Assembly (NCBI RefSeq): GCF_002117485.1
Contig: NZ_CP021030.1
Span: 623,001 to 687,000 of the forward strand
Reading direction: 5' to 3'
Length of the DNA stretch: 64,000 bases
Origin: Rhizobium sp. NXC14
Lineage (GTDB): Bacteria > Pseudomonadota > Alphaproteobacteria > Rhizobiales > Rhizobiaceae
This document shows positions 1 to 64,000 of the stretch, one piece after another. Numbering within the stretch: position 1 is the first letter of the stretch; every line of letters starts with the position of its first letter. The position numbers and the translations under genes were made by a program. The notes under the pieces were generated by a model. The model was given only the letters and a program-made list of their open reading frames with translations. It was not told the origin of the DNA and did no database searches.

Positions 1-1
1 C

Positions 2-1363
2 CTGCTGGGCGGTGTGTTCAGGCCGGACGATGGCCACATTTCGTTCGACGGCAAGCCCTATCATCCTGCCTCGCCGCTGGAGGCCTTCAAGGCCGGCATC
101 CGCGTCATCCACCAGGAACTCCACCCCCTTTCCAATCTCAGCGTCGCTGAAAATCTGCTCTTCGAGCATCTGCCGCGTCGATACGGGCTGGTGGATTACA
201 AGCAAATGAACCGTCGGGCGGCCGAACTGCTGGCGGAAGTCGGTCTCGATGTGGCGCCGACGACGCTCGCCAGTCGCCTCAGCGTCGCGCAGTTGCAACT
301 GCTCGAGATCGCCAAGGCGCTCTGCTATGAAAGCAAGCTGCTCGTTCTCGACGAGCCGACGGCAACCTTGACGTCCAAGGAAGTCGATCGGCTATTCGAA
401 ATTCTGAAGCGGCTGAAGGCGCGCGGTGTGACGACGCTCTATATATCGCACAGGCTCGAGGAGATTTTCGAAGTCGGAGATGACGTCACGGTGCTGCGCG
501 ATGGCCAGCATGTGATCACGCGTCCCCTGTCCGGATTGGCCATCCCCGACATCGTTGAGCTGATGGTCGGGCGAACGCTCTCGGATCATGGCGTCTTTCG
601 CAGTGACAGCTCGGTGTTCGGCGAGGCGCTCGGTGTCTCCGGTCTGAAAGTGACACGAAACAGCCCGGAATTGTCGTTTTCGGTGGCCAAGGGCGAAATC
701 GTCGGCATTGCCGGCCTTGTCGGCAGCGGCCGGACGGAGGCGGTCCGCGCCATATTCGGCGCTGACGTCAAAGCCGGCGGCGAGATCCGCATCGACGGAG
801 AGCCGGTTGCGATCAATGCGCCGAAAGATGCGGTTGCCGCCGGCCTGTGCCTGGCGACGGAAGACCGCAAGCTGCAGGGCCTGATGCTCGACATGAGCTG
901 CGCGGAAAACACCACGGTCACCGACCTCGGCAAGATCTCCCGCAAGGGGCTGATCAGCCGCAGGATGGAGAACGAAAACGCGCAGCGTCTTGTGCGGGAG
1001 CTACGCATCAAAACGCCATCCGTCCATCAACTGGTCAGAACGTTTTCGGGCGGCAACCAGCAGAAGGTGGTCATTGCCAAATGGCTGTTCCGCGGTCCCA
1101 AGGTGCTGATTTTCGATGAGCCGACCCGCGGCATCGATGTCGGCGCCAAGGCTGAAATCTACGAGCTTCTCTGGAAGTTTGCCGCTGAAGGAAAGGGTGT
1201 TCTGGTCGTATCCTCGGATCTGCCGGAACTCATCGGCATCTGCCATCGCATCATCGTCCTGTCGGACGGCAAGATCGCCGGCGAAATCGCGCGGGATCAA
1301 TTCGAAGAGAGTAGGATCCTCTCACTTGCTTACAAGGAGTACAGTCGTGTCCGGCAACATTGA
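2..1363 (+). CDS. Sugar ABC transporter ATP-binding protein (RbsA/MglA type), 5' end outside window
   Basis: The frame is open from the first bases, so the N-terminus, including the first Walker A motif, is missing. Two ABC modules are visible. The first has a Q-loop (HQELHPLSNLSVAENL), a degenerate signature (LSVAQLQLLEIAKAL) and Walker B (LLVLDEPTATL). The second has a degenerate Walker A-like loop (GLVGSGRTEAVRAI), the signature FSGGNQQKVVIAKWL and Walker B VLIFDEPTRGID. A duplicated ATPase on one chain with an altered second Walker A is typical of the ribose/galactose/xylose importer family, where it energises uptake at the inner membrane. The permease gene overlaps its 3' end, so the two are co-transcribed. 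The substrate cannot be read from the sequence. The family call is firm. Confidence 0.93.
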   Translation: MLGGVFRPDDGHISFDGKPYHPASPLEAFKAGIRVIHQELHPLSNLSVAENLLFEHLPRRYGLVDYKQMNRRAAELLAEVGLDVAPTTLASRLSVAQLQLLEIAKALCYESKLLVLDEPTATLTSKEVDRLFEILKRLKARGVTTLYISHRLEEIFEVGDDVTVLRDGQHVITRPLSGLAIPDIVELMVGRTLSDHGVFRSDSSVFGEALGVSGLKVTRNSPELSFSVAKGEIVGIAGLVGSGRTEAVRAIFGADVKAGGEIRIDGEPVAINAPKDAVAAGLCLATEDRKLQGLMLDMSCAENTTVTDLGKISRKGLISRRMENENAQRLVRELRIKTPSVHQLVRTFSGGNQQKVVIAKWLFRGPKVLIFDEPTRGIDVGAKAEIYELLWKFAAEGKGVLVVSSDLPELIGICHRIIVLSDGKIAGEIARDQFEESRILSLAYKEYSRVRQH

Positions 1364-2369
1364 AACCAAGATCGAAGCGAAAGTGACAGGCTTCTGGGAC
1401 AAGCTGATCCGGATCTCGATGAAAGAGGCAGGCGTTGCCATCGCCCTCGTCCTGATCGTCATCTTCTTCTCGGCGACGGCGCCCTATTTCGCGACGCCGG
1501 AGAATTTCCTGAAAATCTTCGTTCAGATTGCCATCAACACCGTGCTTGCTTCGGGCATGACCTTTGTCATCCTGGTCGGCGGCATCGACCTTTCGGTGGG
1601 CTCGCTGCTGGCCCTTTGCACGGTCATCGGCGCGACGATCATGATCGACCCCAGGTTCTCCCCCTGGCAGGCGATCGTGCTCGCTTCGCTCGCCTCGATG
1701 GGTACCGGCGCGCTCCTTGGCGCCATCAACGGCTGGGTCTGCGAAAAGTGGAAGCTGCCGTCCTTCATCGTCACGCTCGGCATGCTGAATGTCGCCAGCG
1801 GCCTGGCACGCGTCGTCAGCGACAACTCCACCATCACCGGCCTGCCGCAACCATTCGTCGATTTCGGAAATCTGATTTTCTGGGGCATCTTCCCGTCGAT
1901 CTTTCTGATTGCGATCGTCGTCGTCCTCGTCGGCTGGTTCGTGCTGCGTTACACCGTGTTCGGACGTTTCGTCTTCGCAATCGGCACCAATGAAGAAGCT
2001 GTGCGGCTGTCGGGGCACGAGCCGAAACGATATAAGATCGCGGTGTTCACGATCTCGGGCCTGACCGCCGGCATCGCCGCCATGGTCTATCTGCTCCGCC
2101 TCAATGTCGGCAGTCCGGTTGCAGGCATCGGCTATGAATTGAACGCGATCGCTGCGGTCATCATCGGCGGAACCAGCCTCTCCGGCGGCAAGGGCTCGAT
2201 TGTCGGAACGCTGGTCGGTGCCTGCATTCTGCAGGTGCTGTCGACGGGATTGCAACTGCTGGGCGCCGACGACAACATCAAGCCGATCGTCATCGGCGCC
2301 GTCATCGTGCTTGCCGTTATCCTGGACAGCTATCGCGGCCGGTTGATGCGGATACTGGAAACGCGGTGA
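1347..2369 (+). CDS. Sugar ABC transporter permease (RbsC family)
   Basis: The 340-residue integral membrane protein belongs to the branched-chain amino acid/ribose permease family. It has about eight to ten hydrophobic segments and the family motifs GGIDLSVGS near residue 75 and AAVIIGGTSLSGGKGS near residue 270. I chose the GTG at 1347 because AAGGAG lies 7 nt upstream and the frame before it only overlaps the ATPase gene. This start overlaps the ATPase stop by 17 nt, which implies translational coupling. It forms the membrane channel energised by the upstream ATPase. No periplasmic binding protein gene follows, so that component is probably upstream of the window. Confidence 0.92.
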   Translation: MSGNIETKIEAKVTGFWDKLIRISMKEAGVAIALVLIVIFFSATAPYFATPENFLKIFVQIAINTVLASGMTFVILVGGIDLSVGSLLALCTVIGATIMIDPRFSPWQAIVLASLASMGTGALLGAINGWVCEKWKLPSFIVTLGMLNVASGLARVVSDNSTITGLPQPFVDFGNLIFWGIFPSIFLIAIVVVLVGWFVLRYTVFGRFVFAIGTNEEAVRLSGHEPKRYKIAVFTISGLTAGIAAMVYLLRLNVGSPVAGIGYELNAIAAVIIGGTSLSGGKGSIVGTLVGACILQVLSTGLQLLGADDNIKPIVIGAVIVLAVILDSYRGRLMRILETR

Positions 2370-2530
2370 CCGATCGCTAGGCGTGAGCCTCTGAGGTCTC
2401 ATGGCGGCGTGCGAAGTCGAGGCAGGCCGTCAAACTCCTGCCACATGCTCCTTCATTAATTCGACGCGGCTGCGTATGTCTTAGATCGCAATTGATTTAA
2501 GCATAATGCTGCAGCAGCTCAAAGCCTAGC

Positions 2531-2570
2531 CGCACCCTTGGCGCATCTGAGAAGATGCGCCAAGGGTGCG
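2531..2570. repeat. Perfect 18-bp inverted repeat (hairpin) in the permease to beta-helix gap
   Basis: Positions 2531-2548 are exactly complementary to 2553-2570, with a 4-nt GAGA loop. The hairpin lies 161 nt after the permease stop and 23 nt before the start codon of the next gene. It has no following T run on either strand, so it is not a standard intrinsic terminator. It could be a Rho-assisted terminator, an mRNA-stabilising hairpin, or a leader structure close to the downstream ribosome binding site. The rest of the 2370-2593 gap shows nothing I can assign. Confidence 0.9.
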
Positions 2571-2593
2571 GTAACCGCGTCGATGGAGATCCG

Positions 2594-3739
2594 ATGCCCG
2601 CAATCCTGCGAAAGAAAGTTCACGGCGTATCCACGCGGGCTGAGGTCATCGACGGTGCAGAGGATATCGGCCTCGCCTATCAAGTGTTTTCCGATACGGT
2701 GGTCGAAGACGTCGTCGTCAAGAACTCACCTCGTGGCTTCAAGTTTCACAACGGCAGCAACCTCGTCGTCAGGCGCTGCGAAACCGAGAATGTCAAGGGC
2801 GACGGCATCTATCTGACGAAGACGAAGAACGTTCTTCTGGAAAACAACCGCATGGGGGCGGCGCCGGGCGAGGGCGCGGACTGCTGCCAGTTCGCCTATC
2901 AGAACAGCGACGACAATATCAGTTCAGATGTCGTGATCCGCGGCAACCTCTTCCTGCAGTCGCCGACGAGCACCTCGAACAAGGGCGCGCTGGTCTGCGA
3001 CAAAACCCGGAAATATCTCGTCGAGTACAATTTCATCGGCGGCAAGAACTTCTCCTTTTCATCGATCGGCGACGATGCCGTGGTGCGCAGCAACATCATG
3101 CGCGACGGAAGGATGAACGACTATTCCTTCGGCTACGGCATCGGCGACAAGGCTGATCATGCCGGCCATCACGTCTATGACAATTGGATCGAGAACAACA
3201 ATCGCGGCATTAGTCTGAGCGGCTTTTCCGACCAGGAGTTGGCCTTTCGCAAGGATATCGACATCCATGATAACGTCATCAACGGATGCGACATTGCCTT
3301 CTTCGCCAATCGTTCGTGGTCGGGGAGCCTCCGGCGCAACATATTCATGCGATGCGGGCAGGACATGGTTCTGTCGGGAAAGGGCAAAGCAGCCGCCGGA
3401 GAGATTGGCGGCAATTACCACAATGACGGCAGTTTCTTGAACCTTGTGGCGCCGCCGCTGCGTTTCAACTCCGACGGCAAGGCCTCCGTCGCCTCGGGGG
3501 AATGGACATCCGAGCCCGATGAGATCGTCATCCAGTGGCGTGACAAGGGACTGGATATCCCAGGCGCTAATCGGCCATCCATCACCGTCGAGCCCGGCAT
3601 GGAATTGTCTTGCGTGCTGTTGGCCCGCAAGGGCCGCAACTGGATGCTGGCAATTGCCGAGACCGCCTATGACGCGTTCACGCCGCGCGCATGGGAGGAA
3701 AAGAAGCTGCCGTGGCAGAAGCGGTATCTCTCGATCTGA
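2594..3739 (+). CDS. Right-handed parallel beta-helix repeat protein
   Basis: The 381-residue protein is rich in short strand-turn repeats with Asn ladders (VVRRCETENV, VLLENNRM, VVIRGNLF, VVRSNIMRD, VYDNWIENNNRG, IDIHDNVING). These are the hallmark of PbH1 right-handed beta-helices, a fold used by polysaccharide lyases, epimerases and phage tailspikes. I chose ATG 2594 because GGAG sits 5 nt upstream; a longer frame from 2555 would start inside the hairpin. No signal peptide or membrane segment is visible, so secretion by the Sec route is not supported. It stands alone between a sugar transporter operon and ku. The substrate and activity are unknown; a carbohydrate-active role is only inference. 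Confidence 0.75.
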   Translation: MPAILRKKVHGVSTRAEVIDGAEDIGLAYQVFSDTVVEDVVVKNSPRGFKFHNGSNLVVRRCETENVKGDGIYLTKTKNVLLENNRMGAAPGEGADCCQFAYQNSDDNISSDVVIRGNLFLQSPTSTSNKGALVCDKTRKYLVEYNFIGGKNFSFSSIGDDAVVRSNIMRDGRMNDYSFGYGIGDKADHAGHHVYDNWIENNNRGISLSGFSDQELAFRKDIDIHDNVINGCDIAFFANRSWSGSLRRNIFMRCGQDMVLSGKGKAAAGEIGGNYHNDGSFLNLVAPPLRFNSDGKASVASGEWTSEPDEIVIQWRDKGLDIPGANRPSITVEPGMELSCVLLARKGRNWMLAIAETAYDAFTPRAWEEKKLPWQKRYLSI

Positions 3740-3814
3740 GCCAAGTGCGGGCCCGGAACCAAAGCGCGGTTTGTGCCGTTGATTGCCATGTCCCTTCGTG
3801 TGCGAGAGGGAAGT

Positions 3815-4618
3815 ATGGCACGCCAGACATTCTGGAAAGGGTATCTCAAGCTCTCGCTCGTCACCGCCTCGGTCTCGCTGACGCCGGCGACAACCGAAAG
3901 CAACAAGGTGCGTTTTCACGTCCTCAATCGCGAGACAAAAAACCGTGTCGAAAGCCGTTATGTCGACAGCGTTACCCATAAACCGGTGGCTGACCGGGAC
4001 CAGGTGAAGGGTTACCCGCGCGGCGAGGACGACTATATCATTCTTGAGGACGAGGAGATCGAGGAAGTCGGGCTCGAAAGCACTCGGACCATCGATATCG
4101 AGAGTTTCGTCCCGCGCGGCTCGATCGATTGGATCTGGTACGACAAGCCGCATTTTCTGGCGCCGGAGGACAAGGTCGGCGTGGAAGCCTTCTGCGTCAT
4201 TCGCGAAGCGATGAAGGCAAACGACGTCGTCGGCATTGCCCGCCTGGTTCTCTATCGCCGCGAGCGTGCCGTGCTCCTGGAGCCGCAAGGCAAGGGCATC
4301 GTGCTCTGGACCCTGCGTTACGGCGATGAGGTGCGCAAACCCTCGACCGAAATCGACGACAAGGCGGACATCGACAGCAAGCTGCTGACGCTGATGAAGC
4401 GGCTGGTGAAGGAAGAGACGAAGGATTGGAGCCCGACCATGGTGCAGGACCCGATCCAGAAGCAGCTGAAATCGATGATCCGCGGCAAACAGAAGAGCCT
4501 GAAGAAGGCGGCGGCCGCCAAGAAAACCGCACCGGTGAAGTCGACCGGCAACGTCATCAACATCATGGATGCGCTGAAGAAGAGCCTGACGGCGGAAGGC
4601 GGGCGGAAGTCGCGTTAG
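3815..4618 (+). CDS. ku: Ku protein (non-homologous end joining), first copy
   Basis: The 267-residue protein matches bacterial Ku: start MARQTFWKGYLKLSLV, the core RVESRYVDS...QVKGYPRGEDDYIILEDEEIEEV, and a Lys-rich tail (SLKKAAAAKKTAPVK, then NIMDALKKSL). Bacterial Ku forms a homodimeric ring on broken DNA ends and recruits LigD. ATG 3815 is preceded by GAGAGGG and begins exactly where the family begins; upstream in-frame codons add only non-conserved residues. It converges on ligD with a 17-nt gap. A second ku (7148-7999) lies upstream of ligD on the other strand, so this locus carries two different Ku genes. Confidence 0.95.
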   Translation: MARQTFWKGYLKLSLVTASVSLTPATTESNKVRFHVLNRETKNRVESRYVDSVTHKPVADRDQVKGYPRGEDDYIILEDEEIEEVGLESTRTIDIESFVPRGSIDWIWYDKPHFLAPEDKVGVEAFCVIREAMKANDVVGIARLVLYRRERAVLLEPQGKGIVLWTLRYGDEVRKPSTEIDDKADIDSKLLTLMKRLVKEETKDWSPTMVQDPIQKQLKSMIRGKQKSLKKAAAAKKTAPVKSTGNVINIMDALKKSLTAEGGRKSR

Positions 4619-4635
4619 AGCTGGGAGGGTTCCAT

Positions 4636-7146
4636 TTAACGCTTCTTCTTTTCCAACGGTTTCGCGGCGGCGAAAAATCCGTCCCAGGGATCTTGCGGCA
4701 AAGCGTCGAGCCGGGTCGGCGTATTATCAACTGTGAAATAGGCCGGCCCGACGTCGGCCGTGAGTTCGCTCCATTCCAGCGGCATCGAGACTGCGGCGCC
4801 CGGCCGTGCCCGCGTCGAATAGGGCGCGACCGCCGTATTGCCGCGACCGTTGCGGAGATAGTCGATGAAGATCTTCCCCTTTCGCTTGGCCTTCGTCGCC
4901 GTCGCCAGATAGCGGTCGGGATCGTCGGCGGACATGCTGTCGGCAAGCCACTTGGCGAACCCCTTCACCTCGGCCCAGCCGGCCTTCGGCATGAGCGGGG
5001 TCACCACATGCAGCCCCTTGCCGCCCGAGGTCTTGACGAAGGCGGCGAGGCCTTCGGCCTCCAGCCGCTCCTTCAATTGGTAAGCAGCCGCGATCACATC
5101 TGCCCACGCCACCTCGTCATCGGGATCGAGGTCCATGGTGATCATATCGGGCTTTTCCCAATTGCCGGTCGTTGTGCCCCAGGGGTGGATTTCAAGCGTG
5201 GCCGATTGCACCAGCGCCACGATGCCGTCGAAATCGGTAATTCTGAGCAGCTTCTCCCCCTGCTTGTCCTTAGGGTCGGTAATCTCCTGGATATGCGGGT
5301 TCATGCCCTTCCAGGCGTGCTTCTGGAAAAACCGCTGTCTGCCGTTGATCCCGTCCGGCAGGCGCAGGAGCGCCAGCGGTCGGTTGACGACGTAAGGCGC
5401 CATGAGGCGCCAGACCTGGGCGTAGTAATTCGCCAGCCCCTCCTTGGTAACACCCTCGTCCGGCCAGTAGATGCGGTCGGGATGGGTGAGTGTCACAGCC
5501 GATTTCGGCAGGGCAGGGGCCATGGTCTTTTCCGTCTCACGCGTCACGTCCTTTGCAGGCTTGTCTTCCCGCAAGCCGCGGAAAGCCGCATGGCGCAGAT
5601 TGCCATCGGCCGACCAGGCGCGGAACTCAACCTCGCCGACCAGCTGCGGTTTGACATAGATCAGCCCGCGCCGCTCCTCTGATGTCAGCTTGTCGTCGAA
5701 TGAATTCTCGTTCTGCGTCAGACGCGACAGTTTCTCATAGAGCATCTGCGCAGTTGCCGCTGTATATCCGGTGCCGACGCGCCCGACATATTTGAGTTCG
5801 CCGTCCTGGTAATAGCCCATCGCCAGCGAGCCGATCGCATTCTTCATCGAGGTCGACGGCACGTAGCCGCCGATGACGAACTCCTGCCGGTGCGAACATT
5901 TCGATTTGATCCAATCGCCTTTGCGTCCCGAGTTGTATTTGCTGCCGCGCAGTTTGGAAATCACTCCTTCGAGGCTGAGCCGGCAGGCATGGTCGAGCAC
6001 CAGGCCGCCGCTTTCGTTGAAATGCCCGCTGTAGCGCAGCTTATCATTATCACCGGGCAGCACGCTTTTGAGCAGCTGCTTGCGATCGGTGAGCGCTGCA
6101 TTCAGCAGATTATATCCGTCGAGGTGAAGAAGATCGAAGGCATAGAAGGCGAAGCGATCATCGCGGCCTTCACTCAGATCGTGCTGAAGTGCCGAGAAGT
6201 CCGAGGCGCCGCTATCGCGCTCAACGACGATTTCGCCGTCGATCACCGCCGATTTCACGGGCAGGGCGGCAAAGGCCGCGACTACCTGCTTGCCGAATTT
6301 GTCCGTCCAGTCGAGGCCGCTGCGGGTCAACATCTTGACCTCGCCGTTCTCGACCCTGACCTGCAGACGGTAGCCGTCGAACTTTATTTCGTGGATCCAG
6401 CGATCGCCAGCCGGGGGCTTCGGTTTCAATTTGGCAAGCGCCGGCTCGATGAAATCGGGCATTGCGCCCTTGCGCGCACCCTTCGGCCACTCGCGTTCTC
6501 GCGGTGCTGGGGATTTGTCGTTCGACGCCGCTTTCTTGGCGGCGGCCGGCCTGCCGTCTTTCGACTTGGACTTCCAAGTCGCGTCCGGATTTTCCGCCAC
6601 CTCTTCGAGTTGGCGGCCGGTCTTTGCCGATTCCGGCCGCTCCTCGAGAATATCGCCGTCGTGGCGCGCCTCGGCGTCATCTCCCTTGATCAACAGCCAG
6701 TTCTCCCGCTTTTCCCCGGGGCGCCCATGCATGCGCACGAGGTGCCAGCGACCCTTCAGCTTCTCGCCGTCGAGCTCGAATTCCATATGGCCCTCGCGAT
6801 AGTCCTTCTGCGCATCGCCGAGCGGCGTCCACGTGCCGCGATCCCAGACGATGACAGTGCCGCCGCCATATTGTCCCTTTGGAATGATGCCTTCGAAATC
6901 GCCGTAGGACAGCGGGTGGTCTTCAACGTGTACGGCAAGACGCTTGTCCTCCGGGTTGAGACTCGGGCCTTTGGTGACAGCCCAGCTCTTCAGCACTCCA
7001 TCCATCTCCAGCCTGAAGTCGTAGTGCAGCCTCGTTGCGTCATGCTTCTGAATGACGAAACTGTTGCCGCTCGCGCGGCCTTTGAGGCCGCGCGGCTCCG
7101 GAGTGAGTTTGAAATTGCGCTTCGCCTGATAGGTCTCGAGGGCCAT
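4636..7146 (-). CDS. ligD: ATP-dependent DNA ligase LigD (PE-LIG-POL)
   Basis: The 836-residue multidomain enzyme carries out NHEJ end processing and sealing. Domain order is read directly: 3'-phosphoesterase at about 20-155 (HYDFRLE at 41-47, EDHPLSY near 76-82), then an ATP-dependent ligase domain whose nucleotidyl-lysine motif is KFDGYR with Lys255, and a C-terminal primase-polymerase domain from about 545 with an acidic metal-binding motif MDLDPDD. The Pseudomonas enzyme uses the same order. It starts 1 nt after the stop of the upstream ku gene, so the two form an operon. Basic Lys/Ala-rich linkers near 195-230 separate PE and LIG. No key residue appears lost. Confidence 0.96.
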   Translation of the reverse strand: MALETYQAKRNFKLTPEPRGLKGRASGNSFVIQKHDATRLHYDFRLEMDGVLKSWAVTKGPSLNPEDKRLAVHVEDHPLSYGDFEGIIPKGQYGGGTVIVWDRGTWTPLGDAQKDYREGHMEFELDGEKLKGRWHLVRMHGRPGEKRENWLLIKGDDAEARHDGDILEERPESAKTGRQLEEVAENPDATWKSKSKDGRPAAAKKAASNDKSPAPREREWPKGARKGAMPDFIEPALAKLKPKPPAGDRWIHEIKFDGYRLQVRVENGEVKMLTRSGLDWTDKFGKQVVAAFAALPVKSAVIDGEIVVERDSGASDFSALQHDLSEGRDDRFAFYAFDLLHLDGYNLLNAALTDRKQLLKSVLPGDNDKLRYSGHFNESGGLVLDHACRLSLEGVISKLRGSKYNSGRKGDWIKSKCSHRQEFVIGGYVPSTSMKNAIGSLAMGYYQDGELKYVGRVGTGYTAATAQMLYEKLSRLTQNENSFDDKLTSEERRGLIYVKPQLVGEVEFRAWSADGNLRHAAFRGLREDKPAKDVTRETEKTMAPALPKSAVTLTHPDRIYWPDEGVTKEGLANYYAQVWRLMAPYVVNRPLALLRLPDGINGRQRFFQKHAWKGMNPHIQEITDPKDKQGEKLLRITDFDGIVALVQSATLEIHPWGTTTGNWEKPDMITMDLDPDDEVAWADVIAAAYQLKERLEAEGLAAFVKTSGGKGLHVVTPLMPKAGWAEVKGFAKWLADSMSADDPDRYLATATKAKRKGKIFIDYLRNGRGNTAVAPYSTRARPGAAVSMPLEWSELTADVGPAYFTVDNTPTRLDALPQDPWDGFFAAAKPLEKKKR

Positions 7147-7147
7147 C

Positions 7148-7999
7148 TCAGCCTGCCTTCTTCCTTTGGCTGTCGCCGCGCCCCGGAGCCTTCTTTTTTG
7201 CCGGAGCCTTCTGCGCCGCCTTGCCGCTCCGCTTGGCGCTTTGGCGCAGCGCCTCCATGAGGTCGACGACCTTGCCTTCGGGCGCCGGTTTCTTCTTGGG
7301 TGGCGCCCGGCCTTCGATCTTCGCCTTCACCAGTTCGACGAGTGCCTCTTCGTAGCGGTCCTCATAGGCGCTCGGGTCGAAGCTGCCACGCCTGGTTTCG
7401 ATGATGTGACCGGCGAGTTCGAGCATTTCCTTGTCGAACTTGATGTCGGGAATGTCTTTGAAGACCGTGTCAGCCGAGCGCACCTCATAGTCGAAGTTCA
7501 GCGTGGTGGCGATGATGTGGCCATCATGAGGCCGGATCAGCAACGTTCGATTCCGCCGGAAAAGCACGGCTTCGGCGAGCGCCGCGACCTTGCTGTCGCG
7601 CATACTGCGGACGATCAGCGACAGCGCTTCTTCATCATGTTCGCCGACGGGCGCGAGGTAATAGGGACGATCGAAATAGAGCTTGTCGATATCGTCATAG
7701 GCAATGAAAGCCTTGACGTTGAGCACCTTGTCGCTTTCCGGCATGATCTCTGCGATCTCGTCGCCTTCTATGACGACATAGTCGCCATTCTCCATCTGGT
7801 AGCCCTTCACCTGATCGTCCCGCTCGACCGGTTTGCCGGACTCGCTGTCGACGAATTGCCGTTCCACCCGGTGGCCGGTCCTGCGGTTGATGATGTTGAA
7901 GGAAACGCGGTCGGAGGAGGAGATGGCGGTATAGAGCCCTACAGCGCAAGCAAGGTCGCCCACCTTCAGATGACCTTTCCAGCTTGCCCGCGCGGTCAT
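7148..7999 (-). CDS. ku: Ku protein (non-homologous end joining), second copy
   Basis: The 283-residue Ku family protein starts MTARASWKGHLKVGDL and has the conserved block ERQFVDSESGKPVERDDQ followed by VVIEGDEI and a long Lys/Pro/Ala-rich C-terminal tail (GRAPPKKKPAPEGKVV, KAPAKKKAPGRG). In other bacteria such basic tails contact DNA and tune LigD recruitment. Its stop lies 1 nt before the ligD start, so it is the obvious operon partner of LigD. It differs clearly from the other Ku at 3815-4618, so the pair is an old duplication or separate acquisition. Ku paralogs can form distinct homo- or heterodimers; which occurs here is not visible. Confidence 0.95.
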   Translation of the reverse strand: MTARASWKGHLKVGDLACAVGLYTAISSSDRVSFNIINRRTGHRVERQFVDSESGKPVERDDQVKGYQMENGDYVVIEGDEIAEIMPESDKVLNVKAFIAYDDIDKLYFDRPYYLAPVGEHDEEALSLIVRSMRDSKVAALAEAVLFRRNRTLLIRPHDGHIIATTLNFDYEVRSADTVFKDIPDIKFDKEMLELAGHIIETRRGSFDPSAYEDRYEEALVELVKAKIEGRAPPKKKPAPEGKVVDLMEALRQSAKRSGKAAQKAPAKKKAPGRGDSQRKKAG

Positions 8000-8017
8000 G
8001 CCATCCTCCGCTGAAAA

Positions 8018-8248
8018 TCACAGACGACCGTTGCTCTTGTCGGTTTCGAGCTCCTGGAACGCCCATCCGCCATCGGGCGAGGGATATGCAAGCAACGCGT
8101 CGCCGTCGCCGATTTTCTGACGTGACGCAGCATCCTTGGCGTGGACAATTGCTTCCTCGGCGGTCGCATAGGTTTCCGACAGCGTGTCGCCGAGCTTGTA
8201 AGCCCAGCCATTGTCATGCGGCACGACCTGATAGGTGATGTCAGCCAT
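8018..8248 (-). CDS. Small DUF2188-like protein
   Basis: The 76-residue protein starts MADITYQVVPHDNGWAYKLG and continues with TYATAEEAIVHAKDAA and a C-terminal GGWAFQELETD. The pattern of a short strand, GW, strand and Ala-rich helix resembles the DUF2188 family, whose function is unknown. I chose ATG 8248 because AGGAG sits 7 nt upstream; the longer frame to 8305 adds residues with no family likeness. It lies just downstream, in the transcript sense, of the 8315-8581 gene and upstream of ku-ligD on the same strand, so it may share their transcript. Confidence 0.75.
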   Translation of the reverse strand: MADITYQVVPHDNGWAYKLGDTLSETYATAEEAIVHAKDAASRQKIGDGDALLAYPSPDGGWAFQELETDKSNGRL

Positions 8249-8314
8249 TTCGGATCTCCTCTTTTCAGTTCGATAGTGACATGATGCCGGCCGAAAATCG
8301 CGCACGCTTCGGCA

Positions 8315-8581
8315 TCACGCTTGCTTCCGATTTGGTTTGCGCCTTTCATCGAGCGCGATGATTTTCTCAAGGGAGGCGATGTCCTCGCTGGTAACGACGG
8401 GAACCGGATCGGCCGCGATCGCCTCCAGCACCTCCTGCGAGATGGCGCCGTTGCGGATCGCCCATTCCAGCGTCTCGCGCGTTTCCCGCTCAGCCTTCAG
8501 CTGTGCATAGAGCGCGACGATCAGCCGGTCGCGGGCGTCCATCCGCCGGTCCTGACGATGCATGTTGCGGGCATGCGGCAT
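8315..8581 (-). CDS. Small protein of unknown function
   Basis: I do not recognise this 88-residue protein. It starts MPHARNMHRQDRRMDARDR, then has a predicted amphipathic helical stretch (LIVALYAQLKAERETRETLE), an acidic/hydrophobic second half (EVLEAIAADPVPVVTSEDIASLEKI) and a basic tail (ERRKPNRKQA). ATG 8581 has AAGGTG 8 nt upstream; an alternative start at 8653 adds 24 basic residues. It has no signal peptide or membrane segment. The 143-nt gap to osmC (8582-8724) is a divergent promoter region in which I see no certain motif. Confidence 0.6.
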   Translation of the reverse strand: MPHARNMHRQDRRMDARDRLIVALYAQLKAERETRETLEWAIRNGAISQEVLEAIAADPVPVVTSEDIASLEKIIALDERRKPNRKQA

Positions 8582-8724
8582 CGCTATGCACCTTTGTCGC
8601 TGATTTCGTTCAGGTGTAGTCAACTGATGACGGATGGAAAGGTTCCGTGACAAGCATTGCGCCGTCGTTGCGAGCCGACGCGTAACTCGCTATTTCTGCG
8701 AGGCTATTCTCAGAGGATTTCTTC

Positions 8725-9153
8725 ATGGCCGATCTCAAGGCACGCCCCCGTCCGACCGGCGCCATCGCCACCCTCGGCCGCACCGGCTTTCCGCATGTCA
8801 CGTCCACCACCAAGGGTGAGATCGATATCGTCACCGCCCCCTCACAGCCGGGCTTCAGCCCGCTCGATCTGCTCTATGCCTCGCTCTCGGCCTGTCTCGT
8901 GCTCAGCGCCCGCATTGCAGCCAGTCAGATGGGGGTTCTCGACAGGATCAGCGAGATCACGGCCGATGTCACCGGTGAGAAGGCGGCGGAAGGGCTCTCA
9001 CGTGTTGCGAAATTCAACATCGTCTTCTCGATCAAGGGCGATGTCGATGAAGAGACCCGCCGCAAGATCGTCGACGCCGCCGAAGACGAGATCTGCACAG
9101 TCAGCAACACCATCCGCGGCACTCCCGAATTCTCGACCACGATAGCGGGATAG
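8725..9153 (+). CDS. OsmC family peroxiredoxin-like protein
   Basis: The 142-residue protein has the OsmC/Ohr fold pattern with both redox cysteines: Cys57 in ASLSACLVLSARI and Cys123 in EICTVSNTI. Family members reduce organic hydroperoxides or other electrophiles in the cytoplasm. Its length is typical. It is a single gene, divergent from the small genes on its left and followed by a 62-nt gap to the FAD protein. The sequence does not separate the OsmC, Ohr and YhfA-like subgroups, so I give no symbol. Confidence 0.88.
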   Translation: MADLKARPRPTGAIATLGRTGFPHVTSTTKGEIDIVTAPSQPGFSPLDLLYASLSACLVLSARIAASQMGVLDRISEITADVTGEKAAEGLSRVAKFNIVFSIKGDVDEETRRKIVDAAEDEICTVSNTIRGTPEFSTTIAG

Positions 9154-9215
9154 GGGTCGCACTCGAAACCTAACAATAATTATAGACAATTGCGGAGAGG
9201 GAGATTGCGTGGGAA

Positions 9216-10700
9216 ATGTCCGGCATCTATGCTCGGGCATTGCAAGTGAATATCCCGGCCCTCATGCATCTGAAGCCTCTCCCAATGTCCGAACAACCCG
9301 TCGTCGCCATTATCGGCGGCGGCCTCTCCGGCGCGGGCGTCGCCTATCATCTCGCCAGGGCAAATTGCGGTGAGCCCCCGGTCATCATGGTCTTCGAACC
9401 GCGCGCGGAGCTCGGCCGCGGCATTGCCTATGATACGGACGATCCCGCACACCGTATCAATGTTCCCGCCGCCAAGATGAGCCTGCAGCCCGACGATCTG
9501 GGCGAGTTCCAGGCCTGGATCGAAGCCCGCGACGCCGTGGCGGACGATCCAGGGGCGAGGCAATCGGACGGCACACTCTTCCCCCGGCGCCGGCTCTTCG
9601 GCGAATATGTCGCCTCCCTGCTGAAGCCGCTGCTGGAAGAAGGCGTCGTGCTGCACAACCGCGCCCGCGTGATCGGTCTCGAGCGCCGGGGCGGCCGCTG
9701 GTCGATCCAGGACGACAAAGGTGGGGTGACCGAGGCCGATATCGTTGCGATCGCCACCAGCCATCCGCCGCCGGCAGCGCCCGGCCGGCTTGCCGTCAGC
9801 TTGGCGGCCCATCCCCGCTTCGTCGCCGATACCACCAAGCCGGGCGCGCTCGGCGTGATCGGCCGGCATGACCGGGTGCTAGTCATCGGCAACGGCTTGA
9901 CCGCCGCCGATGTCATCGCCTCTCTTGCCGAGCGTGGTCATGATGGGCCTGTAACGGCGATCTCGCGCCGCGGCCTGCGTTCGCGCGGCCATGCGCCGGT
10001 ACTGCAGCAGCTCTTTGGAGACTTCGTCTCCGACGCCGCGCATTCCGCCCTTGCGCTGCTTGTCAGGATCCGCGCCGACATAGAGGCCGCGAAGGCGCAG
10101 GGCATAAGCTGGCATGGCGTGATCGATCAGGTGCGGGCGCAGGGACACGAACTCTGGCAGGCGCTGCCGGTCGACGAACGCCGCCGTCTCGTCCGTCATC
10201 TGCGTCCCTATTGGGATGTGCATCGTTTCCGTATCGCGCCGCAGGTGGAAGCCGTGCTTGACACCGCGGTTGCCGCCGGCCGCCTGGAAATTCTTGCCGG
10301 GTCGGTCGCCGATGCGCGCATTGAAGGCGAGCTTGTCGTTTGCAGCCTGCAGCCACGCCACCGGCGCCAGTCGTTGGAGCGAAGCTATGACGCCGTCGTC
10401 GTCACCACCGGGCCGGCACATGGCGGCATTCTCGAGACTCAGCCCTGGCTCGCGGCGCTTGCTGCAAGTGGCCACCTGTCGCTCGATCCGACCGGCCTCG
10501 GTCTTGCCTGCACCGAGCAGTCGGAGGCGATCGGCCCGTCGGGAAAGGCGGAGCCTTCGTTGTTGATCTCCGGTCCGCTGGCGCGCGGCACTTTCGGCGA
10601 ACTGATGGGGCTGCCGCAGGTGACCGAGCATGCCTTCTTCGTCGCAGGCGAAATAGCCGCAAAGCTGCGGTTGATCATGGAGAGCAGGCATCCGGCCTGA
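9216..10700 (+). CDS. FAD/NAD(P)-binding protein (FAD_NAD_binding_9 type)
   Basis: The 494-residue flavoprotein has an N-terminal dinucleotide-binding loop (VVAIIGGGLSGAGVAYHLA, near residues 27-45), a conserved GRGIAYDTDDPAHRINVPA segment and a second Rossmann motif (VLVIGNGLTAADVI, near 222-235). The layout matches the YdhS/FAD_NAD_binding_9 family of hydroxyacylglutathione- or siderophore-associated oxidoreductases of uncertain reaction. I kept ATG 9216 because GGAGAGGGAG lies about 12 nt upstream; ATG 9285 sits immediately before the conserved FAD loop and is an alternative, but no ribosome binding site precedes it. The neighbours do not indicate a pathway. Confidence 0.85.
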   Translation: MSGIYARALQVNIPALMHLKPLPMSEQPVVAIIGGGLSGAGVAYHLARANCGEPPVIMVFEPRAELGRGIAYDTDDPAHRINVPAAKMSLQPDDLGEFQAWIEARDAVADDPGARQSDGTLFPRRRLFGEYVASLLKPLLEEGVVLHNRARVIGLERRGGRWSIQDDKGGVTEADIVAIATSHPPPAAPGRLAVSLAAHPRFVADTTKPGALGVIGRHDRVLVIGNGLTAADVIASLAERGHDGPVTAISRRGLRSRGHAPVLQQLFGDFVSDAAHSALALLVRIRADIEAAKAQGISWHGVIDQVRAQGHELWQALPVDERRRLVRHLRPYWDVHRFRIAPQVEAVLDTAVAAGRLEILAGSVADARIEGELVVCSLQPRHRRQSLERSYDAVVVTTGPAHGGILETQPWLAALAASGHLSLDPTGLGLACTEQSEAIGPSGKAEPSLLISGPLARGTFGELMGLPQVTEHAFFVAGEIAAKLRLIMESRHPA

Positions 10701-10809
10701 TTTCTTGTTCCGATGTCGCTCTTCGACTGTCGCCGGCGGACGACTTCTGCTACGAACGCGCCAATCAATGGCCCGCCGCCAATATTCGGGCATTCAAAAT
10801 ATAGAGACC

Positions 10810-11715
10810 ATGTCGCAGACCGCTTCCACCCTCTCCGAAGCCTCGCCTTCCAATCGTCTGGCGCTTGCCGCGCTTGTTGTCGGCGGAGCGGCGATCGGCG
10901 GTTCGCCGATCTTCGTCCGACTGTCCGAGGCCGGGCCGATGGCCACTGCCTTCTGGCGTGTGGCGCTGGCGCTGATCCCGATCTTCATCGTCTCGCGTAT
11001 GAAGAAGGATAGGGGGCCGAAGCCGCGAAGCCTTCCCGACTATGGCCTGCTGGTGCTTCCAGGCCTGATGCTGGCGCTCGACCTCGCCGCATGGCATCTC
11101 TCGCTCACCATGACCTCGGTCGCCAACGCGACGCTGCTTGCAAACCTCGCGCCTGTTTTCGTCACGCTGATCGCCGTCCTGTTCTTTAAGGCGAGAACCA
11201 GCGGCGTTTTCCTGCTGGGGCTGGTCCTGGCGCTCGCCGGTGTCGTTATCTTGAAAGGCGGCCCGGCAGGGCTCGGCGATGGCGATTTGAGCGGCGACGG
11301 CGCCGCGATGATCGCCGCCTTCTTCTATGCCTGCTATATCTTGGCGATCGGCAGGCTGCGCAGCCGGTTCGATACGATCCGCATCATGCTGTGGAGCACG
11401 GCATCGGCTGCCGTCTGCATCTTCCCGATCGCCTTCTTCTTCGAAGGCCATATGCTGCCGGCGACCCTCTACGGCTGGTCGATCCTCTTCGGCCTCGCCT
11501 TTGTCAGCCATGCCGGCGGACAGGTGGCGATTACCTATGCGCTGGCCTATCTGCCGCCCGCCTTTTCATCGCTGACGCTGCTGCTTCAGCCGGTCGTCGC
11601 CGCAATCCTCGCCTGGGCGCTGCTCGACGAAGCGATCGGGACGATGCAGGCGTTGGGCGCCAGCGTGGTGCTCGCCGGCATCATGGTTGCCCGAACGGCT
11701 CGCTCGTCGGCTTGA
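10810..11715 (+). CDS. EamA/DMT family transporter
   Basis: The 301-residue membrane protein has ten hydrophobic segments arranged as two EamA repeats. The first ends around FLLGLVLALAGVVILKGG and the second ends with LGASVVLAGIMVARTA. The drug/metabolite transporter family exports amino acids, metabolites or drugs across the inner membrane. The start (ATG 10810) matches the beginning of the first repeat; the longer frame adds polar residues with no family likeness. Its last 35 nt overlap, tail to tail, the end of the dioxygenase-esterase gene on the other strand. The substrate is unknown. Confidence 0.9.
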   Translation: MSQTASTLSEASPSNRLALAALVVGGAAIGGSPIFVRLSEAGPMATAFWRVALALIPIFIVSRMKKDRGPKPRSLPDYGLLVLPGLMLALDLAAWHLSLTMTSVANATLLANLAPVFVTLIAVLFFKARTSGVFLLGLVLALAGVVILKGGPAGLGDGDLSGDGAAMIAAFFYACYILAIGRLRSRFDTIRIMLWSTASAAVCIFPIAFFFEGHMLPATLYGWSILFGLAFVSHAGGQVAITYALAYLPPAFSSLTLLLQPVVAAILAWALLDEAIGTMQALGASVVLAGIMVARTARSSA

Positions 11716-13300
11716 CCGCCTGCTGCTCCAGCGGCGATGGATTATCCCCCATTCTCTGAAGCAGCCACTTTTGGATGATCGGCACATCCGCGTCGCCGAG
11801 ATCGTGGCCGCCGGGGATGACGTCGGAATCCACGGTAGCGCCCGAACTCTTCAGCCGGTCCTCCAGCTCGCTTGCATACTTGCCGTAGGCATCGGTCTTG
11901 CCGCTGATCACGAGCAGGTCCGTGCCCTTCAGATCGGCATGCGGATAGTCGCTGAGCACAGGCATGGAGCGCAGCAGCACGGCCTTGTGAACAAGGTTCG
12001 GGTGCAGGTAGAGCAGCGAGTTCAACAGGTTGGCGCCGTTGGAATAGCCGACATAGACGGTCTTGTTGGGATCGAGGCCATAGGATTTGACGGCGCCTTC
12101 GATGAAGGCCGCAAAGGCTTCGGCCTCGGTTTTGATGTCGTTCTGGTCGAAGGAGAAGGGTGTAATGCGCTTGTACCAGCGCGGAAAACCCTCTTCCGTC
12201 GCACGGCCCCGCACGCCGAGCAGGGTTGCGCGGGGCGCCGCCTTGTTGAGGAGCGGCATCAGCGTCGTCTCATTGCCGCCCGAGCCGTGCAGCAGCACGA
12301 AGACACTGCCGTCGGGATTCGGCGGCGTATAGAAGCGATGGACGAACGGCAGCTCGCGGTAATTGATGCGCGGCTGGCCGGGCATCGAAAATTGCGGCAG
12401 AACCACCTTCAGGTCGTCGAGACTGGTGATCGCTCCCGGCGGCGCGAAGAGCTTGGTGCCGAGGGCTGCGTGCTCTTCGTCAACAGTCATGCCGGGCTTG
12501 TCGGTTGCAAGCTCCACCAGCGTGCCGCCGGGCTCGCGGGCATAGAGCGAGCGGAAATACTTGCGGTCGTGCATGTTGGTCGGCGATGCATCGGCCTTCT
12601 CCAACGCCTTGGAAACCGAACGCAGCGCCTCCTCATCGGCGGCCCGGAAGGCGACATGATCGACGGTGCCGGTTCCCGGCGCGCCGGACCAGAAGCCGCG
12701 TGCATCGCGCACATCGATGACGTCGCCCGATTGTGATACCAGCCTGTCAATCGTGCCGCGGTTGGCCTGGAATCGGTAACCGAAGTGGCGCTCGAGGAAG
12801 CTGCGGCTCTCGGCCGGCTTTTCCGTCAGCATGGTTGCGCCGCGCACCCGCTTGACGGCATGCTCGACCGGGATCGAGGCGCCATCCCAGACAGCAGGCG
12901 ATGTGAGGTTCTTTGCGCCCGTGAGCTTGAGGATGATATTATCAGGGTCTTTCAACCTGAGAACAGGCTCACCGAATTCATCGGCCGGTCCCTCCGAACG
13001 CAGGCCGAAGTTCATGGCGCGCGTCAGCCAATAGCCGATGCTCGCCGGATCGATCGCCAGCGAAATTTCGCTGATCTGGCCGTAACCTGCCCGACCGGGC
13101 GCGCCGTCTTCCCATACGAGGAAGCTGACGAGCGAACCCGGCGTACCTGCCGAATCGCCGTAGAAGAGATGGAGCTGCGTCACATCCTCGTAGCCGGCCG
13201 TTTGCTTGACGAGGCGCATGCCGAGAAAGCCGGCGTAAAAATCCACGTTTGCCTGCACCTTTCGGGTGATGGCCGTAACGTGATGTATGCCTGATACCAT
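11681..13300 (-). CDS. Fusion of glyoxalase-type ring-cleaving dioxygenase and alpha/beta-hydrolase
   Basis: The 539-residue protein fuses two enzymes. Residues 1 to about 320 form two vicinal-oxygen-chelate modules (GIHHVTAITRKVQANVDFY; later GATMLTEKPAESRSFLERHF and TVDHVAFRA) like MhqO/LinE-type dioxygenases. Residues from about 335 form a carboxylesterase with nucleophile elbow GYSNGA, an oxyanion-side HGSGGNE, Asp in GKTDAYG and His in GGHDLGD, like MhqD. In Bacillus these are separate products that detoxify quinones and hydroquinones, so one chain doing cleavage plus hydrolysis is inferred. ATG 13300 begins exactly at the VOC fold; the longer frame to 13381 adds a hydrophobic stretch that could be a spurious signal. 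It overlaps the EamA gene by 35 nt. Confidence 0.88.
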   Translation of the reverse strand: MVSGIHHVTAITRKVQANVDFYAGFLGMRLVKQTAGYEDVTQLHLFYGDSAGTPGSLVSFLVWEDGAPGRAGYGQISEISLAIDPASIGYWLTRAMNFGLRSEGPADEFGEPVLRLKDPDNIILKLTGAKNLTSPAVWDGASIPVEHAVKRVRGATMLTEKPAESRSFLERHFGYRFQANRGTIDRLVSQSGDVIDVRDARGFWSGAPGTGTVDHVAFRAADEEALRSVSKALEKADASPTNMHDRKYFRSLYAREPGGTLVELATDKPGMTVDEEHAALGTKLFAPPGAITSLDDLKVVLPQFSMPGQPRINYRELPFVHRFYTPPNPDGSVFVLLHGSGGNETTLMPLLNKAAPRATLLGVRGRATEEGFPRWYKRITPFSFDQNDIKTEAEAFAAFIEGAVKSYGLDPNKTVYVGYSNGANLLNSLLYLHPNLVHKAVLLRSMPVLSDYPHADLKGTDLLVISGKTDAYGKYASELEDRLKSSGATVDSDVIPGGHDLGDADVPIIQKWLLQRMGDNPSPLEQQAVKPTSEPFGQP

Positions 13301-13384
13301 CGAGAGCAGTCCTGATTGAAGCGGCGTCGTCAGGAGCGCGAGTATGAGAGCTGCGACAGTCATACCGTTGCCAATGACCACCGC

Positions 13385-14980
13385 TTAGTTTTGTTCCGCG
13401 CAAAGCGCAAGCGAATCGCCGCGCTGCAGCAGTTCCAAATGATCGACATCTTCGAGCGCCTCTTCCAGTTGCTGCAGGGTCGGCGGCTTCACCATATAGG
13501 CGCGCGCGCCAAGATTTCTGGCCCGCTGCATGTCGCTCTCATCGCTTGAGGTGCTGAGAATGCAGACGGGAATTCGTTTCAGACGGGCGTCAGCCGAAAG
13601 CGCGTTCAGCACCTCGAAACCATCCATGATCGGCATGTTGATGTCGAGCAGCATCAGGTCGATCTGCGGCACATCGGCGATGCCGGCGCGCTCTTCGAGC
13701 AGCCGCATCGCCTCGCGTCCGTTGGTGGCGACATGAAGGTTGAAGGTCACCCTCTCCCGCCGCATCAGCTTGATCTTCAGGATCTGGATGTCGGCGGGGC
13801 TGTCTTCGACCAGCAGAACCTCGGCAAGCCTGCCGGAACCTTCGCCCGGCTGCTCCGCCGGCTTCAGGCTGGGCGGAACGGCTGATGCGGCGGGCAGTGC
13901 GGGCCGTGCCTCGGCAAGCGGCATCTCAACGATGAAGGTGGCGCCGGAACCCTTGTCCGGTTCGCACCAGATGGCGCCGCCATGCAGCTGCGCGATGCGG
14001 CGGCAGATGGCAAGGCCGAGTCCGGTGCCCTCGATGCCGCGGCCGACGAGCCGTTTGAACGGCTGAAAGATCAGCTCGCGGTGCTGGGGATCGATGCCGG
14101 GTCCGTTGTCACGCACCGTCAGGCGGCAGCTACCCCCTCGCGCTTCGCTCGAGATTTGAACCTCCGGAACCTTTTGATCGCAGTAGCGGATGGCATTCGA
14201 CACCAGGTTCTGCAGAAGCTGGGTCAGCAACGTCGCATCGCCCATCACTTCCGGCAGCACACCGCGAATGACGACGGCCCCGCGGCTCTCCATCTGCTGG
14301 CGCAGATTGTCTTCCACCTGGTTGAGTACATCGGACAGCGAGACCGGCGTCAGCTGCGGCCCGCCATAGGCTTCGAGCTTGGTGAAGTTCGAGACCTTGA
14401 CGATCAGGTCTTCCATATGGTCGGCGGCGCTCAAGACATAATCGAGCAGCTCGCGGTCTTCGGCCGGAAGCACTGCAGAACCGTGCAGGATCCGGCTGAA
14501 GGACTTGATCGTCCTCAGCGGCTCCTTCAGGTCATGCGCCATGGCGCGTGTGAAGATCTCAAGCGATTGCCGCTTCTGCTCCAGCTGGGCTTCCAGCATG
14601 CCGTGCATGATGGCGTTCTGGATGCAGCGATGCAGCGTTTCGGGTGAAAGGGAATCCTTGGTGAGATAGTCGCGCGCGCCGCTCTTCATCACCTCGACGG
14701 CAACGGTTTCGCTGCCTTGACCGGTCAGCATGATGACGTTGGCGACGGGATCGTCCTCCAGAATATCGGCAAGAACACCGAGCCCGTCGCGCCCTGGCAG
14801 CGAATAGTCGAGCAGGATGCAGTTCGGCCGTTTCCGGCTGTTGAGAGCGCGGCCCTCTTCACCCGTCTCCGCCTCGAGGACGGTATAGGCCGTGCTGGAG
14901 ACGCGGCCCAGAATGCGCCGATAGACCTCGCGGTCGTCGATGTTGTCGTCGATGATGAGAATGCAGCAGTCTTCCGCCAA
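13385..14980 (-). CDS. Hybrid sensor kinase with two receivers (REC-HisKA-HATPase-REC)
   Basis: The 531-residue cytoplasmic protein begins with a receiver (Asp58 in CILLDYSLPG). A kinase core follows, with the phosphorylated His150 in AMAHDLKEP and ATP-binding boxes RDNGPGID near 291 and GTGLGLAI near 319. It ends with a second receiver (Asp447 in LMLLDINMP). An N-terminal receiver ahead of HisKA suggests the kinase is itself controlled by phosphotransfer. It starts 4 nt after the stop of the single-domain receiver at 14985-15410 and so is the third gene of a kinase-receiver-hybrid kinase operon. No membrane segment is present. The signal and output are unknown. Confidence 0.93.
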   Translation of the reverse strand: MAEDCCILIIDDNIDDREVYRRILGRVSSTAYTVLEAETGEEGRALNSRKRPNCILLDYSLPGRDGLGVLADILEDDPVANVIMLTGQGSETVAVEVMKSGARDYLTKDSLSPETLHRCIQNAIMHGMLEAQLEQKRQSLEIFTRAMAHDLKEPLRTIKSFSRILHGSAVLPAEDRELLDYVLSAADHMEDLIVKVSNFTKLEAYGGPQLTPVSLSDVLNQVEDNLRQQMESRGAVVIRGVLPEVMGDATLLTQLLQNLVSNAIRYCDQKVPEVQISSEARGGSCRLTVRDNGPGIDPQHRELIFQPFKRLVGRGIEGTGLGLAICRRIAQLHGGAIWCEPDKGSGATFIVEMPLAEARPALPAASAVPPSLKPAEQPGEGSGRLAEVLLVEDSPADIQILKIKLMRRERVTFNLHVATNGREAMRLLEERAGIADVPQIDLMLLDINMPIMDGFEVLNALSADARLKRIPVCILSTSSDESDMQRARNLGARAYMVKPPTLQQLEEALEDVDHLELLQRGDSLALCAEQN

Positions 14981-14984
14981 ACCG

Positions 14985-15410
14985 TCAGTCCTCGAGCGGC
15001 AGAATCGCGATTTCGAACCAATATTCCTTTAACCGCTGGATCGCGGCGAAGAGACCGTCGAGATCGACCGGCTTTTGCACATAGGTGTTGGCGCCGAGCG
15101 CGTAGCAGCCTTCGATGTCGCGTTCATCGTCTGACGTCGTCAGGATCACCACCGGAATTTTGCGCCAGCCGTCGTTCGACTTGATCGCTTCCAGCGTCTT
15201 GCGGCCGTCGAGTCCCGGCATGTTGAGATCGAGCAGGATCAGCCCTGGTTTCGGCACCATGACGCCGAGCATGTCGAGTGCTTCCTGACCCGAGGCGGCC
15301 CAGCGGATCGAGTTGCGCAGGTTGGTGCGTTTGAAGGCCCGCATCGTCGCTTCGAAATCGTCTTCACTGTCTTCGACGATCAAAATCGGTTGCGTGTCAC
15401 GCTGCTGCAT
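14985..15410 (-). CDS. Single-domain response regulator (Rcp1-like)
   Basis: The 141-residue stand-alone receiver has acidic pocket EDSEDD, phosphorylated Asp61 in LILLDLNMPGLDG, Thr in VILTTSDDE and Lys113 in VQKPV. The sequence style (LVEDSEDD near the start, ALGANTYVQKPV, and a C-terminal LKEYWFEIAILP) is that of Rcp1-type receivers that partner phytochrome-like kinases. ATG 15410 lies inside the end of the upstream kinase gene, a 14-nt overlap, so the two are translationally coupled and are probably a cognate pair. It has no DNA-binding output and probably passes phosphate to other proteins such as the next kinase. Confidence 0.92.
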   Translation of the reverse strand: MQQRDTQPILIVEDSEDDFEATMRAFKRTNLRNSIRWAASGQEALDMLGVMVPKPGLILLDLNMPGLDGRKTLEAIKSNDGWRKIPVVILTTSDDERDIEGCYALGANTYVQKPVDLDGLFAAIQRLKEYWFEIAILPLED

Positions 15411-17541
15411 TCTGCCCCTCGCGTTTTCTTCCCAGGGTGAAATAGAATGTAGTGCCGACGCCGACCTCGGACTCCAGCCAGATATCGCCGTTGTGCCGCG
15501 CGATGATCTTGCGGACGAAGGTAAGGCCTGCTCCGGTTCCGTCGTCGGAATCCTGCGACTTTTCGAGCCGTTTGAAAATGCGGAAAATATCCTCATGGAA
15601 TTCCTGGGGTATTCCCTTGCCGTTATCCCTAACGAAAAACACGTTGCGCGCAACCGTGCCGTCCTTGCCGACGAACCGCTCGAGATAGCCGATCGAGACC
15701 AGCGGCGCCGGCTTGTCGTTGTACTTGATCGCATTGGTGATGAGATTGCGGAACACTTCGGTCAGCCGCGGCGCGTCGCAGACCACGTCAGGGAGCCGGC
15801 CGTCGGTGACGACCCTGGCATGCCGCTCTTCCAGCAGCAGCTCCATCGTCGCGACCACGTCCTTGACGATCAGGCTGATATCGGTGCGTTTGACTGCCAG
15901 CTGCTGCCGCCCGAGCCTGGAGAAGTAGAGCAGGTCGTTGACGAGCTTCTCCATCCGCTGGCTCAGACGCACGAGCCGGTTCAGCCGGCGCACGCCGTCC
16001 GCGTCGAGCTTGTCCTCATAATCCTCGAGGAGGAAACGCGAGTGGTTGTGCAGGCCGCGCAGCGGTTCCTTCAGGTCATGCGAGGCAATATACGCGAATT
16101 CGTCGAGGTCGTGGTTGCTGCGCTCGAGTTCGGCCGTATATGCCTCGAGCTGGGCGAGCGTCGTTTTCATCCGTTCTTCCTGCCGCACGCGCTCGCTGAT
16201 ATCTCGTACGATGCCGACGAATGTCTTGGTCTCGCCGCTGACGACAACGCTGATGGATACTTCGATCGGGAAGACGATGCCGTTCTTGCGCCGCCCGGAG
16301 ACCATGCGCGTCGTGCCAATGATGCGCTCCTCGCCGGTCTGGCGGTAGTGGGCGAGATAGCCGTCATGCTCGGAATGATAAGGCTCAGGCATCAGCATCT
16401 TGATGTTCCGGCCGATCGTTTCCTGCGGTGAATAGCCGAACATGATTTCGGCTGCCGGATTGAAACTCTTGATCGTTCCGCGCCCGTCGATGACGAGGAC
16501 GGCATCGGGCGTGCTGCGCGCCAGCGCGCCGAAGCGAACGCGTTCGGCTTCCAGGTTGTTGTTGTTGCGCAGGAAATAGAAGACGAGAATGGCGATCAGC
16601 CAGAGCGTGGCGGCGGTGATGGTGCGATTGGCGATCTCTTGCCAGAATGCCGCCTCGTCATGCCTGACGGCGAAGAAGCCGAGCATGAGGAGCACGGTGC
16701 AGGCAAAGGCGAAGAACAGCGGCGCATTCCTGTTGCCGAACCAGAGCGCCGTCAGCACCAGCGGCACGTAGAGAATGCCGTTGGCAAGGCCGAGCGGCGT
16801 ATAGAGATCGACGACGAGGCCGGTGAAGCAGACTGCCGCCGGAATCCAGAGCGGGATCTGCGCCCGGTTTGCCGGCTGCATCCACCAGGAGCGGGCAAGC
16901 AGGCCCGCGCCGAAAAGCACCATGCCGACCGCCGTGTGCAACGCCATCGCCGCATAGGGACCCCAGCGGTAGCCCTGTTCGGCATCGGTGAGATAGCCGG
17001 CGAGCGCGATCATGCCGAGCGTGACGACGACATAGCTCGTCAGCTCCTGCACGACCTGGTTTTTCGACTTCTCCACATAAAGCGAGAGCAGCAGCGAAAG
17101 ATTGGCAATGAGAAAGATCAGCGCCGTATTGGGGCCCATGCCGCCTCCGATCTCGGCGATGAAATCGGGAGGAATCACCAGGCGGGTGATCAACTGGTCG
17201 ATGTTATGGACGGCCCGCCCAACCGTAGCGATTTCCACCAGCCGGGCCGCCGCGATCGCCGCTGCGATCCCTGTCATGATCGTTGCCGCTATCCGAGAGC
17301 GGCGGCCATCACGCATCGAGGCCGCAAGCCCAAGGCCGGATAGTATGAAGCAGACCCCGGTGTTGAAGGCCATTGACGGGAAGCCGGGGAAGAGCGAAAT
17401 GATGAGCTTGATCTGCAACAGCCAGCCGGCAAGGGCGCTCACTCCGAGAAGGAACAGCAGGCAGCCGACTGCAATTGCAAAGGCACGGTAGCGCCGTCGC
17501 CTCCGCTGGTCCTGCAGGTCCACGTTGCCCTTATCCTGCAC
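15397..17541 (-). CDS. Membrane sensor histidine kinase with FixL-like PAS domain
   Basis: The protein has about eight hydrophobic segments in its N-terminal half, then PAS, a coiled linker and HisKA-HATPase. I start at GTG 17541 (714 residues) because GAGAGG lies upstream and the first membrane segment follows; an in-frame TTG/ATG-type start at 17697 adds 52 basic residues. In this numbering the PAS domain spans about 340-450 and carries LMPEPYHSEHDGYL with His392, and IIGTTRMVSG with Arg412. These align with the haem-ligand His200 and oxygen-contacting Arg220 of FixL. The phosphorylated His488 is in YIASHDLKEP and the ATP boxes are RDNGKGIP and GTGAGLTFV. It heads the operon with the receiver at 14985. 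Haem binding is inferred, not shown. Confidence 0.9.
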   Translation of the reverse strand: MQDKGNVDLQDQRRRRRYRAFAIAVGCLLFLLGVSALAGWLLQIKLIISLFPGFPSMAFNTGVCFILSGLGLAASMRDGRRSRIAATIMTGIAAAIAAARLVEIATVGRAVHNIDQLITRLVIPPDFIAEIGGGMGPNTALIFLIANLSLLLSLYVEKSKNQVVQELTSYVVVTLGMIALAGYLTDAEQGYRWGPYAAMALHTAVGMVLFGAGLLARSWWMQPANRAQIPLWIPAAVCFTGLVVDLYTPLGLANGILYVPLVLTALWFGNRNAPLFFAFACTVLLMLGFFAVRHDEAAFWQEIANRTITAATLWLIAILVFYFLRNNNNLEAERVRFGALARSTPDAVLVIDGRGTIKSFNPAAEIMFGYSPQETIGRNIKMLMPEPYHSEHDGYLAHYRQTGEERIIGTTRMVSGRRKNGIVFPIEVSISVVVSGETKTFVGIVRDISERVRQEERMKTTLAQLEAYTAELERSNHDLDEFAYIASHDLKEPLRGLHNHSRFLLEDYEDKLDADGVRRLNRLVRLSQRMEKLVNDLLYFSRLGRQQLAVKRTDISLIVKDVVATMELLLEERHARVVTDGRLPDVVCDAPRLTEVFRNLITNAIKYNDKPAPLVSIGYLERFVGKDGTVARNVFFVRDNGKGIPQEFHEDIFRIFKRLEKSQDSDDGTGAGLTFVRKIIARHNGDIWLESEVGVGTTFYFTLGRKREGQNAAA

Positions 17542-17735
17542 CCGTGTATCCTCTCTCGGTTCGCGCGGCCATTTTTTCCGAAATCGAGGAATACTCAATA
17601 GGCAGCGGCCGCCGCCGTCGCGCTTTTTCCGAAATGATTTTTCGATCGGACAGATCGAATTTTCGTGAAATCGCGATATCGTGACGTCGGAAGACAACGA
17701 GGTTCATTCGAACAATACCCAGATCACGGTGCCGG

Positions 17736-18113
17736 ATGCCTACGATAGTTTACGTCGACGACAGCAGGGATGATCTCTTCTATCTCGACTATATCCGCAA
17801 GAAGCAGCATATAGACGTCGATCTATTTTGTTTCTCGACCGCCGAGACGGCGCTGGAGGCGCTGAAGCAGCGCGTGACAGAAGGCTGGGCTCCGCCGGAG
17901 CTGCTGGTCGCCGATCTCTATATGCCCCTCGACAGCGGCATCAGCCTGGTAAGCACGCTGCGCAGCGATGACCGCTTCAGAACAATGCGTCTCGCTGTCT
18001 GCAGCGGGTCGGATGCGGATGAGGATCGCATGCGTGCTTTCGAAGCCGGTGCCGATTTTTACCTTGAGAAGCCGCTTGACCTCGCAGCGATCCTTCTCAA
18101 TCTGGAAGTGTAG
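17736..18113 (+). CDS. Single-domain response regulator
   Basis: The 125-residue receiver has the acidic pair DDSRDD, Asp60 in LLVADLYMP, Ser in AVCSGSDAD and Lys in YLEKP. It is transcribed divergently from the FixL-like kinase with a 194-nt gap that must hold both promoters. No output domain is present. The close pairing suggests it is a second target of that kinase, but this is inferred from position only. Confidence 0.9.
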   Translation: MPTIVYVDDSRDDLFYLDYIRKKQHIDVDLFCFSTAETALEALKQRVTEGWAPPELLVADLYMPLDSGISLVSTLRSDDRFRTMRLAVCSGSDADEDRMRAFEAGADFYLEKPLDLAAILLNLEV

Positions 18114-18590
18114 GAAACAGCGGAAGCCGAATGGTGCGTTTCCTGGCGTTGGTCCTGGCGACGTGACGAACCGCAATTGACAAGGCCGAGTGCGCATCCC
18201 AAGATGCAACCGAAACGAAACGGACGGAACGTAAAATAAGCGCTGAGAGAGCCGATTGACCCGTGTTCGCCGCCACGAACTTCCAGCCAACCCCTTAGCT
18301 GAATGGGCCTGTCGGCTCTCTCGCGCTTACGTCTGGCACTGCCTTCTCGCATTCATGGATGTTGAACGCGGAAGATTTACGACACCCAGGTAAGAATTAC
18401 TGCCCCTCAGTATATCTGCCCGTGCATCACCTGTAGTTGAGACATTGATGATATCCGCCTTGTATACCGAAAGTCCCCGTTTCGATATCTCTCATCAACC
18501 GTCTCGCAATTTTTGTAGCTGTTCGCGTTTAAGACGTATATCCCAAGATTTGGGGATCGGGGGCATGGCGGGAGGAGAGGAAGAGTGGGA
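18114..18590. other. 477-nt intergenic stretch
   Basis: No convincing gene is seen here. The AT content rises after about 18360. The stretch contains the long-range inverted repeat at 18238-18328 (listed separately) and, just before the next gene, the strong ribosome binding site GGAGGAGAGG at 18571-18580. A 63-codon reading frame on the - strand (18407-18598) has no ribosome binding site and looks random. Confidence 0.6.
18238..18328. repeat. Long-range inverted repeat, 17 paired bases with one bulge
   Basis: AAGCGC at 18238-18243 and GAGAGAGCCGA at 18245-18255 are complementary to GCGCTT at 18323-18328 and TCGGCTCTCTC at 18312-18322. The single extra base 18244 makes a bulge. The arms enclose 56 nt. 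This could be the closing helix of a structured RNA or a chance repeat; there is no T run right after it. Confidence 0.7.
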
Positions 18591-19295
18591 ATGAACAATG
18601 CCGCGGCAACTCCTTTTCATGCCGGACCGGAGCTGAGCCGAGCGATCAACCGCACCGATTTTTTCCGTCTGCTGAAAGCGGCGGCGCAGCATTACCACTT
18701 CGATAATTTCGCGCTTGCCCGCATTTCCGAGGCTTCGGCTCCATTCGGCGAACGCGATATCGTCATCACCAATGTCGCCGAGCGACGGGTTGGCCTGTTC
18801 ATTGCGACGTTGAGGGAGGCGCTCGGGACCACCCGCGCAAAGAGCGCTCAGTTTCTGGCAACGCCCGTCCATGGCCGGAGCGCGCAGCCGGACACCTATC
18901 CCTCCGATCTGCTTTTCAACGAGTTCCGCAGCGGCGTCTTCCTCTTCATTCCGCTGTTCACGCCCGAAGGGCGGCGATATTGTCTCGTGCTGAGCGGCGA
19001 GCGTGAAGAGCCGGACCAGGGCGAGATTGCCGACATGCTTCTTGATGCCATGCGCATTTTCGACAAGCTCTACGAGGAAATCCTGACGCAGGAAATGTCC
19101 GGGCGGTTGACCCAGCGCGAAGCGGAAATCGTCAAATGGACCAGCGAAGGCAAGACCTCGGCCGAAATCGCCATCATCCTCGGTCTGTCTGAACATACGG
19201 TCAATTCGCATATCACTGCGGCCGCGCGCAAGCTCGACGCCGTGAACCGCGTCCACATGGTGGCGATCGCCCTGAGGAATGGTTTGGTTTCGTGA
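18591..19295 (+). CDS. LuxR family transcriptional regulator
   Basis: The 234-residue protein has an N-terminal domain of the autoinducer-binding type (about 20-160) and a C-terminal LuxR helix-turn-helix (LTQREAEIVKWTSEGKTSAE then LGLSEHTVNSHITAA, about 172-230). The start is ATG 18591, with GTG 18585 also possible; both follow the GGAGGAGAGG site. The ligand-pocket residues typical of acyl-homoserine-lactone receptors are not clearly present, so it may be a solo LuxR without that ligand. It is followed 29 nt later by a receiver gene and lies among orphan signalling genes. It is not one of the VisN/VisR pair further right. Confidence 0.88.
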   Translation: MNNAAATPFHAGPELSRAINRTDFFRLLKAAAQHYHFDNFALARISEASAPFGERDIVITNVAERRVGLFIATLREALGTTRAKSAQFLATPVHGRSAQPDTYPSDLLFNEFRSGVFLFIPLFTPEGRRYCLVLSGEREEPDQGEIADMLLDAMRIFDKLYEEILTQEMSGRLTQREAEIVKWTSEGKTSAEIAIILGLSEHTVNSHITAAARKLDAVNRVHMVAIALRNGLVS

Positions 19296-19324
19296 AAATC
19301 GGCTTCGGGACTGGGGAAATTGAA

Positions 19325-19762
19325 ATGATCACCAAAACGGTCCGGCAGAACGCCGTCAAGGTTCTCTTCGTCGACGACGAGTTCATCGAATTCCGCGCGC
19401 TCAAAAAGAAGATCGCCGATCTCTCCGAGCCGGCGGTCGAAATCGAATATTCGCCGTCGATCGGAGACGCATTGGAAAAGATCCGCGCGGCGCGCTTCGA
19501 TCTCATCCTGCTCGACAATCGCCTTCTGCCCAATGCCGATTTCCGCGAGACGGTGCCGGAGCTGCGCGGCATCGGCTATACCGGCCCGATCGGCGTCGTC
19601 TCGACCGACATATCGGGCGGCTATTTCCAGGAATTTCCGGATTACGGCGTCGACTTTCGCATCGGCAAGGACGAAATCGACGTCCAGACGCTGCAGTACA
19701 TCATCCGCGAATATGTGCACTACGATGTGCCGGATTTCTGGAAGGACGATTACAGCATTTGA
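19325..19762 (+). CDS. Atypical single-domain response regulator
   Basis: The 145-residue receiver has DDEF in place of the usual acidic pair, Asp64 in LILLDNRLLPN, Ser in GVVSTDISGG and an acidic tail ending VPDFWKDDYSI. I chose ATG 19325 with GGGGAA upstream; a GTG at 19292 overlaps the stop of the LuxR gene by 4 nt and is an alternative. The conserved lysine is only weakly recognisable (RIGKDEID), so the phosphorylation response may be unusual. It is co-transcribed with the LuxR gene and converges with the histidine kinase at 19887. Confidence 0.82.
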   Translation: MITKTVRQNAVKVLFVDDEFIEFRALKKKIADLSEPAVEIEYSPSIGDALEKIRAARFDLILLDNRLLPNADFRETVPELRGIGYTGPIGVVSTDISGGYFQEFPDYGVDFRIGKDEIDVQTLQYIIREYVHYDVPDFWKDDYSI

Positions 19763-19886
19763 GCCGCGCAAAACAGCGCGAAGGCTTTGCGGTAGCGACA
19801 TGCGCAAAGGAAGCACGTCCGCCGAATGTGAGATCGCGGTGCGCTTCAAGCACGGCAAACGAGGCTGAGCGATTGCAATATGTGCC

Positions 19887-20603
19887 TCAGCCGGCAGGAA
19901 GGCGGATGGTGAAGTGGCTGCCGTTTTCGTCGGAATGCTCGAGACGGATATCGCCGCCAAGCACCTTCAGAAGTTCCTGCGCCGTCGTCAGGCCGAGGCC
20001 GGCGCCAGGGGCTGCCCCCGCCTTCGGTAATTTCCAGAACGGCTCGAAGATCCGCTCTCGATAAGCGGGATCGATGCCAGTGCCGTTATCGGAAATCCGG
20101 ATGGCCCAGTTCGCCCGCTCTTGCTCCGCCGTCACGGCCACATGCGGCGGCGATGAGCTCCGATAGGTGAGGGCGTTGGACATGAGCTGCCTGAGCACCA
20201 AGCCGAACAGCGCCGGGTCGGTGCGGATGGAGGGGAGGTCCCGACTGGCGAACGTCGCGTCGAGAGCCCCCGTCTCCTCGATGAGTTCGCTCCAAATTTT
20301 TTCGGCCAAGACCTTCAGGTCGACCTGTTCCAGCGTCACCTGCGGTGCGCCACCGGCAAGGCTCATCAGTGCCTTGGTGAGACGCTGGGCCGCCTGCACC
20401 TTTTCCAGGATCATCTTGAGGCTCTGAAGCTGCTCGCTGTCGAGTGTCTCCTCAAGATCGTCGAGCAGCAGCTCGGCATACATGGCGATATGGCGCAGCG
20501 GCGATTGCAGGTCGTGCGAGGCGATTGCAAGAAAGCGCTTAATGCGTTCTTCGTTGTCGCCGGCAATATTGGTTTCAAGCGGTTTCGTCGGGTTGGGTGA
20601 CAT
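19887..20603 (-). CDS. Soluble histidine kinase core (HisKA-HATPase)
   Basis: The 238-residue protein consists almost only of the kinase core: His30 in AIASHDLQSPLRHIA, then ATP-lid motifs SDNGTGIDP and GAGLGLTTAQEL. It has no sensor domain and no membrane segment, so it must take its signal from a partner. A short N-terminal region of about 20 residues (MSPNPTKPLETNIAGDN) precedes HisKA. It is convergent with the LuxR-receiver pair (gap 124 nt). The upstream region 20604-20713 should hold its promoter. Confidence 0.9.
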   Translation of the reverse strand: MSPNPTKPLETNIAGDNEERIKRFLAIASHDLQSPLRHIAMYAELLLDDLEETLDSEQLQSLKMILEKVQAAQRLTKALMSLAGGAPQVTLEQVDLKVLAEKIWSELIEETGALDATFASRDLPSIRTDPALFGLVLRQLMSNALTYRSSSPPHVAVTAEQERANWAIRISDNGTGIDPAYRERIFEPFWKLPKAGAAPGAGLGLTTAQELLKVLGGDIRLEHSDENGSHFTIRLPAG

Positions 20604-20713
20604 CGCGCGGTTTCCCCGATCTCTGATGCATCGTCGCGCTCTCTTTTTCAGCTGCGCGATGGACGCTGTAATAGCTTGAATTGCTGCATAATTTTATCCT
20701 GGCAATAGGCAAC

Positions 20714-20752
20714 AATAAAAAGAGAGCGCCGGCTCTGCAACCGGCGCCCTCT
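20714..20752 (-). terminator. Rho-independent terminator of secDF
   Basis: Read on the - strand, a 12-bp stem (AGAGGGCGCCGG pairing with CCGGCGCTCTCT, one G-U pair) with an 8-nt loop is followed by TTTTTATT. It begins 25 nt after the secDF stop codon. Confidence 0.9.
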
Positions 20753-20777
20753 TCAAGGATACGTTAACAACCCGTTT

Positions 20778-23327
20778 TCAGCTCGCCGACTTGCGCGAGC
20801 GACCCTCTTCCGGCGGGATGATTTGGGCTGCCGCATCGGTCGCCGTTGCCGCCTTGGCGTGGCGGCGGCGCCAGTCGCCGAGGAACAGCAGGATCGGTGC
20901 GGCAATGAAGATCGACGAGGCGCCGGCCACAAGAATGCCGAAGACCATCGGGATCGCAAAGCTGGAGACGGCGCTGCCGCCCCAGATCGCCATCGGCACC
21001 AGGGCGAGGAAGGCCGTCGCATTGGTGTAGAGGCTTCGCGCAAGAGTTTCGTTGATCGACTTGTCGATAATCTCGCGCAACGGCATCGACTTGTAGAGCC
21101 GCATGTTTTCGCGCATGCGGTCGTAAACAACGACCTTGTCGTTCACCGAATAGCCGACGAGCGTCAGGATGGCTGCGATGGCCGTGAGGTTGAAGTCGAG
21201 ACCGGTGATTGCGAAGAAGCCGATTGCCTTGGTGACGTCGAGCACCAGCGTAACGATGGCGCCGACGGCAAACGGCCATTCGAACCGCGCCCAGATATAG
21301 AGCAGCATCGCGATGCTGGCGATCACGACCGACAGGATGCCGGCCGAGGCAAGCTCGCCGCTGACCTTCGGACCGATGACGTCGGTGCCTTCGACGGTAG
21401 CGCTAGGATCGATCTTGGCGACTTCGGCCTTCAGCTTGGTCACCGCCGCCGTCTGTGCCTCTTCGCCGCCTTCCTGCCGCTGCGCGCGAACGAGAATGCT
21501 GTTGTTGTCGCCGAAGGTCTGCAGCGTGATTTCGCCGAGGCCGAGACTATCGAGACCCTCGCGGAACTTTGCCAGATCGGCCGCCTCTTTCGTCTTGACC
21601 GACATCTGGATGCCGCCGCGGAAATCGACGCCGTAGTTGAGGCCGGGATGGATGAAGAGCACGACCGATGCGATCGAAAGCAGCGCCGAAACGGTGACGC
21701 CGAAGAAGCGCGCCTTCATGAACTGGATGTGCTTGTCATACGGGCTGAACGGGATCAACGGCCGGATGTTCAGCACCTTGAACTTGCGGCGGCGGGTAAT
21801 CTCGATCATCGCGACGCGAACGAACGCGACGGAGGTGAACATCGAGATGATCAGGCCAAGCGCCATGGTCACCGCAAAGCCTCGAACCGGCCCGGAACCG
21901 AACCAGAACAGGATCGCCGCAGCGATCAGGGCAGTCATGTTGCCGTCGATAATGGTCGAATAGGCTCGGTTGAAGCCTGTATCGATAGCGGCAAAGGCAC
22001 CCTTGCCCTTGCGGGTCTCTTCGCGAATACGTTCATTGATAAGGACGTTCGCATCGACCGCAAGGCCGATGCCGAGAACGACGCCTGCAATGCCGGGCAG
22101 TGTCAGCGTCGCGCCGACCAGCGTGAGCGCCGAGAAGGTCAGGATCGTGTGGATCAGCAGCGCCACGTTCGCCAGGATGCCCCAGGTGCCGTAGAGCACG
22201 AAGATGAAGGCTGCAACAAGGGCGAAACCGACGATGCCGGAATAGATGCCCATCTTGATGGCGTCGGCGCCGAGATCGGCGCCGACCGTGCGCTCCTCGA
22301 TAACGGTCAGCTTGGCGGGCAGGGCGCCGGCGCGCAGCATGGCGGCAAGCGTCGTGGCGCTGTCTGCCGAGAAGTTGCCGGAGATCTGGCCGGAGCCGCC
22401 GGTGATCGGCTCGCGGATAACGGGGGCGCTCAGCACCTTGTTGTCGAGGACGATGGCAAAGGGATTGCCGACATTCTGGCGGGTGATCTCTGCAAAGCGG
22501 GTGGCGCCGGCGCTGTCGAAGCGGAAGCTGACGATGGGCTCGCGCGTGTTAGGATCGAAGCTGACGCGGGCATCCGATAGGCGGTCGCCCGATATTTCGA
22601 CACGGTCGAGAACCGGATAGGATCTGCCTTCGTCGTCCTGCAGCATGGTGACGCCGGGGCCGGGCTGATTGTTCGGCGCCAGCATATGGAAGGACATCTT
22701 TGCCGTGGAGCCGAGAAGTTCGCGCAGGCGCGACGGATCTTGCGCCCCGGGAAGCTGGACGAGCACGCGGTTGCCGCCGATGCGCTGGATGGTCGGCTCG
22801 GAGACGCCGACCTGGTCGACACGCTGGCGGATGACTTCAAGGCTCTGCTGGACGGCGTTGTCGACATTGGCGGAGATGCCGGCCGGCGAGAAGCCGACGG
22901 TGATGGTCGCTCCGTTTGCGGTGACGTTGAGATCCGCCTGACCGGCGCTGAGGCCGGTGCTGATCGGGTTGGCAAGCGTCTTAAGATCGGTGACTGCCGC
23001 GTCGCTCTGCGCGGCATCGGCGAGCGTCACGACGATCTGGTTCTGGCTGCGCACGACGGCCTTGGGCTGGATGCCCTTTTCGCGCAGGACGCGGCGGGCG
23101 TCCTGCAGCAGCGATTGCAGCCGCTCCTTGGTCAGATCGGCTTCGTCGACCTCCAGAACGAGGTGCGAACCGCCGCGAAGGTCAAGGCCGAGCGACACCT
23201 GCTCATGCGGCAGCCAGGCCGGAATTCGCTGGAGCACGGATTGCGGCAGGGCGTTCGGCAGGGCGATCAATAGCCCGATCACGATGATCACCGTATAGGT
23301 GAACACCAGCCATGGTGAATTACGCAT
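20778..23327 (-). CDS. secDF: Fused protein-export membrane protein SecD-SecF
   Basis: The 849-residue membrane protein fuses SecD and SecF, which together use the proton gradient to pull secreted proteins across the inner membrane on the outer side of SecYEG. The SecD part starts with one membrane segment, then motif D1 (VSLGLDLRGGSHLVLE), a large periplasmic P1 region and a six-segment core with GIGLAVDANVLINERIREE. The SecF part begins near residue 545 with a second GVDFRGGIQM motif and ends with SVNDKVVVYDRMREN. ATG 23327 is preceded by AAGGAAT and the family start; the longer frame to 23618 is non-homologous. A strong terminator follows. Confidence 0.96.
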   Translation of the reverse strand: MRNSPWLVFTYTVIIVIGLLIALPNALPQSVLQRIPAWLPHEQVSLGLDLRGGSHLVLEVDEADLTKERLQSLLQDARRVLREKGIQPKAVVRSQNQIVVTLADAAQSDAAVTDLKTLANPISTGLSAGQADLNVTANGATITVGFSPAGISANVDNAVQQSLEVIRQRVDQVGVSEPTIQRIGGNRVLVQLPGAQDPSRLRELLGSTAKMSFHMLAPNNQPGPGVTMLQDDEGRSYPVLDRVEISGDRLSDARVSFDPNTREPIVSFRFDSAGATRFAEITRQNVGNPFAIVLDNKVLSAPVIREPITGGSGQISGNFSADSATTLAAMLRAGALPAKLTVIEERTVGADLGADAIKMGIYSGIVGFALVAAFIFVLYGTWGILANVALLIHTILTFSALTLVGATLTLPGIAGVVLGIGLAVDANVLINERIREETRKGKGAFAAIDTGFNRAYSTIIDGNMTALIAAAILFWFGSGPVRGFAVTMALGLIISMFTSVAFVRVAMIEITRRRKFKVLNIRPLIPFSPYDKHIQFMKARFFGVTVSALLSIASVVLFIHPGLNYGVDFRGGIQMSVKTKEAADLAKFREGLDSLGLGEITLQTFGDNNSILVRAQRQEGGEEAQTAAVTKLKAEVAKIDPSATVEGTDVIGPKVSGELASAGILSVVIASIAMLLYIWARFEWPFAVGAIVTLVLDVTKAIGFFAITGLDFNLTAIAAILTLVGYSVNDKVVVYDRMRENMRLYKSMPLREIIDKSINETLARSLYTNATAFLALVPMAIWGGSAVSSFAIPMVFGILVAGASSIFIAAPILLFLGDWRRRHAKAATATDAAAQIIPPEEGRSRKSAS

Positions 23328-23412
23328 GTTGTATTCCTTAGATAATCGAGGGCCGGCGCCCGGGCGCTGGCGGCATGTCGTCAATGGTCGGATGCGCCGC
23401 TCGGCGCAGGCC

Positions 23413-23832
23413 TCAGGCGATGATCGGGGGCGCGCGCGCCTGATGGGTCCTGGAAACTGCCTGATGAAGCGGAGGCTCGAATGCCGCAAGAGGAGCGGCC
23501 ATGTCCCAGCCGGTAAAGTCGACAGCAGGGGCGGCGGCAAGGGCCGGCGGTCCGGCGTCGTAGGCGGTCTGTTTCGGCGCAAGCCTGCGCTCGGCGGCAA
23601 GCACGCCGCGCACGGCATCGCGCGCGCTCAGTTGCGGCGGCTGCGGATCGCGGCCGGAAGAGGAAAGCGTATTGACGGCGGTCGCCGGCGCAATGATGAG
23701 ATTGCCGCCGAAAAGCAGGCCGATATAGGCAAGAATGGCAAAGAGGAGGGAAAAGGCGATACGGCTCGTCAGACGGTGCTGGTCCAGCTCCATCTCCTCC
23801 GTCCCGGCGATGTCACTCCCGTATCGGCTCAA
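23413..23832 (-). CDS. Predicted single-pass membrane protein, unknown
   Basis: I do not recognise this protein (up to 139 residues). It has a short polar start, one hydrophobic segment (IAFSLLFAILAYIGLLFGG) and a Pro/Ala-rich tail. The start is doubtful: the frame opens with a TTG at 23832, while the first ATG (23793) has GGAGGAG too close in front of it. It lies 15 nt after the end of the Kef antiporter gene and 85 nt before secDF, all on the same strand, so it could be an operon member. A long antisense frame covers the same stretch, so this call is only moderate. Confidence 0.45.
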   Translation of the reverse strand: MSRYGSDIAGTEEMELDQHRLTSRIAFSLLFAILAYIGLLFGGNLIIAPATAVNTLSSSGRDPQPPQLSARDAVRGVLAAERRLAPKQTAYDAGPPALAAAPAVDFTGWDMAAPLAAFEPPLHQAVSRTHQARAPPIIA

Positions 23833-23847
23833 AAGCGCGCCAATCTC

Positions 23848-25668
23848 TCATTGTCGTTCCGGCGGAGCAGTGCCCGTCGGGATGATTGTAGCAGGCTCCT
23901 GCCTGTCTTCATAGGAAACACTCTCATGATGCACTTGAGCGAGCCGGTCAACCATGCCAAGGGCGATTTCGCGTTCGCCCATGATGACGGTGTCGGCGCC
24001 GTATTGTTTCAACTCGTCGACCTCGGCGTCGGAATGGGCGCGGGCGACGATAAGGATCGAGGGATTGACGCTGCGCGCCTGCTCGGCGATGCGGCAGGCC
24101 TCGAAGGCGTTCGGGATGGCGATGGCGAGGCTGCGTGCAGACGAAAGATTGGCGAGATCGAGCGTTTCCCGCGCCACTGCATTGCCCATGTAGGCTTCGA
24201 TCCCCTGCGCTTTCAATTCGCCTATGCGCTTGTCGGAATCCTCGATAACGAGGAAGGGCGTGCCTGACGATTTGAGATTCTGTCCGACGATCCTGCCGAC
24301 TCGGCCGTAACCGATGAGGATTGCGTGGCCGGTAAGCGCGGTCGGACGCACGTCGTCGTCCTCGGGCGGCGCCTGTTCCTGAACGGCACCCACATCGGCG
24401 GCGGAAGCCGGCTCGGCCACGGTTTCCTCGCGCCTTGCACCTTCGAGAACAGGCCGCATGCGGTCGCAGAGGAAGAACAGCAGTGGATTGACGATGATCG
24501 AGATAATGGCGCCGGCAAGGATCAGGTCGCGGCCCTCCTCCGGCAACAGCCCGAGCTCGACGCCGAGAGCGGCGAGAATGAAGGAGAACTCGCCAATCTG
24601 ACCGAGGCTTGCCGAAATCGTCAGCGCCGTGCCGGGCGGCTTCTTGAAGGCGAGCACGATCAGAAAGGCGGCGACGGATTTGCCGATGACGATGATGAAG
24701 ACGGTGGCGAGGATCGGCAGCGGTCTGTCGATCAGGATGTTCGGATCGAACAGCATGCCGACCGAGACGAAGAAGAGCACGGCGAAGGCGTCGCGCAGCG
24801 GCAGGCTTTCCTGGGCTGCGCGGTGGCTGAGCTCGCTTTCGGCAAGCACCATGCCGGCAAAGAAGGCGCCAAGCGCCAGGGACACGCCGAAGAGTTTGGC
24901 CGCGCCGAAGGCGACGCCGAGGGCGATGGCCAACACACCGAGCCGGAAGAGCTCGCGCGAGCCGGCATGGGCAATGCGATGCATCGTCCAGGGAATGAGC
25001 TTGCGGCCGAAGACGAGCATCAGAGCCACGAAGAGTGCTACCTTGACCAGCGTCATGGCGATCATGCCGCCGATGCCGAGATCGAGGCCGAACAGGCTGT
25101 TCAGCCCCGCCGACAGCGGCTCGACGGGACCATGGCCGTCGCCGCCGATGCTGGCTGCAGCCGGGATCAGCACCAGCGCCAGCACCATGGCGAGGTCTTC
25201 GACGATCAGCCAGCCGACGGCGATCCTGCCGCGCTCCGTCTCTATGAGCCGGCGCTCCTGCAGAGCCTTGAGGAGCACGACGGTAGAGGCAACTGAAAGC
25301 GCCAGGCCGAAAACCAGGCTGCCGCCGGTCGGCCAGCCCATCAATGCACCGAGGCCCCAGCCGAGCAAGGTGGCAAAACCGATCTGCACGACCGCGCCAG
25401 GCAGCGCGATGCCGCGCACCGAGAGCAGGTCCTTGAGGGAGAAATGCAGCCCGACGCCGAACATCAGCAGGATGACGCCGATTTCGGCAAGCTCCGGCGC
25501 GAGGCTCTGATCGGCCACGTAACCCGGAGTATGTGGCCCCACCAGCACACCGGCGATCAGATAGCCGACGAGCGGCGGCATGCGCAGCCGATGAGCAAGC
25601 GCGCCGAAGATGAAAGCCAGCACCAGGCCGCCGACGATTGTCGAAATCAAGGGCGTATCGTGCGGCAT
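23848..25668 (-). CDS. CPA2-family cation/proton antiporter (Kef/YbaL type)
   Basis: The 606-residue protein has about twelve membrane segments forming the Na+/H+ exchanger fold (PPLVGYLIAGVLVGP near 30, LAEIGVILLMFGVGLHFS near 60, ALGAFFAGMVLAESELSH near 265). A cytoplasmic RCK_N/TrkA-N domain follows, with NAD(H)-binding loop ILIGYGRVGRIVG near 440. Such proteins release K+ in exchange for H+ under electrophile or pH stress. ATG 25668 has GGGAGAA upstream; the ORF continues further but without family likeness. It is divergent from the XRE regulator at 25747 with an AT-rich 78-nt gap between them. No gene for a KefF/KefG-type partner is seen. Confidence 0.93.
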   Translation of the reverse strand: MPHDTPLISTIVGGLVLAFIFGALAHRLRMPPLVGYLIAGVLVGPHTPGYVADQSLAPELAEIGVILLMFGVGLHFSLKDLLSVRGIALPGAVVQIGFATLLGWGLGALMGWPTGGSLVFGLALSVASTVVLLKALQERRLIETERGRIAVGWLIVEDLAMVLALVLIPAAASIGGDGHGPVEPLSAGLNSLFGLDLGIGGMIAMTLVKVALFVALMLVFGRKLIPWTMHRIAHAGSRELFRLGVLAIALGVAFGAAKLFGVSLALGAFFAGMVLAESELSHRAAQESLPLRDAFAVLFFVSVGMLFDPNILIDRPLPILATVFIIVIGKSVAAFLIVLAFKKPPGTALTISASLGQIGEFSFILAALGVELGLLPEEGRDLILAGAIISIIVNPLLFFLCDRMRPVLEGARREETVAEPASAADVGAVQEQAPPEDDDVRPTALTGHAILIGYGRVGRIVGQNLKSSGTPFLVIEDSDKRIGELKAQGIEAYMGNAVARETLDLANLSSARSLAIAIPNAFEACRIAEQARSVNPSILIVARAHSDAEVDELKQYGADTVIMGEREIALGMVDRLAQVHHESVSYEDRQEPATIIPTGTAPPERQ

Positions 25669-25746
25669 CGCTTCTCCCGATCTGGAAATTTCGTTCGTAT
25701 TATGACATATATGATCTATATCAACCAATATGGGTACTTTGAGATC

Positions 25747-26007
25747 ATGGGTCAAGGCGCGAGAGAAACAATTCTAACCCCCGCTCTCTGCCGGGCTGCA
25801 CGCGGTCTGCTCGACTGGACCCAGAACGAGCTCGCCGAGAAGGCCGCCGTCTCGCGCAGCACCATCCGCGATTACGAGGGACGCCACCACGATATCCACC
25901 GTGCGACCGAAGCGCAGTTGCGCCTCGCCTTCGAGGAAGGCGGCGTCAGGTTCGTTGAGATAGAAGGCGCCGGCACCGGCCTCTGCCTGCCCAATCGAAC
26001 AGACTGA
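25747..26007 (+). CDS. Small XRE-type helix-turn-helix regulator
   Basis: The 86-residue protein consists of one HTH_3 domain: RAARGLLDWTQNELAEKAAV then SRSTIRDYEGRHHDI, followed by a C-terminal strand segment (GGVRFVEIEGAGTGL) common in rhizobial one-domain XRE regulators. I chose ATG 25747; upstream in-frame ATGs at 25702 and 25711 would add AT-rich-encoded residues without likeness. It is divergent from the Kef antiporter, so it could control that gene and itself from the shared 78-nt region. Its stop lies 5 nt from the end of the convergent glycosyltransferase gene. Confidence 0.85.
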   Translation: MGQGARETILTPALCRAARGLLDWTQNELAEKAAVSRSTIRDYEGRHHDIHRATEAQLRLAFEEGGVRFVEIEGAGTGLCLPNRTD

Positions 26008-26012
26008 AGCCC

Positions 26013-27434
26013 TCAGGGCGCCAGGCACGCGGCAGAAACCTTGTAAACGTAAAGCGTCTTTCGCTTATAGTAGCCTGCGGCAGGCAGCCAGCTCTTCAGC
26101 AGCTCGGGCGTTTCAGTGGCGCAGGTTAGCGGCGTGTCCGTCAGGAAAAGCACCTTGCCGGCGATGTCGGCGGGCAGGGCGAATTCCTGCTCATAATAGC
26201 TCTCCGGCAGGCCTGCGGGTGCGCGCGCATAGATTCTGTAAGATGCATCCCGCAGCGTATAGAAGAGATCAGCGACCATGTCGCGGTTGTCGGTGACGAT
26301 GATGTCGGTGCCCGCCTGAGCTGCAAGGGCTCCCGCCTCGCGGCTGACCTCGGCGCGCCCGAGATAGCGCTTCATCAATTCGTCGCCGTTCGGCAGCAGC
26401 AATTGCTGCGGAAGGATGGTCGCCAGCGGAAAGAGCAGGCTTGCGATGCCGTTGATGGTGAGCGACAGCCTCAGCCCCTTCGGCCACATCCGGTAAAGCA
26501 GCCAGACGGCAAGAATGGTCCCCGCGACATAGGCGGTCACGGCCCAGTTGGCATAGGCTTTGGCAACGGTCGCCTGCAGGGTGATCAGCACAACCACCGG
26601 CATCGACAGCCAGATCAGCATCTTTTCGTGGTCTTCGCTTCGGCCCTTGATCATGCGATAGACCGCCCACAGCATTGCGAAGAAGATGATCGGCCCGACG
26701 ACGCCGAATTGGGCGGAGAAGAATTCGAGCCCGCGGCGTAGATTGATGCCGAGATCGCTCCAGTGGGCGATATCCTGCGTGTGGCGCACCGTCGTATTGT
26801 CGTGTTGCAGGTTCCACCAGAGGTTCGGTGAGGCGACGACAGCGGCAACCGCGACCGCGATGATGAAGTCCCGGACAGCGATGCGCGCCGCGGGAATGAG
26901 GAGGAGGGCGATCGCGCCGCCTGGTACGACGAACAGAACGGCATATTTCGTCAAAAAGGCAAGGCCGACGGCGAGACCCATGACGAGCGCCAGTGCCCCA
27001 GAGCGCCGCTTCGTCAGGCTGAAATAGGCGAGCAGGGCGACGGCGATGAAGAACAGCAGGATCACGTCGGTCGAGAAGAAAACCGAAGAGAGCGCCACGC
27101 CGGGAAGCGTGATGTAGGTGGCCCCCGTCCAGCCTTCGATCTCCGGCCCGACGAAGCGCCTTGCCAGCTTCATCAGCACCAGCGCCGCCACCATGTTGAT
27201 CAGCGGCCCGAGCAGCCTGATGAAATAGATGGCGTTGGAGCCGGAAAGCTCCGTCATCGCCCGGATCACCCAGGCGATCATCGGCGGTTTTGAATAGTAG
27301 CCGAGATCGAGATTCTGCGACCAGAACCAGTACTGGGCTTCGTCGACAAACAGGTCTGTGGCATCGAAATACAGCGTGACGACGCGCCAGAGCGTGAAGC
27401 CGAGAACGATGAGAAGACCAGATCTGGGAGACAT
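26013..27434 (-). CDS. GT39/ArnT-type membrane glycosyltransferase (PMT_2)
   Basis: The 473-residue membrane protein starts with a segment leading into FDATDLFVDEAQYWFWSQ. The DEAQYW motif, with its acidic residue in the first periplasmic loop, and the following LDLGYYSKPPMIAW are diagnostic of the PMT_2 family, which transfers sugars from lipid-linked donors to lipid A, proteins or other acceptors in the periplasm. Some ten hydrophobic segments follow, then a soluble C-terminal domain. The acceptor is not evident; modification of lipid A or envelope glycans is typical in rhizobia. It is monocistronic and convergent with the XRE gene. Confidence 0.9.
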   Translation of the reverse strand: MSPRSGLLIVLGFTLWRVVTLYFDATDLFVDEAQYWFWSQNLDLGYYSKPPMIAWVIRAMTELSGSNAIYFIRLLGPLINMVAALVLMKLARRFVGPEIEGWTGATYITLPGVALSSVFFSTDVILLFFIAVALLAYFSLTKRRSGALALVMGLAVGLAFLTKYAVLFVVPGGAIALLLIPAARIAVRDFIIAVAVAAVVASPNLWWNLQHDNTTVRHTQDIAHWSDLGINLRRGLEFFSAQFGVVGPIIFFAMLWAVYRMIKGRSEDHEKMLIWLSMPVVVLITLQATVAKAYANWAVTAYVAGTILAVWLLYRMWPKGLRLSLTINGIASLLFPLATILPQQLLLPNGDELMKRYLGRAEVSREAGALAAQAGTDIIVTDNRDMVADLFYTLRDASYRIYARAPAGLPESYYEQEFALPADIAGKVLFLTDTPLTCATETPELLKSWLPAAGYYKRKTLYVYKVSAACLAP

Positions 27435-27532
27435 GAACCGAGTGTTCCGCTGACGTGAAAGGCGCGAGTGCGATTACACCAAAGGCACCGGACTGCCAAC
27501 GGGGATTGGATCGGCTTGAAGCCAGAGAGGCT

Positions 27533-27646
27533 TCAGAACACCCGAAGCATGCGGATGTCGCGATTTGCGGCAAGGAAATCGAGGCGGGCGATGGCGGCAA
27601 GTATGCCCATTGCGATCAAACAGGAACCCAATCCGAGAACAATCAT
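27533..27646 (-). CDS. Putative 37-residue single-pass membrane miniprotein
   Basis: A short frame opens at ATG 27646 with AAGGAC about 7 nt upstream and reads MIVLGLGSCLIAMGILAAIA, then about 17 mostly polar residues ending RMLRVF and a TGA at 27533. One hydrophobic segment at the N-terminus followed by Arg/Asp-rich residues is the usual look of bacterial membrane miniproteins. It sits about 100 nt upstream of the GT39 start on the same strand and could be its leader gene. No homology search was possible. Overlapping frames on the other strand (27455-27694) look like shadows. Confidence 0.45.
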   Translation of the reverse strand: MIVLGLGSCLIAMGILAAIARLDFLAANRDIRMLRVF

Positions 27647-28075
27647 TGCTCTGTCCTTGTCGACGTCATGTCTTGGTTGTCGACCGGCCTATAACACGGA
27701 GCTTGCGTGTGCCTTGTAGCAGCCGTGCAACTCCGCGGAAGTATTTCCTGCGAACTGCCTTGAATTGCTCCAAAAGCCTGTTCCTGAAAAGACTTATTAA
27801 CCTTCGGGCAAGGAATTAACCATAAACATTGGGTTACACGTCGGAATGGGAAGATGTGGTCGTTCCCAGCAGGCATGACGCCGTACCGCCGTACCGGGTC
27901 GATCCGGTATCCATCTCTTCAGACAGCTTCGAAACATAGCTGATCAGGGGCTTTTCCTGCCGGTCGTCGCCGGTGGTGAAGACCGGCTCCGCGCTTGCGT
28001 TGATCGAATGCTGCAAAAGTTTTTTGCCGGGCATTCGCCTGGAAAGTGGGTCGGGGACAGGCGTTGAGGCAGGAC
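27647..28075. other. 429-nt region upstream of the che operon
   Basis: This stretch should hold the che operon promoter. Positions 27780-27840 are AT-rich and contain two TTAACC half-sites (listed separately). Reading frames on the - strand (27643-27876 and 27834-28082) lack ribosome binding sites and any recognisable protein. No clear -35/-10 pair can be assigned by eye. Confidence 0.6.
27797..27823 (+). promoter_or_regulatory. Two CtrA-like TTAACC half-sites upstream of icpA
   Basis: TTAACC at 27797-27802 and TTAACCAT at 27816-27823 are direct repeats with starts 19 nt apart, about two helical turns, 250-280 nt before the icpA start. TTAACC(AT) is the CtrA half-site in alphaproteobacteria. 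Binding is inferred from sequence only. Confidence 0.4.
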
Positions 28076-29707
28076 ATGCCATCAGATCAGGCTCGTGGAG
28101 CGCAGGCAGGCAGCTTGCGTGATCGCCTGCGTTTTGCCGGTCTCGATGCCGATCAGTGCGAACTGGTGCGCCGTAACCGGCCGGCCCTCGAAGCGTATCT
28201 GAAAGCGGGCCTGCGCGATCTCTTCCACAGGTTCCAGTCCTATCCCGACGCCGCGCGCAACTTCGAGAGCGACAGACAGGCCGATCGTCTGCATGATCTG
28301 CAGTCTTCGCATTGGGACGTGCTGACGGATGCCCGCTTCGACAGCCTCTATGCCGAGCGCGTCAAGGTTCTCTCCGACACCGAAAGCAAGATGGGCCTCG
28401 ACCCGCGTTGGCACGTAGCCGGCCACGGCGTCGTGCTGGAGCATGTTCTTTCCGGCCTCGCCGAAGAGATTGCCGGCCGCCCCCTGCTGCCCTCGGCCAG
28501 GCGCCGCGCCCGCGAAATTTCCGAGCTGATGACTGCGATCATCCGCATCGTGATGGTCGATGTCGAAATCGCCGTTTCGCTCCGCTTCAATGCGCTACGC
28601 GCTGCCCAGAGCCGCGCGGTTGCCGATCAGCGCGCCGAAAGTGAAGCGGAGATCGCCCGGATATTCGGCGACGTCATCGAAGGCCTCGCCGCCCGCGACC
28701 TGACGCGGCGCGCGCCTGTCGACGCCGACGGTGCCTATGCCGGGATCGCCGCCGCCCTGAACGGCGCCTTAGGCGGCCTCCAGGCAGAATTCGCCGCCAT
28801 GACCGAACGCACTGATAAGGCCGAGACGGCGACCGCTTCGCTTGCCGGCCAGTCGCGGCAGTTCGCCGGCACGGCGTCTGGCCAGGCCGAGCGGCTGCAG
28901 CTTTCCGCCGCTATCCTTGCCGGCATTGCCGGAAGCGTGCGCGACGGCGCCGCCGACAGCCGCGCCGCCGAACAGGCGGCCGCCTCTACCCGCGCTGCGG
29001 TCGAGCAAAGCGGCGAGGTCGTCGGCCGCGCCATCAGCGCGATGGCCGATATCGAGCAGTCGGCCGAGAAGATCGGCCAGATCATCGGCGCGATCGACGA
29101 GATCGCCTTCCAGACCAATCTTCTGGCGCTGAATGCCGGCATCGAGGCGGCTCGCGCCGGCGATTCCGGCCGCGGCTTTGCGGTCGTCGCCCAGGAAGTC
29201 CGTGCGCTTGCCCAGCGCTCGGCCGACGCCGCCCGCGAGATCAAGACGCTGGTGACGACGACCAAGGCGCAGGTCGACGCCGGCGTGCAGATGGTCGGAC
29301 GAACGCAGGACTCGATCGGCAGCATCGTGCGGCAGGTCGCCGACATCAACGCCGCCATATCGGGCATCGCCACCAGGACCGGCGAGCATGCCGCAAGCCT
29401 CGACGGCGTGGCGGCCGACGTCAAAGGACTTGGCGCAGAGGTGGCGGACAACGCCGGTTTGGCCGAACGTTCCGCTGAAGGCGCCGACCACCTCCATACC
29501 GTCATTCTTGAGCTCGGCCAGACGATTCGCGAATTCCGCATCGCCCGCGAAAATGCGCATTCCGGGCGCTTGGGCTCGGTTCGCGCTGCGCCGTCCCGCA
29601 CGATCGAAGCGGCCGGCCGTCCTGCGGTCGAAGACGAATATGAAAATGACGATTTTGGCCTTCCGCAGGCGCTCGCGAGCGTCAGAGGTGGGCGGAATGT
29701 TTACTAA
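28076..29707 (+). CDS. icpA: Cytoplasmic methyl-accepting transducer IcpA with globin-like sensor domain
   Basis: The 543-residue soluble chemoreceptor is the first gene of the che operon, the position of icpA in Sinorhizobium meliloti. The N-terminal 160 residues fit the protoglobin sensor fold ([46 protein letters not shown]). At the place of the haem-ligating His of HemAT-type globins (H-x-R-I-G-L) it has Glu103 in [10 protein letters not shown], so classical haem binding looks lost. A HAMP-like linker precedes the signalling tip ([20 protein letters not shown]). No membrane segment is present. ATG 28076 follows a weak AGGCAGG. It should feed the CheA of this operon; its ligand is unknown. 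Confidence 0.92.
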
Positions 29708-29770
29708 CCTATCGGATGATCGCCGCAGCTCATCTTTTCGGGCCGGGGACAAGGGGACAAGGACAAGCTG

Positions 29771-30067
29771 ATGGTAGCAAAGAAGGGTGGCAAGACGCTG
29801 AATTTGACAGCGGTGCTCGATCTCAACGAGGCTTCCGCCTTGCGTGAAAAACTCATCTCCCTCAGGGGCAGCGGTCTTTCGATCGACGCATCGGGCGTCG
29901 AGCGGATCGGGGCTCTTTGCGCTCAGGTCCTGATGTCCGCCGAGAAGACCTGGGAGCAGGACAAGCAGCCGTTCACCTTCTCCAAGGTGTCCGACGCATT
30001 TCACAAAACCATGCAGCTGGTTGGCGTCAATATTGACCACCTGCTTGCCAAGGAGATTCGGCAATGA
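29771..30067 (+). CDS. cheS: STAS-domain chemotaxis protein CheS
   Basis: The 98-residue STAS-like protein (NLTAVLDLNEASALREKLIS, then SIDASGVERIGALCAQVLMS) occupies the second position of the che operon, exactly that of CheS in S. meliloti. There, CheS binds the P2 region of CheA and speeds drainage of phosphate from CheY1-P back to CheA. The serine of a phosphorylated anti-sigma-antagonist STAS protein is at an Asp/Ala position here (DASGVERI), so it need not be a phosphoprotein. It overlaps cheY1 by 4 nt (ATGA). Confidence 0.9.
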   Translation: MVAKKGGKTLNLTAVLDLNEASALREKLISLRGSGLSIDASGVERIGALCAQVLMSAEKTWEQDKQPFTFSKVSDAFHKTMQLVGVNIDHLLAKEIRQ

Positions 30068-30429
30068 AGAAAAAAGTGCTTACCGTGGATGATTCCCGCA
30101 CCATCCGAAACATGCTGCTCGTGACGCTGAACAATGCCGGTTTCGAGACGATCCAGGCGGAAGACGGCGTCGAGGGCCTCGAGGTTCTCGAAGAATCCAA
30201 TCCTGACGTGATCGTGACCGACATCAACATGCCGCGCCTCGACGGCTTCGGCTTCATCGAAGGTGTGCGCCGCAACGAGAAATATCGGGCGATCCCGATC
30301 CTGGTCCTGACCACCGAAAGCGACGCGGAAAAGAAGAACCGCGCCCGCCAGGCCGGCGCCACCGGATGGATCGTCAAGCCTTTCGACCCGGCCAAGCTGA
30401 TCGATGCAATTGAGCGCGTAACCGCTTAA
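30064..30429 (+). CDS. cheY1: Chemotaxis response regulator CheY1
   Basis: The 121-residue receiver has DD at 9-10, phosphorylated Asp53 in VIVTDINMPRLDG, Thr in VLTTESD and Lys in WIVKPFDP. In S. meliloti CheY1 acts as a phosphate sink that takes phosphate from CheA rather than driving the motor. It is translationally coupled to cheS and lies 17 nt before cheA. Assignment as CheY1 rests on operon order plus its similarity to CheY2. Confidence 0.94.
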   Translation: MKKKVLTVDDSRTIRNMLLVTLNNAGFETIQAEDGVEGLEVLEESNPDVIVTDINMPRLDGFGFIEGVRRNEKYRAIPILVLTTESDAEKKNRARQAGATGWIVKPFDPAKLIDAIERVTA

Positions 30430-30446
30430 ACCCAGGATTTGCTCCT

Positions 30447-32729
30447 ATGGATATGAACGAAATCAAAGAGATCTTTTTCCAGGAGTGCGAGGAACAGCTC
30501 GCCGAGCTGGAATCCGGTCTTCTGAAAATGAACGATGGCGATCGCGATCCGGAAACCGTCAATGCGGTGTTCCGTGCCGTGCATTCGATCAAGGGGGGCG
30601 CCGGCGCCTTCGGCCTTGATGATCTGGTTGCCTTCGCCCATGTATTCGAGACCACTCTCGATTGCGTTCGTTCCAACAAGCTCGAGCCGACCCAGGACGT
30701 GCTGAAGGTGATGCTGAAGTCGGCCGATGTGCTCGCCGACCTGACCAATGCTGCGCGCGACGGCGGCAGCGTCGATGAAAGCCGCAGCCGCGGCCTCGTC
30801 AAGGAGCTGGAGGCTCTGGCCAATGGCGAGCTACCGTCTCCTTCGGCCGAGACGCCTGCGCCCAAGGCCGCCGCAAAGGCCGCTCCGGCCGCTCCGGCGC
30901 CAGCCCCCAAGCCGACCGACGACAGCGGCTTCCAGCCAATCCCCTTTTCCTTCGACGATTTCGGCGACGAGGACGGCGCAGAGACCGGCCTGCCGGCCTA
31001 CGAGATCACCTTTAAGCCGCGCCACGAACTCTATTCGAAGGGTAACGACGCCACCCTGCTGCTGCGCGACCTTTCGCGCCTCGGCGAAATGACGATCTAC
31101 TGCAATATGGATGAGCTGCCGGGTCTCGAGGAGCTCGATCCGGAGGCTGCCTATTTCTTCTGGAACGTCACGCTCAAGACCGACAAGGGCGAGGATGCCA
31201 TCCGCGCCGTCTTCGAATTCGCCGAGTGGGATTGCGAGCTGACGGTGAAGCCGGTCGAGGAGACAGTTGACGCCGCTTCGAGCAACGAGGAACTGCCGAT
31301 GGTGCCGGTTCCCTTCGACCTGTCGATCCTGGACGAGACCCAGGCAACTGAGAGTGTTTCCGCTGCACGGTCCGAAGCCACGGCCGCTGCTGTTGCCGCC
31401 GCCGAGACCGCTTCCAACGTCACGCAGATGGCGGCAGCCGCCGCTCGCGTCGAGAAGAAGGAATCGGCCGCCGCCGCAGCCGCCGCGGCCAATGCCGCCG
31501 CCCAGAACAACGCCGCCGGCGCCGGCCAGACAATCCGCGTCGATCTCGATCGCGTCGACCGCCTCATCAACCTGGTCGGCGAATTGGTCATCAACCAGGC
31601 GATGCTGTCGCAGAGCGTCATCGAGAACGACACGACAGGCACGTCTTCGATCAACATGGGTCTCGAGGAGCTGCAGCAGCTCACCCGCGAGATCCAGGAC
31701 TCGGTCATGGCGATCCGCGCGCAGCCGGTCAAGCCGGTATTCCAGCGCATGTCGCGTATCGTCCGCGAAATCGCCGACATGACCGGCAAGTCGATCCGCT
31801 TGATCACCGAAGGTGAAAACACCGAAGTCGACAAGACGGTTATCGACAAGCTCGCCGAGCCGCTGACCCACATGATCCGCAATGCCGTCGACCACGGCAT
31901 CGAAACGCCGGAAAAGCGCGCGGCCGCTGGCAAGAACACTGAAGGCACGGTTCGCCTCACCGCCAAGCACCGTTCGGGACGCATCCTGATCGAGCTCGCC
32001 GACGACGGCGCCGGCATCAACCGCGAGAAGGTTCGCCAGAAAGCGATCGACAACGATCTCATCCCGGCCGACGCCAACCTGTCGGACGAGGAAATCGACA
32101 ATCTGATCTTCCTGCCGGGCTTCTCCACCGCCGACAAGATCTCCGACATATCGGGCCGCGGCGTCGGCATGGACGTCGTCAAGCGCTCGATCCAGGCGCT
32201 CGGCGGCCGCATCAACATCACCTCCAAGCCGGGCCACGGCTCGGTCTTCACCATGAGCCTGCCGCTGACCCTTGCCGTTCTCGACGGTATGGTGGTCACC
32301 GTCGCCGGCCAGACGCTGGTCGTGCCGCTGACGGCGATCGTCGAAACCCTGCAGCCGGAAGCTTCCGCAATCCATTCCTTCGGTGCGAACCACCGGCTGA
32401 TCTCGATCCGCAACTCATTCTGCCCACTGGTCGATGTCGGCCGCATCCTGAACTTCCGCGCGACGCAGGCCAACCCCGTTGAGGGCGTGGCGTTGCTTGT
32501 GGAATCGGAAGGCGGCGGTCAGCGCGCCCTGATGGTCGATGCTATCCAGGGTCAGCGCCAGGTGGTCATCAAGAGCCTCGAAGCGAACTACACTCATGTG
32601 CCCGGCATCGCCGCCGCCACCATTCTCGGCGACGGCCGCGTGGCTCTCATCCTAGATGTCGACGCGGTTGTCGGCGCCTCGCGCGGCCAGTCGCTCAAAG
32701 CGGAAATGTCGTTAGCAGCGGTAGGGTAA
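30447..32729 (+). CDS. cheA: Chemotaxis histidine kinase CheA
   Basis: The 760-residue cytoplasmic kinase has all five domains. P1 carries the phosphorylated His46 in AVHSIKGGAGAFG. A P2-like segment lies around 185-275 (AYEITFKPRHELYSKGND). Ala-rich low-complexity linkers flank it (about 135-155 and 310-355). P3 dimerisation follows (VDRLINLVGELVINQAMLSQ), then the P4 ATPase (HMIRNAVDHGIETPEKR, ADDGAGIN, GRGVGMDVVK) and P5, which resembles CheW. The length is close to that of the S. meliloti protein. It phosphorylates CheY1, CheY2 and CheB in response to receptor arrays. Confidence 0.97.
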   Translation: MDMNEIKEIFFQECEEQLAELESGLLKMNDGDRDPETVNAVFRAVHSIKGGAGAFGLDDLVAFAHVFETTLDCVRSNKLEPTQDVLKVMLKSADVLADLTNAARDGGSVDESRSRGLVKELEALANGELPSPSAETPAPKAAAKAAPAAPAPAPKPTDDSGFQPIPFSFDDFGDEDGAETGLPAYEITFKPRHELYSKGNDATLLLRDLSRLGEMTIYCNMDELPGLEELDPEAAYFFWNVTLKTDKGEDAIRAVFEFAEWDCELTVKPVEETVDAASSNEELPMVPVPFDLSILDETQATESVSAARSEATAAAVAAAETASNVTQMAAAAARVEKKESAAAAAAAANAAAQNNAAGAGQTIRVDLDRVDRLINLVGELVINQAMLSQSVIENDTTGTSSINMGLEELQQLTREIQDSVMAIRAQPVKPVFQRMSRIVREIADMTGKSIRLITEGENTEVDKTVIDKLAEPLTHMIRNAVDHGIETPEKRAAAGKNTEGTVRLTAKHRSGRILIELADDGAGINREKVRQKAIDNDLIPADANLSDEEIDNLIFLPGFSTADKISDISGRGVGMDVVKRSIQALGGRINITSKPGHGSVFTMSLPLTLAVLDGMVVTVAGQTLVVPLTAIVETLQPEASAIHSFGANHRLISIRNSFCPLVDVGRILNFRATQANPVEGVALLVESEGGGQRALMVDAIQGQRQVVIKSLEANYTHVPGIAAATILGDGRVALILDVDAVVGASRGQSLKAEMSLAAVG

Positions 32730-32733
32730 GGGA

Positions 32734-33201
32734 ATGTCGTACGCTGTAAAAAGTCTGAACCAGGGGGATCGCGAGCTGATCGCGTTCCGCATCGGAGATC
32801 AGGAATTTTGCGTGAACATCATGTCGGTCCGCGAAATCCGGGGCTGGACCCCGGCGACCGCGATGCCGCACTCGCCTGCCTATATGCTGGGGGTCATCAA
32901 CCTGCGCGGCGCGGTGCTGCCGATCATTGATCTTGCCGCTCGTCTCGGCATGAAGCCCGCCGATCCCACAGCCCGCCATGTCATCATCGTTGCCCAGGTC
33001 CGCCGCAAAGTCGTCGGCCTCCTCGTCGACGCCGTCTCCGACATTCTGACGGTCACCGACGAGATCATTCAGCCGACGCCCGAAATCTCTTCCGACCTCG
33101 AGCGCCAATTTGCCCGGGGCATTCTCGCCATCGACAAGCGCATGATCTGCCTGATCGAACTTGAAGCCCTCTTTTCCGAGACCGAAAGCGAAGCCGCATG
33201 A
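32734..33201 (+). CDS. cheW: Chemotaxis coupling protein CheW
   Basis: The 155-residue single CheW domain (LIAFRIGDQEFCVNIMSVRE; HSPAYMLGVINLRGAVLPII; VGLLVDAVSDILTV) links transducers such as IcpA to CheA. It starts 4 nt after cheA, and its stop overlaps the cheR start by 4 nt. Length and core are normal. Confidence 0.96.
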   Translation: MSYAVKSLNQGDRELIAFRIGDQEFCVNIMSVREIRGWTPATAMPHSPAYMLGVINLRGAVLPIIDLAARLGMKPADPTARHVIIVAQVRRKVVGLLVDAVSDILTVTDEIIQPTPEISSDLERQFARGILAIDKRMICLIELEALFSETESEAA

Positions 33202-34106
33202 GTGCAATGGGTGCAAAAGATCAGAGGCAGGGAGCCGATGAGGTGCTGGCTAACGGAGAATATCCGTTGACGCGCCGCGACCTCACGGAAATCGCCGCCA
33301 TGATCTACTCGGATGCCGGCATCTTCCTCAATGAGACGAAGGCCTCGCTCGTCTATTCGCGTCTGTCCAAGCATATCCGCAATCTTGGTCTGTCGGGTTT
33401 CCGTGAATATTGCGACCTTGTGGCTTCGCCGGCCGGCGCCGCGGCGCGCCGCGAAATGCTCTCGCATCTGACGACCAACTTCACTCGCTTCTTCCGCGAA
33501 AACCATCATTTCGAGCACCTGCGCGACCATGTTCTGCCGGAACTTCTGCAGCGGGCGAGATCGGGCGGCAGGGTGCGCATCTGGTCGGCCGCCTCCTCCG
33601 ACGGACAGGAACCCTATTCGATCGCGCTGACCGTCTTATCGCTGATGCCGAATGTCGCCGACTACGACTTTAAGATCCTGGCGACCGACATCGATCCGAA
33701 AATCCTCGCCATCGCCCGGGCCGGCGCTTACGACGAGAGTGCGCTCGAAACCGTCTCGCCAGCCATGCGCAAGCAATGGTTTAGCGAAGTCGAGGTGCAG
33801 GGCCGCCGCAAGTTCCAGGTGGACGACCGCGTCAAGCGGCTGATCACCTACAACGAACTGAACCTGATGGCGCAATGGCCGTTCAAGGGCAAGTTCGACG
33901 TCATCTTCTGCCGCAACGTCGTCATCTATTTCGACGAGCCGACCCAGATGAAGATATGGCAACGTTTCGCCGGCCTGCTGCCGGAAGGCGGCCACCTCTA
34001 TATCGGCCATTCCGAGCGCGTCTCCGGTGAGGCGAAGCACGTCTTCGACAATATCGGCATCACGACCTATCGCTACACGACCAAGGGTCTCGGGAGGAAG
34101 GCATGA
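33198..34106 (+). CDS. cheR: Chemoreceptor methyltransferase CheR
   Basis: The 302-residue S-adenosylmethionine-dependent enzyme adds methyl groups to glutamates of chemoreceptors. It has the N-terminal helical domain ([18 protein letters not shown]), [13 protein letters not shown], the AdoMet-site region [16 protein letters not shown] and [16 protein letters not shown]. It overlaps cheW and cheB by 4 nt on each side. Together with CheB and CheD it sets receptor adaptation. Confidence 0.97.
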
Positions 34107-35146
34107 GCGCTCCGGCAAGAGTTCTCGTTGTCGACGACTCGCCGACCATGCGGGGTCTGATTACCGCAGTGCTGAGCTCCGACCCGGAAGTCAGTGTCAT
34201 CGGCCAGGCCGGCGACGCGCTGGAAGCACGCGAGGCGATCAAACGGTTGAACCCCGACGTCGTGACGCTCGACATCGAGATGCCGAATATGAACGGCCTC
34301 GATTTCCTCGAAAAGATCATGACGCTGCGGCCGATGCCGGTGATCATGGTCTCGACGATGACGCATCGCGGCGCCGAAGCGACGCTTGCGGCGCTTGAGA
34401 TCGGCGCCTTCGATTGCGTCGGCAAACCGGGCCCCGGCGAACCCAGGCCGTTCGGCGATCTCGCCGAGAAGGTCAAGGCGGCCGCGCGCACGCAGCGTCA
34501 GTTCTCCCAACCGGCGGCCGCCGTCGCGCCCCCGCCTTCGGTCGCCGATTTTCGCGTCGGCCGCAAGATCGTCGCGATCGGCTCGTCCACAGGCGGCGTC
34601 GAGGCGCTGATCGCAGTACTGCAGAAATTCCCGGCAAATTGCCCGCCGACCGTCATCACCCAGCATATGCCGCCGACCTTCACCAAGAGTTTCGCAGAAC
34701 GGCTGAACCGTCTCTGCGCGCCGGTGGTGCAGGAAGCGACCGACGGCGCCCGTCTCGAGATCGGCAAGATCTATCTGGCGCCGGGCGGCGAACGTCATCT
34801 CCAGGTCAGCGGCGGCTCTGCCCCGTGCTGCCGTCTAGTCGACCGGGCGCCTGTCAACGGTCACCGCCCGTCCGTGGACGTGCTCTTTGATTCGGTCGCA
34901 GAACTCGCAGGCCGCAACGCCGTCGGCGTGATTCTGACCGGAATGGGCCGCGATGGCGCCGCCGGATTGTTGAAAATGCGCCACGCGGGCGCCAGAACGC
35001 TCGGCCAGAACGAAAAAACCTGCGTCGTTTACGGAATGCCAAGGGTTGCTCACGAACTTGGCGCCGTCGAGCAGCAGCTGCCACTGACTGCCATCGGTGA
35101 AGAAATACTGAAATTGACAGCCGCCCGAAAGGAAGGGACCGAATAA
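34103..35146 (+). CDS. cheB: Chemotaxis methylesterase/deamidase CheB
   Basis: The 347-residue protein has a receiver (Asp57 in VVTLDIEMP) and a C-terminal methylesterase domain. The catalytic residues are visible: Ser162 in AIGSSTGG, His188 in ITQHMP and Asp284 in TGMGRDGA. Phosphorylation by CheA relieves inhibition so it removes receptor methyl groups. It abuts cheY2 with no gap. Confidence 0.97.
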
Positions 35147-35536
35147 ATGTCGATCGCGGAGAAAATCAAAGTTCTGATCGTCGATGATCAGGTAACGAGC
35201 CGGTTGCTGCTCAGCGACGCGCTGACCCAGCTCGGTTTCAAGCAGATCACATCCGCAGGCGACGGCGAGCAGGGCATGAAAATCATGACCGAGCAGCCGC
35301 ACCACCTCGTGATCTCCGATTTCAACATGCCGAAGATGGATGGCATCGGCTTCCTCCAGGCCGTGCGCACCAATCCGAACACCAAGAAGGCGGCCTTCAT
35401 CATCCTCACCGCCCAGGGCGATCGCGCGCTGGTACAGAAGGCGGCTCAGCTCGGCGCCAACAACGTGCTCGCCAAGCCGTTTACGATCGAGAAGATGAAA
35501 GCGGCCATCGAAGCCGTGTTTGGAGCTTTGAAATGA
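35147..35536 (+). CDS. cheY2: Chemotaxis response regulator CheY2 (main motor regulator)
   Basis: The 129-residue receiver has DD at 13-14, Asp58 in [13 protein letters not shown], Thr in IILTAQGD and Lys in VLAKPFT. In S. meliloti CheY2-P is the form that acts at the flagellar motor, slowing rotation. It overlaps cheD by 4 nt. Confidence 0.95.
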
Positions 35537-36090
35537 TCACTGAGGGGGCAGCCCGCCGCGTGCACATCATTCAGGGCGAGTACAAGGTTCTGAGCGATCC
35601 GAATGCGGTTCTCTCGACCATTCTCGGCTCGTGCGTGGCTGCGTGCCTCAGAGATCCCGTCGCCGGCATCGGCGGCATGAACCACTTTCTGCTGCCCGGT
35701 TCGGCGACGTCGCCGACATCAGGCGGTGATGCCACACGCTATGGCGTGCATCTGATGGAACTGCTGATCAACGGTCTCCTGAAGCAGGGCGCCCGGCGCG
35801 ACCGGCTGGAGGCAAAGATCTTCGGCGGCGCAAAGACGATCTCGACGTTCTCCAACGTCGGTGAGCAGAATGCGGCCTTCGCCATGCAGTTCCTGAGGGA
35901 TGAAGGCATTCCGGTGGTCGGCTCCTCCACCGGGGGAGAGCATGGGCGCAAGCTCGAATATTGGCCGGTCTCCGGTCGAGCCCGGCAATACCCCTTGACC
36001 GGCGCCGAAACGCAGAGAACCGTCGCTCTCGAGCAGCAGCGTCCCGCCGCTCCGCAGAAGCCCGCCGAAACCAGTATCGAATTTTTTTGA
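35533..36090 (+). CDS. cheD: Chemoreceptor deamidase CheD
   Basis: The 185-residue protein has the CheD catalytic set: Cys34 in [13 protein letters not shown], His51 in [10 protein letters not shown] and the downstream [10 protein letters not shown] segment with a conserved Thr. It deamidates receptor glutamines. Its C-terminus carries an extra polar tail (about 155-185) ending ETSIEFF. The related C-terminal phenylalanine ending in CheT (DFDFF) is curious. Confidence 0.95.
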
Positions 36091-36106
36091 TGGCGAGGAT
36101 TTTCAT

Positions 36107-36496
36107 ATGACATTTACTCCGGTGATGGAGCCGCCCGCGCCTGTCGAAGCGCTGAGCGACATCCTGATGCGCATCGTTTCGGAACTCCACGATGTGGCCT
36201 ACCTGATCGAGCGCATCGAACCGCAGCTACTCGAACTCGGCGGCGCTGAAATTCTGAACTCGCCGGACGCCATGAAGGTCATGCAGGGCATCGATCTGGC
36301 CGTGCAGAAGTCACGCGGCCTTGCCGAATTCATCGACACCATCACCGGCGAAATCCCGCTCGGCTGGACGGTCGACGTCGCCACCGCGCTCAGCCTCGTC
36401 AAGCTGGCGGAAATGCAGAAGGCGCTGGGCGGCTCCACGCGCCACGGTCATTCTCAGCCGCTGAGCAAAGCCGCCGGCGACTTCGACTTCTTCTGA
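36107..36496 (+). CDS. cheT: Chemotaxis protein CheT
   Basis: The 129-residue protein in last position of the che operon corresponds to CheT (formerly orf10) of S. meliloti. It is mostly helical and carries a DxxxQ signature, Asp63-Leu-Ala-Val-Gln67 in GIDLAVQKSRG, the same spacing as the catalytic Asp/Gln of CheZ, CheC and CheX phosphatases. As I recall, work on the S. meliloti homologue links it to signal termination. The aromatic C-terminus (DFDFF) looks like a docking tail. It follows cheD by 16 nt. Confidence 0.88.
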   Translation: MTFTPVMEPPAPVEALSDILMRIVSELHDVAYLIERIEPQLLELGGAEILNSPDAMKVMQGIDLAVQKSRGLAEFIDTITGEIPLGWTVDVATALSLVKLAEMQKALGGSTRHGHSQPLSKAAGDFDFF

Positions 36497-36693
36497 AGCG
36501 CGCGGTTTCAACGCCGCCTCTCGCGCCTCAGGTCCTCTTTTCACGCACGTCGTTCTCGCAAAATCGCTGCGCGACATGCATCAGCCTTTCGCTCCCGCGC
36601 GCTCCTCACGAAACGCTCGCACAAGTTTCGCCGATTATTGGTCAGGTGAGGCAATAAGCCTGCTTTGTCTTTGACGGATCGTGCGAGAACAGA

Positions 36694-38385
36694 ATGAATC
36701 TGTTAAATCAATTAGTTCAGATATTTAAGAACTTTGGTGCCCTGGGCCGGACGCGCCTGATGATTCTGGGGGGCGTCGGTGCCGTTTCCATCGCAATCAT
36801 CCTTGCGGCTGCCCTTTTCGTCAACAAACCGGCCCAAGAAACGCTTTACGTCGGTCTCGACGCTCCCGATCTCAACCAGATCAGCATGGCGCTTGCCGAA
36901 GCCAACATCAATTTCCAGGTCGGCACGGACGGTTCCAGCATCACCGTTCCCGCCGGTATGACGGGCAAGGCCCGCCTGATGCTTGCCGAGCGCGGCCTGC
37001 CGAACAGCGCCAATGCCGGCTATGAACTCTTCGACAATGTCGGCTCCCTCGGCCTGACCTCCTTCATGCAGGAAGTGACGCGGGTTCGAGCGCTGGAAGG
37101 CGAAATCGCACGCACCATCCAGTCGATCTCGGGCATAACGGCGGCGCGCGTCCATATCGTCATGCCCGAAGTCGGAAACTTCCGGAAGGCGGAGCAGAAA
37201 CCGACCGCCTCCGTGATGATTCGCGCCAGCGCCGCCACCGGGCGGGGCGCCGCGACCTCGATCCGTCACCTCGTCGCCTCGGCCGTGCCGGGGCTTGATG
37301 TCGATGACGTCACGATTCTTGATTCTGCCGGCCAGCTTCTCGCGTCCGGCGACGAGGCGAGCAACAGCTCGCTGAACCGCTCGCTCAACATTGTCCAGAA
37401 CGTTCAGCAGGAAGTCGAATCCAACATCGACAAGGCCTTAGCGCCCTTCCTCGGCATGGATAACTTCCGCTCCAGCGTCACCGCCGACCTCAACACCGAT
37501 GCTCAGCAGATTCAGGAGACGGTCTACGATCCCGAATCCAAGGTCGAACGCTCCGTCCGTTCTACGAAGGAAGCCCAGCAGTCGCAGCAGCGGCAGTCCG
37601 ACAACGCGACGACCGTCGAACAGAACATTCCCCAGGCGGCCCCTGATGCCGGCGGATCAAGCGGTCCGGAATCTCAGGACAAGTCCGACAAGCGCGAAGA
37701 GCAGACCAACTACGAAATCAACAGCAAGACGACGGCCACGACCCGCAACAGCTATCAGGTCGAGAAGCTTTCGATCGCCGTTGTGGTCAACAAAGGTCGC
37801 ATCGCCAAGATGGTCGGCGAGCCCGCCGACCAGGCCAAGATCGATGCCTATATCGCCGAAATGCAGAAGATCGTCGCTTCGGCGGCCGGCATCGACGCCA
37901 AGCGTGGTGATGTCGTCACCGTCACGGCGATGGATTTCCTCGAAAATCAGCTGCTGGAAGACGCCACCGGCGGTGTCCGCGTCATGGATATGCTGAGCCG
38001 CAACCTTGCCGGCATCATCAACTCGCTGGCCTTCGTCGCGGTCGCCTTCGTAGTGGTTTGGATGGGCCTGCGGCCGCTGGTACGCAGCGTTAGCGGCAAC
38101 GGCGTGGGCTCGGTGCTTGGCGACGCCACGCCGGAAGCGGCTGGCCTCGAACTTCCGGACTTCGCGCCGGCGGCCGGCGCCCCTGGAGGTGCCCTCATGG
38201 ATGGCTTCGGCTCCGATTTCGGCTTCGACAGTACCGAGGATCTGCTCAGCCTCGGCGACGACGACGGCAACTTCAACCGCCGCGTCAAGGAGGGCCCGGA
38301 ACGCAAGCTTGCCCGCATGGTGGAAATCAACGAGGAGCGCGCCGCCAAGATCCTCAGGAAATGGGCGATCGACGACGCAGCATAA
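36694..38385 (+). CDS. fliF: Flagellar MS-ring protein FliF
   Basis: The 563-residue protein has a first membrane segment near 22-45, the YscJ-type ring-building motifs (LYVGLDAPDLNQI; ARLMLAERGLP; VRALEGEIARTIQSISGITAARVHIV), a Gln/Ser/Glu-rich beta-collar region (about 300-350), a second segment near 440-458 and a C-terminal FliG-binding tail (RKLARMVEINEERAAKILR). It forms the MS ring in the inner membrane. A 197-nt gap separates it from cheT, so it may have its own promoter. A terminator follows. Confidence 0.96.
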   Translation: MNLLNQLVQIFKNFGALGRTRLMILGGVGAVSIAIILAAALFVNKPAQETLYVGLDAPDLNQISMALAEANINFQVGTDGSSITVPAGMTGKARLMLAERGLPNSANAGYELFDNVGSLGLTSFMQEVTRVRALEGEIARTIQSISGITAARVHIVMPEVGNFRKAEQKPTASVMIRASAATGRGAATSIRHLVASAVPGLDVDDVTILDSAGQLLASGDEASNSSLNRSLNIVQNVQQEVESNIDKALAPFLGMDNFRSSVTADLNTDAQQIQETVYDPESKVERSVRSTKEAQQSQQRQSDNATTVEQNIPQAAPDAGGSSGPESQDKSDKREEQTNYEINSKTTATTRNSYQVEKLSIAVVVNKGRIAKMVGEPADQAKIDAYIAEMQKIVASAAGIDAKRGDVVTVTAMDFLENQLLEDATGGVRVMDMLSRNLAGIINSLAFVAVAFVVVWMGLRPLVRSVSGNGVGSVLGDATPEAAGLELPDFAPAAGAPGGALMDGFGSDFGFDSTEDLLSLGDDDGNFNRRVKEGPERKLARMVEINEERAAKILRKWAIDDAA

Positions 38386-38389
38386 AAGG

Positions 38390-38413
38390 AGGCCGGGGCA
38401 ACCCGGCCTTTTT
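38390..38413 (+). terminator. Rho-independent terminator after fliF
   Basis: An 8-bp stem (AGGCCGGG at 38390-38397, CCCGGCCT at 38402-38409) with a GCAA loop is followed by TTTT. It starts 5 nt after the fliF stop. Confidence 0.9.
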
Positions 38414-38832
38414 CGTGTTATTCACGCTTTTCACTACCTGAGCAGGATTGTTATCGGTCGCCCGCAAGAGAGCTGATATCTCATTACCCAGTCTGTATTT
38501 GGCCGCGGGTGTCGAATGGGGAATAGATCCAATCGCCTCAAGAAATTTGGACAAAACTGTTGAGGATCACTCGCGTAAAACGCGAATGAAGTTGCGGTAC
38601 AGCCAGAATCATCTTACCCTTTCCAGTATTCTGAGGGGCGCGAGTCGTCCTCGAATCACGGCATGAGCAGCAACGAAAGTAAATCCCTAGAAGTCGGAGA
38701 TGGTGATTTACACCGGCTGGCTTACCCTTGAGTGATTCGAAATGGGATTCGAGCGGAGCTTGAATTGAATCCTTTGCAAAAAAAATGCTGCTGCACCGAG
38801 TTTGATCGTTCCTCAGCCCCAGGAAATTGCCA
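38414..38832. other. 419-nt region upstream of visN
   Basis: The base composition is less GC-rich than in neighbouring genes, as expected for a promoter region. Short frames (38448-38666 on +, 38354-38554 on -) have no ribosome binding site and no recognisable protein. I see only a weak 5-bp hairpin near 38571-38585. The visNR promoter is presumably here; I cannot place it. Confidence 0.6.
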
Positions 38833-39579
38833 ATGGATATGACGATATCTCAGGCGAGCAAAGGCGAGAGGCAAATGGCGAATTTCGCGAGCGTGGTGGC
38901 GCCGGCTCTCTTGCCGCGCGACGAGCTGATTCGGCGCCTGCACGGTGTCGCCGACACTGGCAGATTGCAGTCCGGTCTGCGCGCGCTGACGGACTATGTG
39001 GGTGCCTCGCACTATCTTCTGGCGCGCTGTGATCTCATCCAGGAAAGCGGCCTCGATTTCATCGTATCGTCTGACTGGCCGTTCGATCTGGTCAAGGATA
39101 TCGCCAACGATCTGGTCGGCGGCTATGCCCGTTCGACCGAGCTGGAAAAATGCATGCAGGTTTTCCAGCCGAGCTTCGCTCTTCTGCCAGATCACGCCGA
39201 TGCGCCTGATGGCGCCAGCCGCCAGTATTGCTCATTGACCTTCAATGTCGGCCGCTCGCGGCTCGCCTTGATGTTCCTGTTCGGCGAAGGCTTCATCCTG
39301 TCGCCGGAGCGCCTGCGGGATGTGGGACTGCTTGCCGGCTATGTCGCGAGCTTCGTTCGCTGCGGCGGCGCAAGGAACGATCGCGATTTCGAACTGACTG
39401 ACCGCGAGCTGGAATGCCTTTTCTGGATCGCCGAGGGCAAGACCAGCGACGAGATTGCGATGATTCTCGGAATATCTCGCAATACGATCAACAACTACAT
39501 CACCAGCGTGATGCGCAAGACGGCGACCAAGACCCGGTCGGAGGCCATTGCCTTCGCGGTCCGCAACAATCTCGTATAG
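38833..39579 (+). CDS. visN: LuxR-type motility master regulator VisN
   Basis: The 248-residue protein has an N-terminal sensing domain and a LuxR HTH (LTDRELECLFWIAEGKTSDE then LGISRNTINNYITSVMRK, about 188-240). It lies between fliF and visR as in S. meliloti, where VisN and VisR form a heterodimer that activates rem and thus all later flagellar genes. ATG 38833 has AGGAAA 7 nt upstream; two further in-frame starts lie close by. It is followed after 8 nt by visR. Confidence 0.93.
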   Translation: MDMTISQASKGERQMANFASVVAPALLPRDELIRRLHGVADTGRLQSGLRALTDYVGASHYLLARCDLIQESGLDFIVSSDWPFDLVKDIANDLVGGYARSTELEKCMQVFQPSFALLPDHADAPDGASRQYCSLTFNVGRSRLALMFLFGEGFILSPERLRDVGLLAGYVASFVRCGGARNDRDFELTDRELECLFWIAEGKTSDEIAMILGISRNTINNYITSVMRKTATKTRSEAIAFAVRNNLV

Positions 39580-39587
39580 GGGAATCC

Positions 39588-40334
39588 ATGGGACATCCAT
39601 CAAGCAGGGCGATGAACGGCGCCGATCCGCTGCGCATGGTGCGGATGAACAGGATTTCCAGCCGTTCGGATCTTTTTCCGCGGCTGATTGCGATGCAGAA
39701 GCTCGCTGACGCTCAGGGCTTCGCGATCTACCGTGTCAGCGGCTCGGGACTACCGGCAAAGCAGCGGCTTGTCTGCGAGCTCGAGAATTGGGGCCCTTCG
39801 AATACCGGTTTTGGCAAGGCTCTCACGGACGCCTATGGCGATATTCTTCTCGACCATATCGAAAAGTCGCTGCTGCCGCTTTCATGGGCCGGCGCTCATG
39901 ACAGGGCGGCCCCCGGTCCGGCGGATTTCTCGCCCTTCATGACGCGCCTGAAGGATGGAATTCTGCCTTTTTCCGGCCTCGCCTTCCCGGTGCGGCTCGG
40001 CGCTGTCGGCAATGGCTTCATCCTTTTCACCGGCGATGATATCGATCCTGCCAGCGATACGATCGTCGAGCTGCACGGCCGCTGCTGCCACGTGATGATG
40101 GATCTGCTCTCGCTGGACGAACGCCGCTCGGCGGCCGCCGAAGCGCTGAGCGAACGCGAAGTCGCCTGTCTCCAGCTCGCCGGCGATGGCCGTATCAGCG
40201 AAGAGATCGCCGAAAAACTCGGCCTGTCCGTACACACCGTCAATGCCTATCTCGGCTCGGCGACCATCAAGCTCGATTCCGTCAATCGCATTCAGGCGAT
40301 CGCCAAGGCGATCCGGCTCGGCTACATCAGCTGA
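39588..40334 (+). CDS. visR: LuxR-type motility master regulator VisR
   Basis: The 248-residue partner of VisN has the same layout, with a C-terminal HTH (LSEREVACLQLAGDGRISEE then LGLSVHTVNAYLGSATIKL). ATG 39588 has AGGGGAA just upstream; the longer open frame before it lies inside visN in another frame. It converges with the hypothetical gene at 40383; a weak hairpin (CTTCAGGG/CCCTGAGG, 40351-40378) lies in the 48-nt gap but lacks a T run. The regulon includes genes of this window by analogy with S. meliloti. Confidence 0.93.
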   Translation: MGHPSSRAMNGADPLRMVRMNRISSRSDLFPRLIAMQKLADAQGFAIYRVSGSGLPAKQRLVCELENWGPSNTGFGKALTDAYGDILLDHIEKSLLPLSWAGAHDRAAPGPADFSPFMTRLKDGILPFSGLAFPVRLGAVGNGFILFTGDDIDPASDTIVELHGRCCHVMMDLLSLDERRSAAAEALSEREVACLQLAGDGRISEEIAEKLGLSVHTVNAYLGSATIKLDSVNRIQAIAKAIRLGYIS

Positions 40335-40382
40335 ACCGGGGGGACACTCACTTCAGGGACGGCGAAAATGCCCTGAGGCAAA

Positions 40383-40823
40383 TCAGCTGGCGAGCGCGCG
40401 CGGCGGTTTCACGCTGTAGCGGGATTGCCGAAGGCTCTTTTCCAGAAAGGCTGTATTCTCGTCGGGATCGGATGAGGGATCTTCGAAGGCGATGTGGTTG
40501 ATTTCAATGCCGGCATGATTGTCGGCAAGGGCGAGCTGGGCATAGACGGTGACGCCGCGCGGCTTGATTTCCAGGTCGAGAACGACTTCCGGCTTGCCGC
40601 CCCATTCCAGCGTATAATTTCCGCCAAGGCCGAAATTGACGGTGCCGGGATGAAAGAAAAGCTCCGCCGCCGAAGCGACGAGATCGGCCAGATTGCCGTA
40701 ATACTCGAAGCGCAGCAGTGAAATGAGGTCAGAGGCATCCAGAAGGCGCAGTTCGGTGGCGACCGGGCTGATCGCCTCTGCGAGGATCTTTTCACGCTGG
40801 GCAGAGTGAGGGCATTTTTTCAT
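40383..40823 (-). CDS. Conserved-looking protein of unknown function in motility cluster
   Basis: I do not recognise this 146-residue protein. It begins MKKCPHSAQREKILAEAISP, continues with a helical part (LDASDLISLLRFEYYGNLAD, LVASAAELFF), then beta-like strands (GLGGNYTLEWGGKPEVVLDL, VTVYAQLALAD) and a polar end. No signal peptide or membrane segment is present. It begins 5 nt after the flhB stop on the same strand, so it is the last gene of the motA-to-flhB operon and may act in flagellar export or motor function. That role is inferred from place only. Confidence 0.7.
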   Translation of the reverse strand: MKKCPHSAQREKILAEAISPVATELRLLDASDLISLLRFEYYGNLADLVASAAELFFHPGTVNFGLGGNYTLEWGGKPEVVLDLEIKPRGVTVYAQLALADNHAGIEINHIAFEDPSSDPDENTAFLEKSLRQSRYSVKPPRALAS

Positions 40824-40828
40824 TCGGC

Positions 40829-41908
40829 TTATCTTACCCGTTTGTTCTTGGCGTCTGCGGCGTAGACCCTGTGTATGAGCTCCGCAACGGCCTTATAGAA
40901 GACTGACGGTATGACACTATCGACCGAGACTTGCGCAAACATGGAGCGCGCGAGCGGTGGGTCCTCGAACACCGGGATGCCGTTCTGCTCGGCAATCTCC
41001 CTGATTTTGAGCGCAATCAGGTCCTGGCCCTTTGCCAGAACGACCGGCGCGTCGTTCTCTTCACGCGCATAGCGCAGCGCCACGGCGTAGTGCGTCGGGT
41101 TGGCGATGACAAGCGTGGCGCGGTGCACGTTGGCGATCATGCGCCGGCGGGCGCGGTCGCGCATCAGCGAGCGCTGGCGGCTTTTGACAAAGGGATCGCC
41201 CTGCGCCTGCTTGTTTTCTTCCTTCACCTCGTGGCGCGTCATCTTGAGCTCGGTGAACCAGTGATGGCGCGTCCAGAAAAGGTCGGCGATCGCCACGATC
41301 GCGGTAGCGATCAGCATGACGATGATGATCTTGCGCATCGCCGTCATCATTCGCACGAGGATTGTCTGCGGATCGGAGAACATGGCATCAATCGAGCCGA
41401 AATATTCGCTCCTGAGCACGAAGAACAGGACGACCCCGACGACGACGACCTTGAACAGCGACTTTCCGAACTCGACGAGGCCGGGCAGGCTGAAGAGCCG
41501 TGACCAGCCCTTCACCGGAGAGATGCGCGAGGCTTGCGGCCTGATCCGTTCGAGCACAGGCGTCGGCAGGTTCTGGAAGATCGAGGAGGCGATGCCGAAG
41601 ACCATGAACAGGATGAGGGCGGGTGCCAGCAGCGCCGCGCTCGACCAGCCGAGCCGGACGAAGAGCGCCAGAATGTCCGGGCCCGTCTCGATTTTCCATT
41701 GGTCGGGCTGCTCGAAAATGTCGCGCAGCGTTTCGCCCATGCGGCCGACGCTGTCGGGAAGGAAGAACACCAGATAGATGAAAGTGGCGAGGATGGTCGC
41801 GAAGATCGACAGCTCGCGCGAAAACGGCACATTGCCTTTTTCCGCGGCGTCGGTTCGCTTCTTCGCGGTCGGGGCTTCTGTTTTGCTGTCCTTGTCATCA
41901 TCTGCCAA
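40829..41908 (-). CDS. flhB: Flagellar export gate protein FlhB
   Basis: The 359-residue protein has four membrane segments (from about 30 to 210) and the C-terminal cytoplasmic domain with the self-cleavage motif NPTH at residues 270-273. FlhB switches export from rod/hook to filament substrates after cleavage between Asn and Pro. I place the start at TTG 41908, because GGAGGG lies 7 nt before it and the N-terminus [12 protein letters not shown] then sits at the usual distance. An in-frame TTG at 41926 lacks a ribosome binding site. The 232-nt gap to fliG contains nothing I recognise. Confidence 0.92.
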
Positions 41909-42140
41909 GTCGCGGCCCTCCGTCAAAAAAACAGGCCGCAGCTCATGCGTGCCACCCCGAACCGGGCAGCGATTCTGGGATGACGAGATGCGTCAAAGCA
42001 AAAACCCAAAGCGCGCCGCAGAAACCGAGTGCTCTGCGACACGCCATAGAATGCGGCCGATCGATGAAGGGTAGTCGCCTGAGGCGCGGCGATCAACAAC
42101 GGCCTGTTTGTCGGCCGGATTTGTCAACAGTCTCAGAAGC

Positions 42141-43181
42141 TCATGCGGCGGCCGAAGCTTCGCCTTCCTTCTCCTTGAGCTCGATCTGGCCTGAGTTGGC
42201 CAGGCGAATCGCCTCCTGCGCCACGGCGCGGCGCGCAATGGCGATCTCGCGCGGGTTGACGCCGCCCATGCCGCTCTGCAGATCCGATTCGATCATACGG
42301 CGCTGGCGCGGACTGATGGCGGACAGAACCGATTCGCGGATATCGGCCGGCGAGCCGCGCAACGAGACGGTGAGCACGTCGGTCGAAATATCGTTGAGCA
42401 GCAGGACGCGGCTGCGCTGCGGCATGTACATGAGGTCCTCGAAGAGGAAGATCTTCGGCCGAACCTTGTTGACCGATTCGCGGCTGATCGATTCGAGCGA
42501 GGTGAGCAGCGTGTCGACCTGCGGCTTGTCGAGCTCGTTCATGAGATCGGCGACCTTCGTCGAGCCGGCAGCGTTGCGCTCTGCCTCGATTTCGGCAAGC
42601 AGCGTCATCACCTGGTTCTCGATGATCTGCGCCGCCTTCGGGCTGACGGCCTTCATATTGACCGTCCGGTTCATGATGTCGGCGCGGCGGTTGTCGGGGA
42701 GCTGCAGCAGCACCTTGGCGCCGAAGGCGGAGGGCATCATCGACAGAATATAGGCGACGGTCTGCGGATGTTCGCGCAGCAGGAACTGTGCGACGAATGC
42801 CGGCTCGGCCTCGCTGAGGCGATCCCAGATCGAGGTCTCGTAGGCTTGGAAGGCCGTGCGGCGGCCGAGCAGGCTGTCCACCTCGTCGGGGGTCAGGCCT
42901 TCTTCCAGAATGGCTTCGATTGCTTTGGCATTGTCCATCAGTCCGGCGCCCTCGGTAAAGAGGTCCTCGAACTCGGAGACGAGGGACAGGAGCTCGTCCG
43001 GCGGAATGGCGCGCAGCGACTGGGCAGATGCGATAATGGTCTGCAACTCGGCCTGAGTGAAATATTTCAACAGCCGGCCGGCGACACCCTTTCCCATGGC
43101 GAGAAGGACCGCCGCCGCCTTTTCAGCCTGGGTCAACGGTTTCCCGGCTAGCGCGCCGCCGAAATCGTCAAAGTCCATCAT
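42141..43181 (-). CDS. fliG: Flagellar motor switch protein FliG
   Basis: The 346-residue protein shows the N-terminal FliF-binding region (LTQAEKAAAVLLAMGKGVA), the middle EHPQTVAYILSMM motif and the C-terminal torque region with alternating charges (KIFLFEDLMYMPQRSRVLLL; SVLSAISPRQRRMIESDL). It forms the rotor face that meets MotA. ATG 43181 follows GGAGAGG. It is the fourth gene of the motA-fliM-fliN-fliG-flhB operon. Confidence 0.96.
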   Translation of the reverse strand: MMDFDDFGGALAGKPLTQAEKAAAVLLAMGKGVAGRLLKYFTQAELQTIIASAQSLRAIPPDELLSLVSEFEDLFTEGAGLMDNAKAIEAILEEGLTPDEVDSLLGRRTAFQAYETSIWDRLSEAEPAFVAQFLLREHPQTVAYILSMMPSAFGAKVLLQLPDNRRADIMNRTVNMKAVSPKAAQIIENQVMTLLAEIEAERNAAGSTKVADLMNELDKPQVDTLLTSLESISRESVNKVRPKIFLFEDLMYMPQRSRVLLLNDISTDVLTVSLRGSPADIRESVLSAISPRQRRMIESDLQSGMGGVNPREIAIARRAVAQEAIRLANSGQIELKEKEGEASAAA

Positions 43182-43208
43182 GGTCTAACCTCTCCGTCCC
43201 CACAGGGA

Positions 43209-43796
43209 TCAGGCTTTTTTCGTACTCAAAACTTCTATCAGCTTCACGCCGAATCGGGTGTCGTCGTTATCAAGAACCGTAATCTCGCCGCGTGCAATCC
43301 TGCGGCCGTTCACCATGATCTCAACGGGTTCGCCGATTTTCTTGTCGAGAGCGATCGTCGCTCCTTCATTGAGATTCATCAGGCTGGAGACCTGCATCCG
43401 GCTGGTGCCGAGCATGATCTGGACATCGATCGGAATGTCCATGATCAGCTCGAAGTTCGAGGTCAGCGCGCTGCCGAGCGGCGCCGAGGACGCCTCGAAC
43501 GAAGAGCTGCCGCCGAAATCCATGCCTGCAGCCGGGCTGGCATTGCCTGCGCCGAAATCGCCGCCGAAATCATCGCCGCCGAAAGGGGAATCCGAAATCT
43601 CGCCGCCGAAGGCGGCCAGATCCGTTCCTGCCGCGAAGTCGTCATTCTCCAGCTCACCGCCAAACTGCGACAGGTCGCTATCGGCGTCCTTCTTCAGCAC
43701 GCCGCGCAGATCGTCGATCGCCTGGTCAAGATCGGCTTCGCTGCCCGGCATATCCAGGGAGAGGTCACTGTTCTGCTGTGTTTTCTTCGTTGCCAT
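43209..43796 (-). CDS. fliN: Flagellar motor switch protein FliN
   Basis: The 195-residue protein has the FliN/SpoA C-terminal domain (about 105-190; [40 protein letters not shown]). It also has an unusually long, acidic N-terminal extension with repeated FGG-type units ([36 protein letters not shown]). Enteric FliN is about 137 residues. I chose ATG 43796; an in-frame TTG at 43865 would run up to the fliM stop. It forms the lower C ring together with FliM. Confidence 0.93.
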
Positions 43797-43861
43797 GAAA
43801 TCACTATTCCAGTTGAAACTTGCCTCAAACTGCCTTTGCAGCCCAGAAGCCAGAGAACCGA

Positions 43862-44812
43862 TCAATTCATTAAGTGACGGATGAGTTCGTCATCCGAGTT
43901 CATCGTATCCTTGACGCGGACCATGTAGTTTTCGCCAGAACGCCCGAATTCGCATATATACAATTCCTTGCTGTTGGCGCTGACCTCGACGCGTACGTCG
44001 CCGCTGTCGCGGAACGGAATGACGTCGCCGGCCATCAGCTTCGATATGGTGCGCAGCGTCAGGTCCTGTAACCTGATCCTGGCTTCGAGTGTGACATGCG
44101 AGCGGCGGACCTGATCGCCGAGCTGTTCGGTCCATTCCGGCGAATTGCCGCCGGTCTGGCGCTTCGGCTTTGGCGGCGTCACCTTGGTCTTGAGCAGCGC
44201 CGTCTGTGGAATGATCAGTGCGAATTCCGAAACAATGCCGGCGAGCGTGATCGACATGTTGATGGCGGCGGCAAATTCGTCCGGCTTGTCCTCCGCCGGC
44301 CGGGGGCGCGAGTCATGCGCATGCGGGGCCGAAAGACTGGGCTCGAAACCGCCCGGTGCGTTCACCGCCGAGCGCAGCACCTTGGCGATCTTGTCGAAGA
44401 CCATGACCGCCAGATCGAGTTCGATGACCGAGAGCAGCCGCTCGGCCGGCTCCTCGATCGTATCGGCGGTGGCGCCGAGCAGGTGTTCCATCAGCGTGAT
44501 GACGAAACCGTTGCCGCAGGCAAGCGCGACGTTCTGAGACCAGTTGCGCAACGTCGCGTCGACGAGCGTGACGTTGTGGCTGAGGTCGTCGATCAGGTGG
44601 TTCTTATAGCCGATCTCGCAGCCGAGATAGCTGACGGTCACGTCGAGGCCGGTCTCGCTTTTGATGACGTCGGGAAAGAACTCGCTATAGACATCCCCAA
44701 AGGCGCTGCAGATCTTGGCGACCCTGCCCCTGTCTCCGAGCCCGCCGGTCAGCTTGGCGAGAAGGGCGGGATCCATTGCCGGTTTGTCATGTGAAGCATC
44801 GCTCATGGTCAT
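43862..44812 (-). CDS. fliM: Flagellar motor switch protein FliM
   Basis: The 316-residue protein resembles alphaproteobacterial FliM: middle CheC-like domain ([20 protein letters not shown]...[16 protein letters not shown]) and C-terminal SpoA domain ([38 protein letters not shown]). The enteric N-terminal CheY-binding motif (LSQxEIDALL) is not visible; the protein instead starts [19 protein letters not shown]. Its start directly abuts the motA stop. Confidence 0.9.
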
Positions 44813-45685
44813 TTAAGCCGCCTTGTTCTCGCCGCCTGGGTTCATCATTTCCTGTTCGACGGCATCGATGGACGGACGTTCGTAGGCCGAGATCGTCTTG
44901 CGGCCGTATTCGAGAGCGACCTGCGGCACCGAGCCGTTCATATAGGCAAGCAGCGTCTGCTTGACGATGACATAGAGGCGATGCTGCTTGTTGCGGACGA
45001 CCTTGATCTGGGAAACCAGCGGCGAGCAGACGCAGTAGGACAGCAGAATGCCGAGGAAGGTGCCGACGAGCGCCGAACCGATCAGATGGCCGAGCACCTC
45101 GGGCGAATCGTTGATGTGGGCCATCGCCTTGATGACGCCGAGAACGGCCGCGACGATACCGATCGCCGGGAAGGAATCGCCCATGATCTGGATCGCGTGA
45201 TAGGGTTTCATCTTGTCGTGCATGATTGTGTTGAGCTCTTCGTCCATCAGCGCCTCGATTTCGTGGCTACGGGCGTTGCCGATGATGATCAGGCGGACGT
45301 AATCGCAGATGAACGCCGTCAGCTCCTTGTTCTTCAGCACCGTCGGAGCCTGCTGGAAGATCGTCGATTCGGCAGGATTGTCGATATGGGCTTCGATTTC
45401 GTTTCGCGACTTGGTGCGCAGGTCGCGCATCAGCGAGTAGAGCACGCCGAGCGTATCGAGATAGTTCCGCTCCTTCGGAACGGCGTGCTTGAAGGCCTCT
45501 GCAAGCGCCTTACCGGAATCCTTTACCACCTTCATCGGGTTCGCCATGATGAAGCTGCCGAGGCCGGCGCCGCCGATGATGAGAAATTCGAAGGGCTGGA
45601 ACAGCGCGTCCACTTCGCCGCCCATCGCCATGAAGCTGCCGACGATGCAGCCGCAGACAACAATAAATCCGATAATGATGTTCAT
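44813..45685 (-). CDS. motA: Flagellar stator protein MotA
   Basis: The 290-residue protein has four membrane segments (1-20, 32-50, about 170-190 and 203-220) and the large cytoplasmic loop between them with charges that meet FliG ([20 protein letters not shown]). ATG 45685 begins [20 protein letters not shown]; the longer frame to 45799 is not family-like. It heads the leftward operon, and its partner motB is 17 kb away (62632). The 252-nt divergent region to flgF holds the promoters of both operons. Confidence 0.96.
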
Positions 45686-45937
45686 CGTCAGCCCAATCTG
45701 AACGTTGCTTTTCTCTAGGACGGATAGGGTTTCTGCCTTGCGTGAGGCTGATGAACGGGTCGGTCCGGGCATTTCCACGTGCCAGCTTCGCGCAAGCATC
45801 TGCCGCCAATCTAAAGGAGACGAATGGGCGCTCGCGCCCGTTTCTGAGATGCCGCCTCAGCGAAATTCCGGCCGAACCAGATCAGACGACGCCCGGCTTT
45901 TCGTCCCGTTCATCGCCAATGCTTGGAGCTTACAGAC

Positions 45938-46672
45938 ATGCAATCCGGTCTTTACGTTTCTCTGTCGTCGCAGATGGCGCTTGAAAAGCGCCTGAACACC
46001 ATCGCCGACAACATGGCGAACGTGAACACCACGGGTTTTCGCGCCACCGAGGTGAAGTTCGACGAGATGGTGGCGGCCACCAAGAACAAGCTGAACACCA
46101 AGGTCGCCTTCGTTTCTCAGGGCAACGACTATCTGAACGAGCAGAACGGCGAGTTGCAGCACACCGGCAACATGCTCGATTTCGCGCTTAAGGGCGACGC
46201 CTGGTTTGCGCTCGATACGCCAGCCGGCCGTGTGCTCACGAGGGACGGCCGCTTTACGCTCAAGGAAACCGGCGAACTCGTATCGATCCGGGGATATCCC
46301 GTCCTCGATGCCGGCGGCGCACCGATTCAGCTGGACACGAAGGCCGGCGAGCCGGCTGTCGGCAGCGATGGCATCATCTATCAGGGCGACCGCCAGGTCG
46401 GCTCCCTCGGCCTGTTCGAGGCCGATATCAGCAAGGGTTACCTGCGTTACGAAAACAGCGGCATCATGACCACCGACCAGCCGCGCGCCGTCGTCGACCG
46501 CTTCAATGTCGGTGTCGAGCAGGGCTATCTGGAAAATTCCAACGTTAACGCCATGCGCGAGATCACTCAGCTGATCGAAGTCAACCGTGCCTTCGAAAGC
46601 ATTTCCTCGCTGATGCGCGACAGCGAGGATTCGTTCAAGCAGGCCGTCCAGACGCTTGGGGGCAGCCGCTAA
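45938..46672 (+). CDS. flgF: Flagellar proximal rod protein FlgF
   Basis: The 244-residue rod protein has the N-terminal SGLYVSLSSQMALEKRLNTI and NMANVNTTGFRATEVKF motif and the C-terminal GYLENSNVNAMREITQLIEV motif of rod/hook proteins. ATG 45938 has GGAG 9 nt upstream. It starts the rightward operon, followed 3 nt later by fliI. The motif spacing is that of FlgF rather than FlgG, which is at 49957. Confidence 0.93.
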   Translation: MQSGLYVSLSSQMALEKRLNTIADNMANVNTTGFRATEVKFDEMVAATKNKLNTKVAFVSQGNDYLNEQNGELQHTGNMLDFALKGDAWFALDTPAGRVLTRDGRFTLKETGELVSIRGYPVLDAGGAPIQLDTKAGEPAVGSDGIIYQGDRQVGSLGLFEADISKGYLRYENSGIMTTDQPRAVVDRFNVGVEQGYLENSNVNAMREITQLIEVNRAFESISSLMRDSEDSFKQAVQTLGGSR

Positions 46673-46675
46673 GCA

Positions 46676-48073
46676 ATGAGCACAACGCTACTGTCCGAAG
46701 ACGGCCTTTCTCCGAAGCTCGCGCATCTGGCGGGTCTCGTCGATCGATACGCATCGCCGGAATTCGCCGTCGCTCATGGCGGTCGCGTCCAGACCATCGC
46801 TGCCGGCCACTATACTGTTCGCGGTCTCTCGCGTCATGTTCGTCTCGGTGAATTCGTCGCGCATAAATCGGCGACCGGCATCCATCTCGGCGAGGTCGTG
46901 CGTGTCGAGCCGGACCTGATCTATGTCTGCCCGATCGAACCCGGTGAGCCGATCGGCATCCATGACACGGTCATTCGCAAGGGCGCCTTCCGAATTTCGC
47001 CATCCGACAGCTGGTGCGGGCGCACGATCAATTCGCTGTGTGAGCCGATCGACGGTCTGGGACCGATCGCCCAGGGGCTCGATCGCCGCTCGATTTCCAA
47101 CGCCGCGCCACCCTCGATGACGCGCCAGCGCGTGGCGACCGGCTTCAAGACCGGCGTGCGTGCGATCGACATCTTTTCGCCGCTCTGCCTCGGCCAGCGT
47201 CTCGGCATCTTTGCCGGCTCCGGCGTCGGCAAGTCGACGCTTCTGTCCATGCTTGCCCGCGCCGACGCCTTCGACAAGGTGGTCATCGCCCTCGTCGGCG
47301 AACGCGGCCGCGAGGTGCGCGAATTCATCGAGGATACGCTCGGCAGCAATATGAAGAAGGCGATTGCCGTCGTCGCGACCAGCGACGAAAGCCCGATGCT
47401 GCGCAAGATGGCGCCGCTGACGGCGGTCACAATCGCCGAGCATTTCCGCGACAAGGGCGAGAACGTGCTCTTCATCGTCGACAGCGTCACCCGTTTCGCC
47501 CATGCGATCCGCGAGGTGGCGACCGCCTCCGGCGAACCGCCGATCGCCCGCGGTTATCCCGCCTCCGTTTTCACCGAGCTGCCGCGCCTGCTCGAACGCG
47601 CTGGTCCTGGCCCGGAGGGCGCCGGCACGATCACCGCCATCATCTCGATCCTCGTCGATGGCGACAATCACAACGACCCGATCGCCGATTCGACGCGCGG
47701 CATTCTCGACGGCCATATCGTCTTGCAGCGCAGTCTTGCCGAGGAAGGGCGCTATCCTCCGATCGATCCGCTCGCCTCGATCTCGCGTCTTGCCCGCAAG
47801 GCCTGGACGCCGGATCAGGAAAAGCTGGTGTCGCGATTGAAGGTGTTGATCCACCGCTTTGAGGAAACGAGGGACCTGCGGCTGATCGGCGGTTATCGCC
47901 AAGGCGCCGATCCTGATCTCGACATGGCGGTCAAGCAGGTCCCTATCATTTACGACGTCCTGAAACAGTCTCCAGGCGATCGCGACTCGGTCGACGCTTT
48001 TGCCGATCTCGCCGGCGCGCTCAAGGCTGCTGCCGGCATGGGCAATCAGGGCGCACCCATGCAGAGGAGATAA
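46676..48073 (+). CDS. fliI: Flagellar export ATPase FliI
   Basis: The 465-residue ATPase of the F1-beta type has Walker A GIFAGSGVGKSTLLSM (about 178-193), the GERGREVREFIE loop, Walker B ENVLFIVDSVTRFA and YPASVFTELPRLLERAG. It powers unfolding and delivery of export substrates at the base of the flagellum. Its partner FliH-like protein is encoded far downstream (62006). It follows flgF with a 3-nt gap. Confidence 0.96.
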   Translation: MSTTLLSEDGLSPKLAHLAGLVDRYASPEFAVAHGGRVQTIAAGHYTVRGLSRHVRLGEFVAHKSATGIHLGEVVRVEPDLIYVCPIEPGEPIGIHDTVIRKGAFRISPSDSWCGRTINSLCEPIDGLGPIAQGLDRRSISNAAPPSMTRQRVATGFKTGVRAIDIFSPLCLGQRLGIFAGSGVGKSTLLSMLARADAFDKVVIALVGERGREVREFIEDTLGSNMKKAIAVVATSDESPMLRKMAPLTAVTIAEHFRDKGENVLFIVDSVTRFAHAIREVATASGEPPIARGYPASVFTELPRLLERAGPGPEGAGTITAIISILVDGDNHNDPIADSTRGILDGHIVLQRSLAEEGRYPPIDPLASISRLARKAWTPDQEKLVSRLKVLIHRFEETRDLRLIGGYRQGADPDLDMAVKQVPIIYDVLKQSPGDRDSVDAFADLAGALKAAAGMGNQGAPMQRR

Positions 48074-48075
48074 TA

Positions 48076-48618
48076 GTGGCTGATTTCGATGATGAACGCA
48101 TCGCTTCCCTGAAGCCGCGCGACAAGACCGCCACTCTGGATCGGTTTCTCACCTTCGCCGGCCTGGCGCTTGCCGGCGCCTCCGCCTTTTTCCCCTGGTA
48201 CGTCTTCTTCAATGCGGACAAGTTCGGCATCAACGTCGCCACCAGCAGCAATTCGCGCGAACTGCCGGATTGGCCCGCCCGCAACGTCTTCAGCGTCTCT
48301 CCGCTGGCCATGGTCAACAAGAACGAGGCAGCCAAGAAGGCTCCGCCGGTCGATCCGCTGACGACGGCGACGGTCTCCGATCTCGGCAAGCAGCGTGACG
48401 GCGGCGCGATGCTGGAAGACCAGCCTTTCCCGGGCAAGTCTTCCTTCCGCCTTCTGCATGTGTCCAACGGCCGAGCGCTGATCGAGGATCCCTCGGGCAT
48501 GTATGTGGTGCGCATCGGCTCGGTCCTGCCCGACGAAAGCCGCCTGGCGATGATCGAGCAGCGCGAGGGCAAGTGGGTGATCATCACCTCCAAGGGCGAT
48601 ATCTACAAGAACGATTGA
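48076..48618 (+). CDS. Unknown flagellar-operon membrane protein
   Basis: The 180-residue protein starts at GTG 48076, 2 nt after fliI. It has a charged N-terminus (DDERIASLKPRDKTATLD), one membrane segment (FAGLALAGASAFFPWYVFF) and a periplasmic C-terminal part that looks like a small beta domain (FRLLHVSNGRALIEDPSGMY; GKWVIITSKGDIY). I know of no defined function. The tight coupling to fliI suggests a motility role. A terminator follows. Confidence 0.8.
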   Translation: MADFDDERIASLKPRDKTATLDRFLTFAGLALAGASAFFPWYVFFNADKFGINVATSSNSRELPDWPARNVFSVSPLAMVNKNEAAKKAPPVDPLTTATVSDLGKQRDGGAMLEDQPFPGKSSFRLLHVSNGRALIEDPSGMYVVRIGSVLPDESRLAMIEQREGKWVIITSKGDIYKND

Positions 48619-48644
48619 ACCTCTTCGCAAAGGCTGAAGACAAG

Positions 48645-48678
48645 AGGGCTCCCCCGCAAACCGGCAGGAGCCCTTTTC
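48645..48678 (+). terminator. Rho-independent terminator after the fliI-distal gene
   Basis: An 8-bp stem, AGGGCTCC (48645-48652) with GGAGCCCT (48667-48674), encloses a 14-nt loop and is followed by TTTTC. It separates the flgF-fliI group from the flgB group, so flgB probably has its own promoter at 48680-48770. Confidence 0.8.
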
Positions 48679-48777
48679 TCTGGCGGCCTTGGGCGAAGCG
48701 CCTCGATGGCCGGATTCCCGTAAGTCCCACGCAAGATTACCGCTCTAGGTTCCGGATAGTAAAAACGGAGAGTTCTC

Positions 48778-49170
48778 ATGCAACCGATCCAACTTTTCGA
48801 CTTGGCTTCGCGACAGGCGGAATGGCTGACGATCCGTCAGCAGGTTGTTGCCGGCAACATCGCGAATGCCAATACGCCGAAATTCCGCGCCAAAGACGTC
48901 ACGCCCTTCGATGCCGTGCTGGACAGGTCTGACATCACCATGGCGCGCACCAATCCGGCGCACTTCAGCGGCAACGATTTCAGCGCAAGCGGCGATATCG
49001 ACGTCAAGGAAGCGGCCCTCGACCAGGAGATCGGCATTCAGGAATCCGGCAACACCGTCGGTTTGGCCGAGGAGCTTTCCAAGTCGGGTGACATCAAGCG
49101 CCAATACGATCTGAACACCTCGCTGGTCAGCTCCTTCAATCGCATGATGTTGATGACGGTCAGGAAGTAA
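48778..49170 (+). CDS. flgB: Flagellar rod protein FlgB
   Basis: The 130-residue protein has the N-terminal rod motif ([20 protein letters not shown]) and a C-terminal helix ([15 protein letters not shown]). It is the proximal rod subunit next to FliE and FliF. The gene follows AACGGAGAG and lies 5 nt before flgC. Confidence 0.94.
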
Positions 49171-49175
49171 GTGTC

Positions 49176-49592
49176 ATGGATCCGCTTTCCGCAGCTATGA
49201 AAATCGCCGGTTCGGGGCTCGAGGCGCAATCGACGCGCCTGCGCATCGTCTCGGAAAACATTGCGAACGCCCGCTCGACCGGTGACACGCCGGGCGCCGA
49301 TCCCTATCGCCGCAAGACGATCACCTTCGGCCAGCAGATGGACCGCACCAGCGGCGTCGAGACCGTCAACGTCAAGAAGGTCGGTGTCGACGAAGGCGAC
49401 TTCAGCACCGAATTCGACCCCAGCAATCCGGCGGCGGACGCCAAGGGCGTCGTCAAATTGCCGAACGTCAACATCCTGGTCGAGATGGCCGACATGCGTG
49501 AAGCCAATCGCTCCTATGATGCCAATCTGCAGACCATCAAGCAGACCCGCGACCTCATCTCGTCCACGATCGATCTTCTGAAGAGCCAATAA
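49176..49592 (+). CDS. flgC: Flagellar rod protein FlgC
   Basis: The 138-residue rod protein has [20 protein letters not shown] near the start, a polar middle and [20 protein letters not shown] in the C-terminal helix. The order flgB-flgC-fliE is the standard rod gene order. Confidence 0.95.
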
Positions 49593-49595
49593 TCA

Positions 49596-49937
49596 ATGAT
49601 CAGCAGCGTCCAGAATGTCAGCAATCTTTCGATGACCCGCGCGCTCGGCGCCGTCGACTCCGAAAATTCCGCCTCGTCCTCCGCAACAGCCATGCCGGGC
49701 ACCGCAGGTGCGGCCAACGGCCTGAGCTTCGCCTCCGTGCTGGGCGGCATGGCGACCGACGCCGTCAACAACCTGAAGGGTGCCGAAAGCATGTCCTTCG
49801 CCGGCATCAAGGGCACGGCGACGACCCGTGAAGTCGTCGATTCCATGCTCCAGGCCGAGCAGACGCTGCAGACCGCGATTGCCATCCGCGACAAGGTCGT
49901 TTCGGCCTTTCTCGAAGTCACCAAGATGCAGATGTAA
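49596..49937 (+). CDS. fliE: Flagellar hook-basal body protein FliE
   Basis: The 113-residue protein ends with the FliE C-terminal motif (TREVVDSMLQAEQTLQTAIA then IRDKVVSAFLEVTKMQM). It joins the MS ring to the rod. The N-terminal third is low-complexity (Ser/Ala-rich), as usual. It is 3 nt after flgC. Confidence 0.94.
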   Translation: MISSVQNVSNLSMTRALGAVDSENSASSSATAMPGTAGAANGLSFASVLGGMATDAVNNLKGAESMSFAGIKGTATTREVVDSMLQAEQTLQTAIAIRDKVVSAFLEVTKMQM

Positions 49938-49956
49938 CTGATTTGAGGACGAACAC

Positions 49957-50745
49957 ATGAGAGCGCTCGCCATCGCAGCAACGGGCATGGATGCCCAGCA
50001 GACCAATCTGGAAGTCATCGCGAACAACATTGCGAACATCAACACGACGGGATTCAAGCGGGCTCGCGCCGAGTTCACCGACCTTCTCTACCAGACCGAA
50101 CGCGCCAAGGGCGTCGCCAACCGGGCCAACCAGGCCGTCGTTCCCGAAGGCGCCAATATCGGCCTCGGCGTCCAGACCTCCGCGGTCCGCAACCTGCATC
50201 TCCAGGGCGAACTCACGCAGACAGGCAACGATCTCGACGTGGCGCTGATCGGCAAGGGCTTCTTTCAGATCCAGTCGACCGATGGCACGACGCTCTACAC
50301 TCGAGCCGGCGCTTTCAACAAGAATGACCAGGGCCAGCTCGTCACCATCGACGGCTATGAAGTCCTGCCTGGGATCACCATCCCTCAGGGTTCGACCGAA
50401 CTGACCATCAGCCGCTCCGGCGAGGTCTCGGCCAAGCTGCCGGGCCAGACCGATCCGACCGTTCTCGGACAGCTGACGCTTGCCGATTTCGTCAACGAAG
50501 CGGGCCTTCAGCCGATCGGCGACAATCTCTTCCAGGAAACGCCGGCCTCGGGCGAGGCGGTCGTCGGCAACCCTGACGAGGAAGGCTTTGCCTATATGAA
50601 GCAGGGTTATCTGGAATCCTCGAACGTCGACCCGGTGAAGGAAATCACCGAGCTGATATCGGCTCAGCGTGCTTACGAAATGAATTCCAAGGTGATCACC
50701 ACGGCTGATGAAATGGCCTCCATCGTCAGCAAGAACCTGAAGTAA
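49957..50745 (+). CDS. flgG: Flagellar distal rod protein FlgG
   Basis: The 262-residue distal rod protein has [20 protein letters not shown], then [18 protein letters not shown], and the C-terminal [20 protein letters not shown]. Its length is that of enteric FlgG (260). It lies 16 nt before flgA. Confidence 0.96.
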
Positions 50746-50761
50746 AGGGAAGGGCCGAAAC

Positions 50762-51244
50762 ATGATGTTTTGCCGGGCAGGACGCATCTCAGGATGGGTG
50801 GCGGTAGCCACGATCGCAATCGCGGGCATCATCTTGCCCGTGAATGCGGATGCCGGCATGGGTTATGCCGTCGTCCCGACGACGATCATCTATCCCGGCG
50901 ACACGTTGTCGGGCAGCCAGCTTCAGGAGGTTGAGGTCACCAACCCCAACCTCGCCGGCGATTATGCCAAATCGATTTCGCAGGTCGAAGGTCTGGTTTC
51001 CAAACGCACGCTGCTGCCGGGCCGTACGATCTCGGTTTCAGCGCTGCGCGAACCCTATACGGTGACGCGCGGCTCTTCGATCCGCCTGGTCTTCTCTCTC
51101 GGCGCAATGACGATCTCCGCCGCCGGCACGCCGCTTGAAGACGGTGCGACGGGGCAGGTGGTCCGTGCGCGTAATATGGATTCCGGCGTCATCGTCAGCG
51201 GCACGGTGCTTGCGGACGGCACGATCCATGTGAGGGCGAAATGA
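50762..51244 (+). CDS. flgA: Flagellar P-ring assembly chaperone FlgA
   Basis: The 160-residue periplasmic protein has a signal peptide (hydrophobic VAVATIAIAGIILPVNA) and an SAF/ChapFlgA domain ending SGVIVSGTVLADGTIHVRAK. It is shorter than enteric FlgA (219) because the N-terminal subdomain is reduced. It overlaps flgI by 4 nt, fitting its role in helping FlgI assemble the P ring. Confidence 0.9.
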   Translation: MMFCRAGRISGWVAVATIAIAGIILPVNADAGMGYAVVPTTIIYPGDTLSGSQLQEVEVTNPNLAGDYAKSISQVEGLVSKRTLLPGRTISVSALREPYTVTRGSSIRLVFSLGAMTISAAGTPLEDGATGQVVRARNMDSGVIVSGTVLADGTIHVRAK

Positions 51245-52362
51245 AATTGTTCTTCCGTATCGTCACCTTTGTTGCGGTTGTCGCCATGAGTTTGGCCGAC
51301 GTGGCGCCCGCCTGGGCGCTGACGTCCCGCATCAAGGATATCGCTTCGCTTCAGGCCGGCCGCGATAACCAGCTGATCGGGTACGGTCTCATCGTCGGCC
51401 TGCAGGGAACCGGCGACGGCTTCCGTTCCTCCCCCTTCACCGAGCAGTCGATGCGGGCAATGCTCCAGAATCTCGGCATCTCGACACAGGGCGGCCAGTC
51501 CAACGCGAAGAACACCGCGGCCGTGATGGTCACCGCCAACCTGCCGCCCTTCGCAAGCCCCGGCAGCCGTCTCGATGTTACGGTGAGCTCGCTCGGGGAT
51601 GCCACCTCGCTACGCGGCGGCACGCTCGTCATGACCTCGCTTTCCGGTGCCGACGGCCAGATCTACGCTGTCGCTCAGGGCTCCGTTATCGTCTCCGGCT
51701 TTCAGGCGCAGGGCCAGGCGGCGACTGTGACCGAAGGCGTCACCACCGCCGGCCGCGTGCCCGGCGGCGCGATCATCGAACGCGAACTGCCGTCCCACTT
51801 CAAGGATTCAGTCAATCTCGTCCTGCAGCTGCGCAATCCCGACTTCTCGACGGCGATCCGCATTGCCGACATCGTCAATGGCTATGCCTCCGCGCGCTTC
51901 GGCGGCCCGGTTGCCGAAGCCAAGGATTCGCAGGAAGTGGTGATCCAGAAACCGCGCACGGCCGATCTCACCCGGCTGATGGCCGACGTCGAAAACCTTA
52001 TTGTCGAAACCGATACGCCGGCCAAGGTGGTTATCAACGAGCGCACCGGCACGATCGTCATCGGCTCAGATGTCCGCGTCTCGCCGGTCGCCGTCAGCTA
52101 CGGCACTCTGACTGTTCAGGTCACCGAGACGCCGCAGATCATTCAGCCCGAGCCCTTCTCGCGCGGGCGGACTGCCGTTCAGCCGCAGACCGACATTGCG
52201 GCCGAGCAGACCGGTGGGCGCGTTGCCATCATCGACGGTCCCGACCTCAGGACCCTTGTCGCCGGCCTCAACAATATCGGCGTGAAACCGGATGGGATCA
52301 TCGCCATTCTCCAGGGCATCAAGTCGGCGGGCGCCCTGCAGGCGGAGCTTGTGCTGCAATGA
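51241..52362 (+). CDS. flgI: Flagellar P-ring protein FlgI
   Basis: The 373-residue protein has a signal peptide (cleavage likely after DVAPAWA, near 29), then LTSRIKDIASLQAGRDNQLI, GYGLIVGLQGTGDG and the C-terminal ILQGIKSAGALQAELVLQ. It builds the P ring in the periplasm. It overlaps flgA and motE by 4 nt on each side. Confidence 0.96.
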   Translation: MKLFFRIVTFVAVVAMSLADVAPAWALTSRIKDIASLQAGRDNQLIGYGLIVGLQGTGDGFRSSPFTEQSMRAMLQNLGISTQGGQSNAKNTAAVMVTANLPPFASPGSRLDVTVSSLGDATSLRGGTLVMTSLSGADGQIYAVAQGSVIVSGFQAQGQAATVTEGVTTAGRVPGGAIIERELPSHFKDSVNLVLQLRNPDFSTAIRIADIVNGYASARFGGPVAEAKDSQEVVIQKPRTADLTRLMADVENLIVETDTPAKVVINERTGTIVIGSDVRVSPVAVSYGTLTVQVTETPQIIQPEPFSRGRTAVQPQTDIAAEQTGGRVAIIDGPDLRTLVAGLNNIGVKPDGIIAILQGIKSAGALQAELVLQ

Positions 52363-52898
52363 TGACGATCCTGAATCCTGACATGACCGTGCTGCAGCTG
52401 CTGCGCCGCCTGGCGCTGCCGGCAGCCGGCCTCGTCCTTCTGTCGATCCCCGGCGCCTTCGCACAGGAGCATCCGGAGGGAGACATCACGTCTCAGGACG
52501 AGATCAAGCAATTCTGCACCAACATCGCCGATCCCGCCCGCGACCAGCGCTACCTGCTGCAGAAACAGGAGCTGGAAAGGCTCCGCGCCGACATCGACGC
52601 CCGGATGGAAGAGATGGACAAGCGCAAGGCAGAATACCAGGACTGGCTGAAGCGGCGCGACGACTTCCTCAAGCAGGCCGAAGCCGGCCTCACCGATATC
52701 TACAAGAAGATGAAGCCGGATGCGGCGGCACTGCAGCTGCAGGATATGAACATCGAAGTAGCGTCGGCCGTCATCATGCGGCTCGGCCCGCGCCAGTCGA
52801 GCCTCATCCTCAACGAGATGGACTCGAAGAAGGCCGCGGCTATCGCCAGCGTCATCGCCAGTGCGTCCGATCCCAATACGTCGAAGGATCCTTCATGA
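52359..52898 (+). CDS. motE: Motility protein MotE (MotC chaperone)
   Basis: The 179-residue periplasmic protein has a signal peptide (LLRRLALPAAGLVLLSIPGAFA), a coiled coil (KQELERLRADIDARMEEMDK) and a C-terminal MgtE_N-like helical domain (MKPDAAALQLQDMNIEVASA, LNEMDSKKAAAIASVIA). In S. meliloti MotE is a disulphide-linked dimer that stabilises periplasmic MotC; Cys53 (KQFCTNIADP) could serve here. The likely motC starts at 63971. Confidence 0.9.
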   Translation: MMTILNPDMTVLQLLRRLALPAAGLVLLSIPGAFAQEHPEGDITSQDEIKQFCTNIADPARDQRYLLQKQELERLRADIDARMEEMDKRKAEYQDWLKRRDDFLKQAEAGLTDIYKKMKPDAAALQLQDMNIEVASAVIMRLGPRQSSLILNEMDSKKAAAIASVIASASDPNTSKDPS

Positions 52899-53611
52899 AT
52901 ATGCGTTTCCCGGCCGCGATCGCCGCCCTCGCACTCCTTGCGGGCTGCCAGTCTCCGACGGCAGTCAGCGAGATCGGCCGTGCGCCCGCCATGAGCCCGA
53001 TCGGCAGCGGACTTGCCTATGGCCAGACCCCGCAGATGGCGCTCTATCCGAAGCAGCCGCGCGCCGTGGCGCAGGGCTATTCGCTCTGGAGCGATTCCCA
53101 GGCCGCGCTCTTTAAGGATGCACGCGCTTTGAACGTCGGCGACATTCTGACCGTCGACATCCAGATCAACGACAAGGCCTCCTTCGACAACGAGACCAAC
53201 CGCAGCCGCACGAATTCGAGCGGCATGAACTGGGACATCAATGCTCAGATCTTCGGCTGGACGCCTGAATCCAAGACCGATCTGACCTATGGTTCCGACA
53301 CCAGCACCGACGGCAAGGGCAAGATCGAGCGCACCGACAAGCTCACCCTTCTCGTTGCGGCCGTCGTCACCGGCATTCTCGAAAACGGTAACCTCGTCAT
53401 CTCGGGTTCGCAGGAAGTCCGTCTGAACCAGGAGCTGCGCATCCTGAACGTCGCCGGTATCGTGCGTCCGCAGGACGTCAACGCCGACAACCAGATCTCT
53501 TACGACAAGATCGCCGAAGCCCGCATCTCCTATGGCGGCCGGGGTCGCCTGATGGAAGTGCAGCAGCCTCCGCGCGGCCAGCAGGCCGTCGATCTTTTCT
53601 CGCCGCTTTGA
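52895..53611 (+). CDS. flgH: Flagellar L-ring lipoprotein FlgH
   Basis: The 238-residue outer-membrane lipoprotein has a lipobox ALLAGC with Cys19, then LYPKQPRAVAQGYSLWSDSQ and ALNVGDILTVDIQINDKA, ending VDLFSPL. It overlaps motE by 4 nt. Length and motifs are normal. Confidence 0.96.
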   Translation: MNMRFPAAIAALALLAGCQSPTAVSEIGRAPAMSPIGSGLAYGQTPQMALYPKQPRAVAQGYSLWSDSQAALFKDARALNVGDILTVDIQINDKASFDNETNRSRTNSSGMNWDINAQIFGWTPESKTDLTYGSDTSTDGKGKIERTDKLTLLVAAVVTGILENGNLVISGSQEVRLNQELRILNVAGIVRPQDVNADNQISYDKIAEARISYGGRGRLMEVQQPPRGQQAVDLFSPL

Positions 53612-53623
53612 GGCCGAACGACG

Positions 53624-54127
53624 ATGGCAGACGAAGACATAAGCGCAGGTCAATCGAAGAAGAAATCCGGCCTGCTGACGATCGTCGGCATTGCCGTCCT
53701 GACGCTTCTCGGCGCCGGCGGCGGCTGGGCGGTCGGCACGATCGTCGCGCCCGAGATCAAGGGCGCCAAGGAGGTAGAGCAGTCCAAGGAAGCCGATGCC
53801 AAGAAGAAGGCCGAGGAAGGCCTGGCGCGCATCTCGACCGAGGCCAACAACGTCGTCCAGCTCGAGCCGATTACATCGAACCTTGCCTACCCTTCGGAAA
53901 ACTGGGTCCGACTCGAAGTCGCGCTGCTGTTCAACGGGCCGCCCGACGTCAAGGTCGCCGAGGACATTCACCAGGATATCCTCGCCTATGTCAGGACGGT
54001 TTCCCTGCAGCAGATCGAGGGGCCGCGCGGCTTTCAATATCTCAAGGATGACATCCAGGAACGTGTTGACCTTCGCTCGCAAGGGCGGGTATCGAAGGTC
54101 ATGTTCAGGACCTTTGTCATCGAATGA
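53624..54127 (+). CDS. fliL: Flagellar basal body-associated protein FliL
   Basis: The 167-residue inner-membrane protein has one membrane segment (LLTIVGIAVLTLLGAGGGWAVG), a charged linker (KEVEQSKEADAKKKAEEGLA) and a periplasmic stomatin-like domain with the C-terminal VSKVMFRTFVIE typical of FliL. It strengthens the stator-rotor contact. It overlaps fliP by 4 nt. Confidence 0.94.
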   Translation: MADEDISAGQSKKKSGLLTIVGIAVLTLLGAGGGWAVGTIVAPEIKGAKEVEQSKEADAKKKAEEGLARISTEANNVVQLEPITSNLAYPSENWVRLEVALLFNGPPDVKVAEDIHQDILAYVRTVSLQQIEGPRGFQYLKDDIQERVDLRSQGRVSKVMFRTFVIE

Positions 54128-54861
54128 TTCGTTTCATAGTTTTCCTTGCCGCCATGATGGTGGTACCGGAACTGGCGGTGGCACAGCAGCTGCCGACCGA
54201 CTTGTTGAACGTGCCGGTCGATGGCTCCGTCGCCGCCTGGATCATCCGCACATTCGGCCTGCTGACCGTTCTTTCGGTCGCGCCGGGCATCCTGATCATG
54301 GTGACGAGCTTCCCGCGCTTCGTCATCGCCTTCTCGATCCTGCGCTCAGGGATGGGCATCTCCTCGACGCCTTCCAACATGATCCTGCTGTCGCTGTCGC
54401 TCTTCATGACCTTCTACGTCATGTCGCCGACCTTCGATCAGGCCTGGCAGAATGGCGTGCAGCCGCTGCTTGCCAACCAGATCAATGAGACCGAGGCGGT
54501 CCAGCGTATCGCCGAACCCTTCCGCACCTTCATGGCGGCCAATACCCGGGACAAGGATCTGGCGCTCTTCGTCGATCTTGCGCGCGAGCGCGGTCAGAAC
54601 ATCCAGACGACCGATCCGATCGACTACCGCGTGCTGATCCCTGCCTTCATGATTTCGGAGATTCGTCGCGGTTTCGAGATCGGCTTTCTGGTCGTGCTGC
54701 CGTTCCTCGTCATCGACCTCATCGTTGCAACCATCACCATGGCGATGGGCATGATGATGCTGCCGCCGACGTCGATCTCGCTGCCTTTCAAGATTCTCTT
54801 CTTCGTGCTGATCGACGGCTGGAACCTGCTCGTCGGCAGCCTGGTGCGCTCGTTCAGCTGA
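54124..54861 (+). CDS. fliP: Flagellar export channel protein FliP
   Basis: The 245-residue membrane protein has a cleavable signal peptide (IVFLAAMMVVPELAVA), ILIMVTSFPRFVIAFSILRS, a periplasmic loop and LIPAFMISEIRRGFEIGFLV plus MGMMMLPPTSISLPFKILFF. These are diagnostic of FliP, which builds the export pore with FliQ and FliR. fliQ and fliR are not in this window. Confidence 0.96.
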   Translation: MIRFIVFLAAMMVVPELAVAQQLPTDLLNVPVDGSVAAWIIRTFGLLTVLSVAPGILIMVTSFPRFVIAFSILRSGMGISSTPSNMILLSLSLFMTFYVMSPTFDQAWQNGVQPLLANQINETEAVQRIAEPFRTFMAANTRDKDLALFVDLARERGQNIQTTDPIDYRVLIPAFMISEIRRGFEIGFLVVLPFLVIDLIVATITMAMGMMMLPPTSISLPFKILFFVLIDGWNLLVGSLVRSFS

Positions 54862-54889
54862 TCGGCTGAGCTCTCTATATTTCGATAAA

Positions 54890-54925
54890 AGAAAACCCCG
54901 CCGGATCCGCTCCGGCGGGGTTCAT
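54890..54925. terminator. Bidirectional terminator between fliP and the glycosyltransferase gene
   Basis: A perfect 10-bp stem, CCCCGCCGGA (54896-54905) with TCCGGCGGGG (54911-54920), and a TCCGC loop lie between the convergent genes. On the - strand it is followed by TTTTCTTTTA, a strong terminator; on the + strand only by TTCAT. Confidence 0.9.
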
Positions 54926-54940
54926 CATGCAGTCGAACCG

Positions 54941-56857
54941 TTACTCGGCCGCGAAGGGGGCCGTCCGCGGGGGCATCGCTGGAATATCCATGTGCTCGGG
55001 CGCCAGGCGCTGTTTCGCCCGTTCGGCCATGATTTCGTAGGCCTTCTCCAGGTGGTGGCAGAAACGTTGGGCGTCGAACAGCGGCGCGATATAACGCTGC
55101 TCCTTCAGATGTGCCTTGTATTCGGCGATCCGCTCGGGATTCTGCGCCAGCTCGACGGCGAGATCCTCGTATGCCTGCAGGTCGCTTGCGACGAGCTCGG
55201 GTAGATCGATCGCCCTGAGCAGGCTTTCGCTGACGCGCGAGGCGAAGTTGGTGCCCTTGACCGTCAAAACCGGCAGGCCGCCCCAGAGCTGCTCCGAGGT
55301 GGTCGTGTGACCGTTGACAGGGAAGGTGTCGATCCCGAGGTCGGCTGCCTGCTGGCGGCTGATGTGATCTTCGTAGGGCGCGCGCGGGCAGAAGATGATG
55401 CGCTTGGGCGCAATGCCGGCGGCCTGGAACTGCTTCAGCAGGTTCGCCTGGTTGCGCGGCGAATTGGCCATCAGCCAGAGCACGCTGTTCGGCGCCCGCT
55501 TGAGGATGCGGCACCAGCTGTTGACCACATCGGGCGTGATCTTGCGGTTGCCGTTGAAGGAGGCGAAGATGAAGGCCTCTTCCGGCAGGCCGAGTTGCTC
55601 GCGGGTGACCGGACGCGGCTTCGGGCGATGCATCGGATCGTTCGGCTGGTAGCTCTCCGGAAGCCGGCAGAATTTCTCGTGGAAGAATGGCTTGGCCACG
55701 TCGGGCAGCACCGAATGGTCGCCGATGACGTAGTCCAGGTCAATGTTGACGGTGCTGCCGGGAAAACCGAGCCATCCGACATGAACAGGTGCCAGCGGCA
55801 GGTTGAAGGCTGACGCGCGGCTGCCCGACGTATGACCCTTCAGATCGACCATGATGTCGATATTGTGCTCGCGTACGATTTCCAGCACTGCCTGGTCGGA
55901 GAAACCGTGAATGTCGACGATCCTGCCCCAGCGGCTGCGGTCGGTGTCGTTATGCTTAAGGTATTCGGGGCCCGTATGGCAGAAGAGCGTCACCTCGAAC
56001 CTGTCCTTGTCGTGAAGTTCGAGAATGCGCTGCAGCAGCTTCATCGTCGCGTGGCGATCCCAGAAGTCCGATGACATATAGCCGATGCGGATCTTGTTTG
56101 ACCATGTGTGCGGCTGGTTGCGGCGGAACGCGACCCGTTCCTGGTTAAGCGGGGTCGTGCCGATCGTTGCATATCGGTTGAAATCTTCGTTGCCGCACCA
56201 GTGCAGATGATAGAATGGATTGTCCTTGCGCAGGATCTCCAGATCACCCTTTGCGAGGGCCTCGTCGATCACTGCCTGATGCTTGGCCGACTCTTCGAAA
56301 TCGTTGAATTCACGAGCGAATACAAGGTGAAGAAAGCGGAAGGCGTGATTGCCTGGAAAGCGCTTGAAGAGGTTGCGCGCAAGCGTCTGGTTGGTCGCGT
56401 CGTTGAGATCGTCGCTGAGCAGCAGGGCCGCCAGGCGCATGTGATCGGGGTTCATGCTTTCCGACAGAACCGTCTTGAACGGGCGGATGATATCTCGCTG
56501 CTGGCGCTTCAGATAGATCGCGGTGATGATGAAGGCGAGTTCGGCATCTTCCTGCGCCCTGCTGAGGTTGCGCATGGCGATCAGCAGCGCTTCGTCCTCG
56601 TGGCCGGTTTCGTAGTGCAGCTTGGCAGCCTGCTTCTGATATTCGTAGGCGTTCGGTCCTTCGCAATTGCCGGCCAGGCCATAGGCTTTTGCGGCATCGG
56701 CCTTGAAGCCGAGCTGCACGAGGTTCTTGGCCAGCAGCGCATAGGTCTTGGCGTCCTGCTGAGTATCGATGAGCTGGTTGAGCGTCGCCAAGGACTTTGT
56801 GTAGCGGCCTGCCTGGTAATCTTTGGATGCCGCAGAGAACGAAACTTTGCTGTTCAA
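54941..56857 (-). CDS. TPR/SPINDLY-type O-GlcNAc transferase-like protein (GT41)
   Basis: The 638-residue cytoplasmic protein has N-terminal helical TPR-like repeats (about 15-230). A GT41 catalytic region follows (about 255-620): IRIGYMSSDFWDRHATMKLL, VDLKGHTSGSRASAFNLPLA, VHVGWLGFPGSTVNIDLDYV, NGNRKITPDVVNSWCRIL and TTTSEQLWGGLPVLT. Bacterial SPY-like enzymes transfer GlcNAc or other sugars to Ser/Thr. I place the start at TTG 56857, with GGAG 7 nt before it; the open frame to 57052 shows no family residues. It is divergent from flaA inside the flagellar cluster, so flagellin glycosylation is a reasonable inference, not shown. Confidence 0.85.
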   Translation of the reverse strand: MNSKVSFSAASKDYQAGRYTKSLATLNQLIDTQQDAKTYALLAKNLVQLGFKADAAKAYGLAGNCEGPNAYEYQKQAAKLHYETGHEDEALLIAMRNLSRAQEDAELAFIITAIYLKRQQRDIIRPFKTVLSESMNPDHMRLAALLLSDDLNDATNQTLARNLFKRFPGNHAFRFLHLVFAREFNDFEESAKHQAVIDEALAKGDLEILRKDNPFYHLHWCGNEDFNRYATIGTTPLNQERVAFRRNQPHTWSNKIRIGYMSSDFWDRHATMKLLQRILELHDKDRFEVTLFCHTGPEYLKHNDTDRSRWGRIVDIHGFSDQAVLEIVREHNIDIMVDLKGHTSGSRASAFNLPLAPVHVGWLGFPGSTVNIDLDYVIGDHSVLPDVAKPFFHEKFCRLPESYQPNDPMHRPKPRPVTREQLGLPEEAFIFASFNGNRKITPDVVNSWCRILKRAPNSVLWLMANSPRNQANLLKQFQAAGIAPKRIIFCPRAPYEDHISRQQAADLGIDTFPVNGHTTTSEQLWGGLPVLTVKGTNFASRVSESLLRAIDLPELVASDLQAYEDLAVELAQNPERIAEYKAHLKEQRYIAPLFDAQRFCHHLEKAYEIMAERAKQRLAPEHMDIPAMPPRTAPFAAE

Positions 56858-57287
56858 AACCCAACTCCGTGAAGGAAATTTTCTGGCATGGCTGTCGATC
56901 GCCGGGCGCGCACGATCCGTCCTCCCAGGCAACGGGTGGATTGATCCGATGATGCTATCCCGGCACCTGGCATGTTGCCATTCGAAGCTTGCTTGAAACA
57001 GGTGCGCCTCATGAAGACACCGTCTCGCCCCAGAGAAAACGGCTTCTTTCACGATACGTTAGCATGCGAAGGGATAGATTCAGCCGGTATTAACTATGGG
57101 ATGTAAGGTGCCGGAGCGGAGCCTCCATTTTTAAGAAGTTGGCAAGCATTGGCTGCGAGATTGCCCTGGACATGACGGGTTTGGGCCAAACAAGCAGGCG
57201 CCGAGTAGCATGAAGCTGGTCCGTCATCGCCGGTAATACAGTCCGGTATGTCCTCCTTTTTGTATCTAGTTTCCAGGGGACAGATTT
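56858..57287. other. 430-nt divergent promoter region between glycosyltransferase and flaA
   Basis: No gene is seen. It contains a CtrA-like box with one mismatch (TTCA-N7-TTAAC, 57079-57094) and the flagellin leader element at 57208-57261. No obvious promoter for the glycosyltransferase gene can be placed. Confidence 0.7.
57208..57261 (+). promoter_or_regulatory. Flagellin leader element upstream of flaA
   Basis: It contains GCATGA at 57208-57213 (80 nt before flaA ATG), then CCGG (57230-57233) and CCGG (57243-57246) enclosing 9 nt, then TATGTCC and CTTTTT. The CCGG-loop-CCGG, ATGTCC and pyrimidine tract recur at the same distance upstream of flaB and flaC. It could hold the transcription start and 5' leader of the flagellin mRNA. 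Confidence 0.65.
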
Positions 57288-58193
57288 ATGACAAGCATTA
57301 ACACGAATTCTTCCGCACAGGCCGCTCTCCAGACGCTGCGCAATGTCAACCAGGGCCTCAACAAGACGCAGAACCACGTTTCATCCGGTTATCGCGTCGA
57401 AAAGGCTTCCGACAACGCTGCTTACTGGTCGATCGCAACGACCATGCGTTCGGACAACAAGGCACTGTCGGCCGTTTCCGACGCCCTCGGCGTGGGTGCT
57501 GCGAAGGTCGATACCGCTTACACCGCCATGGACAGCGCCATCGACGTCGTCGGCGAAATCAAGGCCAAGCTGGTTGCCGCGACTGAAAACGGCGTCGACA
57601 AGGCCAAGGTGCAGGAAGAAATCGGTCAGTTGCAGCAGCAGCTCCTGAGCATCGCCCAGTCGGCTTCCTTCAACGGCGAGAACTGGGTTGCTGGCGCTGC
57701 CGGCACCAAGAGCGTCGTTTCCTCCTTCGTCCGCGACGGCTCGAACGCAGTATCGATCACCACGACCGATTACGTTCTCAACAGCGGTTCCGCCGGCAAC
57801 GTTCTGTTCGGCATGAGCAACGGGACGGTCGAAACCTCCACGGGTATCCTCGGTACGTCGACGGGCGCGACCGGTTCTATCTACTCGATGAACATCACCA
57901 ACTTCACCGCCGGTCAGATCCAGACGGCTCTGACCAACGTCGAATCGGCTCTGAAGTCGATGACCAGCGCCGGTGCCGCTCTCGGCTCGCTCTCCAGCCG
58001 CATCGACAGCCAGGAAGACTTCGTGTCGGCTCTCAGCGACTCGATCGACTCCGGTATCGGCCGTCTCGTCGACGCCGACATGGAAGAAGAATCGTCGAAA
58101 CTCAGCGCCCTGCAGACCCAGCAGCAGCTGGCGATCCAGTCGCTGTCGATCGCGAACTCCTCTTCGCAGAACATCCTGTCGCTCTTCCGCTAA
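57288..58193 (+). CDS. flaA: Flagellin FlaA
   Basis: The 301-residue flagellin has the alphaproteobacterial terminal domains: N-terminal SINTNSSAQAALQTLRNVNQ, SSGYRVEKASDNAAYWSIAT and MRSDNKALSAVSDALGVGAA; C-terminal ETQEDF-like segment, ALSDSIDSGIGRLVDADMEE and LQTQQQLAIQSLSIANSSSQ ending NILSLFR. The central variable part is short. It is the first of three closely related tandem flagellins. The ribosome binding site is AGGGGA. In related rhizobia FlaA is the principal filament subunit. Confidence 0.97.
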   Translation: MTSINTNSSAQAALQTLRNVNQGLNKTQNHVSSGYRVEKASDNAAYWSIATTMRSDNKALSAVSDALGVGAAKVDTAYTAMDSAIDVVGEIKAKLVAATENGVDKAKVQEEIGQLQQQLLSIAQSASFNGENWVAGAAGTKSVVSSFVRDGSNAVSITTTDYVLNSGSAGNVLFGMSNGTVETSTGILGTSTGATGSIYSMNITNFTAGQIQTALTNVESALKSMTSAGAALGSLSSRIDSQEDFVSALSDSIDSGIGRLVDADMEEESSKLSALQTQQQLAIQSLSIANSSSQNILSLFR

Positions 58194-58217
58194 AGCGGTC
58201 GGCACAAGGCTTTCAAG

Positions 58218-58254
58218 TTTCGCGGCCGGGTCAGCCCCGGCCGCGAAATGTTTT
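58218..58254 (+). terminator. Rho-independent terminator after flaA
   Basis: A perfect 13-bp stem, TTTCGCGGCCGGG (58218-58230) with CCCGGCCGCGAAA (58236-58248), has a TCAGC loop and is followed by TGTTTT. It shows flaA and flaB are separate transcription units. Confidence 0.95.
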
Positions 58255-58316
58255 AACATAAGGTTAATGAGCGTCCGTCTAAGTATCAGATATTTTTACG
58301 AAATTTCCATTTTGAA

Positions 58317-58335
58317 TTTAGCTTTCCTTAACCAT
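58317..58335 (+). promoter_or_regulatory. CtrA-like box upstream of flaB
   Basis: TTTA at 58317-58320, 7 nt, then TTAACCAT at 58328-58335. It differs from the CtrA consensus TTAA-N7-TTAAC by one base and ends 141 nt before the flaB start, the same distance as the exact match upstream of flaC. Confidence 0.5.
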
Positions 58336-58367
58336 CTTGCTGTTTTCTAGGCCCATCGAAACGGCGA

Positions 58368-58446
58368 GTTAACCCTAACGAGAATGGTTAACAGGCATGA
58401 TGCTGATCGCTGTGGGCCGGACGAAAATCCGGAATGTCCCTTTTTT
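58368..58446 (+). promoter_or_regulatory. flaB promoter/leader element
   Basis: GTTAACC (58368-58374) and GGTTAAC (58386-58392) form an inverted repeat, followed after AG by GCATGA (58395). Then CCGGA (58417-58421), a 6-nt loop and TCCGG (58428-58432) form a small hairpin followed by AATGTCC and CTTTTTT. The TCCGG starts 48 nt before the flaB ATG. The same order and spacing are found upstream of flaC. Confidence 0.65.
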
Positions 58447-58475
58447 AAGATCTGCCAATAAGGGGCAAACTTACT

Positions 58476-59384
58476 ATGACGAGCATCAACACCAATAACG
58501 CTGCAATGGCAGCCCTTCAGACTCTGCGCGGGGTCAACCAGGGTCTCCAGACCACCCAGGCTCATGTTTCGTCCGGCTATCGTGTCGGCAAGGCTGCCGA
58601 CAACGCTGCCTACTGGTCGATCGCAACGACCATGCGTTCGGACAACAAGGCACTGTCGGCTGTTTCCGACGCTCTCGGCCTCGGCGCTGCCAAGGTCGAC
58701 ACGGCTTACTCCGCAATGGACAGCGCCATCGACGTCGTCGGCGACATCAAGGCCAAGCTGGTTGCCGCGACTGAAAACGGCGTCGACAAAGCCAAGGTCC
58801 AGGAAGAAATCAGCCAGCTGCAGCAGCAGCTCCTGAGCGTCGCTCAGTCGGCTTCCTTCTCCGGTGAAAACTGGGTTGCCGGCGCTAACGGCACCAAGAA
58901 CGTCGTTGCCTCCTTCGTCCGCGACGGCTCCAACGCCGTTTCGGTCGTGATGACCGACTATGTTCTCGACAACAGCTCCACGGGCAACGTCCTGTTCGGC
59001 ATGAGCGCCGGCGCGGTTGAAACCTCCACGGGTATCCTCGGTACTTCGAACGGCGCAACCGGTTCCGTCTACGCGATGGACATCACCAACTTCACCCTCG
59101 GCCAGATCCAAACGGCTCTGACCAACGTTGAGTCGGCTCTGAAGTCCATGACCAGCGCCGGTGCTGCACTCGGCTCGATCTCTAAGCGCATCGAGCTTCA
59201 GGAGAACTTCGTATCGGCTCTCAGCGACTCGATCGACTCCGGTATCGGCCGTCTCGTCGACGCCGACATGGAAGAAGAGTCCTCCAAACTCAGCGCCCTG
59301 CAGACCCAGCAGCAGCTCGCCGTCCAGTCCCTGTCGATTGCGAACTCCTCTTCGCAGACCATCCTGTCGCTCTTCCGCGGCTAA
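58476..59384 (+). CDS. flaB: Flagellin FlaB
   Basis: The 302-residue flagellin is closely similar to FlaA over its whole length. Differences cluster in the centre (VMTDYVLDNSSTGNVLFGMS) and near SISKRIELQENF. AAGGGG precedes the ATG by about 11 nt. Long nearly identical DNA runs with flaA and flaC at both ends suggest recent duplication or gene conversion. It has its own promoter element and terminator. Confidence 0.97.
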   Translation: MTSINTNNAAMAALQTLRGVNQGLQTTQAHVSSGYRVGKAADNAAYWSIATTMRSDNKALSAVSDALGLGAAKVDTAYSAMDSAIDVVGDIKAKLVAATENGVDKAKVQEEISQLQQQLLSVAQSASFSGENWVAGANGTKNVVASFVRDGSNAVSVVMTDYVLDNSSTGNVLFGMSAGAVETSTGILGTSNGATGSVYAMDITNFTLGQIQTALTNVESALKSMTSAGAALGSISKRIELQENFVSALSDSIDSGIGRLVDADMEEESSKLSALQTQQQLAVQSLSIANSSSQTILSLFRG

Positions 59385-59402
59385 TAAACGCCAGAAAATA
59401 TG

Positions 59403-59470
59403 GCCCGCCGGTCTCCGGCGGGCACCTCTGCTCGAGCCGCGCTTCGATGAAGCGCGGCTTTCTTATTTTC
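59403..59470 (+). terminator. Tandem terminator hairpins after flaB
   Basis: Hairpin 1 is GCCCGCCGG (59403-59411), TCT loop, CCGGCGGGC (59415-59423). Hairpin 2 is GCCGCGCTTC (59436-59445), GAT loop, GAAGCGCGGC (59449-59458), followed by TTTCTTATTTTC. Both stems are perfect. Confidence 0.93.
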
Positions 59471-59471
59471 G

Positions 59472-59490
59472 TTAACGATTGATTAACCAT
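59472..59490 (+). promoter_or_regulatory. Exact CtrA-consensus box upstream of flaC
   Basis: TTAA (59472-59475), 7 nt, TTAACCAT (59483-59490) matches the CtrA site TTAA-N7-TTAAC without mismatch. It ends 140 nt before the flaC start. CtrA control of flagellar genes is established in Caulobacter; here it is inferred. Confidence 0.6.
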
Positions 59491-59522
59491 AATGTTGTCT
59501 TCTCAGCTCAACGAGACGGCGG

Positions 59523-59600
59523 GTTAACCGACATTAAAAACCGGTTAACAGGCATGAGGCTGATCCCCGTTCCCGGTAACATTCCGGAATGTCCCTTTTT
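59523..59600 (+). promoter_or_regulatory. flaC promoter/leader element
   Basis: GTTAACC (59523-59529) and GGTTAAC (59543-59549) form an inverted repeat followed by AG-GCATGAGG. CCGG (59573-59576) and CCGG (59584-59587) enclose 7 nt, followed by AATGTCC and CTTTTT. The TCCGG starts 47 nt before the flaC ATG. Confidence 0.65.
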
Positions 59601-59629
59601 CCCAGATGCCAACAAGGGGCAATCATTTC

Positions 59630-60541
59630 ATGACCAGCATTTTGACGAACGTCGCGGCAATGGCCGCACTTCAGACACTCCGCGGAATCAACGACAGCCT
59701 CGAAGACACGCAGAACCACGTCTCGTCGGGTTACCGCGTCGAAAAGGCTGCCGACAACGCCGCTTACTGGTCGATCGCAACGACCATGCGTTCGGACAAC
59801 AAGGCGCTTTCGGCCGTGTCCGACGCTCTTGGCCTCGGCGCCGCCAAGGTCGACACCGCCTACTCCGCCATGGACAGCGCCATCGACGTCATCAGCGAGA
59901 TCAAGGCGAAGATCGTCGCCGCAACCGAAAAGGGCGTCGACAAGACCAAGGTCCAGGAGGAAATCGGTCAGTTGCAGCAGCAGCTGCTGAGCATCGCACA
60001 GTCGGCTTCCTTCTCCGGTGAAAACTGGGTCGCCGGCGCCGATGGCACCAAGAGCGTCGTGTCGACCTTTGTCCGCGACGGTAACGGCAATGTCTCGGTC
60101 AAGACGACCGACTACGTCCTGGACACGAGCTCCACGGGCAACGTTCTCTTCGGCATGACCTCGACCGGTACGATCGAGACGACCTCCGGCATCATCGGCA
60201 CATCCTACGGCACGATCGGTTCGATCTACTCTATGGACATCAGCACCTTCGGTTCGGCTGAGATCTCCATGGCCCTGACCTCCATTGAGGCCGGCCTCGA
60301 AGCGATGACCAAGGCTGCATCGCAGCTCGGTTCGATTTCGACCCGTATCGAATTGCAGGAGAACTTCGTCGGAGCGCTCAGCGATTCGATCGACTCGGGC
60401 GTCGGCCGCCTCGTCGATGCCGACATGGAAGAGGAATCGAGCAAGCTGACGGCGTTGCAAACCCAGCAGCAGCTGGCGATCCAGTCGCTGTCGATCGCCA
60501 ACTCCAGCGCCCAGAACATCCTCACGCTGTTCCGCAGCTAA
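59630..60541 (+). CDS. flaC: Flagellin FlaC
   Basis: The 303-residue flagellin starts MTSILTNVAAMAALQTLRGI at ATG 59630, with AAGGGG 13 nt upstream. It shares the conserved ends with FlaA and FlaB but is more diverged in the centre (DTSSTGNVLFGMTSTGTIET) and near EISMALTSIEAGLEAMTKAA. An open frame from 59606 would add eight residues without likeness. Naming as FlaC follows array order in R. leguminosarum-type genomes; S. meliloti numbering differs. Confidence 0.95.
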   Translation: MTSILTNVAAMAALQTLRGINDSLEDTQNHVSSGYRVEKAADNAAYWSIATTMRSDNKALSAVSDALGLGAAKVDTAYSAMDSAIDVISEIKAKIVAATEKGVDKTKVQEEIGQLQQQLLSIAQSASFSGENWVAGADGTKSVVSTFVRDGNGNVSVKTTDYVLDTSSTGNVLFGMTSTGTIETTSGIIGTSYGTIGSIYSMDISTFGSAEISMALTSIEAGLEAMTKAASQLGSISTRIELQENFVGALSDSIDSGVGRLVDADMEEESSKLTALQTQQQLAIQSLSIANSSAQNILTLFRS

Positions 60542-60605
60542 ATCAGCCGCTGAAGCTGGACCGAATCTTGCGCGGCCGTTCGGCCGCAAGCAGGAAACCT
60601 TCCGG

Positions 60606-60640
60606 ACCGCGCCCGAAAAGGCGCGGTTCTTTGTTTTATA
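60606..60640 (+). terminator. Rho-independent terminator after flaC
   Basis: An 8-bp stem, ACCGCGCC (60606-60613) with GGCGCGGT (60620-60627), has a CGAAAA loop and is followed by TCTTTGTTTTAT. An imperfect GC-rich hairpin lies just before it (60569-60592). Confidence 0.9.
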
Positions 60641-60715
60641 TCAATAGCTTGACTTGCGAGATAAGCCGCTTGTCGGGCTCTCGGCGCCGCTCTTGCCCAA
60701 CAAGTTGATATCGAG

Positions 60716-60778
60716 TTAACTTTGCCTTGAGTTGATTTGCTTTTGCGACGCGCCGGCGAAATTTCGCCGGAGGCATGA
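60716..60778 (+). promoter_or_regulatory. flaD upstream element: degenerate CtrA-like box, 18-bp palindrome and GCATGA
   Basis: TTAA (60716-60719), 7 nt, TTGAG is a degenerate CtrA-like site. A perfect palindrome CCGGCGAAATTTCGCCGG (60753-60770) is followed by AG-GCATGAGG (GCATGA 60773-60778), 68 nt before the flaD start. As in flaB and flaC, an inverted repeat abuts AG-GCATGA. The CCGG leader hairpin of the other three flagellins is absent here. Confidence 0.55.
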
Positions 60779-60840
60779 GGCCACTTCAGTCGCCGCCGTC
60801 AATCCGGCCTGCCCTTTCATCTTATTCCGAGACCCTGTCG

Positions 60841-61803
60841 ATGACCGTTAAGATTACCAGCGCGGCCGCGGTGAATGCACTTGCGGTGCTGCGCAGCATC
60901 AACAAAGAAGCCAGTCAGACCCAGCAGCAAGTGTCTTCGGGCTATCGGATCGAGACGGCCGCAGACGATGCTTCCTACTGGTCGGTCGCCACTGTCATGC
61001 GCTCGGACAGCACCAATCTCGGCACGATCGGCGATGCGCTCGGTCTCGGGGCTGCCAAGGTGGATGCGACCTACACGGCAATGAATTCGGCGATCGATCT
61101 CGTCAGCCAGATCCGCGCCAAGCTGGTTGCGGCAAGAGAGCCCGGCACCGATAAGGACAAGATCAATGCCGAGATCAGCGAATATAAGGAGCAGCTGAAG
61201 ACCGTTGTCGGGTCGACGTCGTTTGCAGGCGAGAACTGGTTGCTGAACAGTGACAAGGCAGCGCCGCCGACATGGTCGGTCATTTCAGGTTTCGTGCGCG
61301 CCTCGACGGGCGAATACCAGGCCCAGACCATCGACTTCCCTTCGTCGCAGACCATCCTCATCGACAAGAACAATGCGAGCGGCGGCCTGTTCACCAAGGC
61401 GATTGATGCCCAGGCGATCAACAGCAGCGGCACGGGACCGCGGAACTATTACCTGTTGGACGCCGGGTCGACCACGCCGGCGACGGGCAGCGAGATCGCG
61501 ATCGACAAGAACACCACTGACGCCCAGCTCGTCGACATGCTCGATGTGACCGACTCCCTGTTCTCCTCGCTGACGACGACGGCCGCCTCAATCGGTGTGA
61601 TGAAGACGCGTATTGACGACCAGATCGACTACGCGGCCGATCTGTCGGATTCGATCGACAAGAGCGTCGGCGCGCTGGTCGATACCGATATGGATGAGGC
61701 CTCGATCCGCCAGAAGGCGATCGAAACTCAGAAGCAGATGGCTGTCGAAGCGATCTCGATCCTCAACACGGCGGCAAGCAAGATCCTCATTCTGCTGGAG
61801 TAG
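60841..61803 (+). CDS. flaD: Divergent flagellin FlaD
   Basis: The 320-residue flagellin keeps the terminal motifs (AAAVNALAVLRSINKEASQT, SSGYRIETAADDASYWSVAT; C-terminal LSDSIDKSVGALVDTDMDEA, QKQMAVEAISIL). Its central part is unrelated and longer (about 140-240), and it ends ASKILILLE instead of NILSLFR. ATG 60841 matches the family start; ATG 60775 is in frame but has GGAGG only 1 nt before it. It is likely a minor filament subunit. Confidence 0.93.
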   Translation: MTVKITSAAAVNALAVLRSINKEASQTQQQVSSGYRIETAADDASYWSVATVMRSDSTNLGTIGDALGLGAAKVDATYTAMNSAIDLVSQIRAKLVAAREPGTDKDKINAEISEYKEQLKTVVGSTSFAGENWLLNSDKAAPPTWSVISGFVRASTGEYQAQTIDFPSSQTILIDKNNASGGLFTKAIDAQAINSSGTGPRNYYLLDAGSTTPATGSEIAIDKNTTDAQLVDMLDVTDSLFSSLTTTAASIGVMKTRIDDQIDYAADLSDSIDKSVGALVDTDMDEASIRQKAIETQKQMAVEAISILNTAASKILILLE

Positions 61804-62005
61804 AGCTGGGCGCGATCACCAATGGCGGCGGCGCCATTCATCCTCGCGCAAGTTTGACTTCCTAGTTTCCGGCATGAAGGCATCGTCCGAAAATCATGCC
61901 GGCGCAAGGTCAAGCCCTTGTTCGCTGCGAAGGACATGTCGCGCGCAAGGTCATTTTGAACGGGGGCGGGCAAGCCGCACGTCTTCCGGATGCTGGATGG
62001 TTTCT

Positions 62006-62635
62006 ATGAGCATTTCGCTTTCTCGGTATTTGAAGGACTTCGGCGAACCGAAGCCGTCAGCGCCGATCATCGATATCGACGATTTGGCCGGAGATGGTTT
62101 TCCGGAGACGCCGAGCGAACCTCCGGTCGACATCGAGGCGGAGCGGCGCGAGGCCTATGCGCAAGGCCATGCGGCGGCGACCGCTGATTTGACCGAGAAA
62201 TACGAAAGCGAGGCGCGCGCTCTGGCCGAGGCCCATACGCGCGCGCTCGAGGAACTGAAGATTCGCTACGAAGTGGAGGCGGCCGCGGTCATTGCATCCC
62301 GCGTCCGCGATATCGCTGAAGAAGTCGCTCAGCTCGTCAGCGCCGGCGCGGCGATCGCCATTGCGCCCGTCGTGACGGAAGCGCTTGCGGCCAAGGCTGC
62401 CGAAAGTCTCGCCGCTCTGCTGCGTGAAGCAATTCTCGAAGGTGCAGCCGGACCGGTCGTTGTCAGAGGGCCGACCGGCCTTTTCGACATATTGAAAGCC
62501 GAGCTCGGCGAACATGCCACGGCGGTTCGGCACATCGAGGCCGAAGATGTCGATCTAGCCGTCGAAATCGGTGAGTCCGTCATCGTTACCCGTATGTCCG
62601 CCTGGGCGGCCAGCTTGAAGAAAGTTCTCGAATGA
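62006..62635 (+). CDS. FliH-like flagellar export protein
   Basis: The 209-residue protein has an acidic start (DFGEPKPSAPIIDIDDLAGD), a central charged coiled coil (AERREAYAQGHAAATADLTE; LAEAHTRALEELKIRYEVEA) and a C-terminal globular part (SLAALLREAILEGAAGPVVV; DLAVEIGESVIVTRMSAWAA). The layout is that of FliH/YscL stators of the export ATPase. Sequence likeness to enteric FliH is weak, so I give no symbol. ATG 62006 was chosen; ATG 61997 is also in frame. Its stop overlaps motB by 4 nt. Confidence 0.7.
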   Translation: MSISLSRYLKDFGEPKPSAPIIDIDDLAGDGFPETPSEPPVDIEAERREAYAQGHAAATADLTEKYESEARALAEAHTRALEELKIRYEVEAAAVIASRVRDIAEEVAQLVSAGAAIAIAPVVTEALAAKAAESLAALLREAILEGAAGPVVVRGPTGLFDILKAELGEHATAVRHIEAEDVDLAVEIGESVIVTRMSAWAASLKKVLE

Positions 62636-63960
62636 GCGACGGCGAAAACCATCACCACGGCAGAAACGAGATCATTATCGTCAAGCGGCATGGCGGCGGT
62701 GATCACGATGGTGCCCATGGCGGTGCGTGGAAAATTGCCTATGCCGACTTCATGACGGCGATGATGGCATTCTTCCTTGTCATGTGGCTGGTGAACGCCG
62801 CCAACGAGGAGACCAAGGCCGCGGTTGCGACCTATTTCAATCCGATCAAGCTTGCCGACGAAAAGCCGACCGAGAAAGGCCTGAAGAAGCCTGTCGACCA
62901 TGCCGAGGGCGAGGAGAAGAAGGAAAAGTCGAAACAGAAGGAAGATAATCCGACCGAGGGTAAGTCCGCCGCCGATGGTGACGACCAGACATCGACCTCA
63001 GGCGACCAGACCAATTATTCCGAGGCCGATTTCTTCGAGAATCCCTATTCGGTTCTCGCCGAGATCGCCCAGGAGGTCGGCCAGCAGGCCAATGTCAGCG
63101 CCAAGGGCGATGGCGGCGCGGCCGATTCCGGCCCTGCCACCGGCGCCGATGGCGGGCAAGCCTATCGCGATCCCTTCGATCCGGATTTCTGGACGAAGCA
63201 GGTCGAGGTGACAACGGCCGGAAAACCCTTGCCGCCCGACAAGAGCGAGGAGCAGCCGACCGAGAGCGAGACGACGGAGATCGCCAAGGCCGAGGATATG
63301 AAGCCGGTGCCTTTGGCGACCGACCAGAAGCCCGCAAAGGAAGCCCCTGCTAAGGAAGCCAAGGAAATGAAGGGCGCCGCAGAGGCCAAGGACGGCAAGG
63401 TGACGGAGGGCAAAGCGGTCGAGGAGAAGAAGGCGGAAGCTCGGAAGGACGCCGAGCATCAGAAGGAAGCCGACCAGAGCGCGGCTGAGCCCGAGCAGCA
63501 GAAGAAGGAAGCTGAACAGCTTCAAGCGCAGATCTCCCAACAGATCGGCGGTGTTGCCGGCAAGCTCGCGGAAGGCCTGACAGTGACGGCGGCCGAAGGC
63601 GGCCTGCTGGTCAGCATCTCCGACCAGAACGATGATTCGATGTTCAATATCGGTTCGGCTGTTCCGCGCCAGGAGATGGTGCTCGCCATGGAAAAGATCG
63701 GGACGATCCTGAAGGAGAGGGGTGGCGCAGTCGCCATCCGCGGCCACACCGACGGGCGCCAATACAAGGGCGGGCAGAACGAGAACTGGCGGCTTTCGAT
63801 GGATCGCGCCCAGAGCGCCTATTACATGCTCGTGCGCGGCGGACTGGACGAGACGCGCGTTTCCCAGGTCTCCGGTTTCGCCGACCGTCGGCTGAAGCTC
63901 CCCGCCGACCCGTTCAATGCGGTCAACCGCCGGATCGAGATCCTGGTGCAGGCGGAATAG
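62632..63960 (+). CDS. motB: Flagellar stator protein MotB
   Basis: The 442-residue protein has one membrane segment with the proton-accepting Asp39 (AYADFMTAMMAFFLVMWLVN), a very long charged linker (about 75-300) rich in Lys, Glu and Ala, and a C-terminal OmpA peptidoglycan-binding domain (VAIRGHTDGRQYKGGQNENW; NWRLSMDRAQSAYYMLV; RRIEILVQAE). Enteric MotB is about 308 residues, so the extra length is all linker. It pairs with MotA encoded at 44813-45685. Confidence 0.95.
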   Translation: MSDGENHHHGRNEIIIVKRHGGGDHDGAHGGAWKIAYADFMTAMMAFFLVMWLVNAANEETKAAVATYFNPIKLADEKPTEKGLKKPVDHAEGEEKKEKSKQKEDNPTEGKSAADGDDQTSTSGDQTNYSEADFFENPYSVLAEIAQEVGQQANVSAKGDGGAADSGPATGADGGQAYRDPFDPDFWTKQVEVTTAGKPLPPDKSEEQPTESETTEIAKAEDMKPVPLATDQKPAKEAPAKEAKEMKGAAEAKDGKVTEGKAVEEKKAEARKDAEHQKEADQSAAEPEQQKKEAEQLQAQISQQIGGVAGKLAEGLTVTAAEGGLLVSISDQNDDSMFNIGSAVPRQEMVLAMEKIGTILKERGGAVAIRGHTDGRQYKGGQNENWRLSMDRAQSAYYMLVRGGLDETRVSQVSGFADRRLKLPADPFNAVNRRIEILVQAE

Positions 63961-63970
63961 GGATAGTCGG

Positions 63971-64000
63971 ATGGCGCGTCGGCAGCATCGCTACGTCGGA
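63971..64000 (+). CDS. motC: Start of a probable motC (cut by window end)
   Basis: An ATG at 63971 opens a frame reading MARRQHRYVG up to the window edge. In rhizobia motB is followed by motC, whose product is a periplasmic motor protein with an N-terminal signal peptide; the basic first residues fit the n-region of such a signal. Only ten codons are visible, so this rests mainly on gene order. Confidence 0.45.
   Translation, partial: MARRQHRYVG

Follow-up and report, generated by a model that had tools for sequence, protein, structure and literature searches.

What the sequences upstream of the flagellin genes do, and whether they act as DNA or as RNA, is the question raised by the window, the whole stretch of 64,000 nucleotides analysed here (C1:623001-687000 of genome G000), in which four flagellin genes lie consecutively on the + strand. 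Among named genomes, a set that may lack the source genome itself, the closest match of flaB is in R. aethiopicum (99%). The initial annotation described CCGG, a spacer, a second CCGG and then (A/T)ATGTCC in flaA, flaB and flaC, and this arrangement is real. The first CCGG starts at 57230, 58417 and 59573, respectively, and the spacers are 9, 8 and 7 nt long. The second CCGG, placed by the annotation at 57242, 58428 and 59583, starts one base later in each gene (57243, 58429 and 59584; 45, 47 and 46 nt before the ATG), followed by ATGTCC at 57248, 58434 and 59589. We also found a GCATGAnGCT box, absent from the initial annotation, whose start precedes the first CCGG by 22, 22 and 21 nt. The pattern CCGG-N4-14-CCGG-N-ATG by itself is not very rare, with four matches in the window versus 1.03 expected and 4 of 100 shuffles reaching four, so the weight lies on its placement in three paralogues and on the comparative data. 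From sequence comparison we conclude that the flagellin genes of Rhizobium and many of its relatives share an RNA leader that probably controls the timing of flagellin translation.

Unconstrained folding of the three leaders gave the same two hairpins in each, with P2 directly after P1 (Table 1). P1 is the CCGG stem that had been proposed earlier; ATGTCC, then treated as a motif of its own, forms the anti-Shine-Dalgarno arm of P2, the part of the leader most readily linked to a function. In flaB and flaC, UGUCCCUU pairs with AAGGGGCA, and in flaA UGUCC-U-CCU pairs with AGGGGACA, with a U-A where the other two genes have a U-G. Since ATGTCC(CTT) pairs with the Shine-Dalgarno region before each start, the leader would sequester the ribosome-binding site. 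An open reading frame listing places the flaC start earlier, at 59606, within the P2 loop. The single-sequence folding energies are unremarkable (z of -1.19, -1.49 and -0.86 for flaA, flaB and flaC), and the structure was therefore assessed by comparison across leaders.

Table 1. Flagellin genes, leader elements and related sites in the window
Feature	Position	Strand	Remark
flaA flagellin gene	57288..58193	+	Flagellin_N and Flagellin_C domains
flaB flagellin gene	58476..59384	+	ATG at 58476
flaC flagellin gene	59630..60541	+	ATG at 59630
flaA GCATGAAGCT box	57208..57217	+	probably promoter DNA
flaA hairpin P1, GCCGG-N9-CCGGU	57229..57247	+	folding
flaA P2 5' arm UGUCC-U-CCU, anti-Shine-Dalgarno	57249..57257	+	folding
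flaA P2 3' arm AGGGGACA, Shine-Dalgarno region	57275..57282	+	ATG at 57288
flaB GCATGATGCT box	58395..58404	+	
flaB hairpin P1, CCGGA-N6-UCCGG	58417..58432	+	folding
flaB P2 5' arm UGUCCCUU, anti-Shine-Dalgarno	58435..58442	+	folding
flaB P2 3' arm AAGGGGCA, Shine-Dalgarno region	58460..58467	+	ATG at 58476
flaC GCATGAGGCT box	59552..59561	+	
flaC hairpin P1, CCGG-N7-CCGG	59573..59587	+	folding
flaC P2 5' arm UGUCCCUU, anti-Shine-Dalgarno	59590..59597	+	folding
flaC P2 3' arm AAGGGGCA, Shine-Dalgarno region	59614..59621	+	ATG at 59630
flaD box and P1-like hairpin GCCG-N6-CGGC, without P2	60773..60808	+	R1 24.5 bits, folding
GCATGACGCC box and P1 (GUACCGG-N6-CCGGUAU), without P2	27873..27910	+	upstream of the protoglobin-MCP gene; R1 28.8 bits

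Leaders were drawn from flagellin genes found via protein similarity, independently of the motif. From 507 gene starts, 436 distinct leaders were obtained, many of them from close relatives; 418 have a box-like match in range and 18 do not. From the former, leaders of 64 to 87 nt were thinned at 80% identity to 171, of which 152 have an ATG[TC] anchor and 19 lack it. Alignment A1 was built on sequence only and consists of 75 leaders hand-picked from the 171; visible outliers were omitted (for example L116, L130, L131, L133 and the plasmid flaE), so its figures lean upward. Alignment A2 was fitted to the structure and contains the best 150 of 199 matches. All permutation tests ignore relatedness.

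P2 has all six pairs (G-U allowed) with the 22 nt before the ATG in 117 of the 152 anchored non-redundant leaders, compared to a mean of 8.6 (maximum 17) with the Shine-Dalgarno region shuffled and 21.6 (maximum 33) with the arm shuffled. The six pairs are also complete in 42 of 52 leaders from the loci of the order-wide search, a few of which belong to the window's own family, and P1 and P2 are complete together in 111 of the 152. RNAalifold recovers P2 on A1, where 97.6% of its cells are paired versus 28.7 to 55.7% in slid versions, and none of 500 shuffles matches its paired percentage or its covariation score. The corresponding values on A2 are 84.6% and at most 55.1%. The arms fit their own partner better than permuted ones (2476 versus 2323, sd 22, about 7 sd, relatedness not being controlled). 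Judged from the leaders compared, P2 can thus form in most of them, and its arms match their own partner better than those of others.

The clearest joint change of both P2 arms was found in genus g167 (family f18), where UGUCUUUC faces GAAAGACG; in some other leaders of this genus, the arms do not fit. Nearly all two-sided changes belong to a single genus, and at least as many such pairs arose in 37 of 500 shuffles. The other changes are mostly one-sided, from U-A to U-G, with the pair types UA/UG/CG and CG/UA. As a group, the 37 of 152 leaders with a non-canonical 5' arm fit their own Shine-Dalgarno region hardly better than canonical ones (13.6 versus 13.2). The unpaired probability of the Shine-Dalgarno region is 0.117, versus 0.288 with the upstream part shuffled, in 63 leaders preselected for at least 5 of 6 P2 pairs, so that the lower value is partly by construction. 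Taken individually, only 15 of these 63 leaders outperform 95% or more of their own shuffles, and the region is equally hidden in 10, 5 and 7 of 30 shuffles of flaA, flaB and flaC, respectively. The plasmid flaE leaders examined keep the box, and P2 is absent. As would be expected of a leader that sequesters the Shine-Dalgarno sequence, the conserved predicted stem includes it and shows compensatory changes, mainly in one genus.

A full 4-bp P1 can form in 136 of the 152 anchored leaders, with CCGG facing CCGG in 114 of them; most loops measure 3 to 15 nt, and the longest reach 22 nt. P1 was sought within a search interval with G-U allowed, the swap of variant arms being the sole control: an exact upstream complement is present for 12 of 32 variant arms, compared to a mean of 5.5 after swapping, a modest excess as 5 of 2000 swaps reached it. 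Covariation of the CCGG stem across the order, proposed with the initial annotation as a check, was found at the closing pair of P1 (77 of 136 versus 50.8 expected, reached in 0 of 5000 shuffles, in rows picked for a perfect 4-bp P1). On A1, where many rows have the P1 5' arm out of register, RNAalifold predicted no P1; for this reason, P1 was assessed by anchoring. Two further RNAalifold pairs on A1, both within the box, were taken as spurious. The proposal of a conserved leader element holds for all three genes and extends across the order, and the variable loop lengths and co-changing arms are RNA-like.

The GCATGAnGC box is present in 369 of the 436 leaders of the order and in none of 32 leaders (24 loci) outside it. 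The unselected count is given since the 171 thinned leaders were preselected for a box-like match and box conservation there is partly selection. In sets with this preselection, the distance from box to P1 is 21 or 22 nt in 108 of 136 leaders, and no conserved -35 element was detected above the box. The box with P1 is also found away from P2. The initial annotation's statement that the element is missing upstream of flaD is half right: ATGTCC and the stem pairing with the Shine-Dalgarno sequence are absent there, but a box and a hairpin are present; flaD, which it called divergent, is on the same strand as flaA, flaB and flaC (ATG at 60841). A second such site lies upstream of a protoglobin-MCP gene (longest open reading frame from 28046) before cheA; this chemoreceptor gene heads the chemotaxis cluster of the window. 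Its score is at noise level, so the case rests on the site being present, between similar flanks, in each of the five other same-genus genomes compared. We infer that the box is the core of a late-class promoter and that P1 is a hairpin near the 5' end of the transcript. The box GGCAU might also pair with AUGUC as an anti-anti-Shine-Dalgarno; this reading was dropped because the box is unchanged in a genus with altered P2 arms.

Using the element model R1 on the whole genome, we found only flaC, flaA and flaB below an E-value of 1e-8; weaker matches are the chemotaxis site, a plasmid flagellin (28.2 bits) and flaD. In the order, R1 matches 41 of 199 genomes, representing 19 of 99 genera and 11 families (f1, f2, f11, f18, f23, f28, f30, f35, f36, f44 and f45; E-value 0.001), with strict filters that may lose weak matches. 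A class-level scan of 385 genomes gave matches in four, two of them in the order and two away from flagellins. The latter, L263 and L264, adjoin coaBC/dut-like and transporter-like genes according to a reading of their open reading frames and were rejected, setting 28 to 29 bits as the noise level of R1.

Rfam 15 has no match to the element. The family RF01736 (flg-Rhizobiales), followed for its name, is likewise a cis-regulatory RNA found at flagellar genes of this order, but it has 141 positions and is described with three hairpins. It has no match in the window at its gathering threshold (55 bits), none up to an E-value of 10 in 57000-60900, no gathering-level match in 20 related loci and none in 19 genomes of the window's genus. 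At L224, the sole locus opened, a sub-threshold match extends over the start of a gene read as flgF. RF01736 was set aside as a different RNA without matches at these flagellins. A full-text literature search, at the level of titles and abstract beginnings and covering few subscription papers, returned no description of this leader. Comparison of genomes makes the element a candidate for a new RNA family, spread over at least 11 families of the order.

We consider a two-hairpin, default-closed translational 5' leader of late flagellar mRNAs to be the best explanation of these sequences, and a reasonably probable one. The GGCATGAnGCC box would mark the late-class promoter and P1 would form near the 5' end of the transcript. 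In P2, AUGUCCC would pair with the Shine-Dalgarno sequence and keep the ribosome off, so that P2 would have to open for flagellin translation and would be opened when flagellin is wanted. A factor tied to flagellar assembly may open or stabilise P2, with FlbT as the first candidate. It is very likely that the element is transcribed, and likely that P2 lowers translation. No flagellin transcription start was found in the accessible parts of two mapping papers (PMC3616915, PMC10469942).

FlbT is the leading candidate because of gene position and genetics. The flbT gene of G000 belongs to the same flagellar region, 12 to 13 kb beyond flaC, and in six of the genomes with the element that carry flbT twice (G232, G314, G338, G344, G369 and G374) one copy is 12 to 21 kb from the element. 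Of the same 199 genomes of the order, 138 encode FlbT; so do 40 of the 41 with the element, and the one lacking FlbT, G308, is 86% complete. The element is not found wherever FlbT is, as 98 of the 158 genomes without an element hit (98 of the 138 with FlbT) encode it. The element thus goes with one kind of flagellar system, and the presence of FlbT by itself is no predictor of it. A motility screen in Agrobacterium hit flbT and flaF (PMC9812332). FlbT is described as an activator in Brucella and as a repressor in Caulobacter (PMC3930126, PMC4347634, PMC8781033), where FljJ is reported as a co-repressor (PMC7591256), and the control of Rhizobium flagellins reported in PMC4696191 is at the transcript level, by VisNR and Rem. 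A default-closed leader would fit FlbT as an activator, and we tentatively propose it, as a possibility somewhat short of even, as the factor acting at P2 here, probably in that role.

Known systems resemble the leader in part. The Caulobacter fljK leader is likewise described as an alphaproteobacterial flagellin mRNA leader under post-transcriptional control, involving FlbT, and flbT is in the same flagellar region as the present element. The comparison outside the order covered 32 other flagellin leaders, which differ in lacking the box, and nine of them have hairpins with an A-only loop instead. RNA thermometers and ribosomal-protein leaders share the pairing of a pyrimidine-rich arm with the Shine-Dalgarno sequence. 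Unlike such leaders in general, this element has its own arms, a companion P1 and a placement before the flagellins of one order.

The strongest rival, which we regard as a minority possibility, is a passive leader in which P1 and P2 fix the translation rate or shield the 5' end of the mRNA from decay without any factor. Conservation of structure needs no ligand, and P1 without P2 at the chemotaxis cluster and flaD fits a general 5'-end hairpin of late mRNAs. However, flagellin is needed in thousands of copies, and covering the Shine-Dalgarno sequence would be odd for so abundant a protein without a route of opening. Moreover, the A of AUGUCC is kept in 142 of 150 rows, although P2 pairs it in only 35 of 141 distinct rows, and this may point to a bound factor or an exchange between P1 and P2. 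In a two-state switch, an extended P1 (CAUACCGG with CCGGUAUG) and P2 (AUGUCCC with GGGACAU) would compete for the shared AUG, and FlbT would hold the open state in rhizobia; we regard this reading as unlikely. The extended P1 is complete in some families.

The opening of P2 by temperature or by a trans-acting small RNA, instead of FlbT, appears more doubtful still. Stems of about 8 bp covering the Shine-Dalgarno sequence are usual in thermometers and small-RNA switches, and P2 has this shape. Slightly less credible is a promoter or operator in which CCGG-N-CCGG and ATGTCC are bound as DNA and remain untranscribed. The near-rigid spacing of box and P1, their recurrence at the chemotaxis cluster and the CtrA motifs reported for flaA, flaC and flaD of S. 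meliloti (PMC3616915) speak for it, but the ATGTCC arm tracks the Shine-Dalgarno sequence, which acts as RNA, and the loop of P1 varies widely in length. A short leader peptide beginning at AUGUCC and controlling flagellin translation, as the nearly invariant AUG of the alignments and the UCC that follows it in 122 of 152 anchored leaders might suggest, is highly improbable and was rejected on frame and stop counts, since the flagellin start falls in any of the three frames relative to this AUG (58, 48 and 46 of 152) and stops ahead of or across that start are no more frequent in the frame of the AUG than in the next (60, 57 and 44 of 152); the AUG is also preceded by the CCGG hairpin and has no Shine-Dalgarno sequence.

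For the default-closed leader, the box with P1, a module common to the chemotaxis cluster, is separable from the P2 module seen on flagellins. The element offers a concrete RNA target in three genes of a tractable genus, with arms open to mutation and compensation. It bears on the coupling of flagellin translation to assembly in Rhizobium and on the opposite signs of FlbT in Caulobacter and Brucella. If the two-state switch were true, a leader closed at the Shine-Dalgarno sequence would explain why FlbT is reported as an activator in this order and a repressor in Caulobacter.

The longest open reading frame of flaC begins in the loop of P2 (the stem pairing the anti-Shine-Dalgarno arm with the Shine-Dalgarno region) and that of flaD at the ATG inside the GCATGA box; automatic annotation could set both starts too early. 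The CtrA-like string TTAA-N7-TTAAC lies immediately upstream of the flaC box. The promoter region of the chemoreceptor gene in front of cheA carries TTAACCATAAA, ACGTCGGAATGGGAA and TCGTTYYCA, followed by the box and the CCGG hairpin P1, and is kept in six genomes of the genus, including this one. In the present assembly, the plasmid-type flagellin copy looks frameshifted, because it was matched as two overlapping pieces, each with its own open frame.

Window features and the plasmid-type flagellin copy
Feature	Sequence	Position
Chemoreceptor promoter region	window	27816-27910
CtrA-like string	window	59534-59549
flaC longest-ORF start	window	59606
flaD longest-ORF start	window	60775
Plasmid-type flagellin	G000:C3	695824-696728

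One search for the distinct flg-Rhizobiales RNA (RF01736) gave five matches above the cut-off, all from family f35. At locus L224, an RF01736-like RNA below the cut-off (34.4 bits) overlaps the beginning of what we read as an flgF gene.

Sigma-54-like strings were detected in 16 of the 32 alphaproteobacterial flagellin leaders from outside the Rhizobiales versus 2/436 inside, where a slightly different pattern was used. Hairpins with A-only loops (e.g. GGGCAAAATGCCC), some in tandem, were found in nine of these 32 (L302, L303, L305, L306, L313, L314, L320, L326 and L330) versus 5/436 inside the order, and those outside it are a possible candidate for the Caulobacter-type FlbT target.
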